Assembly: GCF_024055665.1 (NCBI RefSeq)
Contig: NZ_JAMXMC010000001.1
Span: 62,001 to 126,000 of the forward strand
Direction: 5' to 3'
DNA from: Ideonella oryzae
GTDB taxonomy: Bacteria; Pseudomonadota; Gammaproteobacteria; Burkholderiales; Burkholderiaceae_C
Length of the DNA stretch: 64,000 nucleotides
Of the stretch, positions 1-64,000 are shown piece after piece. A program made the translations under genes and the position numbers. The notes beneath the pieces were generated by a model. That model had not been told where the DNA came from and searched no databases. It worked only from the letters and a program-made list of their open reading frames with translations. Position 1 is the first letter of the stretch. Each line of letters opens with the position of its first letter.

Positions 1-864
1 GTTGCAGCAGAACACCGGGTCGCTGGCCAGGGTCTGGCCGGCGGTGGCACGGGCGAAGGCGGCCGAATAGTCGGGCAGCGGCCGGGCCAGGCGGTAGCCC
101 ACGCCCGGGAAGACCGGGGCATAGAACGCCACCTGGCGGCGGTCTGCGTCCAGGGACTTGATGCTGACGTTGATCAGCGCGCCGTGGTAGTCGGCCACCA
201 GGGGCCAGCGGGTGTCGGCGCCCTGGCGCACCCACCAGTCGTGCAGGTTGGCCGGCTGGCCGTCGACCAGGCAGTCGCCCCCGGTGAAGCCGCTGCGCGC
301 GAACTCGATCACCGGCCCGTCGCCCGGGGTGAAGAGGTTGAGGATGTCCACATGGACCAGCGCGGTCTCCGGCAGCGGCAGGTGGATCACCACCGCCGCG
401 TTGTCGTGCAGCAGGCCGGTCTGGCCGTCGACCACCCGCGCGCGGGTGCCGGGCTCGTCCAGGTGCATGCCGGCGATCCAGCCCACCAGCGGCTTCATGT
501 ACATGTCGTCGTAGCCGGGAGCCTCCTGGGCGAAGGCCTCGTGCACCTCGCTGAAGGCCGGCAGCACCATCACCGAGAAGCCGTGCTCCGGCCCGTCAAT
601 GCACACGCGCGAGAGCTGGGAGCGCGGGTACAGGCGCACGCTGGGCGGCAGGGGGCCGGCGGGCAGCTCGGTCACGAAGACCTGCTGGCGGCTGCAGGTG
701 CCACCGCTGTCGGCCATGAAGTAGGGGATGGTGCCGCCGATCCAGTCGCCCCGCGGCAGCTGGCGCAGCAGGGCCTCGTCACCGGCGATGCAGCAGGGCT
801 TGCGGGCCTGGATCAGGCGAGCGGCCTCGTCGAGCGAGACCAGGCGGTGGGTCAGTGCATTCAT
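1..864 (-). CDS. Hypothetical protein, C-terminus beyond the window
   Basis: The reading frame is open from an ATG at 864 to the window edge (288 codons, no stop), so the C-terminus is missing. The N-terminus reads MNALTHRLVSLDEAARLIQA and continues with a PRGDWIGGTIPYF stretch. I see no signal peptide or membrane helix in the visible part. The gene starts 11 bases after the stop of the upstream gene at 876-1967, so the two are probably one transcript. I do not recognise the family with confidence. The composition is typical of a soluble, globular cytoplasmic protein. Confidence 0.7.
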   Translation of the reverse strand, partial: MNALTHRLVSLDEAARLIQARKPCCIAGDEALLRQLPRGDWIGGTIPYFMADSGGTCSRQQVFVTELPAGPLPPSVRLYPRSQLSRVCIDGPEHGFSVMVLPAFSEVHEAFAQEAPGYDDMYMKPLVGWIAGMHLDEPGTRARVVDGQTGLLHDNAAVVIHLPLPETALVHVDILNLFTPGDGPVIEFARSGFTGGDCLVDGQPANLHDWWVRQGADTRWPLVADYHGALINVSIKSLDADRRQVAFYAPVFPGVGYRLARPLPDYSAAFARATAGQTLASDPVFCCN

Positions 865-875
865 GGGAACGGGCT

Positions 876-1967
876 TCAGTTCAGGGGCCAGCGGCGCAGC
901 TGCTCCAGCTCGTGACGCAGCACCGCGCGGTGGCGGGCGAAGAAGCGGTGCAGCTCGACCAGCTTGAGCATGCGCAGCTCGTCGTCCTGCAGGCCGCGGG
1001 CCTGCTGACGCAGCTTGGTCAGCAAGAGGCGCAGGCTCAGCGTGCGCACCTCGATGTCGCAGTCGCCGCTGAGCAGGGCCTGCCACAGCGGGTCGCTGAC
1101 ATCGGGCACCTCGTCGTCCTCACCGGCCATCGCCCGGCTGAGCGAGGCCTGCAGCGCGGCCCGGGCCGCGGCATCGGCCGTGCGCAGCTGGGCGATCTCG
1201 CCGGCCAGCAGGGACTGGTTGCGCACAAAGTAGCGGTGCAGCCCCTGGGCGGCCTGGCGGTGCAGGTCGGCATCGCGGTGGGTGGCGGCCTCGCGGGTGA
1301 GCTTGGACAGCAGCAGCTTGAGCCCCAGGGCCCGCACCTCGATCGTCTGCCGCCCGGTGAGCAGGGCCAGCCAGACCGGCGCGTCCTCGGGCGGGATGGC
1401 CTCGTCGTCATCCGCCACACGGGGGGGCGCGGCCGGGGCCAGCTCGATGGGGCGGGCGGCGACCGGTGGGGGCACCGGCATGGGCGCTGCCACCGGTCGC
1501 GCCGTCTCGCGGGCCTCCTGTGCATCGCGGGCCTGGGGCGGCCGGGCACTGCCATGGTCCAGCCGGAACTTGTACTTCCACAGGTCCGACAGCGGCAGGT
1601 CCAGCATGCGGCAGAGCTGGGACATGGTGGCGCCGTCGAGCATCAGGTCCAGCACCAGGCGCGAGAGCGCGTGCGAGAAGGGCAGTTCGGGCTCGCCGGC
1701 CCAGGGTGCGTCGGGCAGGGGCTGGCCCTCGCGCATGGTCAGCACCACCTCGCAGCGGCGCCCGGCCATCGGCAGGTGGGCCCAGTGCAGGCGCAGGCCA
1801 CCCGCCGCCGGCTTGCGCGGTGCCCAGAAGGGGCCGGCGCTTTCTGCGGCGGTGCCCACCTGGACCGAGAGCTGGCGCGAGCCGTCACTCCATTTGAAGC
1901 CCTGCACCTGCCAGGGCGCACGCACCTCCAGCAAAGTCTCCAGCCATTGGCGCTCCTGGGGCGTCAT
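876..1967 (-). CDS. Hypothetical protein with a duplicated 66-residue C-terminal domain
   Basis: A 363-residue soluble protein. I chose the ATG at 1967 (MTPQERQW) because GGAGA lies just upstream; the open frame runs further to 2054 without a better site. Residues about 1-130 form an N-terminal region of unknown type. A Pro/Ala-rich linker follows. Then two copies of a helical domain occur at about 197-262 and 293-358. They align without gaps over 66 residues with 30 identities, including the shared pattern ALL.G...IEVR.L.L.LLL.KL and LHR.F.R. The copies are joined by an acidic 30-residue linker. It sits in a tight pair with the following gene. Function unknown. Confidence 0.75.
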   Translation of the reverse strand: MTPQERQWLETLLEVRAPWQVQGFKWSDGSRQLSVQVGTAAESAGPFWAPRKPAAGGLRLHWAHLPMAGRRCEVVLTMREGQPLPDAPWAGEPELPFSHALSRLVLDLMLDGATMSQLCRMLDLPLSDLWKYKFRLDHGSARPPQARDAQEARETARPVAAPMPVPPPVAARPIELAPAAPPRVADDDEAIPPEDAPVWLALLTGRQTIEVRALGLKLLLSKLTREAATHRDADLHRQAAQGLHRYFVRNQSLLAGEIAQLRTADAAARAALQASLSRAMAGEDDEVPDVSDPLWQALLSGDCDIEVRTLSLRLLLTKLRQQARGLQDDELRMLKLVELHRFFARHRAVLRHELEQLRRWPLN

Positions 1968-2172
1968 CGTGTCTCCTCTCCCATCCCGGACTGCTGAGTG
2001 GCGGGTGCGTTGAACCGCACCCATCACCACCGCACTCTGCAAAGGGCGGGCCATGCCCTGAAGCCGGTCTGGATGGGCTCGCAGCCAGGGTCAACCCGAG
2101 GACGGTGTGACAAGCTGGGGCGCCTCCCCGCGAATCAGGTGTGCCAGGCTGGCTGCCGTTTGGCGCAGGGGC

Positions 2173-2200
2173 GGGATTGCCCCGAGCGGGCCAACCCGGG
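2173..2200. repeat. Copy 1 of a 28-bp imperfect palindromic repeat
   Basis: This stretch matches 4200-4227 at 24 of 28 positions in the same orientation. Both copies have an inverted-repeat core, imperfect here and perfect in the second copy. This copy is just downstream of the CrpP-like gene's stop codon. It may be a small genome-wide repetitive element or part of a terminator. Confidence 0.45.
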
Positions 2201-2201
2201 G

Positions 2202-2504
2202 TCACTCGTGCTCGCCAGCGGGTCCTTCCACGCGGGCCGCCGGCACCTTGCGTCGAGCGGCGGTCTGGGCCCTGTGGCCCTGCTCCCATGCGGCACTTCG
2301 CTGGCGCCACACATCGGGCGATTCGCCGGTGGCAGACGGCCTGTTGCGCTGCTGCTGCAGCGGGTTGACGCCCGCGGACTCACCGCGCGCGGCGGCCTTG
2401 GCGCCCTGGCGCTGGATCTCGGCGCGCTCGGAGTACGACAAGGGCCGCGGCCTCGGTGCGTCCGGTGCGTGGTCAGGAGGACAGGAGGTGGAGAGGCAGT
2501 TCAT
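2202..2504 (-). CDS. Small CrpP/ribosome-modulation-factor-like protein
   Basis: A 100-residue basic protein. The chosen start is the ATG at 2504, which has AAGG upstream; the frame stays open to 2657 but the extension looks non-coding. Residues about 27-75 contain the pattern IQRQGAKAAARGESAGVNPL followed by WRQRSAAWEQGHRA. This resembles the (Q/E)GA.AA..G...NP...W..G. signature of the RMF/CrpP family of small ribosome- or antibiotic-associated proteins. A Pro-rich N-terminus and a basic tail flank it. The match is by eye to a short signature, so a plain hypothetical protein is the alternative. Confidence 0.5.
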   Translation of the reverse strand: MNCLSTSCPPDHAPDAPRPRPLSYSERAEIQRQGAKAAARGESAGVNPLQQQRNRPSATGESPDVWRQRSAAWEQGHRAQTAARRKVPAARVEGPAGEHE

Positions 2505-2619
2505 GGCAGGCCTTGAATGGGGAGGGGCGTGATCGACGATCTCCCCGTTGGCGTCGCCGACAGCGATGGGGTCGGCGCCTCGGTGAAGGAGCGGGACATC
2601 CGGCTCCAGGCGTGTTTGT

Positions 2620-3624
2620 TCAGCCCGCAGCGGTGAGTGCGGGCAGCACGTCGGCATACCAGGCGCAATTCAGACCCAGCGATTCATCCTGGGTCTGGTC
2701 GCGGGTGCGCATGTCCATGCGGGTGGAGTGCACGCCGACCAGCTGCCAGGACGGCGCCGATGCCCCGTCGTTGAGACGCCGCCGAACGACCGGCGATCCA
2801 CTGCTGCCGCGGTGGGTTCGCGCATCGGTCAGGAAGCAGCCTTGCCCCTGGAATCGCACGCCGTAGGCGGAGGCAATGGACGCGCTGCGGGCCACCGCCA
2901 GGTGATAGACGGTGTCATGAAAGCCCAGCGGAAAGCCGGCGATGGTCAGCGCGTCGCCGATCGAAACCTGCTCATCGCGGGCGTCGAGGTGGCTCGCCTC
3001 GAATGCCTGCAGTGCCGCACCGGCGGGCAGGCTGCCGGCAGGGATCTCCATGGCCGCGATGTCCACCGCACCCGCTCCGTCGGCGGCTTCGCGCCACAGC
3101 GGCAGGCCAGCCTGGTGCAGCGGCAGCGAGACCACGGCGTACCGCGTCAGATCCTGCGGATCGGTGTGCACCCCGATCTCGATGCGGTCGGGGTGATGCG
3201 CGCTCCCGGCATCGGCAAAGACGTGGCGGTTGCTCACCAGGAAGAGCCGATCGCCATGGCGGTAGAAGAAGCCGCTGGCGCTGGTCAGGACACGGCCTGC
3301 CGAGAACGTGGTGATGCAAGTCGTGGTCTGCAGCAAGGCGTCGACCGTGGCGGGCAGGCCTGCAGGCTCGGGCCGGGTGCTTTTTTCAATGAGCGCACGG
3401 TTGCACGCGACATCGCGCTCAAAGGTGGCCAGCACGACGTCGGAGATGTCCGAGTGCAGCAACACCGTGCGCGCCGCCTCGGCGTGGGCGTCGACCGCGG
3501 CCATCAGGCGTGAACGCGTCGCCCTGGAGAGAGACTGGATGACCGCCGGCAACACCGCATCCAGCGCGAGGAGACTGCCCTTGAGTTCGCAAATGCGCTC
3601 GGTGGCTTCTTGCAGATTCTTCAC
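2620..3624 (-). CDS. Trypsin-like serine protease without signal peptide
   Basis: A 334-residue protein starting at GTG 3624, with AAGGA about seven bases upstream. Residues 1-90 are helical and of unknown type, with no signal peptide or membrane segment. From about 95 it is a chymotrypsin-fold protease: His134 in SNRHVF, Asp188 in AVDIAAMEI, and Ser275 in HRGSSGSPVV form a complete predicted catalytic triad. Most bacterial trypsin-like proteases are exported. A cytoplasmic one with an N-terminal helical domain recalls proteases recruited in regulatory or conflict systems, but no partner gene is evident. The next gene downstream is the CrpP-like gene, 115 bases away. Confidence 0.8.
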   Translation of the reverse strand: MKNLQEATERICELKGSLLALDAVLPAVIQSLSRATRSRLMAAVDAHAEAARTVLLHSDISDVVLATFERDVACNRALIEKSTRPEPAGLPATVDALLQTTTCITTFSAGRVLTSASGFFYRHGDRLFLVSNRHVFADAGSAHHPDRIEIGVHTDPQDLTRYAVVSLPLHQAGLPLWREAADGAGAVDIAAMEIPAGSLPAGAALQAFEASHLDARDEQVSIGDALTIAGFPLGFHDTVYHLAVARSASIASAYGVRFQGQGCFLTDARTHRGSSGSPVVRRRLNDGASAPSWQLVGVHSTRMDMRTRDQTQDESLGLNCAWYADVLPALTAAG

Positions 3625-3640
3625 GGGCAGTTCCTTCGGC

Positions 3641-3673
3641 AGAAAAGAAAAAAGCGCGGCAAAGCCGCGCTTT
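3641..3673 (-). terminator. Rho-independent terminator of the cold-shock gene
   Basis: A perfect inverted repeat AAAGCGCGGC / GCCGCGCTTT with an AAA loop lies at 3651-3673. On the minus strand it is followed by a T-rich run. It sits between the cold-shock gene's stop (3722) and the protease start (3624), so it should end the cold-shock transcript. Confidence 0.85.
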
Positions 3674-3721
3674 CATCGGCTGACGCCGGGGCGAACCCGA
3701 CATCAGGCAGAGCTGAAGGTA

Positions 3722-3934
3722 TCAACCCAGATTGCGGATGTTCGATGCCTGCGGGCCCTTCTGGCCCTGGGTCACCTCGAACTGCACGCGTTGGTTCTCG
3801 GTCAGCGTCTTGAAGCCGCCACCTTGGATTTCCTTGAAGTGGGCAAAGAGGTCCTTGCCACCGCCATCAGGAGCGATGAAGCCAAAGCCCTTGCCTTCGT
3901 TGAACCACTTCACGGTGCCAGTTTCGGTCGTCAT
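3722..3934 (-). CDS. Cold-shock protein, CspA family
   Basis: A 70-residue single cold-shock domain: RNA/ssDNA-binding RNP motifs KGFGFI and DLFAHF are both present, as is the terminal NIRNLG. The family acts as an RNA chaperone in cold or stationary phase. The ATG at 3934 follows AAGGAATTTGAT. The frame is open to 4036 but upstream residues do not match the family. It is monocistronic, with a strong terminator at 3641-3673. The long gene-free stretch upstream is consistent with the extended 5' leader typical of cold-inducible csp mRNAs. Confidence 0.95.
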
Positions 3935-4413
3935 ATCAAATTCCTTTCGAAGTTGCAGAGCGCAATAGCACGCCCGGCGAAGAGACGCCAAGAAAATCTT
4001 CAGAAGGGGGATTCGACTCGACCGCCGGCAGAACACCGGAGCGGGAAGAAAGACCTAAGAGCGGACGGTCTTGTGCATATCAGCACAGCGATGGTACACG
4101 AGAAGCGCTGCGCGCGCTCATGTTTCGGCGACGAGGGCCCGGTGCCCTCGGTGCCCGCCGGGATGGGCCAGCTTGACAGCCTCCTGGGAAGACCGATGCG
4201 GGATAGCCCCGATCGGGGCAACCCGGACCCGGCAGGCCGATCTGAGGCGCTGCGTTGTCATGAGGCAAGACAGCGGCCCCACCCCAAGGGAAACACCTCG
4301 CATGATTCGTCGGAAGGAAGTGCACCCTGTGCAGTCCCTTGCCACGGCAGGGCGGACCGCACATTCTTGAGCGCTGCGCGATCCGCGACCGAACTCCGCG
4401 AGCACTTCCATCC
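3935..4413. other. Gene-free region upstream of csp and the hybrid kinase
   Basis: This 479-base divergent region holds the presumed csp promoter and leader (minus strand) and the promoter of the histidine kinase (plus strand). I cannot assign convincing -35/-10 boxes. Open frames here have no family match. It contains the second copy of the 28-bp repeat at 4200-4227. Confidence 0.6.
4200..4227. repeat. Copy 2 of the 28-bp repeat
   Basis: Contains the perfect palindrome GCCCCGATCGGGGC and matches 2173-2200 at 24 of 28 positions in the same orientation. It lies in the intergenic region upstream of the kinase gene. Confidence 0.45.
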
Positions 4414-8118
<3,705 letters not shown>

Positions 8119-8244
8119 ACGCCCGCCTGGAGAGCGCACCGACCCGAAGCCATCTGGCCATGCATGCTTGTGGGGATGCCCCGCGCGGCGGCGCTTTCTA
8201 TAGTCGGGCGACGAACGGTGGCGATTCCACCCGGAAGGGCTCCC

Positions 8245-9141
8245 ATGACGGCATCTTCTGTTCCTGTGTCCGCACGCCGGGGGGCGCTGCGCATCCTGGC
8301 CGCCTCAGTCCTCGCTGCCCTGCTCCCGGGGTGCGCGATCCTGGAGTCCCACGGGGACCCGGAGTACTCGCTGCTGGGCGGTGGATCGGACCGCGTCAAC
8401 TCGGCCGGCGTGCATCAGATGCTGGGCCCGGAGTTCGAGCGGCTTGACCTGGTGCGCCTGCTGTCCGGAGGCCCGGACGACCCAGCTGTGCAAGCCCAGG
8501 CAACGCAGGTCTGACAGGCCCAGGCCGCACGCGGAGACGACTATCTGCAGGGCTGCCTGATCGACTTGGCCTTCTCCCGCTACCACGCAGACGCTGTCCG
8601 CGACACGCCTGCGCACCGCAATGCCATCCAGGACCGCATCCTGTCGGCATCTGGCCAGCGCTGCAACGTCTTCCTCACCTACATCCAGCGCCACCAGTCG
8701 GCCACCGATTTCATGCTGGGCAGCCTGACCGCGCTGCTGGCCGGCGGCGGCGCCATCGCCACCGGGGTGGACACCGCGCGTGCGCTGGCCGGCAGCGCAG
8801 GCATCGTTTCCGGCATACGGGCCGAGTACGACCAGACCTACTTCCAGAACCAGGCCGCCACCATCATCTCCAAGGGCATCCGGCTGCGGCGAGACACCCT
8901 GCTTGGCGCTATCGACGCCAAGCGCGGCAGCGACGTCGGCACCTACACCATCGAGCGGGCCGTGGGCGACGCGCTGCGCTACCACGGTGCCTGCACCGTG
9001 ATGGCCGGCCTCGAAGAGACCGACACGCAGCTGAGCGCCACCGCAGGCGTCGAGGCCATGGCCCGGGCGCTCCAGACCGTGGTGCAAGTCCAGCAACAGG
9101 CCCAGGCCGTGGGTGCGGCCGCCTCCGCCGCGCCAAAGTGA
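8245..9141 (+). pseudogene. Lipoprotein gene interrupted by an in-frame TGA
   Basis: The ATG at 8245 opens a frame with a lipoprotein signal peptide: a basic n-region, a hydrophobic stretch, and the lipobox LLPGC. After 89 codons it meets TGA at 8512-8514. The same frame then stays open to 9141, with coherent protein-like sequence on both sides of the stop (AVQAQATQV before, QAQAARGDDYLQGCLIDLAF after) and no good start codon or ribosome site after it. The intact product would be about 298 residues, including a central Gly/Ala-rich hydrophobic stretch (SLTALLAGGGAIATGV). Function unknown. Either a nonsense mutation or a base-calling error explains the stop. Confidence 0.7.
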
Positions 9142-9471
9142 GCAGCAACGGCCGCCCACGGGGCTGGCCCCGCCAGCCGCGGTGGCGCTCGCTCTTCACG
9201 GCCTGAGCGCCCGTCCCGGTGCATGCCCGCCCCTGATCGGATGCATTGATTGCACGGCGGGCGGGGCAAGTCGGTGCGCCGGGCCGCGGACCGGCCCTGG
9301 CCGCTCACGCCATGGCCCCAGCCTTCGGCGAGCCCGAGCTCGGGCTCACCGCCGCTGATCGCACCTTGATCGCGTCGCACGCACGGCGCGCGGCATGGAG
9401 ATCGCATTCGGAAGACCCCAGCACCGCCGGCCTTCGGCGGGTCCTCCGTCTCGACAGCTCCGCACGCCGCC
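9142..9471. other. Gene-free region with an 18-bp perfect palindrome
   Basis: No supported gene lies in these 330 bases. It holds the palindrome GAGCCCGAGCTCGGGCTC at 9330-9347 and a second GC-rich hairpin near 9430-9455. Either could terminate the upstream transcript or serve as an operator for the flavoprotein gene. Confidence 0.5.
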
Positions 9472-10776
9472 ATGCCCAACACCCCTGCCCCCACCGCCTC
9501 CGCCCTCGCCCCCCGCTACCCCGTCGTCGTCATCGGCGGCGGACAGGCCGGCCTGTCCACCAGCCACTACCTGCAGGCCCAGGGCATCGACCACGTGGTG
9601 TTCGAGAAGCGCCGCTCCTTCGACGCCTGGCGGCTGGACCGCTGGGACACCTTCTGCCTGGTCACACCCAACTGGCAGTGCCGCCTGCCCGACTTTCCCT
9701 ACGCCGGCCCGGACCCCAAAGGCTTCATGGTCAAGGACGAGATCGTGGCCTACCTCGAGGCCTTTGCCCGCAAGGTGCGCCCGCCCATCCACGAAGGCGT
9801 GGGCGTCACCCGGCTGAGCCGCCACCCCAGCGGCGCCTTCCAGGTGGAGACGACGATGGGCAATTGCCTGGCCGACCATGTGGTGGTGGCCACCGGCGGC
9901 TACGACCTGCCCATCGTGCCGCCGTGCGCCCACAGCCTGCCGGCGGGCATCCGCCAGGTGCATTCGGTGGACTACCGCAACCCGGACCAGCTGCCCCCGG
10001 GCGGGGTGCTGGTGGTGGGCTCGGGCCAGTCGGGCGTGCAGATCATGGAAGACCTGCACCTGGCCGGGCGCCAGGTGCACCTGGCCGTGGGCTCGGCGCC
10101 GCGCTCGCCACGGGTCTACCGCGGCCGCGAGGCCACCGAGTGGCTGTTCGACCTGGGCTTCTACCAGCTCACGGTGGACCGGCACCCGCTGGGCGACGAG
10201 GCCCGCCACAAGACCAACCACTACATGACCGGCCGCGACGGCGGCCACGAGATCGACCTGCGACGCTTCGCCCTGCAGGGCGTGAAGCTCTACGGCACGC
10301 TGGACGACATCCAGGGCGGCACGGTGCACTTCCGCCCCGACCTGGGCCGCAACCTGGACGAGGCCGACGAGGTCTACTGCGCCATCCGGCGCGACATCGA
10401 CAAGTACATCGCCGCCCACGGCATCCAGGCCCCGGAGGAGCCGCCCTTCGAGAAGGTCTGGGCGCCCGAAGCCGACCCGCTGACGCTGGACCTGGCCGCC
10501 CAGGGCATCACCAGCATCGTCTGGGCGATCGGCTTCCGGCCCGACTACCACTGGATCGACCTGCCCACCTTCGACGGCCGCGGCCACCCCAGCTTCCGCC
10601 GTGGCGTCTCGCCGGTGGAGGGCCTGTACTTCCTGGGCTTGCCCTGGCTGAACACCTGGGGCTCGGGCCGCTTCCTGGGCGTGGCCGAGGATGCGCAGCA
10701 CCTGGTGGAGGTGATCGCCCAGCGCCAGGCCGCGCGGGCACCGGCCCCGGCGCCCCGTCTGGCCGAGACGGCATGA
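9472..10776 (+). CDS. MSMEG_0569-family FAD-dependent oxidoreductase
   Basis: A 434-residue soluble flavoprotein. The N-terminal dinucleotide-binding motif [17 protein letters not shown] binds FAD, and a second Rossmann motif [17 protein letters not shown] (about residues 180-197) should bind NAD(P)H. The C-terminal [17 protein letters not shown] is typical of this family of flavin monooxygenase-like enzymes. The family is named from mycobacterial gene clusters and its substrate is not established. The stop overlaps the start of the next gene (ATGA), so the two are translationally coupled. Confidence 0.8.
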
Positions 10777-11610
10777 GCGGGCAGCCGCGCGCGCAGACCG
10801 AGCCGCTGGCGCAGCGCATCCGCCTGGGCATGCCCCAGCTGTGCAGCCAGGGCCTGTCCGAACACTGGCTGCTCAAGACCGCCGGCGACCTGCACTGGCA
10901 GGCGCTGGCGGCCACCCACGGCTGCCGGCCCTCGGCGCTGCAGGATGCGCAGCGCCCGCCTGCGCGAGGTGGACGAGGACAAGACCCTGGACCTGCGCAT
11001 CGCCCACCAGCCGCTGGGCCGCTCGCGGCACTTCAGCCAGCAGTGGGCCCAGGGGCCGCAGGGCGAGGTGGCGCAGCTGAGCCTGCTCACCGCCGCCGTG
11101 GTGCGCGAACGGGCGGGCGACAACCACACCGTCGCGCGGGTGCCGCTGCCCACCGGGCCGATGGCGGCCGACACCGCCCTGGCCAGCGCCGCGCAGGCGG
11201 CCGATGCCAGCGTGCGCGCGGTGCGGGCCCAGGGCTGGCGGGAGCGCTTTGCGCTGCCGACGCAGGCCCCTCTGGCCGAGCTGCCCGTGCTGCCCGAACT
11301 GGCCGACTGGGCCGTGACGCCCTGCCCCTACAACGACTTCAACGGCGCCGGCCTGCTCTACTTCGCCAGCTTCCAGGCCCTGGCCGATCGCGCCCACGGC
11401 CACTGGGGCCTGCACGCCACCGAACGGGCTGCGCAGGGCGTGGTGCGCGAGCGGCAGATGGTCTTCCACGGCAACGTCAACCCGGGCGAGGCCCTGCGCT
11501 TTCGGCTGCGCGCGCTGCGCCACACCGGCCTGGGCCACTGGAGCTGGACCCAGGTGCAGCGCCAGAGCGACGGCTGGTGCGTGGCCGACCTGGCCACGCT
11601 GCGGGTGTGA
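10773..11610 (+). pseudogene. Frameshifted LnmK/Pnap_2097-like biosynthetic protein
   Basis: Starts at the ATGA overlap with the flavoprotein gene. The first 57-60 codons (IRLGMPQLCSQGLSEHWLLK) match the N-terminus of LnmK-like proteins, a hot-dog-fold family linked to acyltransferase/decarboxylase chemistry. The rest (from about 10945, RLREVDEDKTLDLRIA through CPYNDFNGAGLLYFASFQAL to 11610) lies in another frame. Dropping one C in the run at about 10957-10961 joins the frames. Some residues expected between the two parts may also be missing, which would fit a real deletion. Family assignment is from memory of conserved motifs. Confidence 0.6.
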
Positions 11611-11626
11611 CGCCGCCGCGGCCCGC

Positions 11627-13075
11627 TCAGCGCGGCAGCACGAAGGTGGTGCGGGTGCGAGCGGCCTCGGGGGCCGGCTCCAGCGTGCGGGCCTGCAGCG
11701 TCACCGGCAGGATGCGGCCGCGCAGGCGCTGCGCCGCCTCGGCCGGCAGGCGCAGGCGCAGCAACACCGTCTGGCTGTCGGCCGCCGGCAGCATCACGCG
11801 CGGGTCGGACACCACGGTCAGGCCGGGTAGGGCCGGGTCCGCCACCACCTGCAGCGCGGCAGCACGCTCGCCGTCACGGGCATTGAGCAGCAGCACCTGG
11901 TAGGTGTTCTCGATGGCGCCGTCCTCCACCTCGCGCGAGAGCACCGCGCGGTCGCGCATCGCGTCCATGCGCAGCGTGGGGCGCTGCAGCAGGCCCAGCC
12001 CCAGCGCCGCCACGGTGGCCAGCAGCAGCGAGCCATAGACCAGCGCACGGGGCCGCCACAGGCCGGGGCGCGGCGGGGCCTTCTCGGCCGTCACGGGCTG
12101 CGCGGCGGACTGCGGGCGCGCCAACCCTTCCAGCGAGGCAAAGCGGATCAGCCCGCGCGGCTGGCCGGTCTTGTCCATCACCGTGTCGCAGGCGTCGATG
12201 CAGGCGCCGCAGTTGATGCAGGCGGCCTGGAAGCCGGCACGGATGTCGATGCCCACCGGACAGACCTGCACGCACAGCGTGCAGTCCACGCAAGAGCCCA
12301 GGCCCAGGGCGCGGGCATCGGCCTGGCGCGCACGGCCGCCGCGGGGCTCGCCGCGCGCCGCGTCGTAGGCCACGTTGAGCGTGCGGCTGTCCAGCATCGC
12401 GCCCTGGAAGCGGCCGTAGGGGCAGGCGTGCTGGCAGACCTTCTCGCGCAGCCAGCCGGCGTGCAGGTAGGTGGCCGCGCCGTAGAAGAGGATCCAGAAC
12501 AGCTCCCAGGCACCCAGCGCGCCGGCCGGCAGGGCCGCCAGCAGCTCGCGCACCGGCGTGAAGTAGCCCACCAGGCTCAGGCCGGTCCACAGGCCCAGCA
12601 GGCTCCAGGCCAGGTGCTTGCCGCCGCGCCGCAGCAGCTTGCGCGCACCCCAGGGCGCGGCGTCCAGGCGCTGGCGGGCCAGGCGGTCGCCCTCGCAGCG
12701 CCGCTCGATCCAGCTGAAGAGCTCGGTGTAGACCGTCTGCGGGCAGGCAAAGCCGCACCACACCCGGCCCACCAGCGTGGTGACGAAGAACAGCAGCAGC
12801 GCGCTGGCGATCAGCAGTGCCGTCAGCCAGATCATGTCCTGCGGGAAGAACACCGCGCCGAAGACGAAGAAGCGCCGGTGCTCCAGGTCGAACAGCAGCG
12901 CGGGCCGACCGGCCCAGCTCAGCCAGGGCAGGCCGTAGAAGGCCAGCTGCGTGAGCCAGACGAAGGCCCAGCGCAGCCGGGTGTAGCGGCCGCTGACGCT
13001 GCGGGCCTGGATCTTCTGCCAGGGCGCCATGTCCAGCAGATGGCCGGGGGCGATGGGATGGGGACGGTGTGACAT
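11627..13075 (-). CDS. ccoG: Cytochrome c oxidase accessory protein CcoG (FixG/RdxA)
   Basis: A 482-residue membrane ferredoxin that helps assemble the copper centre of cbb3-type cytochrome c oxidase. Membrane helices occur near residues 40, 75, 155, 185 and 335. Conserved motifs are GRVWCGFACPQTVYTE and two 4Fe-4S motifs, CVDCTLCVQVCP and CINCGACIDAC. The C-terminal region is an Ig-like periplasmic domain. I chose the ATG at 13075, nine bases after the upstream gene's stop. It is usually found beside ccoNOPQ and ccoIS, but none of those is within this window. It is convergent with the LnmK-like gene. Confidence 0.93.
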   Translation of the reverse strand: MSHRPHPIAPGHLLDMAPWQKIQARSVSGRYTRLRWAFVWLTQLAFYGLPWLSWAGRPALLFDLEHRRFFVFGAVFFPQDMIWLTALLIASALLLFFVTTLVGRVWCGFACPQTVYTELFSWIERRCEGDRLARQRLDAAPWGARKLLRRGGKHLAWSLLGLWTGLSLVGYFTPVRELLAALPAGALGAWELFWILFYGAATYLHAGWLREKVCQHACPYGRFQGAMLDSRTLNVAYDAARGEPRGGRARQADARALGLGSCVDCTLCVQVCPVGIDIRAGFQAACINCGACIDACDTVMDKTGQPRGLIRFASLEGLARPQSAAQPVTAEKAPPRPGLWRPRALVYGSLLLATVAALGLGLLQRPTLRMDAMRDRAVLSREVEDGAIENTYQVLLLNARDGERAAALQVVADPALPGLTVVSDPRVMLPAADSQTVLLRLRLPAEAAQRLRGRILPVTLQARTLEPAPEAARTRTTFVLPR

Positions 13076-13083
13076 GACCCAGC

Positions 13084-13770
13084 TCAGACGGGTGAAGAAC
13101 AAGTGGTGGATGCGCTGGCGGTGATCTGGGCCTGGAAGGCCTGCAGCGCGGGCGTGAGGCTGTCCTCGCCCAGCCGCTCGTCCACGCGGAAGAGCACGCG
13201 GCGGCAGCGCACATCGCCCAGGCCGGCCTGGCGCGCCAGCGCGGCATCGCCCGGCGGATGGGGCGGCAGCACATCGAGGCCGTCGGTCTCGCTGTCCAGG
13301 CAGACCCAGCCCAGGGTGTCACCCAGGCGGGCGCGGGCGATCAGGCTGAAGCCATCGCCCGAGAGGTTGGCCAGGCCGGGCAGCAGGCCGCTGATGCGCC
13401 AGACCGGCGCGCTGGGCAGGCCCTCCAGCGCGGGGCCGGGCGGTCCGCCGGCCAGCACCGCCGCGCGTTCGCCCGCCACAAGGGACGGCAGGCGGAACTC
13501 CCGCAGGGCCACGTTGTCGCCCAGCAGCAGCGCCTGGATGGCGCCCAGCTGCGCCAGGGCCAGGCGGGCCGCGGCGGGGTGCGTGGCCCGCAACCGGGTC
13601 AGGGCCATGGCCAGATCGCCCACGGGCGCGTCCAGCCCGCCGTGCTCGCTGGGCAGGCTCAGGCGGAACAGGCCGGCCTGGCCCAGGCGCCGCAGGGTGT
13701 GGGCCGCCGAACGCGAAGTCTCCAGCGGCTCCGGCGCCAGATCGAAAGGGCTGCTGTGCATGACCGGCAT
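13084..13770 (-). CDS. Acyl-CoA dehydrogenase-like protein, short
   Basis: A 228-residue protein resembling only the N-terminal half of acyl-CoA dehydrogenases (LRRLGQAGLFRLSLPSEHGG, then a middle beta-domain-like part with a W-V-C-L-D-S strand). The C-terminal four-helix domain with the catalytic Glu is absent, so it is a truncated paralogue or a degenerate family member. Starts at 13770 and 13761 are both possible; neither has a clear ribosome site. It is upstream of ccoG by eight bases and divergent from the MocR gene, which may regulate it. Confidence 0.6.
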   Translation of the reverse strand: MPVMHSSPFDLAPEPLETSRSAAHTLRRLGQAGLFRLSLPSEHGGLDAPVGDLAMALTRLRATHPAAARLALAQLGAIQALLLGDNVALREFRLPSLVAGERAAVLAGGPPGPALEGLPSAPVWRISGLLPGLANLSGDGFSLIARARLGDTLGWVCLDSETDGLDVLPPHPPGDAALARQAGLGDVRCRRVLFRVDERLGEDSLTPALQAFQAQITASASTTCSSPV

Positions 13771-13829
13771 GGTGCGGCGCCGGCACCTGAGCCGTAAGAT
13801 CCAGAGATGCCGCATTTCGACCAGATCAG

Positions 13830-15263
13830 ATGACCGGCACCCCCTTCCTCTACGAGCGCTTGGCCGAGGAGCTGGTGGCCGCCATCGCCGCGGGCCGGCT
13901 GCCCAATGGCGCCCGCCTGCCCTCCATCCGCCAGCTCTGCGCCGACCACGGCATCAGCCCCGCCACCGCCTTCCAGACCTACGCCACGCTGGAGGCCCGC
14001 GGCCTGGTGGAGGTGCGCCCCCGCTCGGGCTACTACGTGCGCACGCGCCAGGCCTCGCGGCCGCTGCCGCCGCCCGTGGCCCGGCCGCGCCCCGGGGCGC
14101 AGAAGGTCAGCGTCAGCGAGCTGATCTTCGAACTGCTGGGCAGCGTGCAGGACGCCGCCGTCGTGCCCCTGGGCTCGGCCTTCCCGCCGGCCGAGCTGTT
14201 CCCCTTCGAGGCCCTGGCCCGCTCGGGCGCGCGGGCCATGCGCCAGCTCAAGCCCGCTCAAATCACCGGCGCGCTGGTGCGGGGCGACGAGCCGCTGCGC
14301 GAGCTGCTGCACCGCCGCCATGCCCAGCAGGGCGTGGCGCTGGACCCGGACGAGTTGGTCATCACCCACGGCGCCATGGAGGCGCTCAACCTCTGCCTGC
14401 AGGCCTGCACCCGGCCGGGGGATGTGGTGGTGGTGGAGTCGCCCACCTTCTATGCCGCGCTGCAGACCATCGAGCGGCTGAACCTGCGCGCGCTGGAGGT
14501 GGCCACCGACCCGCAGGAGGGTGTGGACCTGGCGGCGCTGGAGGCGCTGCTCAAGCAGCGGCGGGTGGCGGCCTGCTGGTTCATGCCCAACTTCCAGAAC
14601 CCACTGGGCGCGCTGATGCCGCTGGCCAAGAAGAAGGCCCTGGTGGCCCTGCTGGCCCGCCATGGCATTCCGCTGGTGGAGGACGATGTGTACAGCGAGT
14701 TGCACGGCGGTGCCCACCGCCCGCTGCCGGCCAAGGCCTTCGACCAGGCCGGCCTGGTGCTGCACTGCAGCTCGTTTTCCAAATGCCTGGCCCCGGGTTA
14801 CCGGGTGGGCTGGGCCGCGGCCGGCCGCTACACCGCCCAGGTGCAGCGCCTGAAGATGATGAGCACCCTGGCCACCTCGCTGCCCGCGCAGCGGGCCGTG
14901 GCCGACTACCTGGCCCACGGCGGCTACGACCGCCACCTGCGTCAGCTGCGCCAGGCGCTGTCGGCCCAGCGGCAACGGGCGGCCCGGCAGATTGCGCGGC
15001 ACTTTCCGGCCGGCACCCGGGTGACACACCCGGAAGGCGGCTACTTCCTCTGGCTGGAGCTGCCGGCCGGGGTGGACGCCCTGGCGCTGAGCCAGGACGC
15101 CCTGGCCCAGGGCATCACCACCGCGCCGGGCGTGCTGTTCTCAGCCGACCAGCGCTTTGTGCACCACCTGCGGCTGAACATCGGCCGGCCCGACGACGTG
15201 CGGGTGGACGAGGCCCTGCGCACCCTGGGCGGCCTGGCCCGCCGACGTCTAACAGGCCTGTGA
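13830..15263 (+). CDS. MocR-type PLP-dependent transcriptional regulator
   Basis: A 477-residue GntR/aminotransferase fusion. Residues 1-75 are a winged helix (LPSIRQLCADHGISPATAFQTY). The remainder is a fold-type-I aminotransferase domain with the PLP-binding lysine in SSFSKCLAPGYRVGW and the substrate-binding arginine near LRLNIGRP. Such regulators bind PLP and often an amino acid. It diverges from the acyl-CoA-dehydrogenase-like/ccoG pair across about 60 bases, the usual arrangement for a regulator of its neighbour, but the target is inferred. Confidence 0.92.
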   Translation: MTGTPFLYERLAEELVAAIAAGRLPNGARLPSIRQLCADHGISPATAFQTYATLEARGLVEVRPRSGYYVRTRQASRPLPPPVARPRPGAQKVSVSELIFELLGSVQDAAVVPLGSAFPPAELFPFEALARSGARAMRQLKPAQITGALVRGDEPLRELLHRRHAQQGVALDPDELVITHGAMEALNLCLQACTRPGDVVVVESPTFYAALQTIERLNLRALEVATDPQEGVDLAALEALLKQRRVAACWFMPNFQNPLGALMPLAKKKALVALLARHGIPLVEDDVYSELHGGAHRPLPAKAFDQAGLVLHCSSFSKCLAPGYRVGWAAAGRYTAQVQRLKMMSTLATSLPAQRAVADYLAHGGYDRHLRQLRQALSAQRQRAARQIARHFPAGTRVTHPEGGYFLWLELPAGVDALALSQDALAQGITTAPGVLFSADQRFVHHLRLNIGRPDDVRVDEALRTLGGLARRRLTGL

Positions 15264-15384
15264 CTCGCGCAAGCCCGATCCCCAAGTCAGATCACACGGG
15301 GGTCGCGATCCCCTCCTTTGGGTGACGAAACCAGGGCCGGGATGTGGGACAACCCAGGCCAGCAGTATCGACAGGGAACAGGAC

Positions 15385-15735
15385 ATGAGGGAAGCCACCG
15401 ATGCCGAATTGGGCATCCGCCCGCGCGACAGCGCCGAGCTGGTGTGTGCCGAGATGATCGGCTACTTTTCCACCGAGACAGGGGCCATGCCCGCCGACCC
15501 CATCCTGGCGGCCGGCCACCGCGCCGCCCACGCCTGGCGGGCCCTGATGAGCCAGAAGGTGCCAGACCCCGCTCGCATTGCCGCTCTGCTGCGCTACGTG
15601 GCACCGCACCGGGCCTGCAGCGGCACCGCCTGGGAGTTGCTGTGCCTGGCCATCGCCAGCTGGGCCCAAGCCCAGGGCGTGCAAGACCCTGCCCTTGGCA
15701 TGGCACCCGCCTTGCCGGAAGATGCCCTGGCCTGA
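15385..15735 (+). CDS. Hypothetical protein, 116 residues
   Basis: Starts at the ATG at 15385, preceded by AGGGAACAGGAC; the frame is open back to 15322 but lacks a better site. Soluble, mildly acidic, predicted mostly helical, with no recognised domain (MREATDAELGIRPRDSAELV, later ALLRYVAPHRACSGTAWELL). It follows the MocR gene by about 120 bases. It is followed by a very small gene and may share its transcript. Confidence 0.6.
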   Translation: MREATDAELGIRPRDSAELVCAEMIGYFSTETGAMPADPILAAGHRAAHAWRALMSQKVPDPARIAALLRYVAPHRACSGTAWELLCLAIASWAQAQGVQDPALGMAPALPEDALA

Positions 15736-15796
15736 GGCTCACCCTGTGGGCCCACCGGCCTGTACACCAGAGGCCATGCACACAGGAGACGACAAC

Positions 15797-15973
15797 ATGC
15801 ACAGCGACAAGCAATGGTTCTGGAAGGTGCACCGGCACCCCATCTGGGGCACCTTCACCACCCGGCGTCGGTGCTCGGAAGAAGAGGTCCGCAAAGCCTA
15901 TGCCGGCCTGCAGCTGGAACGGCTGGACAGCCCCCTGCCCTCGCCCGCCAACCGGGTGCTCAAGGCGGCCTGA
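15797..15973 (+). CDS. Small hypothetical protein, 58 residues
   Basis: The ATG at 15797 has a strong ribosome site, AGGAG, eight bases upstream. The product starts MHSDKQWFWKVHRHPIWGTF and is basic and tryptophan-rich, with a helical EEEVRKAYAGLQLERL segment. No known family recognised. It lies 61 bases after the previous gene on the same strand. Confidence 0.55.
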   Translation: MHSDKQWFWKVHRHPIWGTFTTRRRCSEEEVRKAYAGLQLERLDSPLPSPANRVLKAA

Positions 15974-16008
15974 ACACCGCCGCCACGCATGGCGGCCCGC
16001 CGGGGCGT

Positions 16009-16290
16009 TCAGTCGATGCGCACCCGCGTGGACAAGCGCAGCTCCATGGTGCTGCTGGTCTGCTTGTCGGACACCAGCAGCTTGGCCAGGCCCGAGCTGC
16101 CCTGCACCGCCACGCTCTTGAACACCAGCTCGACGTCGATCACGTCCACCCGCGCCTGCGCCAGGCCGGCCTGGGCCTGCGCCTTGGCCTGCAGCTGCAT
16201 CTGGTCGATCTGACGGCGCAGCGCGTCCACCGTTTCGGCAAAGATGGCGTCGACCGCGGGCACAGCCACGGTGGTGACGGTGTCGCTCAT
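16009..16290 (-). CDS. Hypothetical protein, third small gene of the GH19 operon
   Basis: A 93-residue protein with an N-terminal helix/coiled-coil rich in Gln and Ala (ALRRQIDQMQLQAKAQAQAG) and a C-terminal beta-like part (VDVIDVELVFKS, TMELRLSTRVRID). Its ATG overlaps the stop of the preceding gene (ATGA), so it is translationally coupled to it. It is last in a four-gene row headed by the GH19 enzyme. Family not recognised. Confidence 0.7.
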   Translation of the reverse strand: MSDTVTTVAVPAVDAIFAETVDALRRQIDQMQLQAKAQAQAGLAQARVDVIDVELVFKSVAVQGSSGLAKLLVSDKQTSSTMELRLSTRVRID

Positions 16291-16700
16291 CGGGTGTCTC
16301 CCGGTTCAGGTGCAGGGGGTGCAGCCGGCGCCTCGGCGTGGCGCACATCGGTGGCGATGCGCCCGGACAGCTTGAGCGGGAAGCCACCGCCTTCGGCGCA
16401 GTAGCGCAGGGTGTCCGGCCGCGCGGGCTCGGCGGGGGCGGCCGCGGCCTTCAGCCGGCGGCCCGGGGCGGCCGCCGCAGCCGGCTTGGCCGACAGCGCC
16501 GGCGCCACCTGCACCGTGAACTCGAAATCCACATCGCCGACGATCAGCGCGCGGGCCTGGTCGCGGAACTCCTCGGCATTGCGCTGGCCGGTGGTGGCGC
16601 TCAGGCGGCTGAAGGTCTTCTGCAAGGCCAACAGCACGTCTTCCAGCATCACGTCGTTGGGCGAGGGCTCGGGCGCCGGCGGCTTGGGCGGGGTGGCCAT
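16287..16700 (-). CDS. Hypothetical protein, second small gene of the GH19 operon
   Basis: A 137-residue protein: Pro-rich N-terminus, a helix (VMLEDVLLALQKTFSRL), a short beta stretch (GDVDFEFTVQVA), an Ala/Pro-rich linker, and a C-terminal strand-rich end (GGFPLKLSGRIATDV). No signal peptide. Coupled to its neighbours: it starts two bases after the upstream gene's stop and overlaps the downstream start. It shares the plan of a helix followed by amphipathic strands with the other two small proteins, so the three could form one assembly. That is inference. Confidence 0.7.
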   Translation of the reverse strand: MATPPKPPAPEPSPNDVMLEDVLLALQKTFSRLSATTGQRNAEEFRDQARALIVGDVDFEFTVQVAPALSAKPAAAAAPGRRLKAAAAPAEPARPDTLRYCAEGGGFPLKLSGRIATDVRHAEAPAAPPAPEPGDTR

Positions 16701-16702
16701 GT

Positions 16703-17161
16703 TCAGGGTGCCTTGCCGCGCAATGTGTCGATGGCCTTGGTGAGCGAGGCCGGGTCCGTGGGCGTGAGGCCCATGCGCGAGAGGTAGGTGGTGAGATCCA
16801 CCTCGCTGTTGGTCAGCGTGAAGGTGCCGCGGGCCGTCAGCGCGCTCTCTTCCGAGCTTTGGCGGAAGTAGCCACCCGACACGGTGATGGGCCCGGCGCC
16901 CAGGGACAGGCTGCCGTCCACCTGGCTGATGGAGGCCACCCGCATCGACAGCGTCAGCTCCAGCACGCCGCTGAACTTCATCACCGGGGCCTGCGGCATC
17001 ATTTGCTGCAGCGCGGCTACGTTGTTCTGGCCCACCAGGTCACGCGTCTGCTCCAGCCAGTCGGCCCAGATGCGTCGGTAGCCGGCCTCCGCCTTCACCG
17101 CGGCGTCGGCCGGCGCGGTGAACAGGGTGCCGATCATGGTTTCCAGCGAAGTCGTGGCCAT
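16703..17161 (-). CDS. Hypothetical protein, first small gene of the GH19 operon (DUF2589-like pattern)
   Basis: A 152-residue protein with N-terminal helices (SLETMIGTLFTAPADAAVKA) and a beta-rich C-terminal half (GVLELTLSMRVASISQVDGS, then a Gly/Ser-rich turn GGYFRQSSEESALTARG and TLTNSEVDLTTYL). The layout of a Ser-rich turn followed by paired strands and a final helix recalls DUF2589-type proteins, but I cannot confirm membership. It lies 21 bases after the GH19 gene. Function unknown. Confidence 0.65.
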   Translation of the reverse strand: MATTSLETMIGTLFTAPADAAVKAEAGYRRIWADWLEQTRDLVGQNNVAALQQMMPQAPVMKFSGVLELTLSMRVASISQVDGSLSLGAGPITVSGGYFRQSSEESALTARGTFTLTNSEVDLTTYLSRMGLTPTDPASLTKAIDTLRGKAP

Positions 17162-17182
17162 GGCGGGCCTCCCGATGCAATG

Positions 17183-17986
17183 TCAGCGCTTGTTGGCGTC
17201 CAGCGCGTTCCAGGTGTCGCGACCGACGATACCGTCGGCCTCCAGCCCCTGCTGACGCTGGAACACCATCACCACCGCCTCGGTGGCGGCGCCGAAGTCC
17301 TCGTCGATGGCCAGGCTGAAGCCGCGCTGCTGCAGCTTGCGCTGCAGATCGCCCACGGCCTCGCCCTGGGAGCCGCGGCGCAGCACCGGCCGGTTGGCCG
17401 TGGGCGGGGCTTCGCCGGTCATCACCAGGCCCTGGATGCGGGCGATGGCGGCCTTGGCCTTGGCGGTGAGCTGGCTGCGCTCGGCCAGGCCGTTCCTGCC
17501 GCCGTTGACCTTGAGCGTCACGCCCACCACGTCATCGGCGTCGCACAGCGGGTTGATGGCCTTGCGGCGCCAGAACTCGCAGGCGATCTTCAGCGACAGC
17601 ACCGGCTCGGCCGCCAGCTCGGGTTGGTCTTCCAGCGGCACGCTCAGGCGCTGGCCCATCTCGCGGTAATTGGCCCGGCCGGTCAGCTGCAGCAGGCCGC
17701 GGCCCTTGTAGCGCACGCCGTCGCCGGCGTGGGTGTTGCCCAGGTCCTTGCGACCTTCGTAAGCCTGGCCGCTGGCGAATTCCTCCGTGGTCCGAAAGCT
17801 GGCCGACTCATGGCAGGTTTGCGCCAGGAAGTGCGCGATGCGCAGCCGGGTGTCGATCTCGTAGGCGGCCAGGGTGCTGGCCAGCACCGGGCCCACGGCG
17901 TTGATGATGGCGTCCTGGTGCTCGGCCAGTTCGCCACTGAAGCGGGGCGCAATCTCGCGCATGGTCACTGCATCGACGGGAATCAT
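17183..17986 (-). CDS. GH19-type lysozyme/chitinase with peptidoglycan-binding domain
   Basis: A 267-residue enzyme without a signal peptide. The catalytic GH19 fold spans about 1-185: Glu60 in AQTCHESASF and a second acid in TTEEF, the YKGRGLLQLTGRANY motif, and a KVNGG segment are present. A PG_binding_1 domain covers about 199-260 (LRRGSQGEAVGDLQRKL to GRDTWNAL). GH19 proteins of this type are commonly phage endolysins that cut peptidoglycan. The ATG at 17986 has GAGGAG nine bases upstream. It leads an operon with three small unknown genes; no holin or phage structural gene is nearby. Confidence 0.85.
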   Translation of the reverse strand: MIPVDAVTMREIAPRFSGELAEHQDAIINAVGPVLASTLAAYEIDTRLRIAHFLAQTCHESASFRTTEEFASGQAYEGRKDLGNTHAGDGVRYKGRGLLQLTGRANYREMGQRLSVPLEDQPELAAEPVLSLKIACEFWRRKAINPLCDADDVVGVTLKVNGGRNGLAERSQLTAKAKAAIARIQGLVMTGEAPPTANRPVLRRGSQGEAVGDLQRKLQQRGFSLAIDEDFGAATEAVVMVFQRQQGLEADGIVGRDTWNALDANKR

Positions 17987-18099
17987 GGCGCTCCTCGATG
18001 GGATGTGCCCGCGCCCCACGGCGCAGCGCCTGCGCACATTACGCTGCCTTGTCGCCGCCGCCCATCCTCAAGGTGGCGGGTGCCCCTTAAGAAGGGGAC

Positions 18100-18606
18100 T
18101 CAGGGCAGCTCGAAACCGTATTCCAGCGTGGCGATGCCTGCCCGCTCGAACAGCTCGGGCCCGATGTCGGACACCGGCGGCTGGGTGCAGGCCAGCGCGG
18201 CCAGGCGCCGGCCACCCCGCTCCACCACCACGCCGGCCTTGTCGCCCCAGCCCTGGCCGATGGCGGTGTAGACGACGTAGCGGTGCTCGCCCCGCGTGAA
18301 GGCCAGCCAGGCGCCCCCGCCGCCGGAAAACATCAGCGTGCCACCCCGCGTCACGTCGCGCCAGGGCGTGTCGGCAGGGGGATAGGCCAGTTCCACCGCC
18401 GCCGGTCGGCCATAGCGATACTGCAGCCGCCCGCCCTGCGCCCCCAGCCCGCGCGAAGCGCACACCGCCACCCGCCGCGCGCCGATGTCGCACTGGAACA
18501 CCGCCTGCTCGTCGGGGGTGCAGGCCGTGGGGGTGGCCGCCTGGGCAGCCGGGCCGGACAAGGCGACCAGGGTGGCCGCCACGGGGATGAGGGCGCGGGG
18601 GAACAT
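18100..18606 (-). CDS. Secreted hypothetical protein
   Basis: A 168-residue protein with a clear signal peptide (MFPRALIPVAATLVALSGPA, cleavage near AQA-AT). The mature part has several cysteines (ACTPDE, QCDIGARRVAVC, ALACTQPP), suggesting disulfides, and beta-rich sequence. I do not recognise a named domain. It follows the GH19 operon on the same strand but is upstream of it by about 110 bases. A short hairpin, CCCCTT/AAGGGG, lies just after its stop at 18083-18097. Confidence 0.75.
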   Translation of the reverse strand: MFPRALIPVAATLVALSGPAAQAATPTACTPDEQAVFQCDIGARRVAVCASRGLGAQGGRLQYRYGRPAAVELAYPPADTPWRDVTRGGTLMFSGGGGAWLAFTRGEHRYVVYTAIGQGWGDKAGVVVERGGRRLAALACTQPPVSDIGPELFERAGIATLEYGFELP

Positions 18607-18880
18607 GGGGGCTCCGTGGAAACCAGCGCATTAAAAGCGAAATGGGTGAGACATGCCAAGCGGCGCTCGGAGACCGGGACCCGCCGATCCACTTCCCAAT
18701 CGCCCATCGCGGTCTGGAATCCCTCCATTCCCAAGAGCCAGCCAATCACGGCCGCCGACGGCCATCCCGCCGCCATGCAGTGCGTCCGTCGAACGGCCCG
18801 CTTCGTCACAGGAGGCTCGCGCGTCCCACGCGACCTGCCGATGATCCTCGCTTCTTTTCATCACCCTGCAGAGGAGCGAC

Positions 18881-19750
18881 GTGAAACTGTCCTTGCACAA
18901 CGAACGAAGGCATGTCCGCGACGGCTGGAAGGCCGCCCTGTTCGTGCTCGCGGCGATGGCTTGCTTTGCTGTCGTCGGCTTGATCGGACATCGCCTGCCT
19001 CAGGCGCTGAAGCCCTTCGCGCCGAGCGCCATCCTGATCGCCGTACTGGGCATCGGGATCACGCGTGGCGCCACCTGGCTCGAATCCGAATCACTCGCGA
19101 GCGTCGGGTTGAAGCTGGACAGGAGATTCCTGGCTCAGTTCGCCGGCGGCATGCTCATCGGCGTGGCATTGATCGCTGCCGCGGCGGTCGCGGTGTGCGC
19201 GTTTGCCGGCGTTCGCTTGACTGCCACAGCGGCGCCCGCGCTGCAGGTTGAACTGAAGCTCGCCGTCATGTTCCTGGGCGGCGCGATCTTCGAGGAACTG
19301 CTGTTTCGCGGTTATGCCTTCCAGCGTGCAGCGCGCGGGATGGGGACCTGGCCGGCCATCCTGGTGTTTGGTGTCCTCTTCTGCCTCGGCCATCTCCCGG
19401 GCAACCTGGACGTCGGCTGGCCCTTGCTGAGCCTGGCGATGGCCAACCTCTTTGCAGGTGCGGTGCTGCAGAGCCTGCTGTATGTGCGGACGCACTCGCT
19501 TGCCATGCCGATCGGCCTGCACTTCGGCTGGAACCTGCTGCAAGAGTCACTGGGCTTCGGCGTCAGCGGCTTGTCTTCGCCGCATGCTTGGTTCCATGTC
19601 GACCTGGGGAGCCAGCCGGCGTGGCTCACCGGCGGGAACTTCGGACTGGAGGCGTCGGCCTGGGCACTTGCCGTGGTGATGCTCGCCGTCGCCGCGTCGG
19701 GTCGCTCACGCCAAGGCCCGCTGTTGGCCGACAGCCACCACTCGGCCTAA
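18881..19750 (+). CDS. CPBP-family intramembrane metalloprotease
   Basis: A 289-residue polytopic membrane protein of the CAAX-protease/bacteriocin-processing (CPBP, Abi) family. The family's metal-binding motifs are intact: Glu138-Glu139 and Arg143 in FEELLFRGY, His171 in FCLGHL, and His214/Asn218 in HFGWN. At least six hydrophobic segments are visible. Start is GTG 18881 with GAGGAG upstream. Substrate unknown; some family members give bacteriocin self-immunity. It stands alone, with about 270 bases of gene-free DNA on each side. Confidence 0.88.
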   Translation: MKLSLHNERRHVRDGWKAALFVLAAMACFAVVGLIGHRLPQALKPFAPSAILIAVLGIGITRGATWLESESLASVGLKLDRRFLAQFAGGMLIGVALIAAAAVAVCAFAGVRLTATAAPALQVELKLAVMFLGGAIFEELLFRGYAFQRAARGMGTWPAILVFGVLFCLGHLPGNLDVGWPLLSLAMANLFAGAVLQSLLYVRTHSLAMPIGLHFGWNLLQESLGFGVSGLSSPHAWFHVDLGSQPAWLTGGNFGLEASAWALAVVMLAVAASGRSRQGPLLADSHHSA

Positions 19751-20020
19751 AGACTCGACCGACCGCGCCCGCTGCACGCCTGCCGGTCTCTGATGCGTTT
19801 CGGCTCCCGGCTGACGTGAACCGTGGGAATCGGTGGCCGCCGGATGATTGCAATCTCCAAGAGATCGGCATTCAAGGCTGTCCGCAGCCCTTGTCGGCGA
19901 CCACCCCAAACCCGGGCCCTTGACGACGATCGCCGGGCCTCCAGGCAAAATCCAAATGAACCGTGCGAGCCTGGCGTCGGACCTGCCGGGCAGCCCACCT
20001 TGAAGAATGGAGCAGCATCA

Positions 20021-20461
20021 ATGGCACTGACGAAGAAGGGCGAGTTTTGGTACGGAACGACGTCCGGCGACACCCAAGCCGAGCTTCGCAGCTACAGCAT
20101 TGCAAATCGCCATGAGGCCGTCCGGTTTGCCGCGTCCAAATGCGATTGCGGGTGTCGGACCTTCGCGCTGCAGACCGATGAAGAAGCCGGCGTGGCAATC
20201 CGCACCTGCACCGACTGTGGGCAGGATCACCTGATGGGCGACAGCGCGGACTACGTCGAAGGAGCCGTTCCCGAGACGCACGAGTGCGTGTGCGAGAACG
20301 AGGTGTTTGAGCTGATGTCCGGCGTCTCCGTCTACGAGGGCACACATGACGTGCGCTGGTACTACATCGCTTGCCACTGCGTGGAATGCAATCTGGTCGG
20401 GGTCTTCGCAGACTGGAAGTGTGAAGCGGGTGATGCGGCAGCCTTCCTCGCCAAGGTGTGA
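20021..20461 (+). CDS. Cysteine-rich hypothetical protein, probable zinc binder
   Basis: A 146-residue protein starting at ATG 20021, with GGAG nearby upstream. It has repeated Cys clusters: SKCDCGCRTF, RTCTDCGQDH, HECVCENEVF and ACHCVECNLV, consistent with two or more zinc ribbons. Other features are an aromatic N-terminus (GEFWYGTTSGD) and a C-terminal WYYIACHC strand. Its base composition is visibly less GC-rich than neighbours, suggesting recent acquisition. The family is not recognised with certainty. Confidence 0.7.
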   Translation: MALTKKGEFWYGTTSGDTQAELRSYSIANRHEAVRFAASKCDCGCRTFALQTDEEAGVAIRTCTDCGQDHLMGDSADYVEGAVPETHECVCENEVFELMSGVSVYEGTHDVRWYYIACHCVECNLVGVFADWKCEAGDAAAFLAKV

Positions 20462-20603
20462 GCGGCCGAACCCCGGCGGACTTCGGCATCAGACCGATTC
20501 CGGTCGCTTGTAGGCACGATGCCGGTTGAACGCCTTCTATTCAAACCTGCTGTACGCCGTCGTGATGTCGTTGCCGCAGTGCAGACGTTCGGCCCGCTCG
20601 CCG

Positions 20604-20837
20604 TCATGTCGCCTTGAGGGTCAGTCGGAGACCGACCAGCACAGCGGCGACTCCGATGACGAACGAGAGACCCAACTGATCGCCGAACATGGCCGCCGCA
20701 ATGCCGGTCTTCTGAGTCGCGGTCACCGTCTGCTTCAGACGTACGGCGGCAAACAACACGATGAAGATCGGAACGGTTGCCGAGCCGACGCTTACGAGCG
20801 GCCGCTCCTGGCCGATGGGCGCCGCGCGAGCTGGGCG
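20604..20837 (-). pseudogene. C-terminal remnant of a membrane transporter (EamA-like)
   Basis: On the minus strand, one frame reads VSVGSATVPIFIVLFAAVRL, then a loop, then MFGDQLGLSFVIGVAAVLVG and LRLTLKAT before TGA at 20604. The helix-loop-helix pattern resembles the end of DMT/EamA exporters. No start codon or 5' part exists: the frame runs into the 3' end of the MFS gene at 20851. Probably a truncated leftover from a rearrangement. Confidence 0.35.
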
Positions 20838-20850
20838 CGCGAAGTCGACA

Positions 20851-22032
20851 TCAGGCCGATTGCGCAGGTTCAGGCACCATCAACAGGAACGTTCCTATCG
20901 CGACGACCGACAGCAGCGTCGATGCAGCAAACGCAGCGCTCGGCGCGACGGCCCACAGGGCCCCTGCGATCAGGGATGCGGGCAGGTACATCACGCCGAC
21001 GACAAAGTTGTAAACGCCCACTGCCGTGGCGCGCCGCTCTGGCTCAAGGTCGGCGATGAAGGCCTTGCTTTGCGATTCGTCGATGGCATAGAAGATGCCG
21101 TACACGGCAAACACGACGACGATCTCCCAGCGGCTGCTGGCGAAGACCAGCCACAGAGTGAGACCGGCATACACCGCGTAGCCCAGCAAGACGATGCGGG
21201 TGCGTCCGATGCGATCACCCAGCCAGCCGACCCATGGAGCGGCAACCACGCAGGTGGTGTTGAACAGCGCATACAACAGCACGGTCTCGGTCATGCCGAA
21301 TCCCACGGCGTGAGCTTTGAGCAGAATGAAGCCAAGGCTGAAGTACGCGAGCGCAAAGACTGCGCTCGGCAGCAGGAAGCGCTTGAAGGCCGGTGTGAGT
21401 TGGTGCCAATTCCGTCGCACGCCCTCGCGCTCGTGGACTACGCCGGGCTGGTCGGGAATGCGTGTGAGCACCAGAACGCTGATGACGGCCGGCACGAAGG
21501 CAACCCAGAACAGCGTGGCGTACGTGCTGGCCGACTCCCCCAGCCATGACAGCAGCCCATAAGCCACGAGAGGTCCGATGACAGCGCCTGTCTTGTCGAG
21601 CGCCTTGTGCACGCCAAATGCAAAGCCCCGTGACTTCTTGTCTGAGAGCGATGCCAGCCATGCATCGCGAGGCGGTCCGCGAAAGCCCTTTCCCAAACGC
21701 TCGATGACGCGAAAGACGCTGAGTGCGGCGATGGACGACGACGCCAGCAGGATGATCTTTGCCGATGTGGAGAAGGCGTAGCCTGCGATGGCGAACCACT
21801 TGCGCCGACCGCTGCGATCCGACATCCACCCGGCGAGGTAGTTCAACGACGAGGCGGAGAAGTCCGCCAGCCCCTCGATCAGCCCCAGCAACGCACTGGA
21901 GGCTCCGGCCACCGTGGTGAAGAAGACGGCGAACACCGCGAAGATCATCTCGGAACTGACGTCGGTCAGGAAACTCACCATGCCGAGCTTGAGCACATCG
22001 GGGTGGAGTCTCTGGCGTTGGCGGTGCGACAT
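20851..22032 (-). CDS. MFS transporter
   Basis: A 393-residue major facilitator with 12 predicted helices. The motif-A region between helices 2 and 3 reads GWMSDRSGRRKW, and the equivalent in the second half is GWLGDRIGRTRI. The N-terminal TDVSSEMI, and later ERLGKGFRGPPRDA, are typical of the YfiS/arabinose-efflux-like MFS subgroup. I chose ATG 22032 (MSHRQRQRL); the frame is open from a GTG at 22104. Substrate unknown. The surrounding sequence is less GC-rich than average. Confidence 0.85.
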   Translation of the reverse strand: MSHRQRQRLHPDVLKLGMVSFLTDVSSEMIFAVFAVFFTTVAGASSALLGLIEGLADFSASSLNYLAGWMSDRSGRRKWFAIAGYAFSTSAKIILLASSSIAALSVFRVIERLGKGFRGPPRDAWLASLSDKKSRGFAFGVHKALDKTGAVIGPLVAYGLLSWLGESASTYATLFWVAFVPAVISVLVLTRIPDQPGVVHEREGVRRNWHQLTPAFKRFLLPSAVFALAYFSLGFILLKAHAVGFGMTETVLLYALFNTTCVVAAPWVGWLGDRIGRTRIVLLGYAVYAGLTLWLVFASSRWEIVVVFAVYGIFYAIDESQSKAFIADLEPERRATAVGVYNFVVGVMYLPASLIAGALWAVAPSAAFAASTLLSVVAIGTFLLMVPEPAQSA

Positions 22033-22203
22033 CAGATTGACTCGGCGGAAACAAGCGACAGCTGTGTTTGGGGCCGAAGAGTTGAGCCGTTCAAAGGCTC
22101 CCACACTTCAGACGGTACACGGCCAACGTACGAGGCTGAGGCGGGGACACCGAGCACTGACAGCCGCAGCCCGCCGCCGCCTCCAGGGCGCTGTCTCAGG
22201 CCC

Positions 22204-22599
22204 TCAATCCGGAAAGCGCTCGACATGGCTCTCGCCGCGGCGCCCCAGGTAGACGACATGGCGGCCGGCGATCCAGACCGTGTAGCCGATGCAACCGACG
22301 GCCTGCGTCAGCGCCTTGAACTCGGGGTACATCACGCGGCCTTGCTGGGCGCCTCGGATGGCCGAGCGCACGCCGTCCGCATCGAACGCTGTGCCGATGG
22401 GCGCATGGGGCCGCTCGAAGCTCAGGTCCAAGGTGGTGTCGTCCGGCAGGTAGTAGACGCTGCGACCAGCACGATAGTCGACGTGATAGGACTCGACCCC
22501 GGCCGCCACCAGACGGGCGATCACCTCGCCGAAATGAATGCTGCCCTGGTTGGAGGCCTGGAAGATGGCCTCGATGACGGCGCGGGCGGATTCGTTCAT
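22204..22599 (-). CDS. DUF1398 family protein
   Basis: A 131-residue soluble protein. The C-terminal signature (YPEFKALTQAVGCIGYTVWI, then RHVVYLGRRGESHVERFP) matches the DUF1398/YbcV-like family. The centre holds YHVDYRAGRSVYYLPDD. Start is ATG 22599 with AAGGA upstream. Biochemical role unknown. It lies 44 bases downstream of the MarR gene on the same strand, so it may be under its control together with the divergent GST gene. Confidence 0.8.
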   Translation of the reverse strand: MNESARAVIEAIFQASNQGSIHFGEVIARLVAAGVESYHVDYRAGRSVYYLPDDTTLDLSFERPHAPIGTAFDADGVRSAIRGAQQGRVMYPEFKALTQAVGCIGYTVWIAGRHVVYLGRRGESHVERFPD

Positions 22600-22643
22600 C
22601 AGCGTTCCTTGTGTCGAAGGGTGGGACGGGCGGTCCTGACGGG

Positions 22644-23114
22644 TCAGGCGGCTGGAAGGCTCTTGAGCTGGTGGTGCCGAACCAGGCCCTGCATCGCCTT
22701 CAGCAGCGCACGACGTTCCGCCGTGTCCAGGTGGCCGAAGAAGTGCTCGTCGTTGGCATCGGCCAGGGCGGCCAGCTGGGGCAACAGCTTGCGACCAGCT
22801 GCGGTAAGCACCAGCCGCTGGTCGCGCGCGTTGCCATCCGCATGCTGACGCTCGGCCAGGCCTTTTTCTTCTAGGCGGGAGACCACCTTGGACACGGCGC
22901 CCTTGGTCATGCCCAGGGCATCGATCAGCTGAGCATGGGAGGACGCCTCGCCATCCCACAGGGTGCGCAGCGCCACCCACTCGGCCACGGTGACCCCCTG
23001 CGCTTCCAGCTGCTGCTGGAAGCGCGCGGACACATGGTTGGAGACGAAGCGCAGCCAGAAGCCCAGATGGGCCTCCAGTGCGGATGGCGACGGGGTGGAG
23101 CTGTTCTTGCGCAA
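22644..23114 (-). CDS. MarR-family transcriptional regulator
   Basis: A 156-residue winged-helix regulator: the recognition region AQLIDALGMTKGAVSKVVSR and wing RQHADGNARDQRLVLT are intact. The only in-frame start giving a full N-terminus is TTG at 23114. It diverges from a GST gene, and two palindromes in the gap (23119-23132 and 23146-23159) are good operator candidates. The nearest begins five bases upstream of the start codon, as expected for autorepression. Confidence 0.88.
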   Translation of the reverse strand: MRKNSSTPSPSALEAHLGFWLRFVSNHVSARFQQQLEAQGVTVAEWVALRTLWDGEASSHAQLIDALGMTKGAVSKVVSRLEEKGLAERQHADGNARDQRLVLTAAGRKLLPQLAALADANDEHFFGHLDTAERRALLKAMQGLVRHHQLKSLPAA

Positions 23115-23118
23115 AGGG

Positions 23119-23132
23119 GTTTCCCGGGAAAC
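23119..23132. promoter_or_regulatory. Candidate MarR operator 1
   Basis: A perfect 14-bp palindrome, GTTTCCCGGGAAAC, between the divergent MarR and GST genes. Its centre is 27 bp from a sister palindrome at 23146-23159. Binding is inferred from symmetry, duplication and position. Confidence 0.65.
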
Positions 23133-23145
23133 TTTTCACAGTTTA

Positions 23146-23159
23146 GTTTCCACGGAAAC
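23146..23159. promoter_or_regulatory. Candidate MarR operator 2
   Basis: GTTTCCACGGAAAC, with the same six-base arms as operator 1 (GTTTCC/GGAAAC) around a different two-base centre. It probably overlaps the GST promoter or lies just upstream of it. Confidence 0.65.
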
Positions 23160-23320
23160 ATTGCGTCAAGGCATTTCGATCTGGCCACGAGAGATGGCCG
23201 CCACGGGGACAAAGCCTGCGACAACGCCTGCAAATTTGCGCACAGCAGGCTGCACAAGCTTTCGATGGTGCCGTGCACCAACCCTGCGTAACGTCGTGCC
23301 CACTGCCAACAGGACACGCC

Positions 23321-24019
23321 ATGCACGACCTTGAACTGATCAGCAACACCCTTTGCCCCTACACCCAGCGGGTGGCCATCCAACTGGCCGAGAAGGGCCT
23401 GGAGGCCCGGCGAACCTACATCGACCTGGCCGCCAAGCCGGACTGGTTCATGCAACTGTCGCCCCAGGGCAAGGTGCCCGTTCTGCGGGTGGGTGACACC
23501 GCCGTGTTCGAAACCTCGGTCATCTGCGAGTACATCGAGGAGACCGCCGCCGACCGGACACCGCTGTGGCCAACCCAGGCCCTGGACCGGGCCCGCCACC
23601 GCGCGTGGGCCGAGTTCGCCTCGGCCGTGATCGCCGATGTCTTCGGCTTCTACATGGCGCCGGACGCCGCCAGCTTCGAGCGCAAGAGGGCGGAGCTGGC
23701 CGCACGCTTTGCGCGGCTGGAAGGCCCGCTGACCACCGGCGCCGGGCCCTACTTCGGTGGCGCACGCTTTGGCCTGGTGGACGCCGCCTTCGCGCCGGTC
23801 TTCCGGCTGCTGGACAGCTTTGACCGCCTGGGGGACTTCGGGCTGCTGCAGGGGCTGCCGGCCACGGCGGCCTATCGCCAGCAATTGGCGCAGCGGCCGA
23901 GCGTGCGGGCCGCCGTCGTGCCGGACTACGGCCAGGTCTTCCTGCGCTATCTGGCCGGGCGGGGCTCCCACATGGCGGGCCTGGCGGCCACGGCCCTGGA
24001 GAACTCAGCCCAGGCCTGA
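23321..24019 (+). CDS. Glutathione S-transferase
   Basis: A 232-residue cytosolic GST. The thioredoxin-fold N-terminal domain starts LELISNTLCPYTQRVAIQLA with a CPYTQR active-site motif, followed by GKVPVLRVGD and FETSVICEYIEE (glutathione-binding ESxxI-like region). The helical C-terminal domain follows. Start is ATG 23321 with AGGA upstream. It diverges from the MarR gene, so electrophile-induced detoxification is a reasonable guess. Its 3' end overlaps the convergent LysR gene by 15 bases. Confidence 0.92.
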   Translation: MHDLELISNTLCPYTQRVAIQLAEKGLEARRTYIDLAAKPDWFMQLSPQGKVPVLRVGDTAVFETSVICEYIEETAADRTPLWPTQALDRARHRAWAEFASAVIADVFGFYMAPDAASFERKRAELAARFARLEGPLTTGAGPYFGGARFGLVDAAFAPVFRLLDSFDRLGDFGLLQGLPATAAYRQQLAQRPSVRAAVVPDYGQVFLRYLAGRGSHMAGLAATALENSAQA

Positions 24020-24906
24020 CATCAGCCCGGACGCGCGCCCGATCTCCTCCGCCAGCGCCGCGCTCGCCCGGCGCATGCGCGGCACGCGCGCCACGTCCTC
24101 ATGCATCAGCAGCCACAGCGGCTGGGCCAGCTCGTCCAGCGGCGGCCCCAGCCGCACCAACTCCGGAATGGACCCGCCGACGAAGCACGGGAGAACGGCA
24201 CACCCGATGCCCGTGCGCGCCGCCTGCGCGGCCCCCAGCAAGGTGTTCGCGCGAAAGCGCACATCCTGCGCGACAACATTGCGCGCCAGCCAGGCGCCTG
24301 GCGCGCTGCAAGCCAGCCCCGCATCAAAGCCCACCCACGGCAAGGCAGTGGCCGACGCCGAAGCATCCCCCGCGCCGGCCCACTGCCGCGGCGCATAGAC
24401 CGCCATCGCGACCGTCCCCACCTCGCGACCGCGCAGGGTGTCCTGCGGCGCCCGCGTCACCCGCAGCGCGATGTCGGCATCGCCCTGGGCCAGCGAGACC
24501 ACATCGTTGGAGACATGCAGCTCCAGTTGCAGGCCGACATGGGCGCGGCACACCGCAGCCAACACGCCGGGCAGCAGGTATTCAGAAACCGCGTCCGGCG
24601 CGGTGACGCGCACCGGCCCGTCATGGCCATCGTCGCGCCGGCCACGCGGCGCTCCAGGCTGGCAATCTCCTCGCGAAAGCGCAGCGCCAGCACCCGGACC
24701 TCTTCGCCCGCCTCCGTCGGCCGAAGGCCACCCGGCGTGCGCACGAACAAGCGCGTTCCCAGGCGCTGCTCCATCAGCTGCAGCCGGCGCGACAACGTGG
24801 GATGGCTGACATGCAGCACAGCCGCCGCGCCGGACAAGGTGCCGCTTTCCATGATGGCCAGCGCGATGCGCAGGTCATCCCAGTCGAGGGCAGAGGGGCG
24901 GCTCAT
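24005..24906 (-). pseudogene. LysR-family regulator split by a one-base frameshift
   Basis: ATG 24906 starts a normal LysR helix-turn-helix (WDDLRIALAIMESGTLSGAA, HPTLSRRLQLMEQRLG). The frame is lost near 24613-24617, right after GATMAMTG. The substrate-binding domain (VRVTAPDAVSEYLLPG to EEIGRASGLMSG) continues to 24005 in another frame. Adding one base in the GGCC run would restore MTGPVRVTAPDAV, the normal family sequence. So this is a very recent pseudogene or a base-calling error. Confidence 0.8.
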
Positions 24907-25202
24907 GGGCGGGATTGTCGCTGGGGGCGTATGGGTGGTGGGTTTCGGTTCGGGGCGACACAGCTGGGTCAGCGTACTTGGTCTTGGCTGCGGAAGGCAG
25001 CCACAGACTGAAGGCGGACGTTCATCAACGACCGCTTTGCGGTATCCGAATGCTTGGAAATTCCTTGGGCCGTAGCAGTCTCAGTTCTCAGCGTCGAGCC
25101 GGTGGCATCGCCGAGGAAACCTCAATAGCACTGGGAGAAGCGCTAGGCCGAGCGCCATATGCTTGGGGTCGTCGCGACGGTGCGCGCCGCTGAGCTACTT
25201 AG

Positions 25203-28200
25203 TCACTTGCCAGACTTTCCCGAGCGAGCCGCCTTCGAGGCCGCCCTGCTGCCTTTGACCGTTTTCGCCGATGCCTTGGCCTTGGCCGTCTGTTTTGAGC
25301 CCTTTGCGGGACGATGCTCTTTCGGCAGCCGGGGCGTCAGGTCCAGCACGCGCGCCATGACTCGCGCCTCGCCGCCCGCCCGTTGCTGCGCGAGCTGCGC
25401 CGCCTCGGTCAGCATGTCTTGAAGCTGGTGCCGGTCCATGGGCTGACCAGTGTCCGGGTGATACCACCGCTTTTCCGGGTCGGCCACTGTCACTAGCAAA
25501 CAGCCCGTCTTCGCGTTGCGGGCATACATGTACTTCTTGACCAGCTGTGTTTCGATCGTGTCGCGTAGCTCCGTCGCAGTTCTGGGCTTCTCTCCAATCT
25601 TCAGCTCGATCGTCGCCTGGTACCGCGACAGGGCCCGGAATCGGATATCCGTCTCCTTGCCATCCACGGTGACTCCTTCTTGGTCGACGGTGTAGGCCCC
25701 TTTTGACATCATGTCTAGTTGGTGGGCAATGGCGGGGCGAAGCGTGTTCTCATCGGTCACCTTGGCCCAGGCGGCCTTGGGACTTGCGTCGATGCCCATT
25801 AGGTCCTGCAAATCGTCCAGCCTGTCACTGAGCAGGTGCGCCATGTCGGTTGTTGTCATCGGCGCGAGTTCATTGCCCCGGAAGAGCCGCGCGAGCTCCT
25901 CCATCGAGATCACGCTGGCATCGGTCTCTTCCGCCAGCCGCTCATGCGCCAGAGCTGCGATGCGATCCCGGGCATGGGCGAACAGCGGATCGGTGGACAA
26001 CGCCAGCTTCGCCTGATAGGCCTGCGCACCAGTTGCTTGGATCAGGGCGTCAAACACCAGCCTTCGACCGGTCTCGGCGTTGTCTCGGGGACCCGGCGAG
26101 TAGGCATCCTCATGCTGTTCATCTGCTGCCGGAACGACATGCCGGTTGATCTCTTGGTTCAAGCGCAGCAGCGTCTCCGGCGCCAGCGCCGCGCTCCATT
26201 TGGGCCCTCCTTCGGCACGCCGCTCGCTGAATAGGCTGCCGATGGCTGTCACGGCAACGCCCCTGCGTTCGACGGGCAAGACGCTGAGCGCGCGCAAAAG
26301 CAGGGCGGCGCCCCTCCCTGGATTGAGTCGCATCAATACAGGCAGCCAGAAGAACAAAAACGGCCCTTGCTTCGCCGCAATGACCTCGCGGGTGGCCAGC
26401 TCCATCAGCCAGAGCTTCGTCTCCGGGGTTCCATGGACCAGCAGCACGCGCACAACTTGATCCAGCTTTGCCTCCGCCACCGGGCTGTGACGGCCGTGCA
26501 TCAGCTTCCTGCCAGGGCCGCGGAGCCACAGGACCAAGCGGCGTTCCAACACCCGGGCGATCTCGATTCGGCCGTATCGCAGGCTCTGCAGCAACATCGA
26601 GTGCCAGCCGCCGCCGCCCTTCCCCTTGAGCTCACTTTCAATTTCGCTGCCAAGCACTTGCTCGACAACCTGACCGTGGGCATCCGCAAGCGCCGCAAGC
26701 CAATCGGGCAGGCCGTTCAGCTCCACCAACGCGTACCGTACGGCCAGATCGGCCTCGGCGGCACTAATGGAGCGCGTCCAACGGGGATCCTCTGCTTCGG
26801 CGTACAGCCCCATCAGTCCATACGTCCAGACCACCAAGTAGGTATTCTTCTCCTTGCGCTCGGAGGGGAGCGTGGGCTTCATGTCCCGCCAGTACGCCAT
26901 CAAGCTTCTGCGCACGGCTTCGGTCACCGGCCCCGTGAAGGACTTCTCGATGAACTCGCGATCCCAGCGCACCCTGTCACGGCCGCGCGACCGTTTGCTC
27001 AACACCGTCGACAGCTTCCAAAGCGTGCCCTTGACCCGGCCGGGCGCCAGCGCCAGCGCCGGCCGTTCGGCGAGCTCCTTCCAGAAGGCGGTCCATTCCG
27101 CCCGGTAACCAGCTTGCTTAAGAGCATGGCGCTCTGAGCGCTTGCGCTCTTGCTCTTGCGCCTCACGCATCTGGCGCGTCGGCACATTTGCCTTGATGAG
27201 CTCTTCCAACTCTGCCGTGAGTGCCGGCGAATCCTTCACAGCTTCGCGCACGGGCTGCATCTCTGCCGGCACGTCGGTCCGCGCCAGGTAGGTCGTCATG
27301 CGCAGCAGCAGCGACCGCCGTGCCTTGTCGGTGCCGGCATTGGCCAGGTCGCGCAGCACCCAGGGTCCGTCCTTCTCCATGCTGTACTGCAGCGGCCCCT
27401 GAAACATCAGGCGAGCGAGCACCATCTGGGCTGATCGGCGCGACTCGAGGCGGGCGACGCACGCCAAGTCTGATTCGAAGACGGCACGGCGCTCCTGCAC
27501 GGGCAACTCGCCGATCAACTCCACCAGCTTGCGCTTACGATCGTTGTCCAGCGACGAGTAGCCAGCGGCCCTGAAGCCCAGCACCGCTGCATCGATCAGG
27601 TCGGGCGCCCGACTTCCATCCTGCAGGAGGCGCACGCTCAGGCCGCGCAGGATGTAGGACGCTTGCAGCCGCCCCTTGCGATCGTTCAGACTGTCCACAT
27701 CCTTGTCCACGACGACCGAGCTTCGTGTCAGCGCAAGCACCCCGGGCAGCAAGGATTCCAGCCTCTCGCGGCTGACCGAAACGCGCTCGAGCATCGCGGC
27801 CATGCCGCTCGGAAAAAAATCGTCCCGTCTCGACGCGCGTGGGATAGCGGTCAGCAGCCGAACGAACTGATCATCCGTCACGTTCTTCGGGTAGAAGTTC
27901 TGCGCGACCCACCGGCCAATGCGATGGCCCCAGCCCAGCTGGGATGACGCCAGAGCCTCGATCAGCGCATCGACGCGGTAGTCGTCCAGCTCGACCAGCG
28001 CCTCCAAGGCCTCAAACCGCTCCCGGTCCTCGCAGGCCTTGTTCTCGGCGACCGACACCGCCAGATCGGCGCACTGCTTGTACCGACCGACCGCAATCAG
28101 CTGCAACAGGATCTGACGGACCTCGGGGTTCTCAATGCCGGCCGACCAGGCCTCCAGGATGACCTGGTGCAGAGGCTGGCGAGCAAGCCGTTCCAGCTGG

Positions 28201-29597
28201 AGGCTTGGCAATTCCAGGCCGCGCCATTGCCCGGCGCCATGGCGTTTGACGTACGCCCCGAGCGCTTGGGCGCACTGGTCCTGACTGAGCGACTCGGGAT
28301 CACCATAGAGCAATAGCGTGCTGGGTTCGACCTTCAAGACCGCGTCGAAGAGCTCTTGACGCATCTTGGCGACCCAGGCAGCCACGGGCCGCATGGACGG
28401 CTTCGGCAGCAGCACATGGGTATCAGAGAGGCTGAACAGCATCCGCTTGGCTGCCGAAACAGCAAGCGCGCCGGAGCCGATCAAATAATCGATTTCAGTG
28501 GCGGCCAAGAACTCGAGCACCGATCGGTGATGAAAGCGGACCCGGCCATACCCGCCCTCCGCGAAGATCGGCCTCTGCAGCAGCGTCTCAATCTCGCTGG
28601 ATGTGAAGTCTGACAGCAGGTCATCCGGCACTAGCGGCGCGTCGCCCGAGCCTTCGACATCCGCGCCAGCGCTGTGGCGAATCGTGAGGCGGCGACTGAG
28701 GATGGCCGCGAGCGCCAGCCTCTGGACGCCAGTGCGCGCCCGGTCAAGGGTAAGCTCAGCCGGCTCCTTCCGCTTGGGGCGCGCGCGCAGCCTCGCCTTG
28801 ATGTGACTCTTCAACTGCTCGTAGTGCGAGCGGATCTTTCCGTGATCCCGCCAGCTGTCGCATAGTTCGATCAGATCCTGCGGGCGGCGCGCGAAGTCCT
28901 CCGCGTGCCGGGCACGGATCTCCTCGAGCAGTTTCTCGGGGTTCTTGACGCCTTGGCCTCGGGCAAACTCGGCGATCTCATCGTCGGAGAACGGCAGCAG
29001 CGTCACTTCCCGGAAGGGCGGGGATCGATCCTTGTCGTCGTCGGTCGGCCCTTCCAGCGCCGTCCGGACGAACGATTCGCCGTGTCCTTCATCGATGGCG
29101 ACCTTGGGCACCGGCAGCACGTCCGCGAACGCTCGTCGGTCTATGTCGACGGGGCGGGAGGTCACGACGACTGTTGCCCGACCCAGCGCCCCTTCCAGAT
29201 CCTCGTGCACGCGCTTGAGCGCATTGCGAAAGTCTCCGTGTACCAGCTGCAGCTCGTCGATGGAGTCGAAGAAAAAGTAGCCGATCTGGGACGAAGACGC
29301 CCGCCAGTCGTCGAATCGCTTCTTGAACTGCTCGCCGGTGAGCGAAGACCGAATCCCGGTGGCGGCCACCGTTTCCAGCCGCAGGAAGAAGGCCGCCTCA
29401 CCGCGCTTGAAGAGGTCGTCGGCCTGCGCTTCGCACTCATAGGTCTTGCCCGCCCCCGCCTCGGCGACCAGCAGGACGCGCAGGGACTGGAGCAGCGTGG
29501 ACCATTCGATGGTTTGGCCGAGGTAGACATTTCCGCGGCTTTCGATGGACGCTTCCGAAGCGGCCTCGCTGGCGTTGACGCCAAATCTTCGTTCCAT
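25203..29597 (-). CDS. NACHT/STAND ATPase with C-terminal PD-(D/E)XK nuclease-like domain
   Basis: A 1464-residue protein. The N-terminal NACHT module shows Walker A EAGAGKT (Lys51), Walker B YFFFDSIDE (Asp111-Glu115), the sensor VVVTSRP (about 144-149), and the NACHT-typical HHRSVLEFLAA near residue 355. A long region of helical (HEAT/ARM-like) repeats follows, likely the sensor. Near the C-terminus, KETDIRF (Asp1317), ATIELKIG (Glu1331, Lys1333) and a helix with TQLVKKYM match the D, ExK and QxxxY motifs of PD-(D/E)XK nucleases. The last 40 residues are Lys/Ala/Ser-rich. Relatives (Avs, bNACHT) are anti-phage proteins, usually with the effector at the N-terminus. It is alone on its strand, with a less GC-rich sequence, suggesting transfer. 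Confidence 0.82.
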   Translation of the reverse strand: MERRFGVNASEAASEASIESRGNVYLGQTIEWSTLLQSLRVLLVAEAGAGKTYECEAQADDLFKRGEAAFFLRLETVAATGIRSSLTGEQFKKRFDDWRASSSQIGYFFFDSIDELQLVHGDFRNALKRVHEDLEGALGRATVVVTSRPVDIDRRAFADVLPVPKVAIDEGHGESFVRTALEGPTDDDKDRSPPFREVTLLPFSDDEIAEFARGQGVKNPEKLLEEIRARHAEDFARRPQDLIELCDSWRDHGKIRSHYEQLKSHIKARLRARPKRKEPAELTLDRARTGVQRLALAAILSRRLTIRHSAGADVEGSGDAPLVPDDLLSDFTSSEIETLLQRPIFAEGGYGRVRFHHRSVLEFLAATEIDYLIGSGALAVSAAKRMLFSLSDTHVLLPKPSMRPVAAWVAKMRQELFDAVLKVEPSTLLLYGDPESLSQDQCAQALGAYVKRHGAGQWRGLELPSLQLERLARQPLHQVILEAWSAGIENPEVRQILLQLIAVGRYKQCADLAVSVAENKACEDRERFEALEALVELDDYRVDALIEALASSQLGWGHRIGRWVAQNFYPKNVTDDQFVRLLTAIPRASRRDDFFPSGMAAMLERVSVSRERLESLLPGVLALTRSSVVVDKDVDSLNDRKGRLQASYILRGLSVRLLQDGSRAPDLIDAAVLGFRAAGYSSLDNDRKRKLVELIGELPVQERRAVFESDLACVARLESRRSAQMVLARLMFQGPLQYSMEKDGPWVLRDLANAGTDKARRSLLLRMTTYLARTDVPAEMQPVREAVKDSPALTAELEELIKANVPTRQMREAQEQERKRSERHALKQAGYRAEWTAFWKELAERPALALAPGRVKGTLWKLSTVLSKRSRGRDRVRWDREFIEKSFTGPVTEAVRRSLMAYWRDMKPTLPSERKEKNTYLVVWTYGLMGLYAEAEDPRWTRSISAAEADLAVRYALVELNGLPDWLAALADAHGQVVEQVLGSEIESELKGKGGGGWHSMLLQSLRYGRIEIARVLERRLVLWLRGPGRKLMHGRHSPVAEAKLDQVVRVLLVHGTPETKLWLMELATREVIAAKQGPFLFFWLPVLMRLNPGRGAALLLRALSVLPVERRGVAVTAIGSLFSERRAEGGPKWSAALAPETLLRLNQEINRHVVPAADEQHEDAYSPGPRDNAETGRRLVFDALIQATGAQAYQAKLALSTDPLFAHARDRIAALAHERLAEETDASVISMEELARLFRGNELAPMTTTDMAHLLSDRLDDLQDLMGIDASPKAAWAKVTDENTLRPAIAHQLDMMSKGAYTVDQEGVTVDGKETDIRFRALSRYQATIELKIGEKPRTATELRDTIETQLVKKYMYARNAKTGCLLVTVADPEKRWYHPDTGQPMDRHQLQDMLTEAAQLAQQRAGGEARVMARVLDLTPRLPKEHRPAKGSKQTAKAKASAKTVKGSRAASKAARSGKSGK

Positions 29598-29813
29598 AGC
29601 CTCAGTTTAAGCAGCATGCCCAAACCGGCTAGTTGCGCCCGCTGTCATCACCCGTCCCACAGCGCGTCGCTCTTCCACACAGTCTCTCAAGCGGGTCGCT
29701 GCTGGTTCCCAGAGCGACGAATCCACAGTCCGCGTTTGCCTTCCTAAGGGCGGCTTTCGGGCGAGCTATTCACCGGGCGTGGTTACCTGCTTTCGCTGCA
29801 AAGCCGCCTCCCC

Positions 29814-30737
29814 TCACCCCCCCAAGCACCTCTCCACCCACCGCCACACCCCCTCGGGCCCCTGGAAGTCCTCCAGGCTGCGGGCGGGCACGTCGGGGTG
29901 CAGGCGGTTCCACAGGCGCGACAGGGTGGTGCAGGGGCCCACTTCCAGCACGCAGCGCGGGCCGCGTTCGGCCAGGGCGCCCAGGCACAGGTCAAAGCGC
30001 AACAGCTGCGCGGGCTGCACGGCCATGGCTTCTTGCAATGCGGGCAGCTGCCATTCCACCCGGGCGGTGGCGTTGGCCACCAGGGCCGTTTGCGGGGGGC
30101 GCCAGCGTTGGGCCTGCAGATGGGCGCGCCAGGGCGGCACGGCCGCGGCCAGCCAGGGGGTGTGAGACGCGATGCGGGCGCCGATGGGGGTGCAGCGGGC
30201 GCCCTGTGCTTCCAGCCGCGGGGCCCAGGCGTGCAGCGCGGTGACGGGGCCGCCCAGCAGCAGCTGGTCGGCCTCGCGCACGATGGAGGGGTGCAGGCCA
30301 TCGGCCGCCACCTGGTCGGCCACCACCTGCCAGGGCAGGCCGCCCACCGACAGCAGGCCGGTGGGCTGGGCCGGGGCGGCGGCGTCCATGCAGGCGGCGC
30401 GGGCCTGGGCCAGGGCCAAGGCGGCGTCGACGTCGTACAGGCCGGCCACGGCGCCGGCCGGCAGCTCGCCCACGCTGTAGCCCAGCACGGCGGCTGGTGC
30501 GGGCAGGCCGGGGGCCAGCACGGCCCAGGCGGCCAGGCTCACGCCGGTCAGCAGGGGCTGGGCCACGGGGTTGGATTGGGCCCAGGGGGCGTCGGCCAGA
30601 CGCTCGCGCCAGTCGGGCGCGGCCAGCAGATCGGCCATGCGGGCCAGCACGGGGCGGGCGGCGGCGTGCGCTTCCAGCCAGGGCAGCATGCCGGCGTGCT
30701 GGGTGCCCTGACCGGGGAACAGCAGGGCCAGGCTCAC
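29814..30737 (-). CDS. mdcH: Malonate decarboxylase malonyltransferase subunit MdcH
   Basis: A 307-residue malonyl-CoA:ACP transacylase. The N-terminus ALLFPGQGTQHAGML and nucleophile motif LGYSVGEL (MdcH uses GYSVGE rather than GHSxGE) are present, with the active-site His in ARIASHTPWL. It transfers malonyl to the acyl-carrier subunit to start the cycle. Start is GTG 30737, overlapping the mdcB stop, since the family begins at SLALLFPGQG. Last gene of the operon. Confidence 0.9.
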   Translation of the reverse strand: MSLALLFPGQGTQHAGMLPWLEAHAAARPVLARMADLLAAPDWRERLADAPWAQSNPVAQPLLTGVSLAAWAVLAPGLPAPAAVLGYSVGELPAGAVAGLYDVDAALALAQARAACMDAAAPAQPTGLLSVGGLPWQVVADQVAADGLHPSIVREADQLLLGGPVTALHAWAPRLEAQGARCTPIGARIASHTPWLAAAVPPWRAHLQAQRWRPPQTALVANATARVEWQLPALQEAMAVQPAQLLRFDLCLGALAERGPRCVLEVGPCTTLSRLWNRLHPDVPARSLEDFQGPEGVWRWVERCLGG

Positions 30738-31630
30738 CGGGGCGGCCCCCCGGCGCACACGCGCTGCAGCCAGCAGGCGGCGGCCAGCAGATCGGCCGCG
30801 CCGCCGGGCGACCAGCGCCGCGCCACGAAGTGCCGGTGCAGCGCGGCCAGCCGCGCCCAAGCGTCGTTCTGCCCCATGCCGCCGTCGGCCAGGAAGGCTT
30901 GGCTCATGGCCTGAGCCTCACGCAGGCCGGCCAGGCCGCCGCGGTGGGCCAGGTTGGTGTCGTCCAGCACGGCCATCACCGCCAGCAGGCATTGGGCGCG
31001 GGCGGCGTCCCAGCCCCAGCCGGCGGCCAGGGCCTGCTGCAGGGCCGGCCAGGCCACGTCGAACAGCACCGGCATGCCGGCGGCGGCCTCTTCGTTGGCG
31101 CCACGCAGGCCGTGCGCGCGCACGGCCGCGCCGCCGTGCGAAGGCGGGGTGAGCCGCGCGCGGTCGACCAGGGCCGGACCCCAGACGGTCTGCAGGGTGT
31201 GACGCAGGCCGGCGGGGGTGAGCGCCAGGCCCTGGGCCAGGCGCCAGCCGGCGGCGGCGCACAGCAGGCCCAGGTTGAAGATGGCGCCGCGATGGGTGTT
31301 GATGCCGCCGGTGGCCACCAGCATGCGGCGCTCGGCCTGGATGCCGCAGGCCTGCAGGGCCGCCCAGCCGGCGCCCTCGAAGCCCAGGGTGGCCAGGCGC
31401 GGGTAGGCGTGGCGCAGCGCGAACAGGCTGCGCAAAAAGGTGCCGGCGTCCATGTCCTGGTGGCTGCCGGTGTCCACATAGGACACCAGGCCCGGCTTGG
31501 GGTGCAGGGCCAGTTCGTCGTGCAGGGCCAGGGTGGCGGCGCGGCCGATGGCAGCCAGGGCGGGGCCGGCCGCGGGGTGCGGCGCGCGCAGGCCCGGCGC
31601 GCTCAGGCGCTCTGCAGGCAGGGGTCGCAT
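30734..31630 (-). CDS. mdcB: Triphosphoribosyl-dephospho-CoA synthase MdcB
   Basis: A 298-residue CitG/MdcB-family enzyme that makes the prosthetic-group precursor for the acyl-carrier subunit. Family motifs visible are HPKPGLVSYVDTGSHQDMD, GGINTHRGAIFNLGLL and DDTNLAHRGG. Start is ATG 31630, overlapping the end of mdcG by 28 bases. It ends in a GTGA overlap with mdcH. Confidence 0.92.
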   Translation of the reverse strand: MRPLPAERLSAPGLRAPHPAAGPALAAIGRAATLALHDELALHPKPGLVSYVDTGSHQDMDAGTFLRSLFALRHAYPRLATLGFEGAGWAALQACGIQAERRMLVATGGINTHRGAIFNLGLLCAAAGWRLAQGLALTPAGLRHTLQTVWGPALVDRARLTPPSHGGAAVRAHGLRGANEEAAAGMPVLFDVAWPALQQALAAGWGWDAARAQCLLAVMAVLDDTNLAHRGGLAGLREAQAMSQAFLADGGMGQNDAWARLAALHRHFVARRWSPGGAADLLAAACWLQRVCAGGPPR

Positions 31631-32274
31631 GACCACGCCTCCACCAGGTCGACGCCGTCGATGCGGCGCACCAGCAGCGCACCCACCTGGCCGGCGCGCC
31701 AGGCGGCCCATTCGCGCCAGGCCACGGCGGCGCCGTCGGGCCACAGCAGCTCGCCATCCAGCCGGGGCAGGCCGGCGGGGGCGGCGGCCAGCACACGCAC
31801 CACGGCGTCGGCCTGTTGGTGGGTGCTGACGGGCAGCAGCAGGTCCAGGTCGGAGCCGGGGCGCACATAGCCCAGGCCGGTGAGCTGCTGCCAGCCGTGG
31901 CTGCCGTAGACGCGGGCCGGCACCTCCAGTGCATCCAGCTGCGCGCACAGGGCCTGCCAGCCGGCGCGCTGCGGCGCGCCCAGCGTGGGCAGCACCTCGG
32001 CGGCCAGCGGGAAGGCGTCGACGAACAGCACCTCGTCCGCGCGCAGGGCCAGGGCGATGCGGGCCCGGCCCAGCGACAGCGGCGCGGGCAGCCCGGCGGC
32101 CAGCGGGGTGTCGGCCGGCAGGCCCGGCGCCTGGCGGCTGACGACCACCGGGTGGCCGTGGTGGGCCCACAGCGTCAGGGCCGGCCGGGCAGCCAGGTGG
32201 GCGGTGTCGGCCAGCAGGCGCTGCCAGGCGCTGTCACGCAGGCGCAGCAGCTGGTGGCGTTGCAGGGAGAGCAT
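31603..32274 (-). CDS. mdcG: Phosphoribosyl-dephospho-CoA transferase MdcG
   Basis: A 223-residue nucleotidyltransferase that attaches the 2'-(5''-phosphoribosyl)-3'-dephospho-CoA group to a serine of MdcC. The catalytic nucleotidyltransferase motif is YVRPGSDLDLLLP, with a nearby YGSHGWQQLTG. Start ATG 32274. Positioned between mdcE and mdcB as in other biotin-independent malonate decarboxylase operons. Confidence 0.9.
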   Translation of the reverse strand: MLSLQRHQLLRLRDSAWQRLLADTAHLAARPALTLWAHHGHPVVVSRQAPGLPADTPLAAGLPAPLSLGRARIALALRADEVLFVDAFPLAAEVLPTLGAPQRAGWQALCAQLDALEVPARVYGSHGWQQLTGLGYVRPGSDLDLLLPVSTHQQADAVVRVLAAAPAGLPRLDGELLWPDGAAVAWREWAAWRAGQVGALLVRRIDGVDLVEAWSCDPCLQSA

Positions 32275-32298
32275 GGTGGGGCGGGATGCGGGGAAGGC

Positions 32299-33000
32299 TC
32301 AGGCCGCGTCCAGCACCTGCTGGATGACCGGGGCGGCGCAGCGGCGCCCTGCCCGCTCTGCGCCCAGCGCGGCACGCTGGTCCTCGCGCGGGGCGGTCTG
32401 CAGGGCCTGGCGCAGGGCGGCGGCCAGGTCACCCTCCCACAGGCCCTGGATGCCGCCCATGGCCACGTAGTTGGCCACGCCGGGGGCGAACACCGGGTTG
32501 CTCTGCGACAGGGCCTGCAGCCGCTCCTCGGCAATCTTGGTCACGCGGGCCATGGCGGGCAGGCGCATGACGCGGATCTCGGCGGCCGGCAGGGCGTAGC
32601 AGGCGTCGGCCATCAGCCCAGTGGCCAGAAAGCCGCCGGACAGGGCCTGGTCGTACACCAGGGCGATGACGCGGTGGCCGCGGCGGCGGGCCTGGTCCAC
32701 GCAGGCGGCCAGGTGGGCCATGGCGCGGTTGATGCCCAGCAGCTCGTCGTGGCGGCGCAGCTGCTGGCCCTGGGTGTCCACCAGCAGCAGCAGCGGGCGG
32801 CCGGGGTGCTGGGCCATCAGGTCCAGCACGGCACGGGCCTGGCGCAGGGCCAGCTCCACGCCGATGGGCGCATGGTCGATGGTGCCGATGACGGCCATGG
32901 GTTGGCCGTCGAAGGAGACGGTGCCGGTGATCAGGGCGCCTTCGGCCTGCAGGCCGTGGTCCGGCCCGAACAGGGCAGTGGCAAGCTCGTTCCAGTGCAT
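32299..33000 (-). CDS. mdcE: Malonate decarboxylase gamma subunit MdcE
   Basis: A 233-residue carboxyltransferase-like subunit that pairs with MdcD to decarboxylate malonyl-S-ACP. Motifs of the family: VIGTIDHAPIGVELALRQAR, LLLLVDTQGQQLRRHDELLG, YDQALSGGFLATGLMAD. The ATG at 33000 overlaps the mdcD stop (ATGA). Ends 24 bases before mdcG. Confidence 0.92.
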   Translation of the reverse strand: MHWNELATALFGPDHGLQAEGALITGTVSFDGQPMAVIGTIDHAPIGVELALRQARAVLDLMAQHPGRPLLLLVDTQGQQLRRHDELLGINRAMAHLAACVDQARRRGHRVIALVYDQALSGGFLATGLMADACYALPAAEIRVMRLPAMARVTKIAEERLQALSQSNPVFAPGVANYVAMGGIQGLWEGDLAAALRQALQTAPREDQRAALGAERAGRRCAAPVIQQVLDAA

Positions 33001-33884
33001 CACGGGGTCTCCGGCAAGGCGGGGCGCAGCGGCCGCAGGGCGGCCACTTCCAGGTCGGGCACGCTGGCGGGTTCGGGCACGCCCAGGCGTTGCCACAGCT
33101 CGCGGGCGTCGTCGCAGCCCTGGGCCTGGCGCTGGCGTTCGGCCAACAGGGTGTGCTCGGCCTCCAGGGCGGCCAGGTCCAGGGGGCGCGGGCGGTCCAG
33201 CCAGTCCAGCGCGGCCTGGCGGAAGGCGGCCACGTCGTCGTCCACCAGCGCGTCGGCGTCGCCCAGCAGGTAGCGGTGCTTGCCGCCGGTGGTGCGCCAC
33301 ACCAGGGCGCGGTCGCGGGCGTCGAATTCCTCCACACCGTGCGAGGCCTCGATGACCTCCGGACCGGACATGGCCAGGCGGCCCACGTCGCTGATGATGA
33401 CGCGGTCGGCGCAGCGCGCCACCAGGCCCATGCCACCGAAGCAGCCGTTGGCCCCGCCGATGAGCACCAGCACCGGCACGCCGGTGGCGCGCAGGTCGAA
33501 CACGGCGCGCATCACTTCAGAGACACCGATCAGGCCGGCATTGGCCTCGTGCAGGCGCACGCCGCCCGATTCGGCCAGCAGCAGCACGGCGCGCGGCCGC
33601 TCGCGCTGGGCGCGGCGCAGCAGGCCCACCAGCTTGGCGCCGTGCACCTCGCCCACGCCGCCGCCCATGAAGGCGCCTTCCTGCGCGGCCACGAACACGT
33701 CCTGCCCGGCCAGCCGGCCGCGGCCGATGGCCACGCCATCGTCAAAGGACGAGGGCACGCCCAGCTGGGCCAGGTGCGGGCTGGTGATGCGGGCCTGGGG
33801 CGGCAGCCATTCGTGAAAGCTGCCGGCATCGAGCAGCGCGGCCAGGCGTTCGCGGGCGCTGCATTCGCTGTAGCTGAGGTTCAT
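33000..33884 (-). CDS. mdcD: Malonate decarboxylase beta subunit MdcD
   Basis: A 294-residue acetyl-CoA-carboxylase-beta-like subunit, partner of MdcE. Visible signatures: LAGQDVFVAAQEGAFMGGGV, HGAKLVGLLRRA, LLLAESGGVRLHEANAG and GGANGCFGGMGLVA. Start ATG 33884 overlaps the mdcC stop. All subunit genes are coupled by ATGA overlaps, consistent with stoichiometric production. Confidence 0.93.
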   Translation of the reverse strand: MNLSYSECSARERLAALLDAGSFHEWLPPQARITSPHLAQLGVPSSFDDGVAIGRGRLAGQDVFVAAQEGAFMGGGVGEVHGAKLVGLLRRAQRERPRAVLLLAESGGVRLHEANAGLIGVSEVMRAVFDLRATGVPVLVLIGGANGCFGGMGLVARCADRVIISDVGRLAMSGPEVIEASHGVEEFDARDRALVWRTTGGKHRYLLGDADALVDDDVAAFRQAALDWLDRPRPLDLAALEAEHTLLAERQRQAQGCDDARELWQRLGVPEPASVPDLEVAALRPLRPALPETP

Positions 33885-34204
33885 GGCTGGCGACTCCTCC
33901 ATTCGGCCACCGCCTGGTCCAGGCGCAGGCTGACCACGGCCGGTGTGGCCCCCATGTCGTTCACGCTCACCCGCACGCCGGCCAGGCCGTGGCGGCGGTG
34001 AAAGTCCGCCACCACAGCGTCCCAGATGGGGCGGAAGCCCCGGGCGGAGGTCTCCACGCGCACCTCGCAGCCGGTGCCGGGCAGAGGCTCGAGCATCACC
34101 TCCAGATTGCCCGAGCCCACCACGCCCACCAGCACCGGGGCGAAGTCGCCCACGGGCAGCTGGCCGGGCAGCTGCCATTGCATTGATTCGAGTCCGATGT
34201 CCAT
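33881..34204 (-). CDS. mdcC: Malonate decarboxylase acyl-carrier (delta) subunit MdcC
   Basis: A 107-residue acyl-carrier protein that carries the thiol cofactor via a serine, most likely the one in VGSGNLEVMLEP near residue 31. Size and sequence fit the MdcC family. The stop overlaps the mdcD start. An internal Met at residue 8 is an alternative start. Confidence 0.9.
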   Translation of the reverse strand: MDIGLESMQWQLPGQLPVGDFAPVLVGVVGSGNLEVMLEPLPGTGCEVRVETSARGFRPIWDAVVADFHRRHGLAGVRVSVNDMGATPAVVSLRLDQAVAEWRSRQP

Positions 34205-34213
34205 GGCCGGTCC

Positions 34214-35884
34214 TCACCAGTTGCGGAAGCGGGTCGGCGGGCGGTAGAGCCCGCCGGAGGCCCGCACCAGGTCGCGCACGCTGCGCGCGGCCAGCAGGTT
34301 GCGCGTGGCGTCGCGCGGGTCCACGCCCAGGTCGGCCGGGCGCTGGATGATGCCGCGGTCGCGCAGGTTCTCCACCATGCGGGCGTCGCGCGCCAGGCCC
34401 ACCGGGGTGTAGCCGGCCACGCCGCGGATGGCCTGCTCGCGCTCCTCGTCGGTGCGGCACAGCAGCAGGTTGGCCAGGCCTTCCTCGGTCAGCACATGGG
34501 TCACGTCCTCGCCGTAGATCATGATGGGCGGCAGGTCCATGCCGGCCTGCTCGGCCAGGCGCCAGGCGTCCAGGTGCTCGACGAAGGCGGGCTGCATGTG
34601 CTCGCGGAAGGTCTCCACCATCTGCACCACCAGCTTCTGGCCGCGTGGCGTGCCGCGGGCGCCGGGCAGGCCCTGGCGGGCCTGCTCGCCGGCCTTGAGC
34701 CAGGCCGGACTGGCGTGGCGGCGGCCGCGGGCGTCGGCCCCCATGTTGGGTGCGCCGCCAAAGCCGGCAATGCGCCCGGCGGTGGCGGTGGAGCTGTTGC
34801 CCGCCAGGTCCATCTGCAGGGTCGAGCCAATGAAGAGGTCGCAGGCGTAATGGCCGGCGGCCTGGCAGAAGGCGCGGTGGCTGCGCAGCGAGCCGTCGGG
34901 GCCGGTGAAGAACACGTCCGGGCGGGCGCGGATGTAGTCCTCCATGCCCAGCTCGGAGCCAAAGGAATGGATGGACTGCACCCAGCCGGCCTCGATGGCG
35001 GGGATGAGCGCCGGGTGCGGGTTGAGCGCCCAGTGCTGGCAGATCTTGCCCTTGAGGCCCAGCGACTCGGCGTAGGTGGGCAGCAGCAGCTCGATGGCTG
35101 CGGTGTCAAAGCCGATGCCGTGGTTCAGGCGCTGCACGCCGTACTCGGCGTAGATGCCCTTGATGGCCATCATGGCCATGAGCACCTGCACCTCGCTGAT
35201 CTGCGCCGGGTCGCGGGTGAACAGCGGCTCGATCACATTGGGCTTGGGCGCCTGGACGATGAAGTCCACCCAGCCGGCCGGCACGTCGACGCGGGGCACC
35301 GTGTCCACCCATTCGTTGACCTGGGCGATGACGATGCCGCCGCTGAAGGCCGTGGCCTCGACGATGGCCGGTGTGTCCTCGGTGTTGGGGCCGGTGAAGA
35401 GGTTGCCCTGCGCATCGGCCGAGTGCGCGGCGATCAGCGAGACCTGGGGCGTGAGGTCGATGAAGTAGCGGGAGAACAGCTCCAGGTAGGTGTGGATGGC
35501 GCCGATCTGCAGCTGCCCGCGCGAGAGCAGGCCGGCCAGGCGCAGGGCCTGCGGGCCGGAGAAGGAGAAGTCCAGCTTGCGGGCGATGCCGCGCTCGAAC
35601 ACGTCCAGGTGCTCGGGCAGGGCCAGCACCGACTGCACCATGTGCAGGTCGTGCACGCGCTGCGGGTCCACCTGGGTCAGGCAACGGGCCAGGAAGTCGG
35701 CCTGCTTCTGGTTGTTGCCTTCCAGGCAGACGCGGTCCTCGGGTTCGAGCACCGCTTCGAGCAGGGCCACCAGCTGGCCGGCCTCGACCCGCTTGCCGCG
35801 GGCCAGGGCGCTGGCGCGTTCGAGCCGGCGCTGCCGCCGGGCGGCCCGCTGCGACCAGGCGCCGGGGGAGACGGGGGCGTTCAT
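34214..35884 (-). CDS. mdcA: Malonate decarboxylase alpha subunit MdcA
   Basis: A 556-residue acetyl-S-ACP:malonate ACP transferase, exchanging acetate for malonate on MdcC. Recognisable stretches are CLEGNNQKQADFLARCL, FSFSGPQALRLAGLLSRGQL, GPNTEDTPAIVEATAFSGGI and NSSTATAGRIAGFGGAPNMG. Start is ATG 35884 with AAAGGTGG upstream; the frame opens earlier at 35923. It follows dctM after 28 bases, linking uptake and decarboxylation. Confidence 0.94.
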   Translation of the reverse strand: MNAPVSPGAWSQRAARRQRRLERASALARGKRVEAGQLVALLEAVLEPEDRVCLEGNNQKQADFLARCLTQVDPQRVHDLHMVQSVLALPEHLDVFERGIARKLDFSFSGPQALRLAGLLSRGQLQIGAIHTYLELFSRYFIDLTPQVSLIAAHSADAQGNLFTGPNTEDTPAIVEATAFSGGIVIAQVNEWVDTVPRVDVPAGWVDFIVQAPKPNVIEPLFTRDPAQISEVQVLMAMMAIKGIYAEYGVQRLNHGIGFDTAAIELLLPTYAESLGLKGKICQHWALNPHPALIPAIEAGWVQSIHSFGSELGMEDYIRARPDVFFTGPDGSLRSHRAFCQAAGHYACDLFIGSTLQMDLAGNSSTATAGRIAGFGGAPNMGADARGRRHASPAWLKAGEQARQGLPGARGTPRGQKLVVQMVETFREHMQPAFVEHLDAWRLAEQAGMDLPPIMIYGEDVTHVLTEEGLANLLLCRTDEEREQAIRGVAGYTPVGLARDARMVENLRDRGIIQRPADLGVDPRDATRNLLAARSVRDLVRASGGLYRPPTRFRNW

Positions 35885-35912
35885 CAAAGCCACCTTTCGT
35901 GTGAGGGGCCGC

Positions 35913-37274
35913 TCACTGCGCACCGGGCATGGCGCCCATGATGGCGTCAGGCAGCGCGGTGGAGATGGACGGGAACAGGCAGATCAGCAGCACCGACAGC
36001 AGCATCAGGCCGACGAAGGGCATGACCCCCCAGATGATGTCGCGCAGCGGAATGTCCGGGGCGATGTTCTTGATGACGAAGAGGTTCAGGCCCACCGGCG
36101 GGTGGATCAGGCCGGTCTCCATCACGATGGTCATCAGCACGCCGAACCAGATCAGGTCGAAGCCCGCGGCCTTGAGCGGCGGCAGCACGATGGGCGCGAG
36201 CATCAGGATGATGCTGACCGGCGGCAGGAAGAAGCCCAGCACGATGACCAGCAGCAGCACCAGGGCCAGCAGCACCCACTTGGAGAAGTTCATCGCGACG
36301 ATCCAGGCCGCCGTCTCCTGGCTGATGTGCAGGTAGCTCATCACGTAGGAGAACAGCAGGGACATGCCGATGATGAACATCAGCATGGTCGATTCCTTGA
36401 GCGTGGCCGCCAGGATGGGGGTGATGTCGCGCAGGCGCCAGACGCGGTACACGACGGCGATGAGCGCCAGGGCCAGGATGGCGCCCAGGCCGGCCGTCTC
36501 CGACGGGGTGGCGATGCCGCCGTAGAGCGCCACCATCACGCCGATGAGCAGCACGACGAAGGGCACCACGCGGGGCAGCATCTCCAGCTTCTCGCGCAGG
36601 GTGAAGTGGTCGTGGTTGAGCAGGGCCGAAGGCACGCCGTTGGCGTCCCATTCCTTCTGGGCCTGGCGGTATTCGCGCTGGTAGTTGAAGACCGCGTAGG
36701 TGGCAAAGAGGCCCACCAGCAGCAGGCCCGGGCCCACGCCGGCCAGGAAGAGCCGGCCCAGCGACTGCTCCGCCGCCACCGCGTAGAGGATCATCGTGAT
36801 GGAGGGCGGCAGCAGGATGCCCAGCGTGCCGCCGGCGGCGATGATGCCGGCCGCGAAGCCCGGCGAGTAGCCGCGCTTGCGCATCTCCGGGATGCCGCTG
36901 GAGCCAATGGCCGAGCAGGTGGCCGGGCTGGAGCCGGCCATGGCGGCGAACAGCGCGCAGGCGAACACATTGGCGATGCCCAGGCCGCCGGGCAGCTTGT
37001 TCATCCACACATGCAGGGCGGCGTACAGATCCTGCCCCGCGCGGGATTTGCCGATGGCCGCGCCCTTGAGGATGAACAGCGGAATGGACAGCAGCGTGAT
37101 GCTGGCCATCTCCTCGTAGACGTTCTGGGCCACCGTGTCCAGGGCCGATTCCGGCATGAAGCCGACCATGAAGATCACGCCGACGCTGCCCAGCGCGAAG
37201 GCGATGGGTGCACCGGAGAACATGATCAGGAGCGTGACCGCTCCGAACAGCAGACCGAGGGCAAGCATGCTCAT
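35913..37274 (-). CDS. dctM: TRAP transporter large permease (DctM type)
   Basis: A 453-residue, roughly 12-helix membrane permease of the tripartite ATP-independent transporters. Family signatures: LLSIPLFILKGAAI, FAAMAGSSPATCSAIGS and AGGTLGILLPPSITMILYAV. The ATG at 37274 overlaps the dctQ stop. Context makes malonate the likely substrate, as for the rhizobial MatPQM system; the dctM symbol is generic. Confidence 0.92.
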   Translation of the reverse strand: MSMLALGLLFGAVTLLIMFSGAPIAFALGSVGVIFMVGFMPESALDTVAQNVYEEMASITLLSIPLFILKGAAIGKSRAGQDLYAALHVWMNKLPGGLGIANVFACALFAAMAGSSPATCSAIGSSGIPEMRKRGYSPGFAAGIIAAGGTLGILLPPSITMILYAVAAEQSLGRLFLAGVGPGLLLVGLFATYAVFNYQREYRQAQKEWDANGVPSALLNHDHFTLREKLEMLPRVVPFVVLLIGVMVALYGGIATPSETAGLGAILALALIAVVYRVWRLRDITPILAATLKESTMLMFIIGMSLLFSYVMSYLHISQETAAWIVAMNFSKWVLLALVLLLVIVLGFFLPPVSIILMLAPIVLPPLKAAGFDLIWFGVLMTIVMETGLIHPPVGLNLFVIKNIAPDIPLRDIIWGVMPFVGLMLLSVLLICLFPSISTALPDAIMGAMPGAQ

Positions 37275-37855
37275 GCTGCCACCTCCTTCACCGCAGGATC
37301 GCGCGCCGGACGGCACGCATTGGCGCTGGCCACCACCTGCAGCAGCAGCTGCAGCACCAGCAGGGACATGCCCAGGGACATCAGGCTGTAGGGAATCCAC
37401 AGCGGCGGCGCCCAGGACGAGGAGGTGGTCTGGCCATCCACCCAGGCCTCGTGGCACAGGGACCAGGACTTCCAGGCGAAGAAGGCGCAGAAGCCCAGGC
37501 ACATCAGGTCCACCAGCAGCTGCCGCAGCCGGTTGGCCCAGGACGGCAGCAGGGTGGCGAAGGCCTCGATGCCCACATGCCCGCGCAGCGACTGCAGGAA
37601 GGCGCCGCACAGGAAGGTGGCGCCCACCAGGCAGAACACCGCGGCCTCGTCCTGCCAGTCGGTGGAGGCCTGCAGGAAGTAGCGCGAGAGCACGCTGGAG
37701 GTGAGGATCAGCGCGGCGGCGAGGAGGGCCACCATGCCCAGGCCGAGCATGGTGCGGTTGACCCAGAGCATGGCCCGCCCCACCGGGCGCAGCCAGCCCG
37801 GCAGGTGGGGGTCGAGGCTGGCGGACACGCCGCCGGAGGAAGGGGCGCCGCTCAT
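37271..37855 (-). CDS. dctQ: TRAP transporter small permease (DctQ type)
   Basis: A 194-residue four-helix membrane protein. It has the family features: a helix MLGLGMVALLAAALILTSSV, the SRYFL...DWQDEAAVFCLVG segment, and a LRGHVGIEAFATLLP loop. It starts at ATG 37855, directly after the dctP stop region, and ends in an ATGA overlap with dctM. Confidence 0.9.
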   Translation of the reverse strand: MSGAPSSGGVSASLDPHLPGWLRPVGRAMLWVNRTMLGLGMVALLAAALILTSSVLSRYFLQASTDWQDEAAVFCLVGATFLCGAFLQSLRGHVGIEAFATLLPSWANRLRQLLVDLMCLGFCAFFAWKSWSLCHEAWVDGQTTSSSWAPPLWIPYSLMSLGMSLLVLQLLLQVVASANACRPARDPAVKEVAA

Positions 37856-37856
37856 G

Positions 37857-38876
37857 TCACAGCAGCTTCTGGGCCGCGGCCAGCAGGCCGGCGCAGGACT
37901 CGTTGCGCTCGCCGAAGTCCTTCCAGGCGGTGTCGCGGGCGATGGCCTGCCACTTGGCCACGGTGGGGCCGTCCAGGTCGAAGACCTTGGCGCCGGCCTT
38001 GGCGTAGACATCGGCGGCGCGGCGGTCGTCGGCCTGGGCTTCCTGGCGGGCAAAGGTCTCCATCTCGGCGCCCAGGGCCATCAGCGCGTCCTGCTGGGGC
38101 TTGGTCAGGCGGCCGAAGACCTCCTTGGAAATCATCAGCGGCTCCAGCATGAACCAGTAGGCCTTGTTGCGGCCGGTGGTCAGGAACTTGGCGATCTCCT
38201 CCAGCTTGAAGGACAGGAAGCTGGTGGAGGAGGTCATGGCTGCCTCCATCGCACCGGTCTGCATGGCGGCGTAGATCTCGTTGGAAGGCAGCGAGATGAC
38301 CGAGGCCCCGGCCTGCTTGAGCATCATGTCCATCTCGCGGCTGCCGCCGCGCACCTTCAGGCCCTTGGCGTCCTCGGGCGTCACCAGCGGGCGGGTGCGG
38401 CAGGCCACGCCGCCGGCCTGCCAGATCCAGCTGACGATGATCACGCCCTTGTCGTCCAGCACCTTGGCCAGGCGCTTGCCCACCTCGGCGGTCTTCCAGG
38501 CCGCGCCCTGCTCGTAGCTGGGCACCAGGGCCGGCATCAGGCCGATGTTGGTCTCGGGCACCTCGCCGCCGGCATAGGACAGGGGCACCAGGCTCATGTC
38601 CAGCGCGCCCTTGCGCAGGGCCGAGAACTGGGCATTGGTCTTCATCAGCGACGAGCCGGGATAGACCGAGGCCTTCAGGGCACCCTGGGTGCGCTTTTCC
38701 AGCTCGGCGGCGAACTTGCGGCACAGGCGGTCGCGGAAGTCGCCCTCGGTCAGGCTGCCGCCCGGGAACTGGTGGGAGATCTTCAGGCCGCCGCTCTGGG
38801 CCAGCGTGGCGCCGGTGGCGCCCAGCAGGGCCGTGCTGCCTGCGGCCTGCAAGAGGCTGCGTCGTGTGAAGTTCAT
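37857..38876 (-). CDS. dctP: TRAP transporter periplasmic binding protein (DctP type)
   Basis: A 339-residue solute receptor with a Tat-like signal peptide: FTRRSLLQAAGSTALLGATG, in which the RR is followed by a hydrophobic stretch. The mature protein shows ISHQFPGG, VYPGSSLMKTNAQFSALRKG and the conserved arginine region KGLKVRGGSREM, which binds the substrate carboxylate. Start ATG 38876 has GGAGA upstream. First gene of the malonate operon. Confidence 0.92.
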   Translation of the reverse strand: MNFTRRSLLQAAGSTALLGATGATLAQSGGLKISHQFPGGSLTEGDFRDRLCRKFAAELEKRTQGALKASVYPGSSLMKTNAQFSALRKGALDMSLVPLSYAGGEVPETNIGLMPALVPSYEQGAAWKTAEVGKRLAKVLDDKGVIIVSWIWQAGGVACRTRPLVTPEDAKGLKVRGGSREMDMMLKQAGASVISLPSNEIYAAMQTGAMEAAMTSSTSFLSFKLEEIAKFLTTGRNKAYWFMLEPLMISKEVFGRLTKPQQDALMALGAEMETFARQEAQADDRRAADVYAKAGAKVFDLDGPTVAKWQAIARDTAWKDFGERNESCAGLLAAAQKLL

Positions 38877-38944
38877 GAGGCTGTCTCCGGTTGGGCGGGG
38901 GCGGCCAGCCAAGCTGAAGTCGCCTCCATGTATGCATGAGAGGC

Positions 38945-38980
38945 TTCAATGTATAAACAAACTTCAATTTGGCATTCAAG
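38945..38980 (-). promoter_or_regulatory. Promoter/operator of the malonate operon
   Basis: On the minus strand, TTGAAT (38979-38974) and TTATAC (38956-38951) are spaced 17 bases apart, a good sigma-70 promoter for dctP. On the plus strand three direct repeats TTCAAT, TTCAAT, TTCAAG start at 38945, 38963 and 38975, overlapping these boxes. The patch is strikingly AT-rich for this genome. The divergent GntR regulator probably acts here. Confidence 0.6.
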
Positions 38981-39055
38981 GATTACCCGAATGGCCCGGG
39001 CTTCCGGGGCGGGTGCACTATGCTTCGCATTCGGCACCTCATTTCCCCGCTCACC

Positions 39056-39733
39056 ATGTCCTCGCCCCAACGCCTGTCCGAACAACTCCGCGAAGCCATC
39101 GAAGAGGAAGTGGCGACCGGGCGCCTGAAGCCCGGCACCCACCTGGACGAGCAGGAACTGGCCGAGCGCTTCGGCGTCTCGCGCACCCCCATCCGCGAGA
39201 CGCTGAGCCTGCTGGCCGGCGAAGGGCTGGTGGAGATCCGGCCGCGGCGCGGCGCGGTGGTGGCCACGCTCTCACCCCAGCGCCTGGTGGAGATGTTCGA
39301 GGTGATGGCCGAGCTGGAGGCCATGTGCGCCCGCCTGGCCGCCCGCCGGGCCAAGGACAGCGAGCTGGGCCGCCTGCAGGACCTGCACACCCGCTGCGCC
39401 CAGGCCGCCCAGGCCCAGGACCCGGACGCCTACTTCTACGCCAACGAAGACTTCCACCAGGCGATCTACGCCGCCTCGCACAACGACTACCTGACCGAGC
39501 AGGCCAGCGCGCTGCAGCGCAAGCTGCGCCCCTACCGTCGGCTGCAGCTGCGGGTGCGCAACCGCATGCAGCGCTCGCTGCAGGAACATGCCGCGGTGCT
39601 GGAATCCATCCGCGCGGCCGAGCCCGAGCAGGCCGCACTGCAGCTGCGCAACCATGTGGTGGTGCAGGGCGACCGCTTCGCCGACCTGCTGGCCGAGATG
39701 CGGCAGGTCGAGGAAAGCCCGGTCAGCCCCTAG
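39056..39733 (+). CDS. GntR-family regulator (FadR/VanR subgroup), probable malonate operon regulator
   Basis: A 225-residue regulator. Its N-terminal winged helix (LDEQELAERFGVSRTPIRET, LVEIRPRRGAVVA) is followed by an all-helical FCD ligand-binding domain with metal-site-like residues (ANEDFHQAIYAASHND, LQEHAAVLESI). Start is ATG 39056; ATG 39020 is possible. It diverges from the TRAP/malonate operon, so malonate- or malonyl-responsive control is inferred. Typical MdcR is LysR-type, so this is a different regulator class. Confidence 0.88.
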   Translation: MSSPQRLSEQLREAIEEEVATGRLKPGTHLDEQELAERFGVSRTPIRETLSLLAGEGLVEIRPRRGAVVATLSPQRLVEMFEVMAELEAMCARLAARRAKDSELGRLQDLHTRCAQAAQAQDPDAYFYANEDFHQAIYAASHNDYLTEQASALQRKLRPYRRLQLRVRNRMQRSLQEHAAVLESIRAAEPEQAALQLRNHVVVQGDRFADLLAEMRQVEESPVSP

Positions 39734-39771
39734 CTTCTAGCCCCTGACCCGGCGGCCGCGGACGGCGGGGC

Positions 39772-40563
39772 TCAGAGCAGCTCGCGCCGCAGCTGGTGGG
39801 CCGGCGTGAGGTAGCGGCCCACCGCCAGGCGCAGGAAGATCCAGGCCCCGATGCCGGTGGCCATGGCCAGCATCAGCACCACCATGATCTGGTAGCGCAC
39901 GGCCACCAGCGGCGAGGTGCCCGCCAGGATCTGGCCGGTCATCATGCCCGGCAGCTGCACCAGGCCCACGGTCATCATGCCGTTGATGGTGGGCGTCATG
40001 GCCGCGCGCAGCGCGCTGCGCACCAGAGGCTGCACCGCCTGCGGGCCCGAGAAGCCCAGCACCAGGCGGGTTTCCACCTCGCCGGCGCGCAGGCGCAGGT
40101 CGCTCTGCAGGCGGTCGGCGGCCAGGGCCACGCTGCTCATCACATTGCCCAGGATCATGCCGGCCAGCGGGATGATGTACTGTGGCTCGTACCAGGGGTG
40201 CACCTGCACCACCACGCCGATGACATAGCCCAGCGTCAGCACGGTGGACAGGGTGAGCGCCACACCGGCCATGCCCTGGGCCCGCGGCAGCGGCGTCTTG
40301 AGCCGGCCCACGGCGGCGCGGGTGGCCACCGCCGTCATGGCCAGCAGGATGAGCACCACCCAGTACCAATGCGCCGCGGCGAACACGCCGGCCAGGATCA
40401 AGCCCACGCCGTAGAGCTGCACCACGGTGCGCAGCGCGCCCACCACCAGGTCGCGCTCCAGCCCCAGGGCCTGGCGGATGGACAGGGCCACCAGCACGGC
40501 CACGAAACCCAGCACCCCGGCCAGCTGCCAGAGCGAGAGTTCGATCACGCCACCGCCGCTCAT
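39772..40563 (-). CDS. fetB: FetB-like ABC transporter permease (UPF0014)
   Basis: A 263-residue, seven-helix membrane protein matching FetB (iron/metal export permease). Family stretches: LSIRQALGLERDLVVGALRT, IIPLAGMILGNVMSSVALA, and AMTPTINGMMTVGLVQLPGM with MTGQILAG. Start ATG 40563 overlaps the fetA stop. Convergent with the GntR gene, with about 38 bases between them. Confidence 0.9.
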   Translation of the reverse strand: MSGGGVIELSLWQLAGVLGFVAVLVALSIRQALGLERDLVVGALRTVVQLYGVGLILAGVFAAAHWYWVVLILLAMTAVATRAAVGRLKTPLPRAQGMAGVALTLSTVLTLGYVIGVVVQVHPWYEPQYIIPLAGMILGNVMSSVALAADRLQSDLRLRAGEVETRLVLGFSGPQAVQPLVRSALRAAMTPTINGMMTVGLVQLPGMMTGQILAGTSPLVAVRYQIMVVLMLAMATGIGAWIFLRLAVGRYLTPAHQLRRELL

Positions 40564-41345
40564 GCCGGGCGGCCCTCCGTCGGTTCGACCACACCGGCCA
40601 GGAAGGCGCGCAGACCGCTGTCGGCCTGGGCGTCGGAGGCATCCAGCACCGAGACCGGCGCATAGGCCTTCACCCGCCCCTTGACCAGGTACAGCACCCA
40701 GCCGCCCAGGGCCCGCACGAACTCGGGCTGGTGGCTCACCGCCACCACCGTCATGCCGCGGGCGCGGCACAGGCGGGTCAGCACCTCCACCACGCGGGCG
40801 GTGTTGGGCGGGTCCAGCGCCGAGGTGGGCTCGTCCAGCAGCAGCACCTGCGGGTCGCCCAGCAGGGCGCGGGCGATGGTCACACGCTGCTTCTCGCCGC
40901 CGGAGAGCTGGGCGGCGTCGCGGTCCAGCAGGGTCGCATCCAGCCCCACCTCCTGCAGCACCGCGGCCAGGCGCGACTCGCCCAGGTCCAGCGCGTGGCC
41001 GGGCGGACGCAGGCACAGGTTGTCGCGCACCGTGCCTTCGAACAGCACCGGCGTCTGCATGACCATGGCGGCGCGGCGGCGCAACTGGCGCGGGTCCAGC
41101 TGGCAAATGTCCTCGCCGCCCAGGCGGATGGCGCCGCGGCCGGGCTCGGCCAGGCGGTTGAAGCAGCGCAGCAGGGTGGACTTGCCCGAGCCGGAGGGGC
41201 CGACCAGGGTCAGCACGCCGCCGGGCTCGACCTGGCAGCAGATGTCCTGCAGCACCTCGGTGGCGGGGCGGCCACCGGCCGCTGGCTGGGTGACCGAGAG
41301 GTGATCGACCTCGATCAGCGCGGGGCCGGACGCGGCGCTTCTCAT
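40560..41345 (-). CDS. fetA: FetA-like ABC transporter ATP-binding protein
   Basis: A 261-residue ABC ATPase. Walker A GPSGSGKST, Q-loop QTPVLFEGTVRDNL, signature AQLSGGEKQRVTIARAL, Walker B VLLLDEPTSALDP and the H-loop VAVSHQPEF are all intact. FetAB is reported to export iron and protect against oxidative stress in E. coli. The start overlaps the stop of the AraC-type gene, an uncommon coupling of regulator and transporter. Confidence 0.9.
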   Translation of the reverse strand: MRSAASGPALIEVDHLSVTQPAAGGRPATEVLQDICCQVEPGGVLTLVGPSGSGKSTLLRCFNRLAEPGRGAIRLGGEDICQLDPRQLRRRAAMVMQTPVLFEGTVRDNLCLRPPGHALDLGESRLAAVLQEVGLDATLLDRDAAQLSGGEKQRVTIARALLGDPQVLLLDEPTSALDPPNTARVVEVLTRLCRARGMTVVAVSHQPEFVRALGGWVLYLVKGRVKAYAPVSVLDASDAQADSGLRAFLAGVVEPTEGRPA

Positions 41346-42412
41346 CGTGACTCCCGTTCCGGCTCGCCCTGCTCGCGCCGGCGGTAGGCCCCGGGCGGCA
41401 GACCGGTCCAGCGGCGGAAGGCGCGGTGGAAGGCGCTGGCGTCGTGGAAGCCCAGCTCCAGCGCCAGTTCGTCGACGCTGGCCTGGCTGCTGACCAGGCG
41501 GTCGATGGCCAGGTCGCTGCGCAGCCGGTCCTTGAGTTGCTGGTAGCTGGTGCCCTCGGCCTCCAGCCGGCGGCGCAGCGTGGTGGGGTTGGTGCCCAGC
41601 TCGGTGGCCAGCTCTTCCAGCAGCGGCCAGTGGGTTTCGCCGGCCTGGATGGAGGCCTGGCGCAGCCGGCGGCGCAGGCGCGCGGTCCAGCTGTCGTCGT
41701 TCTTGTAACGCAGGAAGACCGACTGCGGCGCGGTGGCCAGGAAGGACTGCAGCGTCTCGGCGCTCTGCACGATGGGCGCGCGCAGCAGTTCGGCGTCGAA
41801 GCGGATGGCGGTCAGCGGCTGCTCGAAGCACAGGTGCTCGCAGAACATGCGGGTGTACTCAGCGGCATGGTCGGGCCGCGGGTGGGTGAAGCTCACCTCG
41901 TCCAGCACGAAGCGCCGCCCGATCAGCCAGCACAGCAGACCGTGGGTGAGCACCAGAAAGGTCTCGTCGGCGAAGCGGCGGTCGGCCGCGTCGGCGATGC
42001 GGTTGTGCAGGCGCAGCTCGGCCCGCGGGCCCTGCACCACCAGTTCGCCCGCCACCTCGTCCAGAAAGACCGCAAAACCGCGCAGGATGCGCTTGATGGC
42101 GCGCTCCATCGTCGTGCAGGAGATGACGGCCTGGCACATCAGGGCATAGCTGCCCACCTTCATGCCGCGGCGGTCCAGACCGAAGAACTCATCGTCCAGC
42201 GCCCGACCCACCGCCAGCCACAGGGCCGAGAAGGCCGAGGCCGGCACCCGCGCATGGGCCATGCCCAGCCACTCGGCCGGGATGCCGGCGGCGGCCAGGG
42301 CCTGCAGCTGGGCCGCCGCCGGCAGCTTGGCCACCGCCGCACGGACGAAGTACATCGAGACCGTGTCCTTCTCGATGGGTGCCCCCTCGTCCATGCCGTC
42401 CTGCGTCGTCAT
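41342..42412 (-). CDS. AraC-family transcriptional regulator
   Basis: A 356-residue regulator. The N-terminal Arabinose_bd-like domain (PF12625 type) is followed by a C-terminal double helix-turn-helix (LATELGTNPTTLRRRLEAEG, LALELGFHDASAFHRAFRRW). The stop overlaps the fetA start. It diverges from icmF across about 160 bases, so it could control the icmF operon, fetAB or both. Regulators with this N-terminus often control fatty-acid or ester metabolism, favouring icmF; that is inference. Confidence 0.88.
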   Translation of the reverse strand: MTTQDGMDEGAPIEKDTVSMYFVRAAVAKLPAAAQLQALAAAGIPAEWLGMAHARVPASAFSALWLAVGRALDDEFFGLDRRGMKVGSYALMCQAVISCTTMERAIKRILRGFAVFLDEVAGELVVQGPRAELRLHNRIADAADRRFADETFLVLTHGLLCWLIGRRFVLDEVSFTHPRPDHAAEYTRMFCEHLCFEQPLTAIRFDAELLRAPIVQSAETLQSFLATAPQSVFLRYKNDDSWTARLRRRLRQASIQAGETHWPLLEELATELGTNPTTLRRRLEAEGTSYQQLKDRLRSDLAIDRLVSSQASVDELALELGFHDASAFHRAFRRWTGLPPGAYRRREQGEPERESR

Positions 42413-42570
42413 CGGTCGGGATTATCGCCGCCGCCCCCCAGCCCCCCCGGGGGCGCCCACCAGACGGTCAAGGGGCGGCACCTGTCCAAAAACACCACCT
42501 GCCTGACGGGTGAGGTCATGGCGCCGGGGCGGCCAGCTGCCTACAGTCGGCTTTCCAAGGAGACAAAACC

Positions 42571-45500
42571 ATGAGCGAGCTGACCGCCGAGTTCAAGGCC
42601 CTGGCCAACTACCGCCCGCAGCACAAGGTGCGTTTCGTCACCGCGGCGTCGCTGTTCGATGGCCATGACGCGTCCATCAACATCATGCGGCGCATCCTGC
42701 AGGGCATGGGCGCCGAGGTGATCCACCTGGGCCACAACCGCTCGGTGGAAGAGATCGTCACCGCCGCGCTGCAGGAGGACGCCCAGGGCATCGCCCTCAG
42801 CTCCTACCAGGGCGGCCATGTCGAGTACTTCAAGTACGCGGTGGACCTGCTCAAGGCCCAGGGCGGCGCGCACATCCAGGTCTTCGGCGGCGGCGGCGGC
42901 GTGATCGTGCCGGCCGAGATCCGAGAGCTGCAGGCCTATGGCGTGGCCCGCATCTACAGCCCCGAGGACGGCCAGCGCATGGGCCTGCAGGGCATGATCG
43001 GCGAGATGGTGATGCGCTGCGACCGGGAGCTGTCCTCCCTGGCCCCGCGCTCGCTGGACGCCATCACCGGCCACGGCCCGGCCGCCTGGCGCGCCCTGGC
43101 CCAGCTCATCACCGCGCTGGAAAACCACCAGGCCGACGCGGCCCTGGTGGCCGAGCTGCACCAGCGCGCCGGCCAGCTCAAGACGCCCGTGCTGGGCATC
43201 ACCGGCACCGGCGGCGCCGGCAAGTCCAGCCTGACAGACGAGCTGGTGCGCCGCTTCCGCCTGGACCAGGACGACGCGCTGCGCATCGCCGTCATCAGCA
43301 TCGACCCCTCGCGCCGCAAGAGCGGTGGCGCCCTGCTGGGCGACCGCATCCGCATGAACGCGATCGGCCCCTGGTCGCAAGGCCCGCGCGTCTACATGCG
43401 TTCGCTGGCCACCCGCGACACCGGCAGCGAGATCTCCGCGGCCCTGCCCGACGTGCTGGCCGCCACCAAACTGGCCGGTTTTGATCTGATCATCGTCGAA
43501 ACATCCGGCATCGGCCAGGGTGACGCCGCCATCGTGCCGCATGTGAGCGTGCCGATGTACGTCATGACGCCCGAGTTCGGCGCCGCCAGCCAGCTCGAGA
43601 AGATCGACATGCTGGACTTCGCCGAGTTCGTGGCGATCAACAAGTTCGACCGCAAGGGCGCGCTGGACGCGCTGCGCGACGTGGCCAAGCAGGTGCAGCG
43701 CAACCGCGAGGCCTTCACCGAGTCGACCGATGCCATGCCGGTCTTCGGCACCATGGCCAGCCGCTTCAACGACGATGGCGTGACCGCGCTGTACCAGGCG
43801 CTCAAGACCCGCCTGGCCGGCCTGGGCCTGCCGGTGAGCGAGGGCCGCCTGCCCCGCGTGGCCACCCGCCACAGCACCCACCAGGTGCCCATCGTGCCGC
43901 CGGCCCGCACCCGCTACCTGGCCGAGATCGCCGGCGGCGTGCGGGGCTACAAGCAGACCGCGCGTGACCAGGCCCGCCTGGCCCGCGAGGTGCAGCAGCT
44001 GCGGGCCGCCCGCCAGATGCTGCTGGCCGGCGCCCCCGAAGCCACCGACGCCGACCGCCTGGCCACCCTGGCCGAGGCCCGCGAAGCCCGTCTGCAGCCC
44101 GAGGCACGCCAGTTGCTGGCCCAGTGGCCGGACATGCAGAAGGCCTATGCCGGCGCCGAGTACGTGGTGAAGATCCGCGACAAGGAGATCCGCACCGCGC
44201 TGACCCACACCACGCTGTCGGGCAACACCATCCGCAAGGTCGCCCTGCCCGGCTACGAGGACCATGGCGAGCTGCTGAAGTGGCTGATGCTGGAGAACGT
44301 GCCCGGCAGCTACCCCTACACCGCCGGCACCTTCGCCTTCAAGCGCGAGGGCGAGGACCCGACCCGCATGTTCGCCGGCGAGGGCGACGCCTTCCGCACC
44401 AACCGGCGCTTCAAGCTGGTCAGCGAGGGCATGCCGGCGCACCGCCTGTCCACCGCCTTCGACTCGGTCACCCTCTACGGCAACGACCCGGACCTGCGGC
44501 CCGACATCTACGGCAAGATCGGCAACTCCGGCGTCAGCATCGCCACGCTGGAGGACATGAAGGTGCTGTACGACGGCTTCGACCTGTGCTGCCCGACCAC
44601 CTCGGTGTCGATGACCATCAACGGCCCGGCGCCCACCATCCTGGCGATGTTCATGAACACCGCCATCGACCAGCAGCTGGCCAAGTTCCGCGCCGACAAC
44701 GGCCGCGAGCCCACGCCCACCGAAGCCGAGAAGATCCGCGAATGGGTGCTGGCCAATGTGCGCGGCACCGTGCAGGCCGACATCCTGAAGGAAGACCAGG
44801 GCCAGAACACCTGCATCTTCTCGACCGAGTTCAGCCTGAAGGTGATGGGTGACATCGCCGAGTACTTCGTGCACCACGACGTGCGCAACTTCTACTCGGT
44901 GTCCATCAGCGGCTACCACATCGCCGAAGCCGGGGCCAACCCGATCAGCCAGCTGGCCTTCACGCTGGCCAACGGCTTCACCTATGTCGAGGCCTACCTC
45001 GCCCGCGGCATGCACATCGACGACTTCGCGCCCAACCTGAGCTTCTTCTTCAGCAACGGCATGGACCCGGAGTACACCGTGCTGGGCCGCGTCGCCCGCC
45101 GCATCTGGGCGGTGGCGATGAAGGAAAAGTACGGCGCCAACGAGCGCAGCCAGAAGCTCAAGTACCACATCCAGACCAGCGGCCGCAGCCTGCACGCGCA
45201 GGAGATCCAGTTCAACGACATCCGCACCACGCTGCAGGCCCTGATCGCCATCTACGACAACTGCAACTCGCTGCACACCAACGCCTTCGACGAGGCCATC
45301 ACCACCCCGACCGAGGACAGCGTGCGCCGCGCCATGGCCATCCAGCTGATCATCAACCGCGAGTGGGGCCTGGCCAAGAACGAGAACCCCAGCCAGGGCG
45401 CCTTCATCATCGACGAGCTGACCGAGCTGGTGGAAGAGGCGGTGCTGGCCGAGTTCGAGAAGATCGCCGAGCGTGGCGGCGTGCTGGGCGCCATGGAGAC

Positions 45501-45861
45501 GGGCTACCAGCGCAGCAAGATCCAGGAAGAGAGCATGCACTACGAGATGCTCAAGCACACCGGCGAGTACCCCATCATCGGCGTCAACACCTTCCGCAAC
45601 CCCAAGGGGGACCCGGTGCCGGAACACATCGAACTGGCCCGCTCCACCGAGGAAGAAAAGCAATCCCAGCTGCAGCGCCTGGCCGACTTCCATGCCCGCC
45701 ACGCCGACGAGGCCCCGGCCCTGCTGGCGCGGCTGCAGCAGGCGGTGATGGACAACACCAACGTCTTCAGCGTGCTGATGGATGCGGTGCGCTGCTGCTC
45801 GCTGGGCCAGATCACCTCGGCGCTGTTCGAGGTCGGAGGACAGTACCGGCGCAGCATGTAA
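42571..45861 (+). CDS. icmF: Fused isobutyryl-CoA mutase IcmF
   Basis: A 1096-residue adenosylcobalamin enzyme interconverting isobutyryl-CoA and butyryl-CoA. Domains in order: B12-binding ([13 protein letters not shown] near residue 30, then GHNRSVEE and SSYQGGH), MeaB-like GTPase chaperone (GTGGAGKSS near residue 211, NKFD specificity motif), and the mutase barrel from about residue 540 ([20 protein letters not shown], then [16 protein letters not shown]). All fusion parts are present at normal length. The start follows an AAGGAG site. It leads a five-gene operon feeding butyryl-CoA oxidation. Some homologues also act on pivalyl- or isovaleryl-CoA. Confidence 0.95.
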
Positions 45862-45981
45862 CACGGCGGGCATGAGCCCGGCGCATCATCACCACGGTTG
45901 TTGGCATCGGGGCGCTCTGGCGCCCCGCCCCCGTTTCCAGACTTTCCCTTTCCACGATTTCCATTCAGGAGGAATTTCGAC

Positions 45982-46833
45982 ATGAGCATCCAGCACATTG
46001 GCGTGATCGGCGCCGGCACCATGGGCAACGGCATTGCGCAGGCCTGCGCGGTCGCGGGCGTGCCCGTCACCATGGTGGACATCTCGGACGCGGCCGTGCA
46101 GCACGGCATCGCCACCATCACCAAGAGCCTGGACCGGCTGATCAAGAAGGAGAAGCTGACCGAGGCCCAGCGCGATGCCGCCCTGGCCCTGATCAAGGGC
46201 AGCACCAGTTACGACGACCTCAAGGGCGCCGATCTGGTGATCGAGGCCGCCACCGAGAACCTGGAGCTCAAGCTGCGCATCCTGCGCCAGGTCGAAAGCC
46301 TGGTGGGTGAGAGCACCGTCATCGCCTCCAACACCTCGTCCATCTCCATCACGCAGATGGCCGCCGTGCTGGCCAAGCCCGAGCGCGCCATCGGCCTGCA
46401 CTTCTTCAACCCGGTGCCGATGATGGCCCTGGTGGAGGTGATCCGCGGCCTGCAGACCAATGACGCCACCCACGCCCTGGCCGTGGCCTTTGCCGAGAAG
46501 CTGGGCAAGACCCCGATCACCGTGAAGAACCAGCCGGGTTTCGTGGTCAACCGCATCCTGTGCCCGATGATCAACGAGGCCATCTTCGTGCTGGCCGAAG
46601 GCGCGGCCAGCGCCGAGGACATCGACACCGGCATGAAGCTGGGCTGCAACCACCCCATCGGCCCCTTGGCCCTGGCCGACATGATCGGCCTGGACACCAT
46701 GCTGGCCGTGATGAACGTCTTCTACGACGGCTTCAACGACCCGAAGTACCGCCCGGCCCCGCTGCTCAAGGAAATGGTGGCCGCCGGCCGCCTGGGCCGC
46801 AAGACCGGCCGCGGCTTCTACAGCTACGAGTGA
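45982..46833 (+). CDS. 3-hydroxybutyryl-CoA dehydrogenase
   Basis: A 283-residue NAD(P)-dependent dehydrogenase oxidising 3-hydroxybutyryl-CoA to acetoacetyl-CoA. The N-terminal Rossmann motif is IGVIGAGTMGNGIAQACA. Catalytic features include ASNTSSISIT and the His in GLHFFNPVPMMALVE. The C-terminal domain has GFVVNRILCPMINEA. ATG 45982 has a near-perfect AGGAGGAA site. It follows icmF by 120 bases and fits the downstream step of butyryl-CoA oxidation. Confidence 0.93.
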   Translation: MSIQHIGVIGAGTMGNGIAQACAVAGVPVTMVDISDAAVQHGIATITKSLDRLIKKEKLTEAQRDAALALIKGSTSYDDLKGADLVIEAATENLELKLRILRQVESLVGESTVIASNTSSISITQMAAVLAKPERAIGLHFFNPVPMMALVEVIRGLQTNDATHALAVAFAEKLGKTPITVKNQPGFVVNRILCPMINEAIFVLAEGAASAEDIDTGMKLGCNHPIGPLALADMIGLDTMLAVMNVFYDGFNDPKYRPAPLLKEMVAAGRLGRKTGRGFYSYE

Positions 46834-46890
46834 GCCGTTCGCCCATCCGGCCGCACCCGCTTTCCCTGTTTTCTGACTGAAGTGACCACC

Positions 46891-48687
46891 ATGAGTGAAT
46901 ACATCGCCCCCCTGAAGGACATGCAGTTCGTGCTGCGCGAGCTGGCCGACATGGACGCCGTCTCGGCCCTGCCCGGCCACGAAGAGGTGAACGCCGAGCT
47001 GGCCGACGCCATCCTGGAAGAGGCCGGCAAGTTCGCCAACGGCGTGCTCTCGCCGCTGAACTGGACCGGTGACCGCGAAGGCGCCCAGTGGAAGGACGGC
47101 GAGGTCACCACCTCGCCGGGCTGGAAGCAGGCCTACAGCCAGTTCGTGGACGGCGGCTGGAACGCCCTGTCCTGCCCCACCGACTTCGGTGGTCAGGGCC
47201 TGCCCCACATCATCTCGGCCATGGTCGAGGAGATGTGGAACGCCTCGAACACCTCCTTCATGCTCTGCCCCATGCTGACCCGCGGCGCCATCGAGGCGCT
47301 GCAGCTGTGCGGCAGCGACGAGCAGAAGGCCATGTACCTGCCCAAGATGGTGACCGGCGAGTGGACCGGCTCCATGAACCTGACCGAGCCGCAGGCCGGC
47401 TCCGACCTGGCGGCCGTGCGCACCAAGGCTGTCCCGCAGGCCGATGGCAGCTTCCGCATCCACGGCCAGAAGATCTTCATCACCTACGGCGAGCACGACC
47501 TCACCGACAACATCATTCACCTGGTGCTGGCCCGCACGCCCAACGCGCCGGAAGGCGTCAAGGGCATCTCGCTGTTCGTGGTGCCCAAGTTCATCGTGGG
47601 CGCCGATGGCAGCCTGGGCGAGCGCAACGACGTGCGCTGCGTCTCCATCGAGCACAAGCTGGGCATCCACGCCAGCCCGACCTGCGTGCTGGCCTTCGGC
47701 GACAACGCCGGCGCCACCGGCTGGCTGGTGGGCGAGGAGAACCGCGGCCTCGAGTACATGTTCATCATGATGAACGCTGCCCGCTACGGCGTGGGCCTGC
47801 AGGGCATCGGCCTGTGCGACCGCGCCACCCAGCGTGCCGCCGAGTACGCCCGCACCCGCGTGCAGGGCGTGGAGCAAGGTGGCAAGAGCCGCGACAAGGT
47901 GGCCATCGTCCGCCACCCGGACGTGCGCCGCATGCTGATGCAGATGAAGTCGCGCACCGAGGCCCTGCGCGCCGTGGCCGGCGTGACCGCCGCCGCCATG
48001 GACCTGGCCCACGGCCACCCGGATGCGGACGTGCGCAAGCAGCAGCAGGCCTTCGTGGACCTGATGATCCCCATCGTCAAGGGCTGGAGCACCGAGACCT
48101 CGCTGCTGGTGACCTCGCTGGGCGTGCAGGTGCATGGTGGCATGGGCTTCATCGAAGAGACCGGCGCCGCCCAGCACATGCGCGACGCCCGCATCACCGC
48201 CATCTACGAAGGCACCACCGGCATCCAGGCCGCCGACCTGATCGGCCGCAAGATCGCCCGTGACGGCGGCGCCACCATCGGCGCAGTCATCGCCCAGATG
48301 GAAGCCGTGCGGGCCGAGTTGGCCGCCGCGGACGATGCATCGCTGGCCGCCATCGGCGCCTCGCTGGAGACCGGCATCGCCGCGCTGAAGTCGGGCGTGG
48401 CCTTCATCCTGGCCCACCAGGGCGAGGCCATCCGCCAGGCCGCGGCCGGTGCGGTGCCGCTGATGGAGCTGTTCGGCATCGTCGCCGGTGGCTGGCAGAT
48501 GGGCCGCGCGGCCCTGGTGGCCCAGCGTCAGCTCAAGGCCGGCGAGGGCGACGGCGCCTTCCTGAAGGCCAAGCTGCTGACCGCACGCTTCTACGCCGAC
48601 CATGTGCTGAGCGCCGCCCCCGGCCTGGCCCACACCGTGCTGCACGGTGCGGACGCCGCGCTGGAGATGGCCGACGAAGCGTTCTGA
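46891..48687 (+). CDS. Acyl-CoA dehydrogenase (long form with extra C-terminal domain)
   Basis: A 598-residue FAD enzyme. It has the acyl-CoA dehydrogenase core (WTGSMNLTEPQAGSDLAAVR, GVKGISLFVVPKF, GVGLQGIGLCDRA) plus the approximately 120-residue C-terminal extension of the 600-residue subfamily. The catalytic region is VHGGMGFIEETGAAQHMRDA. In this operon it probably oxidises butyryl-CoA to crotonyl-CoA. This subfamily also includes DmdC-like 3-methylmercaptopropionyl-CoA dehydrogenases, so substrate is not certain. Confidence 0.9.
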   Translation: MSEYIAPLKDMQFVLRELADMDAVSALPGHEEVNAELADAILEEAGKFANGVLSPLNWTGDREGAQWKDGEVTTSPGWKQAYSQFVDGGWNALSCPTDFGGQGLPHIISAMVEEMWNASNTSFMLCPMLTRGAIEALQLCGSDEQKAMYLPKMVTGEWTGSMNLTEPQAGSDLAAVRTKAVPQADGSFRIHGQKIFITYGEHDLTDNIIHLVLARTPNAPEGVKGISLFVVPKFIVGADGSLGERNDVRCVSIEHKLGIHASPTCVLAFGDNAGATGWLVGEENRGLEYMFIMMNAARYGVGLQGIGLCDRATQRAAEYARTRVQGVEQGGKSRDKVAIVRHPDVRRMLMQMKSRTEALRAVAGVTAAAMDLAHGHPDADVRKQQQAFVDLMIPIVKGWSTETSLLVTSLGVQVHGGMGFIEETGAAQHMRDARITAIYEGTTGIQAADLIGRKIARDGGATIGAVIAQMEAVRAELAAADDASLAAIGASLETGIAALKSGVAFILAHQGEAIRQAAAGAVPLMELFGIVAGGWQMGRAALVAQRQLKAGEGDGAFLKAKLLTARFYADHVLSAAPGLAHTVLHGADAALEMADEAF

Positions 48688-48698
48688 GCAGGCCCCCT

Positions 48699-49520
48699 GT
48701 GACGAACGACGGCTTCCCGCAGCGCATCGTCTGCCTGACCGAGGAGCCGACCGAGGTGCTCTACGCCCTCGGCGAGGAAGGACGCATCGTGGGCATCTCC
48801 GGCTTCACGGTGCGTCCGCCCCGCGCGCGGCAGGAGAAGCCGCGCATCTCGGCCTTCACCAGCGCCAAGCTCGACGCCATCCTGGCCCTGCAGCCGGACC
48901 TGGCCATCGGCTTTTCCGACATGCAGGCCGACATCGCGCAGGCGCTGATCAAGGCCGGCATCGAGGTCTGGATCAGCAACCACCGCTCGGTGCCGCAGAT
49001 CCTGGCCTACGTCCGCCGCCTGGGCGCCATGGTGGGCGCGGCCGACAAGGCCGAGGCCTATGCCGCCACGCTGCAGGCCCGGCTGGACACGGTGGCCGCC
49101 GCCGCGGCCCGGCTGCCGCGCCGGCCCAAGGTCTATTTCGAGGAATGGGACGAACCGTCGATCTCGGCCATCCGCTGGGTCAGCGAGCTCATCGGCATCG
49201 CCGGCGGTGACGACATCTTCCCCGAGCGCGCCCGCGCCCCGCTGGGCCGCGACCGCATCCTGGCCGACCGCGACGAGGTGATCCGCGCCGCGCCGGACCT
49301 CATCATCGGCTCCTGGTGCGGCAAGAAGTTCCGCCCCGAGCAGGTGGCCGCCCGCCCCGGCTGGGAGGCCATCCCCGCCGTGCACGACGGCGAGCTGCAC
49401 GAGATCAAGTCCCCCTTCATCCTGCAGCCCGGCCCGGCCGCGCTGACCGACGGGCTGGACACCTTGCACCGCCTCATCACCGCCTGGGCCGCGCGGCATG
49501 CCGCCGGCCACCCGGCCTGA
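48699..49520 (+). CDS. BtuF-like cobalamin-binding protein without signal peptide
   Basis: A 273-residue helical-backbone metal/B12-binding fold (PF01497 type): QRIVCLTEEPTEVLYALGEE, DAILALQPDLAIGFSDMQ, VWISNHRSVPQILAYVRRLG and PDLIIGSWCGKKF. Homologues are periplasmic components of B12 or siderophore uptake, but here the GTG start at 48699, 11 bases after the previous stop, gives no signal peptide. Its place in a B12-dependent icmF operon suggests cobalamin handling, perhaps in the cytoplasm; export by another start is not supported. Confidence 0.8.
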   Translation: MTNDGFPQRIVCLTEEPTEVLYALGEEGRIVGISGFTVRPPRARQEKPRISAFTSAKLDAILALQPDLAIGFSDMQADIAQALIKAGIEVWISNHRSVPQILAYVRRLGAMVGAADKAEAYAATLQARLDTVAAAAARLPRRPKVYFEEWDEPSISAIRWVSELIGIAGGDDIFPERARAPLGRDRILADRDEVIRAAPDLIIGSWCGKKFRPEQVAARPGWEAIPAVHDGELHEIKSPFILQPGPAALTDGLDTLHRLITAWAARHAAGHPA

Positions 49521-49546
49521 ATCCACCCCAGAGAAGAGGAGACACC

Positions 49547-50536
49547 ATGTTCAAGGCCCTGCTGCTGAACCGCAACGCGGACAAGAGCACCACCGCCACG
49601 CTGACCGAGCTGGACGACAGCGCCCTGCCCCCCGGCGACGTGACCGTGCGCGTGGCCTGGTCCACGCTGAACTACAAGGACGCCCTGGCCGTCACCGGCC
49701 GTGGCGCCATCGTCAAGACCTGGCCCATGGTGGCCGGCATCGACCTGGCCGGCACGGTGGAGGCCAGCAGCCATCCCGACTGGCAGCCCGGCGACGCCGT
49801 GGTGGTCAACAGCTGGGGCCTGGGCGAGACCCACTGGGGCGGCCTGGCCCAGAAGGCCCGCGTCTCGGCCGACTGGCTGCTGAAGGTGCCCGCGCCCTAC
49901 AGCCTGCGCGACACCATGGCCATCGGCACGGCCGGCTACACCGGCGCACTGTGCGTGCAGGCCCTGCTGCGCCACGGCATCACGCCCGACAAGGGCCCGG
50001 TGCTGGTGACCGGCGGCAGCGGCGGCGTGGGCGTGGTGGCGGTGGCCCTGCTGGCCGGCCTGGGCTTCGAGGTGCATGCCTCCAGCGGCCGCCCGGCCCT
50101 GGCCGAGGGCCTGAAGGCCCTGGGCGCGGCCGAGGTGATCGACCGCGCCACCCTGGCCGCCCCCGGCAAGCCGCTGCAGAGCGAACGCTGGGCCGGTGTG
50201 GTGGACACCGTGGGCAGCCACACCCTGGCCAATGCCTGCGCCGCCACGAAGTGGAACGGCGCGGTGGCCGCCTGCGGCCTGGCCGGTGGTGCGGACTTCC
50301 CCGCCACCGTCATGCCCTTCATCCTGCGCGGCGTGACGCTCTACGGCATCAACTGCGTCTACGTGCCCAACACCCAGCGCACCGAGGCCTGGGCCCTGCT
50401 GGCCCGACACCTGCCGCCCGCCCGCCTGGCCGGCCTGGTGCAGGAGATCGGCCTGTCGGAGGCCATCAGCGCCTCGGCCGACCTGCTGGACGGCCGCCTC
50501 ACGGCCAACCGGGTGGTGGTGGACGTCAACCGCTGA
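49547..50536 (+). CDS. AcuI/YhdH-type NADPH-dependent acryloyl-CoA reductase
   Basis: A 329-residue zinc-less medium-chain dehydrogenase: STLNYKDALAVTGRGAIVK, GIDLAGTVEAS, NSWGLGETHWGGLAQKARV and the nucleotide-binding VLVTGGSGGVGVVAVALLA. The AcuI/YhdH family reduces acryloyl-CoA to propionyl-CoA, detoxifying a reactive enoyl-CoA. AGAGGAG precedes the ATG at 49547. Last gene of the icmF operon, consistent with acyl-CoA metabolism. Confidence 0.88.
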   Translation: MFKALLLNRNADKSTTATLTELDDSALPPGDVTVRVAWSTLNYKDALAVTGRGAIVKTWPMVAGIDLAGTVEASSHPDWQPGDAVVVNSWGLGETHWGGLAQKARVSADWLLKVPAPYSLRDTMAIGTAGYTGALCVQALLRHGITPDKGPVLVTGGSGGVGVVAVALLAGLGFEVHASSGRPALAEGLKALGAAEVIDRATLAAPGKPLQSERWAGVVDTVGSHTLANACAATKWNGAVAACGLAGGADFPATVMPFILRGVTLYGINCVYVPNTQRTEAWALLARHLPPARLAGLVQEIGLSEAISASADLLDGRLTANRVVVDVNR

Positions 50537-50569
50537 ACGCAGCGCGCCGCCGCACGGCGCGCCCGTCGT

Positions 50570-51325
50570 TCAGGCCGCGCCGGGCAGAAGCGCCTTGGCC
50601 GCCTCGATGCGCAGGGCCAGCGGTACCCGGGGGTCGCACATCACCGCCTGCAGGAAGGCGCGGGGGTCCGTGACGTCCGGGCCCGGCCCCACGCCGGCAG
50701 GCGTGGCGCCGGCGGGAGCTGCGGGCGTGGCTTCAGCCTGCTGAGGCGGCTGCGCGGCGGGAGTCAGCTGGGCCATCGCCTCCGCCCAGGCCGCGGGGCC
50801 GATGGTGCTCAGCCCGCGCAGCAGCGCCGCCTGGGCCTCGTCGCGCGGCGGGATGTCCAGCCAGGGCGTCTCGGCAAACACCGGGGCCAGGTCCGGCGAG
50901 ACGAAGGCCGACCAGCATTCACCACCCGGCTGCCCGGCCGGAACGGCCGCCACATGGGCCACACCACCCGGTGCGGCCGCATCCATCCTCGGCCAGGCCC
51001 GCCACTGGCGGGCGGGCAAGGCCGGCAGATAGCGCGCGACCAGCCCCTGCCAGCAAGCCTGCGCCTGTGCGACATCCACCGGCCGTGCCAGAGACACCCA
51101 GAGCTGCAACGCGTCGCGCCCGTTCACCGCCACCGCCGGCGCGGGCAGACCCAGCTCGGACTGCAGGCCCTGCCACAGCCCGCCCAACGCAGCGGTGTCC
51201 ACCGGCGCGGTCAGCTCCAGCACCAGGGCGCGCGTGCGTCCCCGGGTATCCAGCAAATTGTCGGACGTGCAGGGGTCTGCGGAAGTCAGAAACAAGCGAT
51301 GGCGTTCAGCGCTCAGCGGGGACAT
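50570..51325 (-). CDS. Hypothetical protein
   Basis: A 251-residue protein. The N-terminal half has alternating strands and helices (ERHRLFLTSADPCTSDNLLD, TRALVLELTAPVD, ALQLWVSLARPVD) and a Pro/Ala-rich linker precedes a helical C-terminus (DPRAFLQAVMCDPRVPLALR). ATG 51325 lacks a clear ribosome site and the frame stays open to 51565, so the start is uncertain. No signal peptide or known family recognised. Convergent with the AcuI gene. Confidence 0.55.
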   Translation of the reverse strand: MSPLSAERHRLFLTSADPCTSDNLLDTRGRTRALVLELTAPVDTAALGGLWQGLQSELGLPAPAVAVNGRDALQLWVSLARPVDVAQAQACWQGLVARYLPALPARQWRAWPRMDAAAPGGVAHVAAVPAGQPGGECWSAFVSPDLAPVFAETPWLDIPPRDEAQAALLRGLSTIGPAAWAEAMAQLTPAAQPPQQAEATPAAPAGATPAGVGPGPDVTDPRAFLQAVMCDPRVPLALRIEAAKALLPGAA

Positions 51326-51576
51326 GGGGGGAGGAAGCAACACCAGACAGCGGCGGATGCCGAGAGCGTACACGGTCCTGCTGTCCGAAAGCCCATCGGA
51401 TGTCCTTTGGGACCGCATCTTCAGGATGTCCGGATTCGCAGCAATTGCGTCTCTTGGCGCTGTCCTGCGCCCATGAGAATCCCACAGACCGGGAGGACGG
51501 TCGACGCAAACGGATGGCGCACACGGCGCCACGTGCACCGGCCACGGAACACCCCGCCCGGACAAGGAGGATGACC

Positions 51577-51936
51577 ATGGTGGATCGCATCATCGCGACG
51601 CCGGAGGCGCTCGAGCTCTTGCGCCTTCTCAAGCACAAGCACGGCCCGCATCTGCTGTTCATGCAGTCGAACGCGTGCTGTGATCACAGCCCCATCTACT
51701 GCTACAAGAAAGGCGAGTATCAGGTGTCGCCACACGACGTCCTCATCGGTGCTGTTGATGGTGTACCGTACTACGCGGACAGGACTCAGCATGCCCTGTT
51801 CCAGAACACCCAGGTGATCATCAGCGTCGTCCAGGGCGATCGCAGCGGCGATCTTTCGCTTGAGGGGACCGAAGGCGTCATCTTCCGCCTGACGTCGCGC
51901 CAGCTCTCCGCCTCGGAATGCGCCGAGCTGGCGTGA
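51577..51936 (+). CDS. DUF779 family protein
   Basis: A 119-residue protein with the DUF779 pattern: GPHLLFMQSNACCDHSPIYC, with adjacent cysteines, and a C-terminal GVIFRLTSRQLSASECAEL. AAGGAGG precedes ATG 51577 by six bases; the ATG at 51571 touches the site and is less likely. The family usually accompanies acetaldehyde dehydrogenase genes and is suspected to support them. No such gene is beside it here. Confidence 0.8.
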   Translation: MVDRIIATPEALELLRLLKHKHGPHLLFMQSNACCDHSPIYCYKKGEYQVSPHDVLIGAVDGVPYYADRTQHALFQNTQVIISVVQGDRSGDLSLEGTEGVIFRLTSRQLSASECAELA

Positions 51937-51974
51937 CCGGCACTGACCTGAGCCTCCGGAGGAGTGCGCCACGC

Positions 51975-52274
51975 ATGGTCACCTTCATGGCCTTTGTGCG
52001 CCGTCAGGCGGACGGCAGCTGCACTGTCGAGTTTCCGGATCTTCCTGGTTGCGTCGCCGTGGCCGCCCATCCGGAACATGCCGGCGCCCTGGCGGGGGAT
52101 GAGCTGGCACGGTACCTGGCAGCACTCACCCAGTTCGGGGAACCCATCCCAAAGCCCTCCAGCAATGCGCAGTTGGCACACGACCCGCGCCGGGGCAACG
52201 CCGAGTTGGTGGCGTTCGGGATCGACCCCAGGCTACTGGGTCTGGCGCATGCGTTGACGTACCACACGCTCTAG
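51975..52274 (+). CDS. HicB-like antitoxin-type protein, no HicA partner seen
   Basis: A 99-residue protein with the HicB partial RNase-H fold signature: AFVRRQADGSCTVEFPDLPG followed by CVAVAAHPEHAGALAGDELA. The usual HicB DNA-binding C-terminus is not evident. A HicA toxin (short, with a conserved His) is not visible next to it. Start ATG 51975, GGAGGAG upstream. Its TAG stop shares the bases CTAG with the stop of the convergent regulator gene. Confidence 0.65.
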   Translation: MVTFMAFVRRQADGSCTVEFPDLPGCVAVAAHPEHAGALAGDELARYLAALTQFGEPIPKPSSNAQLAHDPRRGNAELVAFGIDPRLLGLAHALTYHTL

Positions 52275-53239
52275 CCAGCACGCCCTCGACGCCCGTTGCG
52301 GCGCAGCTCCTGCGGTGAACGGCCGAAGACGGCGACGCAGCTCCGACGCATCCGTTCCACGGTGCCAAAGCCGAGGTCAGAGGCAATACGCTCAAGGGGC
52401 TCTGCACCCTGCTCGATCCGCGGGCGGGCCGCCTCCAGGCGCATGCGCTCGATGGCCTTGGCGGGCGTCATGCCCGTGGCGTTCAAGAAGATGCGGCTGA
52501 ACTGGCGCGCACCCACGCAGGCGATGTCGGCCAATCGGCCGACACTCAGGTCCTCGCGCAGATGTTCACGGGCAAAGCACAGGACCTCCCGCACGCGCCC
52601 GGATGGCGGTGCCAAGTCCAAGAGGGCCGAGAACTGTGACTGCCCTCCCAGTCGCCGGTGATAGATCACCATGTCTCGGGCCACCCCGCGGGCGGTCTCT
52701 GGCCCGCAGTCCTCTTCGATCAGGGCCAACGCCAGATCGATGCCGGCCGTCATGCCGGCCGATGTCCAGACACCCCGGTCATGGATGAAGATTCGGTCCA
52801 CTTCAACCTGCACATGGGGGTGGCGGGTTTGCAACAGGCCGGCGTAGCGCCAGTGCGTGGTGGCCCGCCGACCATCCAGCAGGCCAGCGGCGGCGAGCAC
52901 AAAGGCGCCCGTGCAGACGCTGCCCATGCGGTCGGCAGCGGCACCGCACACACGCATCAATGCCATGGTCGCCGTGTCCAGTGCCACCTCATGCGCTGCG
53001 GGCCCGCCCACCGCCAACACGGTCTCGCCAGGCCCGGCCGTCTCCAGCCGCTCGCTCGAGACAGTCACCCCGGCGCGGTCTTGCACCGGACCTCCCGTCG
53101 TGGACACGACCCTGAGCCGATAACCGGCTCCGAACAACTCGCTGGCAAGGTGAAATGCGCTGCAGGGACCGCTCAGGTCGAGCAGTTCGAATCCTGGATG
53201 CACGATGAACGAGACGGTCCGTTGCAAGTTCGTTCCCAC
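52271..53239 (-). CDS. GlxA-type AraC regulator (DJ-1/PfpI plus AraC domains), copy A
   Basis: About 322 residues. N-terminal DJ-1/PfpI-like domain (VSFIVHPGFELLDLSGP, then GSVCTGAFVLAAAGLLDG with the nucleophile-elbow cysteine) and C-terminal AraC helix-turn-helix (LADIACVGARQFSRIFLNAT, IASDLGFGTVERMRRSCVAV). The start is uncertain: GTG 53239 is used here, TTG 53281 is possible. Ligand and targets unknown. A second regulator of the same type lies 450 bases away. Confidence 0.82.
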   Translation of the reverse strand: MGTNLQRTVSFIVHPGFELLDLSGPCSAFHLASELFGAGYRLRVVSTTGGPVQDRAGVTVSSERLETAGPGETVLAVGGPAAHEVALDTATMALMRVCGAAADRMGSVCTGAFVLAAAGLLDGRRATTHWRYAGLLQTRHPHVQVEVDRIFIHDRGVWTSAGMTAGIDLALALIEEDCGPETARGVARDMVIYHRRLGGQSQFSALLDLAPPSGRVREVLCFAREHLREDLSVGRLADIACVGARQFSRIFLNATGMTPAKAIERMRLEAARPRIEQGAEPLERIASDLGFGTVERMRRSCVAVFGRSPQELRRNGRRGRAG

Positions 53240-53355
53240 ACACCCCTCGTGGGGCAGCGCCAGTGTCGCAGATGCTCCCAAGGTTCCACCCGTGACCTGG
53301 GCGCACCGGACGCGGGCGCCCGGGCGCCACCGCCCCGTGCTGACTCAGGGGGCGC

Positions 53356-53559
53356 TCACCCCCGCCACCCCAGCACACGCGCCGGCAGGAACAGCAGGGC
53401 GCGGATCAGCGCGAACAGGGCCTCGAAGGTGATGCCCAGCAGGCGCAGCGGCAGGGTGATGAGCCACACCAGCGGCATCAGGAACAGGGCCAGCAGGGCC
53501 ACGGGCCAGGCCAGCACGAACAGGATGCACCAGGCGACAAAGAGGGTCAGGGCTTTCAT
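53356..53559 (-). CDS. Small membrane protein, 67 residues
   Basis: A hydrophobic protein starting MKALTLFVAWCILFVLAWPV, with two to three membrane segments joined by a short loop and ending LFLPARVLGWRG. ATG 53559 has AAGGAG five bases upstream. It lies between two GlxA-type regulators on the same strand. No family recognised; a regulatory or stress-related membrane peptide is possible. Confidence 0.65.
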   Translation of the reverse strand: MKALTLFVAWCILFVLAWPVALLALFLMPLVWLITLPLRLLGITFEALFALIRALLFLPARVLGWRG

Positions 53560-53694
53560 GGCGACTCCTTGGGGTGGCGGGGCTGCGTCTGATGCGCAGG
53601 ATGACCAGGGCGCCAGGATGCGTCGGAGCCGCTGGCCCGTCCAGCGCCATGCGACAGACGGGCCGGCGGGCGGGACAGGCTGCACGCGGGCCGT

Positions 53695-54669
53695 TCAGGG
53701 CCGCGTCGTCGCGGCCAGTCGGAACTTCTCCCGGAAGGCGGAAGGCGACAAGCCCACCTCGCGCTGGAACAGGCGGCGGAAGGAGCTGACGTCCTCGTAG
53801 CCGACGGCGGCGGTGATGCTCTCCAGGCTCTGCCGGCTGCCTTGCAGCAGGCGCTTGGAGGCCTCCAGGCGCAGGGCCTGCAGGTAGGCCAGAGGGGCCA
53901 GGCCGGTGGCGTCCTTGAAGCGGCGCTTGAACTGGCGCTCGCCAAAGCCGAAGCGGCCGGCCAGGGCATCGATGGTGACCGGCAGGGTGTGGTGGACCTC
54001 CAGCCAGTCCTGCACACGCAGGATGCCCTCGTCGCCATGCCCGCGCGAAGGCCGCCACAGCGCATAGGGCGCCTGGAACTCGCGCACCCGATCCACCAGG
54101 AGGTGGTGGGCGCATTGTTCGGCCACCTCGGGCGGCCCCAGGCGCTGCAGCAGGTGCTGCAGCAGGTCCATCGCGGCGGTGGCGCCGCCGCTGGTCACCA
54201 CCTGTCCGTCGTCGCACAGCAGCAGGCGCTCGTCCAGCCGCACGGCCGGATAACGGCGTCGGAACAGCGAGGCGAAGGCCCAGTGGGTGGTGGCGGCGCG
54301 GCCATCCAGCAGGCCGCTTTCGGCCAGCAGAAAGCTGGCGGTGCACATGCTGGCCAGCACCGCGCCCTGGGCATGCTGGCAGTGCAGCCAGTCGCCATAG
54401 CGCACGAAGCTGGGCAGGGCCTCGCGCAAGGTGAAGAGAAAGCCGGGGATGAGCACCAGATCGACCGGCCCAACTTCATCCAGCGCAGCGTCCACCGCCA
54501 GACGCTGACCGCTGAAGGTGGCCACGGGCCGCCCGTCCAGCGATGCGGTGGAGCACACAAAAGGAGGCTCGGCCGCAGCGCTGAAGCGGTTGGCCGCCCC
54601 CAGCACCTCCAGGGCCAGCGTGGCGTTGGCGGCGGCGCAATGCTCGGCCAGCAGCAAGCAGATCTTCAT
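53695..54669 (-). CDS. GlxA-type AraC regulator, copy B
   Basis: A 324-residue regulator. DJ-1/PfpI-like domain (VDLVLIPGFLFTLREALPSF, SMCTASFLLAESGLLDG with the elbow cysteine) then AraC domain (LAGRFGFGERQFKRRFKDAT, VGYEDVSSFRRLFQREVGLS). Start ATG 54669. It diverges from a thioesterase-like gene at 54778. It is clearly related to copy A in architecture but not nearly identical, so not a recent duplicate. Confidence 0.88.
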   Translation of the reverse strand: MKICLLLAEHCAAANATLALEVLGAANRFSAAAEPPFVCSTASLDGRPVATFSGQRLAVDAALDEVGPVDLVLIPGFLFTLREALPSFVRYGDWLHCQHAQGAVLASMCTASFLLAESGLLDGRAATTHWAFASLFRRRYPAVRLDERLLLCDDGQVVTSGGATAAMDLLQHLLQRLGPPEVAEQCAHHLLVDRVREFQAPYALWRPSRGHGDEGILRVQDWLEVHHTLPVTIDALAGRFGFGERQFKRRFKDATGLAPLAYLQALRLEASKRLLQGSRQSLESITAAVGYEDVSSFRRLFQREVGLSPSAFREKFRLAATTRP

Positions 54670-54777
54670 GGGGCCATGATGGCAGATCTGACACCTTTCA
54701 TGTCATTTCTGCACCTGGCTGAAGGGGAGCGACCAGCCTAGAGTCTCCGCATCCCCTCATTCTTGTGTGCAGACGCT

Positions 54778-55341
54778 GTGAATCTCTGGTTTCGCCTGTT
54801 GATGATGTTGCTGCGCCGACCCTGGCGCCGGCCGGTACATGGACTGGACAGCACCGTGGTGCGCATGCGGGTCTGGCCGCTGGACCTGGACCTGAACCGC
54901 CATGTGACCAACGGCCGCTACTTCACGCTGGCCGATGTGGGACGCATGGACTTCGTGCTGCGCAGCGGTGCCCACCGGGTGGCCCTGCGCCACCGGGCCG
55001 TGCCCATCGTGGCCGATGTCTGGGGCAAGTTCCGTCAGGAGCTGCGCCTGTTCCAGGCTTTCGAAATCCACACCCGGCTGCTGGGCTGGGACACCAAGTG
55101 GATGATCACGGAACACCGCTTCGTGCGCGCGGGCCGGGTGATCGGCGTGGTGGTGATGCGCGGCACTTTCCGCAGTGCCCAGGGCACGGTGGACCCGCGC
55201 GAGTTCGCCCGCGAGATGGGCGAGGAGGCCTCGCCACCCCTGCCCGCCTGGGTGGAAGACTGGGGCCGCGCCTGCGATGGGCTGAGCGGCAGGCTGCGGC
55301 AGGAGGAGGGCCGCAAGCCGGCCGACGCGCCAAGCGTCTGA
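54778..55341 (+). CDS. Hot-dog-fold thioesterase-like protein
   Basis: A 187-residue acyl-CoA thioesterase-like (4HBT_2, THEM6-type) protein: WPLDLDLNRHVTNGRYFTLA, with the conserved Asn-Arg/His pattern, and KFRQELRLFQAFEIHTRLLG. A short N-terminal hydrophobic stretch (LWFRLLMMLL) may attach it to the membrane. Start GTG 54778; TTG 54763 is possible. Substrate unknown. It diverges from the GlxA-type copy B gene. Confidence 0.78.
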   Translation: MNLWFRLLMMLLRRPWRRPVHGLDSTVVRMRVWPLDLDLNRHVTNGRYFTLADVGRMDFVLRSGAHRVALRHRAVPIVADVWGKFRQELRLFQAFEIHTRLLGWDTKWMITEHRFVRAGRVIGVVVMRGTFRSAQGTVDPREFAREMGEEASPPLPAWVEDWGRACDGLSGRLRQEEGRKPADAPSV

Positions 55342-55344
55342 GGC

Positions 55345-56691
55345 TCAACGCATCTCGAACAGCTCTTGGTGGAAGGCGGCCGACGGCAGGCCGCGCGCCA
55401 TGAAGTCCTTCACCAGGCTGCGGCCAAAGCCGGCCGGCCCGCAGAACCACAGGCTGGCCTGCTGCCAGCCAGGCACCTGGGCGCGGATGCGCTCGCCGTC
55501 GAGCAGGCCGTCGCGGCTATCCACCCACACATGCAGGCGCACGCCCGCGGCACGGGCGTCCTGCTGCAGCTTCTCAATGGCGGTGGCGTCCAGCACGGGC
55601 GTCGCGTGGAAGAGGTCGATCTCGGTGCCACGCTCAGGCCGGCGCGCCAGCTGTTTGAGCCGTGCGATGAAGGGCGTGATGCCGATGCCCGCCCCCACCC
55701 AGATCTGGCGCGACCGCCCGTCCTCGAAGTTGAAGCGTCCGTACGGGCCTTCCACGGTCACGCGCTGCCCTTCACGCAACAGCGAAGGCAGCAGGCCCGT
55801 GTGGTCGCCCAAGGCCTTGGTGACAAAGCGCAGGCGGCGGGTGGCCGGGTCCCAGGCCGAGGCCAGCGTGAAGGGGTGCGGCCCTTCCTTGGCATCGACG
55901 GTCAGGAAGGCGAACTGCCCCGCCTGGTGGCCCGGCCACCCGGGCTCAGCCACCAGTTCGGTCGCCAGCGTCTGCAGGGCCGGATATTCCTGCAGCGCCA
56001 CCACCGTAGCCTGCACCCGGCGGCTGCGGCCCACCTGCCCGGTCAGCACCCACACGGCGCTGGCCACGCCGCCCAGCAGCAGCGGCAGCATCACCCAGCC
56101 CAGGGGCTGGCCCCAGTAGCTGAACTGCGTGAGCACCACGGTGTGGAACACCAGGGCCAGGTACAGCGCGGCCATCCAGGTGTGTGTCTTGGCAAACAGC
56201 TTGTACGGAATGCGCTTGATGAGGGCCAGCACCAGCAGCACCGCCACGGCATAGAAGGTCCATTCGCCCACGGTCTCGGCCAGGTGCCGCTGGCTGCCCA
56301 GCCAGGCTTGCAACGCATCCTGATCCGGTGCGGCGCCGCGCGGCGGCCGCGCGCCCCGGGTCACCCAGCCCCATTGCACCATCCATTTGCTGCCCTGCCC
56401 CAGCCACCAGTGGACGACGGACACCCCCAGGGCGGTGATGCCCAGCCACTTGTGCAGGCGGTACATCTTGTCCAGGCCGGTCAGCGGCGTTTCCAGCCAG
56501 CGCGGGCGGGTGGCCAGGATCATGGCCACCGACATGGCGGCGATGGCGACGACGCCGCTGTACTGCATGGCCACGGCGCGAAAGCCGAAGTAGGTCTGGG
56601 GCTGCAGCCAACGGGGATCGGCCCACAGCCACAGGCCGCTCAACAGCAGCAGGCCCACGGCGAAATGGCGTTGGAAGGCAAGCGTTCGCAT
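55345..56691 (-). CDS. Ferric-reductase-like flavocytochrome
   Basis: A 448-residue protein with an N-terminal six-helix ferric-reductase-like transmembrane domain (haem-ligating His in KMYRLHKWLGITALGVSVVH and LYLALVFHTVVL). A ferredoxin-reductase FAD/NAD domain follows (HPFTLAS, VEGPYGRFNF, IWVGAGIGITPFIARL, LWFCGPAGFG). It should pass electrons from NAD(P)H through FAD and haem across the membrane. The start at ATG 56691 has a GGA motif; ATG 56703 is the alternative. Electron acceptor unknown. Confidence 0.88.
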   Translation of the reverse strand: MRTLAFQRHFAVGLLLLSGLWLWADPRWLQPQTYFGFRAVAMQYSGVVAIAAMSVAMILATRPRWLETPLTGLDKMYRLHKWLGITALGVSVVHWWLGQGSKWMVQWGWVTRGARPPRGAAPDQDALQAWLGSQRHLAETVGEWTFYAVAVLLVLALIKRIPYKLFAKTHTWMAALYLALVFHTVVLTQFSYWGQPLGWVMLPLLLGGVASAVWVLTGQVGRSRRVQATVVALQEYPALQTLATELVAEPGWPGHQAGQFAFLTVDAKEGPHPFTLASAWDPATRRLRFVTKALGDHTGLLPSLLREGQRVTVEGPYGRFNFEDGRSRQIWVGAGIGITPFIARLKQLARRPERGTEIDLFHATPVLDATAIEKLQQDARAAGVRLHVWVDSRDGLLDGERIRAQVPGWQQASLWFCGPAGFGRSLVKDFMARGLPSAAFHQELFEMR

Positions 56692-56829
56692 GACGGGATC
56701 CATTCAACAGGCACGTTTCAATGAGAGCCACTGTGCCCGGCGAAATTGCAGGAAATGTGGAGCGATTTGCGACCCGTCAAATGGTTCAATCGGAGCTTCT
56801 CTGGTTTCCGCAGTTTGTCTGGATTTCCC

Positions 56830-57591
56830 ATGGATTTGTCCCACAAGACCATCGCCATCACGGGCGCCGCCCGCGGCATCGGCCGCGCCATCGCCCTGAC
56901 CCTGGGCCGCCGCGGCGCGGATCTGGCCCTGATCGACCGTGACCCGGAGGCCCTGGCCGCCACGCAGGCCGAGTGCCAGGCCCTGGGCGTGCAGGCCCGG
57001 GCCTACACCGCCAACGTGGCCGGCGAGGGCCAGGTGGATGCGGTGATGGCCCGCATCGCCGAGGACTTCGGCCGCTTCGACGGTCTGGTCAACAACGCCG
57101 GCATCACCCGCGACAGCCTGCTGCTGAAGGTGCGCGACGGGCAGGTGACCGACCGCATGAGCCTGGCCGCCTGGCAGGCAGTCATCGACGTCAACCTGAC
57201 CGGCGTCTTCCTGTGCACCCGCGCGGCGGCCGAGCAGATGGTGCACGCCGGCCACGGCGGGGTGATCGTCAGCCTGTCCAGCGTGTCCCGCGCGGGCAAC
57301 ATGGGCCAGACCAACTACAGCGCGGCCAAGGCCGGCGTGGTGTCGATGACCACGGTGTGGGCCCGCGAGCTGGCGCGCTTCGGCATCCGCACCGGCGCCA
57401 TCGCCCCGGGCTTCACGGCCACCGAGATCCTGCAGACCATCCCGGCCGAGACCATGGACAAGCTGCTGTCGGCGGTGCCGTTGCGCCGCACCGGCCAGCC
57501 CGAGGAGATCGCCCAGGCCGCGCAGTTCATCTTCGAAAACGACTACTTCACCGGCCGCTGCATCGAGGTGGACGGCGGCATCCGGCTCTGA
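56830..57591 (+). CDS. Short-chain dehydrogenase/reductase
   Basis: A 253-residue SDR: cofactor motif ITGAARGIGRAIALTLGRRG, NNAG motif, active-site Ser in VSLSSVSRAGNMGQTNYSAAK with Tyr and Lys intact, and the C-terminal GRCIEVDGG. The pattern is closest to FabG-like 3-oxoacyl reductases. The ATG at 56830 fits the family N-terminus; the frame is open upstream to 56746. Followed by a strong hairpin. Confidence 0.9.
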   Translation: MDLSHKTIAITGAARGIGRAIALTLGRRGADLALIDRDPEALAATQAECQALGVQARAYTANVAGEGQVDAVMARIAEDFGRFDGLVNNAGITRDSLLLKVRDGQVTDRMSLAAWQAVIDVNLTGVFLCTRAAAEQMVHAGHGGVIVSLSSVSRAGNMGQTNYSAAKAGVVSMTTVWARELARFGIRTGAIAPGFTATEILQTIPAETMDKLLSAVPLRRTGQPEEIAQAAQFIFENDYFTGRCIEVDGGIRL

Positions 57592-57599
57592 GGCCCTGT

Positions 57600-57627
57600 C
57601 CGTGACGCCGCCGTGGCGGCGTCACGG
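57600..57627 (+). terminator. Hairpin after the SDR gene
   Basis: CCGTGACGCCGCC and its complement form a 13-bp inverted repeat with a two-base centre, right after the SDR stop at 57591. There is no T-run, so termination is likely but not certain. Confidence 0.6.
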
Positions 57628-57647
57628 TGCCGACATCCTCCCGCGCT

Positions 57648-59483
57648 ATGGTCAGGACGTTTCATTCAGTCACATCCATCGCCGCAGTGGGAACCGTCGA
57701 GGCCCTTCTGGCGCAGGGTGGCCTGCACCCCCACTTCCAGCCCATCGCGGACCTGGCAGAGGGCCGCAGCGCCGCTCATGAAGCGCTGATCCGCATGCCG
57801 TCGGGCTGCCGCTGGCGCACGCCCGACGAGCTCTTCGCGGCTGCGCGTGAGGAGGGCTGCGCCGTCGCCCTGGAAATCGAGTGTGTGCGCCTGGCCTTGC
57901 GGGCCTGGATGGCGCTGCGCCCGGCGGGCCGGCTGTTCGTCAACCTCAGTGCCCAGGCCCTCGTCACCGCGCTGGCCCAGGCCGACCTGAACCTGCTGCT
58001 GACCCTGACCGAGGGCGAGGCCCTGTCCGCCAACGGCGTGGTCATCGAATTGACCGAACACGAGCGGGTGCGCGACATCGCTGCGCTGGAGGCTGCCGTG
58101 GCCCGGCTGCGGCGCCACAAGGTGCAGATCGCGCTCGATGATTTCGGCGACGGCCGCTCCAGCCTGCGGCTGTGGTCGGAGCTCAAGCCCGAGTTCGTCA
58201 AGATCGACCGTTACTTCGTGCACCAGTTGCCCCAGCACCCGGAAAAGCTGCAGACGCTGCGGGCGCTGATCCAGATCGCCCAGGTGTTCGGTTCGACGCT
58301 GATCGCCGAGGGCATCGAGACCGAGGACGAGCTGCACCTGGTGCGCGACCTGGGCATCCGCCTGGGCCAGGGCTGGCTGCTGGGGCGGCCGGCGGCCTTG
58401 CCGGTGGCCAGCGCCCTGCCCCCGGCGCTGGCCGTGATCGAGCGCAAGGACCTGGCCGTCTTCCCGGAGCGGCGGCGCACCGCCCACCGGCGCGCTGCCG
58501 TGCCGCAGGTGCTGCGGGAAATCGCGCCGGTCACGCCGGCCCTGAGCAACGACGACCTGCTGCAGCGTTTCTCGGCCGACGAAGCCGCGCACGCGATCGC
58601 CATCGTGGACGAAGGCCAGCGCCCTCTGGGCCTGGTGAGCCGCACGCGCTTTGTCACGCAGTACGCCAAGCCCTACTTCAAGGAGCTTTACGGCCGTCAG
58701 TCCTGCACGCTGTCGGCCAACCTGTCGCCGCGTCTGCTGGACCTGACCGCGGACATCGACACCCTGACCGCCGTGTTGACCAGCGAAGACCAGCGCTACC
58801 TGTCCGAGGGGGTGATCATCGTCGAGCATGGCCGCTACCGCGGGCTGGGTGCTGGTGAAGACCTGGTGCGCGCGGTGACCGAGGCCCGCATCGAGGCGGC
58901 GCGCCACGCCAATCCGCTGACCTTGCTGCCCGGCAACATCCCCATCACCCAGCACATCGAACGCCTGCTGGAGGCCGGCCGTGGCTTCGTGGCCTGCTAT
59001 TTCGACCTCAACCAGTTCAAGCCCTTCAACGACCTGTACGGCTACTGGCGGGGTGACGAGATGATCCTGCTGGCTGCGCAAGCCATCACCCGCCAGGCGG
59101 ATCCGCGCCGCGATTTCGTCGGCCATGTGGGCGGCGACGACTTCGTCGCACTGTTCCAGAGCGATGACTGGGAGGCGCGCAGCCGACAGACCCTGGCCGA
59201 CTTCAACACCGCTGCCGCGGGGCTCTATGACGAGGCCGAGCGCCTGGCCGGCGGCGTGATGGCCGAAGACCGGCATGGCAATCTGCGCTTTCACCCGCTG
59301 ACCACACTCAGCGTGGGGGCGGTGCAGATCGCCGAGGCGGCCCCCAACCTGCGCCCCGAGGATGTGGCCAATGCCGCGGCCCGGGCCAAGCGCCAGGCCA
59401 AGGCCCTGGGCGGCGGGCTGCACATGGACACACTCCGCCCCCCGCATCCTTCCCCTTCGGGACAGGCTCTCTCGGCCAACTGA
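57648..59483 (+). CDS. EAL-CBS-GGDEF cyclic-di-GMP signalling protein
   Basis: About 611 residues. An N-terminal EAL domain ([47 protein letters not shown]) has most catalytic residues, suggesting phosphodiesterase activity. A CBS-pair-like middle ([20 protein letters not shown] to [13 protein letters not shown]) may sense ligand. The C-terminal GGDEF domain has [11 protein letters not shown], a GGDDF variant that may or may not make c-di-GMP. Start is uncertain: ATG 57648 or GTG 57627. It precedes UDP-glucose dehydrogenase, so a link with exopolysaccharide is possible. Confidence 0.88.
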
Positions 59484-59532
59484 GGCGAGAATCAAGGCAT
59501 GTCCGGACATTCCATCCGGTGATGAGGAAGAG

Positions 59533-60699
59533 ATGAAGATTGCCGTTGCAGGGACCGGCTATGTGGGCCTGTCCAACGCCGTGCTGCTGGCCCAGCACCA
59601 CGAGGTGGTGGGTCTGGACATCGACGCCGACAAGGTGGCGATGCTCAATGCGGGGCGCAGCCCGATCGCGGACCGCGAGATCGAGGACTTCCTGGCCCAC
59701 CGCAAGCTCGATCTGAGCTTCACGCTCGACAAGGCGCAGGCCTATGCGGGGGCCGACTACGTGATCATCGCCACCCCCACCGACTACGACCCCGCCACCA
59801 ACTACTTCAACACCCGTTCGGTGGAGGCGGTGGTGCGTGACGTGATGGCCCTGGCCCCCGAGGCGGTGATGGTCATCAAGTCCACGGTGCCGGTGGGCTA
59901 CACCCGGGCGCTCAGCGCCGAGTTGGGCTGCCAGAACCTGATCTTCTCGCCGGAATTCCTGCGCGAAGGCAAGGCGCTGTACGACAACCTGCACCCTTCA
60001 CGCATCGTGGTGGGCGAGAAGAGCGAGCGGGCCCGGCGCTTTGCCGACCTGCTGCGCGAGGGCTCCCAGAAGCCCGACGCGCCGGTGCTGCTGACCGACA
60101 GCACCGAGGCCGAGGCGATCAAGCTCTTTGCCAACACCTACCTGGCCATGCGGGTGGCCTACTTCAATGAACTGGACACCTACGCCGCCACGCATGGTCT
60201 GGACACGCGCCAGATCATCGACGGCGTGTGCCTGGACCCACGCATCGGCGACCACTACAACAACCCGAGCTTCGGCTACGGCGGCTATTGCCTGCCCAAG
60301 GACACCAAGCAGCTGCTGGCCAACTACAACCAGGTGCCGCAGACGCTGATCCGTGCCATCGTGGACTCCAACACCACGCGCAAGGACTTCGTGGCCGACG
60401 ACATCCTGCGGCGCCAGCCCAAGGTGGTGGGCATCCACCGGCTGATCATGAAGGCCGGCTCGGACAACTTCCGCGCCAGCAGCATCCAGGGGATCATGAA
60501 GCGCATCAAGGCCAAGGGCGTGGAGGTCATCGTCTACGAACCGGCCCTGAAGGACGAGAGCTTCTTCGGCTCCAGGGTGCTGCACGATCTGCCCAGCTTC
60601 CTGGCCCAGGCCGACGTGATCGTGGCCAACCGCCTGGTGCCCGAGCTGCAGGGCGTGCAGGACCGGGTCTACACCCGGGATCTGTTCGGTCAGGACTGA
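59533..60699 (+). CDS. ugd: UDP-glucose 6-dehydrogenase
   Basis: A 388-residue NAD-dependent enzyme making UDP-glucuronate for polysaccharides. N-terminal Rossmann motif [20 protein letters not shown], the KSTVPVGYT and [10 protein letters not shown] motifs, and the catalytic Cys in [14 protein letters not shown]. Its length and the [13 protein letters not shown] variant fit the short (E. coli Ugd-like) form. ATG 59533 follows GAGGAAGAG. Two hairpins separate it from the convergent tRNA-Leu. Confidence 0.94.
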
Positions 60700-60709
60700 G
60701 CTTCCAGGA

Positions 60710-60730
60710 CACCGCCCGGGCCGGGCGGTG
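60710..60730 (+). terminator. Hairpin after ugd
   Basis: CACCGCCC ... GGGCGGTG forms an 8-10 bp stem 11 bases after the ugd stop. No T-run follows, so it may be a weak terminator. Confidence 0.5.
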
Positions 60731-60763
60731 GTCCGGACGGCCCCAGACGGCCCCACAAAGCGA

Positions 60764-60793
60764 AACGGCCTGCACATTGCTGTGCAGGCCGTT
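60764..60793 (-). terminator. Terminator of tRNA-Leu
   Basis: AACGGCCTGCACA / TGTGCAGGCCGTT is a perfect 13-bp stem with a four-base loop, seven bases past the tRNA 3' end. On the minus strand it is followed by TTTCGCTTTG, fitting intrinsic termination. It may also stop ugd read-through. Confidence 0.75.
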
Positions 60794-60800
60794 GGCTGTT

Positions 60801-60885
<85 letters not shown>

Positions 60886-60945
60886 AGGTGACTGAGGCTT
60901 TTGCTTCCGACATGCGTCTAAAGCAGCTGCCCCGGTAAGCTGCGC

Positions 60946-60975
60946 ACTATAGCATGGTTTTTGAGGACCGCGCAA
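60946..60975 (-). promoter_or_regulatory. Promoter of tRNA-Leu
   Basis: On the minus strand TTGCGC (60975-60970) and TATAGT (60951-60946) are 18 bases apart, about 60 bases upstream of the tRNA 5' end. This is a reasonable sigma-70 promoter. Confidence 0.6.
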
Positions 60976-61167
60976 GCGTGGGGCGAGATTTCCGCGGACT
61001 AGCACACCCCCTAGGGTTTGCCCTATTCCCGCGAAAGACGGGCCAAAACCCGGCACTTTTTGTGTCAAGACGGAACAGTGGCCGTCGATAACCTTCCGAC
61101 ACAACTTCGCCGCCAGGGCCTCACAGAAGGCCCGAAGCGCCACCGTTTGATCGGAAGGACCCTCCTC

Positions 61168-62304
61168 ATGAAGAAAACCCCCGCCCTGCACGCGGTCGCC
61201 CTGGCCGCCTGCCTTCTCACGTCCGCCCATGCGGTCGAAGTCGGCAATGGCGTGACCGTGGACGTGAGTGGCTACGGCACCGTGGCCGCCACCGCGACGA
61301 ACGACGACCAACTGGAGTTCCGCTCCAAGGCCAGCCGCTCGAAGGGCGTCGGGCAATCCATCGACCTGGGCAACGATTCGCGTTTCGGCATCCAGGCGGT
61401 GGTCAAGTTCAACGCCGACCTGTCGGTCACCGGCCAGCTGGTGGGCCAGCGCCGCATGACCGGCGCCGAGGACGCCGACTTCGGACGCGACAAGGATTTC
61501 GATCCGCAGGTCGAATGGCTGTACGCCCAGTACAACGCCCTACCCTCGCTGAACCTGCGCCTGGGCCGCGTCGTGCTGCCGGCCTTCCTGCTGTCCGACT
61601 CCCTTAACGTCGGCTATGCGGCCCCCTGGCTGCGCGCGCCGCTGCACCTGTATTCCAGCCAGCTGATGAGCAACCTGGACGGTGTGCAGGCCAACTGGCG
61701 TGACAGCTTCGGTGGCGTCAACCTGTCGGCCCAGGCCACCTACGGCAAGGCCGAGGCCTACGGCGTGCTGCCGCACCTGGGTGCCTTCCACATCGACAGC
61801 AAGGACACTTACGCCTTCAGCGCCACCGCCGAATACAGCGACTGGACCGCCCGCGTGGGCACGGTGCGCCTGAACACCCCGTTCACCGGCATCCCGGGCA
61901 TCGAGCCGACCATCCACGACAAGTACGTCAGCGCCGGCCTGCAGTACGACAACGGCTCGGCCCTGGTTCTGGGCGAATGGGCGCGCCGCACGCAGAACGC
62001 CATGCCCATGGTGGGCAAGGTCATCGAAGGCAAGTACGCCTACGTGGCCGCCGGCTGGCGCTTCGGCAGCGTGCTGCCGATGGTGATCTGGTCCAAGGCC
62101 GACAACGAGATGATGGGCGGCGCGGACAAGACCCACCCGTCGAGCATCGGTGTGAGCCTGCGCTACGACGTGGCCCCCAACATCGCCCTGAAGGCCCAGG
62201 TCGATCAGTTCAAGGCCAACGACCCGGAGGCCTTCGTCACCCCGGACGCCACCAGCCAGCGCAAGGTCTCGGTGTTCAGCCTGGGCGCCGACTTCGTCTT
62301 CTGA
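61168..62304 (+). CDS. Outer-membrane porin-like beta-barrel protein
   Basis: A 378-residue exported protein. Signal peptide KKTPALHAVALAACLLTSAH-A, mature N-terminus VEVGNGVTVDVSGYG, alternating amphipathic strands throughout, and a C-terminal LGADFVF with a terminal Phe typical of outer-membrane barrels. ATG 61168 has GGAAGGA upstream. It is followed closely by a PstS-like protein and a chemoreceptor, suggesting phosphate/anion uptake or sensing. The substrate is not shown by sequence. Confidence 0.85.
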   Translation: MKKTPALHAVALAACLLTSAHAVEVGNGVTVDVSGYGTVAATATNDDQLEFRSKASRSKGVGQSIDLGNDSRFGIQAVVKFNADLSVTGQLVGQRRMTGAEDADFGRDKDFDPQVEWLYAQYNALPSLNLRLGRVVLPAFLLSDSLNVGYAAPWLRAPLHLYSSQLMSNLDGVQANWRDSFGGVNLSAQATYGKAEAYGVLPHLGAFHIDSKDTYAFSATAEYSDWTARVGTVRLNTPFTGIPGIEPTIHDKYVSAGLQYDNGSALVLGEWARRTQNAMPMVGKVIEGKYAYVAAGWRFGSVLPMVIWSKADNEMMGGADKTHPSSIGVSLRYDVAPNIALKAQVDQFKANDPEAFVTPDATSQRKVSVFSLGADFVF

Positions 62305-62329
62305 TCGCTCCACCCGCAGGACACACAAC

Positions 62330-62728
62330 ATGAAGTATCAAATCATCCTGGGCGCCGCCCTGCTGTCGGGTCTGCTGGGTGCGGCCCATGCCGAACTGGT
62401 CGTCATCGGCGCCCCCGCGGCCGCCGCCCTGACCAAGGAGCAGGTGGCCGACGTCTACCTGGGCAAGAGCAACGCCGCCACGCCGGTGGACCTGCCCGAA
62501 GGCAACCCGCTGCGCGGCGAGTTCTACACCAAGGCCACTGGCCGCGACGCCGCCCAGGTGAAGGCCACCTGGTCGCGCCTGGTGTTCACCGGCAAGGGCC
62601 AACCGCCCAAGGAGTACCCGGACGCTGCCGCAGTGAAGAAGGCCGTGGCCGCCGATCCCAAGACCATCGGCTACATCGACAAGTCGGCGGTCGATGGCTC
62701 GGTCAAGGTACTGGTCACCCTGAACTGA
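62330..62728 (+). CDS. Small PstS-like periplasmic binding protein
   Basis: A 132-residue protein with a signal peptide ([20 protein letters not shown]). The mature part resembles one lobe of phosphate-binding PBP-like proteins: [40 protein letters not shown] and a final [11 protein letters not shown]. Such short proteins are common near porins in Burkholderiales. It lies 25 bases after the porin gene, so they are co-transcribed. Phosphate binding is inferred from family only. Confidence 0.8.
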
Positions 62729-62740
62729 TCGGGAACGCCT

Positions 62741-62770
62741 GGCGGCGGGCACGGAGCAGCGCCCGCCGCC
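62741..62770 (+). terminator. Hairpin between the PBP-like and chemoreceptor genes
   Basis: GGCGGCGGGC / GCCCGCCGCC, a 10-bp stem with a 10-base loop, follows the PBP-like stop by 12 bases. No T-run, so it may only attenuate read-through into the chemoreceptor gene. Confidence 0.5.
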
Positions 62771-62810
62771 GGTCCCCTGGTTCTCAAAGCCTGCCCCGAA
62801 GGATCCGCAC

Positions 62811-64000
62811 ATGAAGTTCCGCACCAAGATCTGGATGCTGCCGCTGGCCGCCGCCGGCGTGTTCATCGTCGGCCTGAGCAGTGCCATCGTGGTGGGCCAC
62901 AGCACCCAGACCACCCTGGCGCATCTGCAGAACGTCGACAACCCCTACCTGGACTCCATGCTGCGCGTGGGCCGGGATGCCGAACAGCTGCGCATGACGC
63001 TTCAGTCGGCCGCCTCCGAGGGCGACCCCGGCAAGCTCGACGAACTCAAGCCGCTGCAGGCCGATGCGGCCAAGGCGCTCGACACAGCCGCCGCGCTGGA
63101 AGGCAAGGCCGACAGCGCCCAGGCACTGCGCCAGTCCTTCAACGGCTGGCACGACACCGCGCTGGCCGCCACCAAGGCCATGCTGGACAAGCAGGACTTC
63201 TCGGCCCTGCTGCCGGCCATGCAGGCCAGGCAGGCGGAGTTCGAGAAGCAGCTGGCGACCCAGGAGGCCGCCGCCCGCGAGGCCCAGGCCGACAGCTTCA
63301 CGGCCGCCACCCGGGGCGTGAGCCGCAACCAATGGCTGTCCGGCCTGACCGGCCTGGTCGTGCTGCTGGTGCTGGGTGTCACCTCCCACCGCGTCATCGT
63401 CTCCGTCTGGCGCGACATCGGCAGCGAGCCGATGGAGCTGGCCGGTGCCGTGCGCCGGGTGGCCGAGGGTGACCTGAACGTGCACATTCCCGTGCACCCC
63501 AAGGACACCCGCTCGCTGAGCGCGAGCTTTGCAACGATGACCCGCAGGCTCTCCGAGACGGTGCATACCATCCGGGAAGCGACCGACTCGATCACCACCG
63601 CATCCTCCGAAATCGCCAGCGGCAACCTGGACCTCTCCGCCCGCACCGAACAGACGGCCTCCAACCTGCAATCCACGGCCGGATCGATCGAGCAGCTGAC
63701 CGGCTCGGTGCAGCAGAGCGCGGAAGTGGCCAACACCGCCAACGACCTGGCCCAGCAGGCCGTCCATGCCGCCATCCGCGGCAACGAGATCGTCGGCAAC
63801 GTGGTCAACAACATGCAGGAGATCAGTGAGGCCAGCCGCAAGATCTCGGACATCATCGGCGTGATCGACGGCATCGCCTTCCAGACCAACATCCTGGCGC
63901 TGAACGCTGCAGTGGAAGCCGCCCGGGCCGGTGAGCAGGGCCGCGGCTTTGCCGTGGTGGCCGGCGAGGTGCGCACCCTGGCGCAGCGCAGCGCCAATGC
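62811..64000 (+). CDS. Methyl-accepting chemotaxis protein, C-terminus beyond the window
   Basis: At least 396 residues, open to the window end. First membrane helix at about 8-28 ([20 protein letters not shown]), a helical periplasmic sensor (about 30-170), second helix near 180-195 ([15 protein letters not shown]), HAMP, then the signalling domain with [20 protein letters not shown] and [20 protein letters not shown], the conserved hairpin tip. ATG 62811 has GAAGGA upstream. It follows the porin and PBP-like genes, which may supply or present its ligand. Confidence 0.93.

Follow-up and report, generated by a model that had tools for sequence, protein, structure and literature searches.

An intact HyoA-family NACHT gene with a predicted C-terminal PD-(D/E)XK nuclease domain beside the mdc operon of Ideonella oryzae

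The window analyzed here is a stretch of 64,000 nucleotides from Ideonella oryzae, in which a gene for a protein of 1464 residues lies in a segment of variable DNA adjoining the mdc operon. Residue conservation is given for 81 full-length sequences, namely the window protein, nine sequences from alignment A1, and 71 of 80 genome loci. These 71 loci have an open reading frame (ORF) of at least 1390 amino acids, and the nine loci left out were short, broken, or at a contig end. The features of the locus are as follows.

18617..29792, no strand: variable stretch of 11.2 kb containing the gene, with 4.46 kb of other DNA in the relative G001 (blastn versus L113 and L114; GC 65.1%)
25203..29597, minus strand: intact HyoA-family gene, 1464 amino acids (ORF; NF058534, 1263.7 bits)
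28098..29510, minus strand: NACHT module with helical and winged-helix parts, about residues 30–500
29442..29462, minus strand: Walker A, EAGAGKT, residues 46–52, including K51 (G50 and K51 in 81/81)
29253..29267, minus strand: Walker B, DSIDE, residues 111–115 (D111, D114, and E115 in 81/81)
25833..28097, minus strand: helical-repeat region, about residues 501–1255, nearly all helix in the model; putative sensor
25338..25751, minus strand: predicted PD-(D/E)XK nuclease core, about residues 1283–1420 (model; VIA-align)
25599..25649, minus strand: predicted metal-binding site, D1317 (25647–25649), E1331 (25605–25607), and K1333 (25599–25601), each in 81/81
25530..25547, minus strand: QxxxxY, with Q1351 (25545–25547) and Y1356 (25530–25532), each in 81/81

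The ORF runs for 1464 codons from an ATG start with no internal stops. The open frame around it has 1467 codons, leaving three open codons upstream of the ATG before a stop is met, and the NACHT motifs are therefore truly N-terminal. The preliminary description had proposed a single 1464-residue protein with NACHT at its extreme N-terminus, and in this it was right. On the same strand, mdcH ends 216 bases before the gene starts. When 10 neighboring ORFs were compared with PADLOC, nine had no match and one, a MarR-type regulator, weakly matched CARF models (best E 9e-5); for the ORFs scanned, with this single weak match, the gene stands alone, as had been said of it. The stop three codons before the ATG and these neighbors together rule out an overlooked upstream domain or partner gene. 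The window protein itself matched no model in PADLOC-DB (2023) up to E 5.

The lower GC content previously claimed for the gene is real (64.2% versus 69.6% for the window). At third codon positions, GC is 79.1% in the gene, compared with 88.0% in GST, 92.2% in mdcH, and 95.3% in mdcA; the MFS gene in the same variable stretch has 77.8%. The nearest relative with an mdc operon, G001 (mdcH protein 95% identical), differs over 11.2 kb versus 4.46 kb and not over one gene, which does not support insertion of a single gene with terminal repeats; nor do the edges of the variable stretch share a direct or inverted repeat of 11 bases.

A search of NCBIfam release 20 placed the protein in NF058534, an equivalog family named “NACHT domain-containing antiphage protein HyoA.” The match covers the full profile (positions 1–1430 of 1430, for a protein of 1464 residues) and scores above the curated cut-off of 1200 bits; no difference from HyoA was seen beyond the low score. 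Because this score is near the cut-off, whereas the five other HyoA members of the window's class score 1511.7–1624.7, we regard the protein as a divergent member. Its match to the sister family NF058535 (EruA, also named a NACHT domain-containing antiphage protein) is weak and lies far under the cut-off for that family (148.7 bits versus 1000), although two EruA members over the cut-off have the same order, with NACHT first and D..ExK..Q..Y at the end. The suggestion that the architecture might be undescribed has to be given up, since NCBIfam names the family and EruA members share the order. HyoA and EruA were not found as antiphage names in the open-licence literature searched. The window gene is real, intact, and well conserved, and it adds one more, rather divergent, member to a family with an existing antiphage entry. 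Its own novelty is low; the point of interest may be a possibly modular C-terminal slot in the wider family.

In the window's class, a HyoA match at E 0.001 was found in 20 of 369 sampled genomes and exceeded the cut-off in six, including the genome of the window; EruA matches occurred in 43 of the 369, two of them over the EruA cut-off. Among 149 nearer genomes, nine had a HyoA match, and the one match over the cut-off is that of the window's own genome. A contig scan of genomes yielded 332 relatives, and the 80 best were retained; within these 80, Acidovorax sp. CCYZU-2555 has the closest, at 64% identity. The overall identity of relatives reaches down to 18%. As judged from titles and the tree, most of the 81 full-length sequences belong to Pseudomonadota and some to Thermodesulfobacteriota, Verrucomicrobiota, and Chlorobiota. 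The tree, made by a quick method, mixes these phyla (support of at least 95 on 55 of 78 inner branches, 14 drawn open). Of 65 plasmid records with a match, 12 are matched over 80% of the length or more, and the copies on plasmids of Pseudomonas aeruginosa show 56% identity. Relatives are also carried by two Acinetobacter phage records and five viral contigs.

The window gene adjoins metabolic genes (the mdc operon, GST, and MFS) and not a defense island, as would suit a non-defense regulator of the STAND type or a DNA-repair factor that uses its C-terminal fold for DNA binding. Such a role is nonetheless very unlikely in view of the antiphage family name and the cut-off passed, the invariant catalytic residues described later, and the patchy spread of the family, which is evident from the class genomes, the phylum-mixing tree, and the plasmid records. 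Among the matches listed, the neighbors of relatives include a CBASS cyclase, BrxL, PtuA, AriA, IetA, and a type I restriction enzyme, and on named plasmids and a phage record they include HEPN, HepT-like, DUF262, CHAT, TIR, and SIR2 proteins, conjugation genes, and transposases. At 49 loci, the 98 nearest genes hit 140 PADLOC models, compared with 22 for 88 genes at least 5.5 kb away at the same loci, in a count where one protein matches many models and ORFs follow a simple rule. The 25 listed out of 140 nearest-gene matches name eight systems, and the 22 control matches name seven.

Within the N-terminal module, the motifs quoted in the preliminary description were found at the residues given there; besides Walker A and Walker B, these are VVVTSRP (residues 143–149) and HHRSVLEFLAA (residues 356–366), and R148 is invariant in all 81 full-length sequences. 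The model of residues 1–1190 gave its best alignments with NOD2, NLRP3, and NLRC4. The protein thus combines both Walker motifs with an NLR-type NACHT fold, as expected of a NACHT/STAND NTPase, and it is a bacterial relative of human NLR immune sensors. In Pfam searches, the NACHT family (PF05729) did not match the window protein at E 0.01 but matched five of 40 relatives (best 6.3e-5); the protein gave one weak AAA match, under its cut-off. About 30 residues lie ahead of the NACHT core, with a pLDDT below 50 at residues 10–26, and both the model and the stop three codons upstream indicate that the window protein has no folded effector domain before NACHT. In the helical-repeat region that follows, identity among relatives falls to its lowest values, at residues 521–840 and 1001–1120.

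The C-terminal PD-(D/E)XK nuclease that had been proposed is borne out by modeling. The model of residues 1160–1430 (pLDDT 91.3) has the element order helix-strand-strand-strand-helix-strand, with D1317 preceding the second strand and E1331 and K1333 within the third, that is, the predicted core topology of this fold with D and ExK on neighboring strands, and its best structural matches (VIA-align) are restriction-type nucleases. D1317, E1331, K1333, and the TQLVKKYM motif all occur at the positions first assigned to them. Conservation of these three catalytic residues, which had been named as a check, is complete, and E1283, E1307, Q1351, and Y1356 are likewise identical in 81/81 full-length sequences. 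The invariance of the NACHT and nuclease residues indicates that the motifs are not due to chance. Neither Pfam nor a PDB sequence search with the C-terminal profile matched a nuclease family in this part of the protein, as might be the case for a decayed and inactive PD-(D/E)XK fold retained for protein contacts. Since seven residues are invariant among relatives with overall identities as low as 18%, and the model is confident and has the right topology, we find this explanation scarcely credible.

At the C-terminus, 45 further loci were read, of which L210 and L216 had no ORF by the filter, leaving 43. The 45 include some genes met before (e.g., L177 and L178, whose contigs equal those of L048 and L102 in length), and a single protein seems to be present twice, as L175 and L176, on different contigs. 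The D..ExK..Q..Y pattern, which is loose and was applied without a shuffled control, is kept in 39 of the 43; the 39 include the two EruA proteins that exceed the cut-off, L212 and L213 (the same genes as L119 and L118). The pattern is missing in L191, L201, L144, and L207. Two of these were ruled out as replacements: L191 is interrupted by an in-frame stop, beyond which the frame stays open, and the ORF of L201 is shorter and has no C-terminal match.

In L144 and L207, the nuclease alone looks to have been replaced, judging from their sequences. Both match the C-terminal profile (positions 3–98 and 3–95, respectively), which means that the family is kept through the helices before the nuclease, after which the sequences diverge. 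L144, from an IMG/VR contig, ends in a transmembrane helix, in which 19 residues have an average hydropathy of 2.84. L207, which is the same gene as L139 in genome G180, ends in a motif of 19 residues that recurs at the start of the next gene, with at least 11 of 19 residues identical by eye and a score of 57 that was reached by 0 of 1000 shuffles; the ATG of that gene lies 15 bases past the L207 stop. To the eye, the tail of L144 is similar to the L207 motif, but shuffled sequences did as well in 392 and 154 of 1000 cases. Viral contigs gave L144 alone, and phage records gave two distant matches only, to its first 506 residues; in 303 genomes, the search for L139-type copies gave L139 itself and four distant matches only. 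The named plasmid relatives L224, L225, and L227 have no other ends, with the nuclease pattern present in all three. A Burkholderia glumae plasmid copy is interrupted by an insertion sequence just ahead of the nuclease, and L226 stops at about the same boundary; both were counted as broken copies and not as other architectures. In G048, only a piece 70% identical to residues 1143–1464 is present, which we read as a probable remnant. As no further replacement copies were found, the case for an exchangeable slot rests on two genes (L144 and L207), which weakly suggest that the C-terminus is an exchangeable effector part.

The window protein is probably an NLR-like member of the HyoA family that works against phage as a single-gene system, in which the middle senses, the NACHT module switches, and the C-terminal nuclease cuts. 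This reading is based on the antiphage name in NCBIfam with the cut-off passed; the invariance of K51, Walker B, and seven nuclease residues; the nuclease topology; the best matches to restriction-type nucleases at one end and to NLR NACHT modules at the other; the other defense genes near relatives; the nuclease pattern in 39/43; and the replacement of the nuclease alone in two relatives. Sequence comparison and modeling support family membership, the NACHT module, the solenoid, and a nuclease fold with an invariant active site. For the steps in between, we infer sensing of a trigger, oligomerization, cleavage with DNA as the substrate, and an effect on cell fate: the helical-repeat middle would recognize either something made by the phage or a change linked to infection, the NACHT module at the N-terminus would then swap nucleotide and oligomerize, and the assembly would gather or free the C-terminal PD-(D/E)XK domains, which would cut DNA (phage, host, or both) and so stop the infection.

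A restriction-like system would use the same parts differently, with the C-terminal nuclease recognizing and cutting phage DNA, the NACHT ATPase serving as a McrBC-style motor or gate, and no distant protein sensor. This is unlikely, as the NACHT part matches NLR receptors, the solenoid is the least conserved region, as a sensor would be, and two relatives have replaced the nuclease while retaining NACHT and solenoid.

An NLR-like antiphage role invites comparison with described systems. According to an excerpt of PMC12169576, bacterial NACHT proteins have an N-terminal effector, a central NACHT module, and a C-terminal sensor, and those of clade 6 carry an N-terminal PD-(D/E)XK DNase. As far as this excerpt goes, bNACHT25 and bNACHT32 (clade 6) resemble the window protein in that a single chain holds both a NACHT switch and a PD-(D/E)XK nuclease, but their nuclease is N-terminal, whereas that of the window protein is C-terminal with nothing folded ahead of NACHT. 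The protein is thus not a bNACHT with an N-terminal effector, nor does it have the effector before the STAND module that defines Avs (AVAST) proteins; Avs4 (8dgf) has the opposite domain order. Catalytic domains C-terminal to a STAND module have precedent, since part of PMC8195603 describes STAND proteins with GT4 domains that are often C-terminal. The relevant part of PMC13092281 describes DS-8, a NACHT protein carrying a metallophosphatase domain.

A wider reading, which we hold only tentatively, is that HyoA, EruA, and their relatives form a class of “inverted” NLRs with a modular C-terminal effector slot behind the sensor solenoid, filled mostly by PD-(D/E)XK, in L144 by a transmembrane helix, and in L139/L207 by a homotypic motif that would recruit the product of the adjacent gene. 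The caution is due to the absence of further replacements in the searches and to the likeness of L144 and L207 not exceeding shuffles. A swappable C-terminal slot would be the mirror image of ordinary NLRs and may be new. In described bacterial NACHT proteins, the N-terminal effector is clustered by ring assembly (excerpt of PMC12169576); with the effector behind the sensor, the question is how assembly driven by nucleotide could be passed on along the roughly 700 residues of the solenoid. If the inverted reading is true, NACHT assembly could drive an effector at the far end of the sensor, off the ring.

The 19-residue motif shared by L139/L207 and its neighboring gene is reminiscent of BASS amyloid-signaling pairs, a comparison made by motif sharing alone. 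By inspection only, the window protein has no BASS-like motif. According to part of PMC7889193, BASS pairs carry the motif N-terminally on the NLR and C-terminally on the partner; in L139/L207 the arrangement is reversed, with the motif at the C-terminus of the NLR and the N-terminus of the partner, just as the nuclease is reversed. The two relatives with exchanged ends are natural tests, which allow the same switch and sensor to be compared across three ends: nuclease, membrane anchor, and recruiting motif.

In two relatives of the window protein, the nuclease alone looks replaced. The loci described here are as follows.

L207:2774-6706 and 6722-7060, HyoA-like gene without the nuclease, and the next gene (genome G180)
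L144:4905-8831, HyoA-like gene (IMG/VR contig 2706794652_000001)
L115:5244-6602, C-terminal piece of the family, in a 452-aa ORF (genome G048)
L223:4007-10033, family copy cut by an ISNCY transposase (Burkholderia glumae plasmid p3_21g)
Window 24008-24906 (-), LysR-type regulator spread over two frames that overlap

The L207 protein (the same gene as L139) ends in a 19-residue motif, a second copy of which is found at the N-terminus of the 112-aa protein encoded 15 bases downstream; none of 1000 shuffles reached the score of the likeness between the two copies. In the 1308-aa protein of L144, a C-terminal transmembrane helix takes the position of the nuclease. At L115, only a C-terminal piece is present, which shares 70% identity with the window protein over residues 1143-1464 and keeps the nuclease residues; this piece could be either a remnant or a free-standing nuclease. 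The transposase in L223 is inserted immediately ahead of the nuclease, and the same kind of match was seen in other B. glumae plasmid records.

The stretch beyond the malonate decarboxylase operon (window 18617-29792; 11.2 kb, 65.1% GC) and its counterpart in the close relative G001 (L114:2362-6819; 4.46 kb, 63.5% GC) are completely different DNA, and the stretch resembles a turnover site. The LysR-type frames, with the HTH within 24460-24906 and the substrate domain within 24008-24613, point to a gene that is broken or to an error in the sequencing.
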